Assembly: GCA_040757115.1 (NCBI GenBank)
Contig: JBFLYA010000126.1
Span: 1 to 6,407 of the forward strand
Length of the DNA: 6,407 nt
Origin: a bacterium
GTDB lineage: Bacteria > UBA9089 > CG2-30-40-21 > SBAY01
Direction of reading: 5' to 3'
Made by a program: the position numbers and the translations under genes. The notes beneath the pieces were generated by a model. It ran no database searches. It had not been told where the DNA came from and saw only the letters and a list, made by a program, of their open reading frames with translations. This document shows, one piece after another, positions 1-6,407 of this stretch. Every line of letters begins with the position of its first letter. Position 1 is the stretch's first letter.

Positions 1-6
1 ATATAG

Positions 7-91
7 ATTGAAATTTATAGAAATAGGTAGAAATTGATTGTGGGAAACAACAAATTTCCATAAATTTCTATTAGTTTCTACTAATTTCAAT
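7..91. repeat. imperfect palindrome of TAGAAAT-type units
   Basis: ATTGAAATT (7-15) is the exact inverse of AATTTCAAT (83-91). Further inward, TAGAAA words on the left (17-34) face TTTCTA words on the right (65-80), so arms of roughly 40 nt can pair imperfectly around 45-52. No reading frame or RNA family is recognised. Together with the two repeats to its right it fills the gene-free first 340 bases; nothing else is seen there. The element may extend past the window edge. Confidence 0.6.
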
Positions 92-105
92 TTTTTTAAT
101 AATAT

Positions 106-138
106 CTCCCTATCTCCTTAATCTCCATATCTCCTTTT
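106..138. repeat. short tandem repeat of the ATCTCC type
   Basis: Four imperfect units (TATCTCCC, TATCTCCT, AATCTCCA, TATCTCCT) lie almost end to end. On the minus strand they read as GGAGAT-rich DNA and contain Shine-Dalgarno-like words by chance; no gene follows them within the window. Confidence 0.6.
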
Positions 139-170
139 GTTACACCACCTGAACGTTTACCCTTTTTTTA

Positions 171-287
171 ACCGCAAAGAACGCAAAGATTAAATGAGAA
201 AGGAATCATAGAAAATTCACGAAAGTCCAGTGTCTCTGGTGAATAGATTTTAATTTTTTTCTCTGCGAACTCTTTTGTCTCTGCGGT
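171..287. repeat. inverted pair of ACCGCA(A/G)AGA repeats downstream of pilB
   Basis: ACCGCAAAGA followed by ACGCAAAGA (171-189) faces an opposite copy at 259-287, which reads on the minus strand as ACCGCAGAGA, a short spacer, then TCGCAGAGA. The first 10-mers agree at 9 of 10 positions. The arms enclose about 70 bp and could fold in RNA past the pilB stop. This looks like a dispersed intergenic repeat rather than coding DNA. Confidence 0.6.
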
Positions 288-340
288 GAACGATTACCTT
301 TAAAATGGTGAGAGAGCAATAATCCAGTGAGGCTATATTT

Positions 341-2101
341 TTAAGCCGCGGGGGGAGTAACATTTTCTGGCACATAAGGTGTGGCTTTTTCTTCAAAGGC
401 AACGCGGATTAATTCTTCAATGGTGGTTATTCCGGCTAAAACCTTTTTTATGGTGGCTTCTCTTAAAGTAATTAACCCGGAGCGTTTCGCCGCTTCTTTG
501 ATAATGTGGACTGATTCACGGGCTAAAATCAACTCTCGAATTTCATCATTTAATTCCATTACCTCAAATACACCAATTCTACCTTTATAGCCCGTATGAG
601 AACACTTTTTACACCCAATTCCATGATATAATTTAATTTTTTCTCCTTCATCTGGTTGGATACCTATTTCTTTAAGCAGTGCGGGTGAGGGGTCATAAGC
701 CTCTTTGCAATTAGGGCATATAACACGGACTAATCTCTGACTAAGAGATAAAATAACCGTTGATGTAATTAAAAATGGTTCAATGCCCATATTAAGCAGG
801 CGGGTAATAGCCCCTGGGGCATCATTTGTATGGAGTGTAGAAAAGACTAAATGCCCGGTTAAAGCGGCATTAATTGCTACTTCGGATGTTTCACGGTCTC
901 TAACCTCACCAACCAGAATTATATCCGGGTCCTGCCGCATAAATGCCCTCAATCCATCTGAAAAATCTAACCCTATTTCGGGTTTTACCTGCACTTGATT
1001 TATCCCCCTTAACACATATTCTACCGGGTCTTCAATCGTAATAATATTTTTATCCGTGGCGTTAATCGTTCTCAAGGTAGAATAAAGCGTTGTCGATTTC
1101 CCACTGCCTGTTGGTCCGGTGATAAGTATAATCCCATAAGGGGCAACAATGTTCTTTTCATATAAAGCCAATGCCTCTTTATCAAAGCCTAATTTAGACA
1201 GGTCTAAACATAAACTTTTCGGGTCAAGAATACGGAGAACTACCTTTTCCCCATGCACCGTGGGGATAATCGAGACTCTTAAATCTGCCTCTCGATTGGA
1301 AATAATCACTTTGGCTCGACCGTCCTGGGGTAATCTTTTTTCTGCAATGTCTAAATTAGCAATAATTTTTATTCTTGAAACAAGCGATGGGTGGAGAGTT
1401 TTAGGTGGAGAGGGCATCTCGTATAAAATGCCATCAATCCTGTATCGCAATCTAACATCTTTTTGATAAGGTTCTAAGTGAATATCCGATGCCCCAGCAT
1501 TTATCGCCTCACTTAAAATATAATTAACTAATCTGATAATTGGTGCTTCGTCTCCTTTTCCCATTTGAGAAATATCAATGGCGGCTTCCTCGGTCATCGG
1601 TCTCAAAACCTCAAATGTCTTCTCATCAATTCCTTTCATAATCTCGTCAATAGACCGCTCTTTTTTCCCATAGCATTTTTCAATGACATCTTTAATTTCA
1701 TTTTCGGATGCAACCACGGGTTTTATATTACACTTAGTTGCCCTTTTAATATCATCTAAGGCAAATACATCTAATGGGTCTGCCATAGCCACGATTAAGG
1801 TATTATCTTCTTTGGAAATAGGGATAGCCAGGTGGCGTCTGACAATACTCTCTAAAACCTCTCGTCTCACATCTAAAGAAAAAGGGGATATTTCTGCTTC
1901 AGCTAAATTTACATGCTCCATTCCTAACTGGTTGGCTAAGAAATCCATAATAATGCCTTCTGTGGTAAACCCCAATTTAACCAGAATTTTACCCAGTCTT
2001 TCTCGACTTCTCTTTTTTTCAGCCAGGGCGATGTCAAGTTGTTCCCGGCTAATAATTCCTGCCTCTACTAATAATTCACCTAATCTAATTTTTTCTGGCA
2101 T
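341..2101 (-). CDS. pilB: PilB/GspE-type ATPase of type IV pilus or type II secretion
   Basis: Hexameric cytoplasmic ATPase that powers pilin (or pseudopilin) polymerisation at the inner membrane. From ATG 2101 it is 586 aa. The N-terminal MshEN/GspE-N region occupies about residues 5-145 (LGELLVEAGIISREQL; LGKILVKLGFTT). The catalytic part has DIHLEPYQKDVRLRYRIDG (206-224), Walker A GPTGSGKST (329-337), Asp box ITIEDPVEY (354-362), Walker B IILVGEVRD (394-402) and His box HLVFSTLH (417-424). The tetracysteine zinc motif is CPNC at 462-465 and CKKC at 497-500. ATG 2101 is preferred: GAGG (2113-2110) lies 8 nt before it. A GTG at 2110 would add three residues but overlaps that site. pilB and gspE cannot be separated by sequence alone; the zinc motif occurs in both, and no pilC, pilT or gsp genes are in view. 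Length and motifs look intact. Confidence 0.94.
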   Translation of the reverse strand: MPEKIRLGELLVEAGIISREQLDIALAEKKRSRERLGKILVKLGFTTEGIIMDFLANQLGMEHVNLAEAEISPFSLDVRREVLESIVRRHLAIPISKEDNTLIVAMADPLDVFALDDIKRATKCNIKPVVASENEIKDVIEKCYGKKERSIDEIMKGIDEKTFEVLRPMTEEAAIDISQMGKGDEAPIIRLVNYILSEAINAGASDIHLEPYQKDVRLRYRIDGILYEMPSPPKTLHPSLVSRIKIIANLDIAEKRLPQDGRAKVIISNREADLRVSIIPTVHGEKVVLRILDPKSLCLDLSKLGFDKEALALYEKNIVAPYGIILITGPTGSGKSTTLYSTLRTINATDKNIITIEDPVEYVLRGINQVQVKPEIGLDFSDGLRAFMRQDPDIILVGEVRDRETSEVAINAALTGHLVFSTLHTNDAPGAITRLLNMGIEPFLITSTVILSLSQRLVRVICPNCKEAYDPSPALLKEIGIQPDEGEKIKLYHGIGCKKCSHTGYKGRIGVFEVMELNDEIRELILARESVHIIKEAAKRSGLITLREATIKKVLAGITTIEELIRVAFEEKATPYVPENVTPPAA

Positions 2102-2120
2102 TTTAATCACCTCATTAGAT

Positions 2121-2138
2121 TTGCTGATTCGTCAGCAA
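2121..2138 (-). other. compact hairpin just upstream of the pilB ribosome binding site
   Basis: TTGCTGA (2121-2127) and TCAGCAA (2132-2138) make a perfect 7-bp stem closed by a 4-nt loop (CGAA in the transcript). The transcript reaches the stem about 7 nt before the GAGG of pilB. No U-run follows, so it is not a standard terminator. It may affect pilB translation or mRNA stability. The rest of the 102-bp gap shows only a poor promoter-like pair (TTACGG, 18 bases, TTTAAT). Confidence 0.5.
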
Positions 2139-2203
2139 TTACCATTTAATCAGTTAATTTCGTAAACCCCTATTAAAGATGATATAAATCCTGAACCGTA
2201 ACA

Positions 2204-3025
2204 TTAGGGTAACGGATTAATTACTTCCTTATAGGTTTCTGGTCGGCGATTGGCATAGAATGTCCAGATATTTCGTGTCTCTTTTATTAAATCCAGGTCT
2301 GTGTCGGCGATTAATATCTCATCTTTTTCTCCTGCCTCGGCGATTATCTCACCATTTGGGTCGATAACAATACTGCCGCCGTGAAATTTTTGTCCCTCTT
2401 CATCACCAACTCGATTAGCCCTTGCTACAAAAAGATTATTAGCAATCGCATTGGCACATAATACCTTTCGCCATTTTGCCTGGAAGGCAAAGCTACAGGC
2501 AGTGGGAGCAAATATAATTTGTGCCCCTTTTAACCCTAATATTCGACTACCCTCCGGAAAAAAATTATCCCAGCACATCTGGATACCAATTGTTGCAAAT
2601 TTTGTTTTAAACACAGGATAACCCAGGTTCCCTAATGTAAAATAAAATCTTTCTTCCCACAGTGGTAGATGAGGAATGTGATTTTTTCGATATTTACCGA
2701 GTATTTTTCCATTGGCATCTATTACCACCGCGGTATTAAAATATATTCCTTCCTCCGCTTTTTCAAACATTGGCAAAATCAGGACTATTTTTTCTTTTTT
2801 GGCGACTTCGCCCATTACTTTAGTCATCTCGCCTGGAATTTCTTCCGCTAATGCAAAGTTTGAAACATCAATATTTTTCGGAAACCAATGAAGATTAAAT
2901 ATTTCCTGGAAACAGATAATATTTGCTCCTTTTGAGGAAAGATTTTGAGCAAACTCAATTGATTTAGATAGATTTTCTTTCCTGTCCTTAGTGCAGGTCA
3001 TTTGAACCAACCCAACGGTAACCAC
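2204..3025 (-). CDS. carbon-nitrogen hydrolase (nitrilase superfamily), N-carbamoylputrescine amidase-like
   Basis: Predicted cytoplasmic amidohydrolase that cleaves a C-N bond of an amide or carbamoyl substrate. Numbered from the GTG chosen here (273 aa), the catalytic triad is Glu41 (CFQEIF), Lys114 (GKYRKNHIP) and Cys151 (GIQMCWDNFFPE), with the second conserved Glu at 125 (WEERFYF). The RKxHIP, ERFYF and CWDxxFPE context is closest to AguB-type N-carbamoylputrescine amidases and beta-ureidopropionases. The substrate is inferred; no agmatine deiminase gene lies nearby to confirm a polyamine role. Start choice: GTG 3025 has AGGAGG (3041-3036) at 10 nt and puts VVTVGLVQM at the N-terminus, as in the family. 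The upstream in-frame ATG at 3061 would add 12 polar residues but has no Shine-Dalgarno. The gene follows the repeat-bounded four-helix-bundle gene and precedes pilB by about 100 bp. Confidence 0.92.
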   Translation of the reverse strand: MVTVGLVQMTCTKDRKENLSKSIEFAQNLSSKGANIICFQEIFNLHWFPKNIDVSNFALAEEIPGEMTKVMGEVAKKEKIVLILPMFEKAEEGIYFNTAVVIDANGKILGKYRKNHIPHLPLWEERFYFTLGNLGYPVFKTKFATIGIQMCWDNFFPEGSRILGLKGAQIIFAPTACSFAFQAKWRKVLCANAIANNLFVARANRVGDEEGQKFHGGSIVIDPNGEIIAEAGEKDEILIADTDLDLIKETRNIWTFYANRRPETYKEVINPLP

Positions 3026-3083
3026 CTTTTTACTCCCTCCTGTTTGCTTATCTTTACCCATAAGTTTTACTGGACAATGTTAC

Positions 3084-3132
3084 ATTCATTCACAATTCGC
3101 AATTCACCATTCACAATTCACGATTTTTTTCC
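3084..3132. repeat. ATTCAC repeat copy at the 3' end of the four-helix-bundle gene
   Basis: Degenerate ATTCACAATTC(G/A)C units run from 3084. The 19-mer TTCACCATTCACAATTCAC at 3103-3121 recurs exactly and in the same orientation at 3511-3529. The similarity continues as (G/A)ATTT(T/C)TTCC at both sites. The repeat reaches into the gene and supplies its TGA stop (3120-3118) and the last Ser codon. Confidence 0.8.
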
Positions 3133-3474
3133 TATCGTCCGTATGCTGGAACTGATGATTTTTGAGAGCTCATCACATTCTTTAACCACGCTCAATAGTT
3201 GATTAATGGGTAACAAATTGCTTCGTTTTATAATCTCCAACCAAATTCCAGATTCATTTAATTCTTTCAAAACAATCCCCAACTTGTGAACAAAATCATT
3301 TTTACTTTCCGCTCCTCGTGCTTCACCATAATTCGGTGCAGGAGAAGTACCACATCGAAGTAATTGCCCCGCAATGTGTTTCCCAACCTGAGTATTTGGT
3401 AATGCAGAGCATAATTCTATAATCATGACTGCAAAATTAATCAATCGTTCCTGAATATCATCCCCTTTTGCCAC
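3118..3474 (-). CDS. four-helix-bundle protein, 23S rRNA intervening-sequence (IVP) family
   Basis: A 118-aa mostly helical protein of the family first noted as ORFs in intervening sequences of 23S rRNA genes and structurally related to the Avd protein of diversity-generating retroelements. Family marks are QLLRCGTSPAPNYGEARGAE (residues 37-56), KNDFVHKLGIVLKE (58-71) and NESGIWLEII (73-82). Its cellular role is not established; no enzyme motif is seen. It starts at GTG 3474, with AAGGAG (3488-3483) spaced 8 nt. An ATG at 3478 is out of frame and stops after six codons, and an in-frame TGA directly precedes the GTG. No rRNA or reverse transcriptase is near, so neither classic setting applies. 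The gene is bracketed by copies of the same ATTCAC repeat (3103-3132 and 3511-3540), and its stop codon lies inside the left copy, which suggests it arrived as a repeat-bounded cassette. Confidence 0.9.
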   Translation of the reverse strand: MAKGDDIQERLINFAVMIIELCSALPNTQVGKHIAGQLLRCGTSPAPNYGEARGAESKNDFVHKLGIVLKELNESGIWLEIIKRSNLLPINQLLSVVKECDELSKIISSSIRTIGKKS

Positions 3475-3497
3475 TCATGAATCTCCTTAACTTTCGT

Positions 3498-3595
3498 TCA
3501 CCATTCACAATTCACCATTCACAATTCACAATTTCTTCCCTAAATTTCCTTAATAATGGTGAATTGTGAATTGTCAATTGTGAATTGTGAATTAT
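3498..3595. repeat. ATTCACA repeat array forming a long inverted repeat
   Basis: Between rplT and the four-helix-bundle gene, tandem units of the ATTCAC(A/C)A type run in one direction at 3498-3533 and in the opposite direction at 3555-3595. The 17-mer ATTCACAATTCACAATT (3517-3533) has a perfect inverted copy at 3576-3592, giving a 17-bp stem with a 42-nt loop. It could form a strong hairpin in RNA after rplT and act as an mRNA-end stabiliser. There is no U-run to make it an ordinary terminator. It is part of a repeat family whose other copy lies at 3084-3132. Confidence 0.8.
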
Positions 3596-3622
3596 CACTC
3601 TTCACTAACTACTGCTTACTTC

Positions 3623-3976
3623 CTACAGGTTTTTTTGAGCTAATTGAACTAATTTAGCAAAGGCATTTTTATCATTAACCGCTAAATCTGATAGCATTTT
3701 ACGGTCTAACTGTGCATTTGCCTTTTTTAACCCATTAATAAATTTACTGTAAGAGAGTCCATATTCTCTTACGGCGGCGTTTATTCGAATAATCCATAAT
3801 TGCCTAAATTCCCTTTTTCGGGCTTTGCGGTCTCGATAAGCATAGACTCCGGCACGAATAACAGCCTCTTTAGCTAATTTATACCAGCGATGTCGTGCAC
3901 CCCAGTAACCTTTGGTTAATTTCCTTATTTTGTTTTTTCTTCTTCTTGTAGCAACATTCGTTGCGGCTCTTGGCAT
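3623..3976 (-). CDS. rplT: 50S ribosomal protein L20
   Basis: Binds 23S rRNA early in 50S assembly and, in E. coli and Bacillus, represses its own operon. The 117 residues equal the usual family length. Visible hallmarks are the basic N-terminal extension [19 protein letters not shown] (residues 1-19), [18 protein letters not shown] (22-39), the Arg/Lys-rich [16 protein letters not shown] (47-62) and the globular C-terminal segment with [16 protein letters not shown]. It starts at ATG 3976 and ends with TAG. After it the conserved translation cluster ends and repeat-rich DNA begins. No hairpin with a U-run follows, so no intrinsic terminator can be called. Whether L20 regulates this operon cannot be seen directly; the infC leader hairpin is one possible site. 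Confidence 0.98.
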
Positions 3977-3987
3977 TTGAATTCATA

Positions 3988-3993
3988 CCTCCT
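3988..3993 (-). promoter_or_regulatory. rplT Shine-Dalgarno with long spacer and decoy AUG
   Basis: AGGAGG lies 11 nt before the rplT ATG at 3976. As at infC, the next bases are TATGA, which places an out-of-frame AUG 1 nt after the Shine-Dalgarno. The L20 protein start [12 protein letters not shown] fixes the true start at 3976, so the nearer AUG is not the rplT start. Confidence 0.7.
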
Positions 3994-4013
3994 TTATGGT
4001 AACTATTTACCCT

Positions 4014-4214
4014 TTATTTATACGGAATAAGTTTGCGGATATTCTGTCTATCTCTACGGCTAACAAATCCTGCGCTACGCAAATTGCGTTTTCTATCCCT
4101 GGTTTTACAGGTAAATAGATGTCCGGCATTAGCCTTTTCACGCTTTATTTTGCCAGTAGCCGTAACTTTAAAAAATCTTTTTGCGGCTCCTCTGTTAGTC
4201 TTTATCTTAGGCAT
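4014..4214 (-). CDS. rpmI: 50S ribosomal protein L35
   Basis: A small basic protein of the large ribosomal subunit. The 66 residues match the family length and hallmarks: [18 protein letters not shown] at the N-terminus, then [14 protein letters not shown], the TRDRKRNLR stretch and the terminal [14 protein letters not shown]. The ATG at 4214 has AGGAGG (4227-4222) with a 7-nt spacer, the best-spaced site in the cluster. rplT follows after 37 bp, as expected for co-translated ribosomal genes. The unusual side is upstream: 380 bp, mostly repeat element, separate it from infC. An in-element promoter-like pair on the minus strand (TTGGTA, 16 bases, TATTTT) is too weak to call. Confidence 0.98.
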
Positions 4215-4232
4215 TAGTAATCCTCCTTTTCT

Positions 4233-4525
4233 CTGGTAATTGGTTTAGAGTTCTGCAAAACCAGGAAACTGTGGTTTTTAAGCGGGTATTTAATTTCCTC
4301 CACAGATGAAAATGCAAAAAGCAAATATAAAAATTACATATCAAAATGTAAAATTATCTCTTTCCTTTCAGCGTTAAAATACTTGAAGCAAAGATATTAC
4401 CAATTTGAAATTTGATTTGTAATTTTGCATTTTGATATTTATATTTGATATTTAATATTTGATATTTGATATTTATTTGTTGTCTCCCCCAAATCCTATT
4501 TTGCAGAACCCTACTGGTAATTGGT
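4233..4525. mobile_element. candidate MITE-like element with terminal inverted repeats between infC and rpmI
   Basis: AGAGTTCTGCAAAA (4247-4260) and TTTTGCAGAACCCT (4499-4512) are inverted copies matching at 13 of 14 positions, 11 of them contiguous. Just outside them the 12-mer CTGGTAATTGGT occurs exactly at 4233-4244 and again at 4514-4525 in direct orientation, like a target-site duplication. The implied insert is about 269 bp with no coding frame. Inside, AAAATGCAAAA (4309-4319) and TTTTGCATTTT (4423-4433) are another perfect inverted pair, and CTGTGG/CCACAG (4269-4274, 4300-4305) form a small hairpin, so the element is rich in secondary structure. It fills most of the 380-bp gap, where infC and rpmI usually lie close together. 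Caution: GGTAATTGG-type words recur in gaps of this window, so the direct repeat may be part of a repeat family rather than a duplicated target. Confidence 0.5.
4434..4474. repeat. AT-rich tandem repeat, about 7-nt period
   Basis: Six degenerate copies of GATATTT (four exact, plus ATATTT and AATATTT variants) run end to end inside the candidate MITE, next to its right terminal repeat. Such runs vary by slippage. No function is evident. Confidence 0.7.
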
Positions 4526-4543
4526 AATTATGTGTAATTATTT

Positions 4544-4566
4544 AGCCATCTGAAAAACTAATGGCT
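4544..4566 (-). other. weak hairpin after infC stop
   Basis: AGCCAT (4544-4549) and ATGGCT (4561-4566) can pair as a 6-bp stem with an 11-nt loop, about 28 nt after the infC stop. The transcript continues with AAATAATTACAC and no U-run, so it does not look like an intrinsic terminator. It may protect the mRNA 3' end or be incidental. Confidence 0.3.
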
Positions 4567-4594
4567 GAGAGCTGATACCTGAATACTATTTCCC

Positions 4595-5110
4595 TCACTT
4601 ATGTTTTTTATCTGGGGCTAAAATCATTATCATTTGTTTGCCTTCTAATTTTGGCATCACCTCGACTATTCCTATTTCTTTCAAATCCTCTACAAGTCTA
4701 TCGAGTATTTTCCTCCCCAACTCTGAGTGTTCCATTTCTCGTCCTCGAAATCCCATTATTATTTTAACCTTATCTCCGTCCTGTAGGAATTTGGAAATAT
4801 GTCTAAGTTTGACTTCATAATCATGCCTTTCAATGTGAGGTCGAAGTTTTATCTCTTTTACTAAAATAATCTTTTGCTTTTTCTTTTTCTCCCGTTCTTT
4901 TTTTCTTTGTTCGTATCGATATTTACCATAATCCATAATTTTACAGACAGGCACCGTTGAATCAGGAACTATCTCGACTAAATCTAAATCTTTCTCCATA
5001 GCTAAGTCTAATGCTTTATATAAAGGGATAATTCCTATCTGTTGTCCATCTGTATCTATCACTCGAACTTCTCTTGCTCGAATTTGCCTATTTATTCTAA
5101 GTCCCTTAAT
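4595..5110 (-). CDS. infC: translation initiation factor IF-3 (proposed AUU start)
   Basis: IF3 binds the 30S subunit, prevents premature 50S joining, and rejects non-canonical start codons and wrong initiator tRNA. The protein from AUU is 171 aa (E. coli 180). The N-domain has RINRQIRAREVRVI at residues 5-18 and PVCKIMDYGKY at 54-64. A Lys-rich linker follows at about 69-80, then the C-domain with FRGREM at 121-126 and the terminal GKQMIMILAPDKK. No ATG can start it. The in-frame stop TGA at 5119-5117 closes the frame upstream, and the next standard candidate, GTG at 5062, would delete the conserved RINRQIRAREVR segment. ATT at 5110-5108 gives Met-Lys-Gly, matching the E. coli IF3 start (AUU AAA GGC), and an AGGAGG lies 11 nt before it. 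AUU is the known basis of infC autoregulation in E. coli. ATA at 5095 is a weaker alternative, and a one-base sequence error joining it to the ATG at 5120 cannot be excluded. Confidence 0.95.
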   Translation of the reverse strand: MKGLRINRQIRAREVRVIDTDGQQIGIIPLYKALDLAMEKDLDLVEIVPDSTVPVCKIMDYGKYRYEQRKKEREKKKKQKIILVKEIKLRPHIERHDYEVKLRHISKFLQDGDKVKIIMGFRGREMEHSELGRKILDRLVEDLKEIGIVEVMPKLEGKQMIMILAPDKKHK

Positions 5111-5127
5111 AGTTACTCATACCTCCT
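5106..5127 (-). promoter_or_regulatory. infC ribosome binding site with four-codon minicistron
   Basis: A full AGGAGG (5127-5122) lies 11 nt before the proposed AUU start of infC at 5110. An AUG at 5120-5118, only 1 nt after AGGAGG, opens a four-codon frame (ATG AGT AAC TAT TAA). Its UAA stop (5108-5106) overlaps the last base of the AUU codon. The AUG is out of frame with infC and too near the Shine-Dalgarno to be an obvious start. It may be a decoy, or a coupling device in which ribosomes stop and restart at AUU. The sequence is clear; the role is speculative. Confidence 0.6.
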
Positions 5128-5133
5128 TTTTAT

Positions 5134-5163
5134 TGGTAACTGGTGAATGGTAATTAGTTACCA
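5134..5163 (-). repeat. inverted repeat (hairpin) in infC leader
   Basis: TGGTAACT (5134-5141) and AGTTACCA (5156-5163) form a perfect 8-bp stem with a 14-nt loop. In the infC transcript the hairpin ends just 6 nt before the Shine-Dalgarno. It could modulate infC translation, where L20 or IF3 control acts in other bacteria. However, its words (GGTAA, GGTGAATGGTAATT) belong to the low-complexity repeat families found in several other gaps here, so it may only be a repeat copy. On the plus strand it is followed by GTTTTT, but no plus-strand gene precedes it. Confidence 0.5.
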
Positions 5164-5201
5164 GTTTTTAATTTCATGAAGCCTCTTTGTCCCTGGTCAT
5201 A

Positions 5202-5230
5202 AGAATATCATATCTTAATAATAATGTCAA
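5202..5230 (-). promoter_or_regulatory. predicted sigma70-type promoter for infC-rpmI-rplT
   Basis: On the minus strand a perfect -35 box TTGACA (5230-5225) is followed after exactly 17 bases by TATTCT (5207-5202), a 4/6 match to the -10 consensus. The -35 box overlaps the thrS stop codon. Transcription would start near 5195 and give a leader of about 85 nt before infC. In E. coli infC also has a promoter within thrS, so the placement is plausible. This is a consensus match only. Confidence 0.6.
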
Positions 5231-6407
5231 TAGATTTTTTCTTTTATCTCTTTTATTAAATTATCTACAAATTCTTCTACTAAAAGATTTGCTGACTCCT
5301 TCGTATGTCTTTTTCGAACGGATACCTTTTCTATTTCTATCTCTTTATCTCCAATGATTAACATATATGGAGTTTTCTCAAGTAATTCTGCTTCACGGAT
5401 TTTAAATCCTATTTTTTCATTTCTTTTATCTACTTTAACCCGCACCCCTTGTTCTAATAATCGTTCTTTAATCTTTTCTGCATAAGAAATATGTCGGTCG
5501 GCAATGGTCATAATCATTACCTGGGTTGGAGAAAGCCAGGTAGGTAATGCGCCCGCATAATGTTCGAGCAACGCCCCTAAAAATCGCTCAAGACTACCCA
5601 ACACTACTCGATGAATCATTACTGGCTGATATTCATTACCATCACTGCCTACATAAGTCACATTAAATCTTTGTGGTAAATTAAAATCTACCTGGATAGT
5701 TGGACCTTGCCAGGCTCTACCAAGTGCATCTTTGAGTTTAATATCAATTTTGGGGCCATAAAAAACTCCTTCCCCTTCATCAATGGCATAATTTAGTCCT
5801 TGCTTTTTTAGTCCGACGCTCAAGGCAGAAGTAGCTTTCTCCCAAATATCTGGAGTTCCAACATATTTTTCTGGTTTGGTAGAAAGATAGACATCATATT
5901 CTTTAAATCCAAAGGTCTTTAACATCTCTGAGGCAAAGTTTAAAACAGTGCATATCTCCTCTTCAAGTTGGTCCTGACGACAAAAGATATGAGCATCATC
6001 CTGCGTAAATCCTCTCACTCGCAGTAACCCATGTAATACCCCACTTCGTTCATATCGATAGACTGTGCCCAATTCAAAATATCTTATGGGTAATTCTTTA
6101 TAACTTCTTGTCTGGCTTTTATATATTAAAATATGGCCCGGGCAATTCATTGGTTTAAGCACATAAGGATTATCTTCAACTTCCATAAAATACATATTAT
6201 CTTTATAATATTCACAATGCCCTGAAGTCTGCCATAAATCAATCTTAGCAATGTGAGGTGTAACTACTTCTAAATAATCTCTTTTTATATGTTCCTGGCG
6301 TAAAAATTTACATATTTCCTCGCGAATGATTGCTCCTTTTGGATGATAGTAAATTAATCCTGGTCCAACTTCATCATAAATATCGAATATTTTTAGTTCT
6401 TTGCCAA
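5227..6407 (-). CDS. thrS: threonyl-tRNA synthetase, 3' part (N-terminus outside window)
   Basis: Charges tRNA-Thr with threonine in the cytoplasm. The reading frame stays open to the window edge, so 392 C-terminal residues are seen and the TGS and editing domains cannot be assessed. The visible part starts at GKELKIFDIYDEVGPG, the entrance to the class II catalytic core. Motif 2 is at visible residues about 108-142 (FELGTVYRYERSG then RGFTQDDAHIFC), and motif 3 includes MIHRVVLGSLERF at about 263-275. The three zinc ligands are present: Cys88 (MNCPGH), His139 (DDAHIF) and His265 (MIHR). Their spacings of 51 and 126 residues equal those of E. coli C334, H385 and H511. The remaining C-terminal part is the HGTP anticodon-binding domain (RNEKIGFKIREAELL). 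One loop reads WQGPTIQ where E. coli has WQCGTVQ; I regard this as ordinary variation. The Met at 6195 is internal, not a start. The TGA stop overlaps the -35 box of the infC promoter. Confidence 0.97.
   Translation of the reverse strand, partial: GKELKIFDIYDEVGPGLIYYHPKGAIIREEICKFLRQEHIKRDYLEVVTPHIAKIDLWQTSGHCEYYKDNMYFMEVEDNPYVLKPMNCPGHILIYKSQTRSYKELPIRYFELGTVYRYERSGVLHGLLRVRGFTQDDAHIFCRQDQLEEEICTVLNFASEMLKTFGFKEYDVYLSTKPEKYVGTPDIWEKATSALSVGLKKQGLNYAIDEGEGVFYGPKIDIKLKDALGRAWQGPTIQVDFNLPQRFNVTYVGSDGNEYQPVMIHRVVLGSLERFLGALLEHYAGALPTWLSPTQVMIMTIADRHISYAEKIKERLLEQGVRVKVDKRNEKIGFKIREAELLEKTPYMLIIGDKEIEIEKVSVRKRHTKESANLLVEEFVDNLIKEIKEKIY

Follow-up and report, generated by a model that had tools for sequence, protein, structure and literature searches.

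The window analyzed here, a 6,407-nucleotide stretch of DNA, carries on its minus strand the end of thrS followed by infC, rpmI, and rplT, an order usual for these genes. The infC gene encodes translation initiation factor IF3 (171 aa) and occupies positions 4595 to 5110, reading from an AUU codon at 5110–5108 to a stop codon at 4597–4595; its product matches both Pfam IF3_N and IF3_C. Read 5′ to 3′, the start region is AAAGGAGGT-ATG-AGT-AAC-TAT-TAA, with the IF3 frame opening at ATT 5110, and the upstream context is AATAAAAAGGAGGT ATG AGT AAC TAT TAA GGG. An AGGAGG at 5127–5122 is followed by T5121 and by an ATG at 5120–5118. This ATG opens a four-codon mini-ORF (continuing AGT, AAC, TAT, and ending with TAA at 5108–5106) that spans 5106 to 5120 on the minus strand, within the spacer between the Shine–Dalgarno (SD) element and the infC start, and is probably not translated. 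Base 5108 is common to ATT 5110–5108 and the TAA. An earlier note on this DNA had described these elements, and every coordinate in it is right on the minus strand.

The SD element, AAAGGAGG (5122–5129, minus strand), complements the 3′ end of the genome's own 16S rRNA, CCTCCTTT; it is a perfect SD, since the 16S rRNA tail of the source genome, read from locus L139, is GGATCACCTCCTTTCT. The AUU start codon (5108–5110, minus strand) lies 11 nt 3′ of AGGAGG, a spacing at the long end. In the IF3 frame, a TGA at 5119–5117 is followed by GTA ACT ATT AAG GGA CTT AGA ATA AAT, and ATT 5110 is the only AUN, GUG, or UUG codon from that stop to the conserved IF3 N-terminus. The first in-frame ATG, GTG, or TTG is the GTG at 5062, inside the IF3 N-domain, which gives an ORF of 155 aa and costs the protein 16 residues. 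Among these are N7, I10, and R16, which do not vary across ten aligned IF3 proteins. Against TIGR00168 (cut-off 60), the 171-aa protein scores 236.6 bits over profile positions 5–170, and the GTG-started form 215.9 bits over positions 18–170. The earlier expectation that standard gene callers would shorten this gene by 16 residues is borne out, and homology and the congeneric genome described below agree with it. By its IF3 family, by the frame and SD distance of its start, and by the retention of that start in relatives, the gene belongs among the infC genes with a non-canonical AUN start, and both its SD and its AUU are clearly real.

A sigma-70-like promoter, TTGACA-17-TATTCT with a TG before the −10 (extended −10), is located at 5202–5230 on the minus strand and is the probable infC promoter; its −35 overlaps the thrS stop codon. 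The promoter-like hexamer, its place, and its spacing are shared by all four family genomes, while the leader below is not kept. Since TTGACA-17-TATTCT is retained in all four, infC is probably transcribed from a promoter of its own, with a short leader. Between species the body of this leader varies, and it consists of dispersed repeats; the fold of the 177 nt leader is no better than those of shuffled sequences (z −0.66), and no Rfam family matched in the window.

AUU as an infC start codon

The start codon of infC is a well-known non-canonical start associated with IF3 feedback, being ATT in E. coli and ATC in Streptomyces, and in E. coli IF3 represses its own mRNA (PMC5472188). Across 130 infC loci drawn from many phyla and scored with a simple SD-and-spacing rule, the best-fitting start was AUU, AUA, or AUC in 117; the rule is heuristic and individual calls may err, but the total is clear. 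The full counts are AUU 60, AUA 40, AUC 17, ATG 4, CUG 3, GTG 3, TTG 2, and none 1. The AUU start of infC is therefore ordinary and of a known kind, and the earlier assignment of the start to AUU is upheld by the phylum-wide pattern as well as by homology and the congeneric genome. For annotation, gene callers that accept only ATG, GTG, or TTG would leave this IF3 short of 16 conserved residues and would miss the start of most of the infC genes surveyed.

The closest comparison is with E. coli K-12, in which infC reads GGAGGAATAAGGT ATT AAA GGC and is annotated from ATT. The two genes share an AUU AAR GG- start, a strong SD, the thrS-infC-rpmI-rplT order, and a UAA that overlaps the AUU by one base. 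They differ in SD-to-start spacing, which is 8 nt in E. coli (GGAGG-8 nt-AUU AAA) and 11 nt here. They also differ in the position of thrS, the stop codon of which adjoins the infC AUU in E. coli, 3 nt before it, whereas here the end of thrS lies >110 nt upstream and is followed by the conserved promoter-like site, unlike the E. coli arrangement. In S. aureus, where start positions were mapped experimentally, infC starts at AUA, and infC and other starts with an extended SD resemble the present case in that a strong SD directs a non-canonical start (PMC13009471). The S. aureus gene differs in its start codon, and a spacer mini-ORF is not reported in the available part of that source.

In the mechanism that we favor, the strong SD AAAGGAGG would direct infC translation from AUU 5110 within a normal thrS-infC-rpmI-rplT operon. 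IF3 destabilizes initiation complexes on codons other than AUG, GUG, and UUG. Given that property, together with homology and the start codon itself, IF3 most likely limits its own synthesis here by translational repression, as it does in E. coli.

Conservation of the start region among relatives

The earlier note had proposed a comparison with the infC leaders of close relatives. In a congeneric genome (G001, locus L003), in which infC is 94% identical, the start region AAAGGAGGTATGAGTAACTATTAAGGGACTTAGAATAAATAGG is letter-for-letter the same; the match is exact from AAAGGAGG to IF3 codon 12, and the leader above diverges. Two genomes of the sister genus (G002 and G003) have AAAGGGGTG ATG TGT AAT TAC TAA G, in which the AUU frame context is GTA ATT ACT AAG. 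In these genomes and in another family of the phylum, f3, the AUU lies one codon further upstream, at 9 nt from the SD (GTA ATT ACT versus GTA ACT ATT in the window). Family f3 has GGGGGTGATCAGTAATTACC or GGGGGTGATTAATAATTACC, with the AUU kept and the ATG absent. Because the sister genus and f3 place the AUU 9 nt from the SD, the AUU is the kept element while the spacer changes. These sequences are most simply explained by an ancestral AUU in the group at 9 nt from the SD, which in the genus of the window was shifted one codon downstream by two changes (from ATT ACT, possibly through ATT ATT, to ACT ATT). The sister genus has no stop–start overlap, the AUU there being inside the mini-ORF. The comparison points to selection having kept an AUU at 9–11 nt rather than the overlap.

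These relatives also bear on whether the AUG at 5120 is truly in frame with IF3 and was displaced by a sequencing or assembly indel. The frame offset by itself would fit such an error, and an in-frame ATG at this place does occur in the distant family f8 (L034 and L035), the only relatives in which the in-frame ATG or GTG that would have spoken against an AUU start was found. Against this, two independent assemblies from different species of the genus are identical at the infC start, and both sister-genus genomes have the same frame offset. There is hardly any chance of an indel, and the agreement of G001–G003 in the offset rules it out in the main.

The infC start region in family f8, also of this phylum, is GGAGGTG-ATG-CAG, in frame with IF3 and with the ATG 2 nt from GGTG. 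In L034 the in-frame ATG is two codons above the AUU place, and in L035 the AUU place is occupied by GTT. Given f8, the phylum is not wholly uniform at the infC start.

The AUG in the spacer

The earlier note had suggested that the spacer AUG is either a decoy that competes for the infC SD or a coupling device for restart at AUU. The AUG begins 1 nt 3′ of AGGAGG, and in E. coli experiments a 5′ start codon at short spacing from a strong SD was physically barred from the P site (PMC9841429). The SD–antiSD helix would thus keep AUG 5120 upstream of the P site, at too great a distance for use, and an AUG at a usable SD distance, the mark of a regulatory uORF or coupled minicistron, is not found here. 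The competing AUGUG and GUGUG starts of that study are similar in that two potential starts share one SD and spacing decides between them, and dissimilar in that one start here is an AUU and the AUG lies deep in the excluded zone (PMC9841429). The literature searched yielded no description of a minicistron in the infC spacer.

The earlier note had also pointed to the one-base overlap of UAA and AUU. The overlap is present but calls for no special account: an AUU followed by a lysine codon (AAR) always spells AUUAA, so the overlap is automatic, and it occurs in E. coli as well. The in-frame UAA of the mini-ORF would come from AUU AAG itself. When the 11-nt spacer was shuffled, an out-of-frame mini-ORF of ≤4 codons arose in 12% of trials. 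Among the 120 surveyed loci with a start other than ATG, GTG, or TTG, the only ones taken for this rate, 10 have a spacer mini-ORF (≤12 codons), versus 7.0 ± 2.5 with shuffled spacers, and four of the ten are from the source family alone. Mini-ORFs therefore occur near infC starts at about the chance rate, and the minicistron is unremarkable.

An internal control is provided by rplT, which is AUG-started (3976) and lies three genes into the infC operon. The same 13-mer, AAAGGAGGTATGA, is present on the minus strand before infC (5117–5129) and before rplT (3983–3995), with a like spacer AUG and the start codon 11 nt on in both. The arrangement at rplT is the same in G001, and G002 has AAAGGAGGTATGAATTAAATG. 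A genome-wide search for AAGGAGGTATG-7 nt-ATG returned only rplT of the infC operon. In the source genome, AGGAGGNATG and short out-of-frame ORFs precede the real AUG at four further loci (L144, L154, L160, and L162), and the 11-nt spacing occurs in 8 of 98 AAGGAGG-ATG pairs among the matches listed. Because the spacer AUG is also found in rplT, in G001 and G002, and in other genes, it is ordinary here and not linked to AUU, and the geometry shared by infC and rplT speaks against an AUU-specific role. AUGs directly beside an SD are frequent in this genome, and tests of spacing and conservation are needed before any of them is taken for a minicistron.

A role for the mini-ORF nevertheless has some points in its favor. 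It is kept in all four family genomes, across both genera, as ATG-NGT-AAY-TAY-TAA (M-x-N-Y-stop, either MSNY* or MCNY*); two of the three differences between the genera are synonymous in its frame; and the E. coli thrS stop has a geometry that would permit coupling there. With few genomes and few sites, however, such retention can be explained by ancestry and a constrained ribosome binding site. GGTGAT is an extended SD, and a chance G after it makes GGTG-ATG; the sister-genus AUG is the end of just such an element (GGTGAT+G). In f3 the ATG was lost (GGTGATC, GGTGATT) while the flanking ribosome binding site letters and the AUU stayed; the stop–AUU geometry is not kept in the sister genus; and rplT has a spacer AUG yet needs no AUU repression. 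With the spacing and the near-chance frequency added, a translated mini-ORF with an effect on infC, whether as a decoy lowering AUU initiation or through termination at UAA and restart at AUU, seems to us highly unlikely. That the family mini-ORF (M-S/C-N-Y-stop) on the infC SD adds a second layer of control to AUU-based IF3 feedback is very unlikely. The decoy and coupling proposals are accordingly not sustained.

Relative to the mini-ORF, IF3 is read in the +1 frame, and both genera have a UAY UAA slip site. A programmed +1 frameshift resembling that of prfB, in which ribosomes start at AUG 5120 and, at UAU UAA G, slip to the frame of IF3, would make use of both features. The SD-like stimulator that prfB-type frameshifting has some 3 nt ahead of its slip site was not found in ATGAGTAACTATTAAG; the sole SD is 10 nt before TAT. 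The AUG is unusable by its spacing, the AUU is at usable spacing in every family genome, and relatives outside the family lack such an AUG but have an AUU at the SD. A frameshift is extremely improbable and, with the stimulator absent and the AUG unusable, was ruled out. Taken with the conservation of the AUU, these observations make it very likely that infC is translated from AUU 5110 and that the spacer AUG is incidental and unselected.

Repeats and a neighboring gene

Intergenic heptamer repeats with AATTACC units are present at 4513–4530 and 5132–5165. Exact double units of AATTACC number 81 in the genome and 0 in a reversed control. On another contig of the source genome (C77 of G000, locus L173), AATTACC heptamers and a second heptamer, TCCCGAG, form in-frame parts of a long repetitive ORF (QLPITNYQLPIT and PSPESRVPSPESR, in units of 189–303 bp), and one repeat family is therefore found both between and within genes. 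Finally, directly behind rplT, at 3118–3474 on the minus strand, there is a gene for a 23S rRNA-intervening-sequence protein (four-helix bundle, PF05635), located outside rRNA genes.
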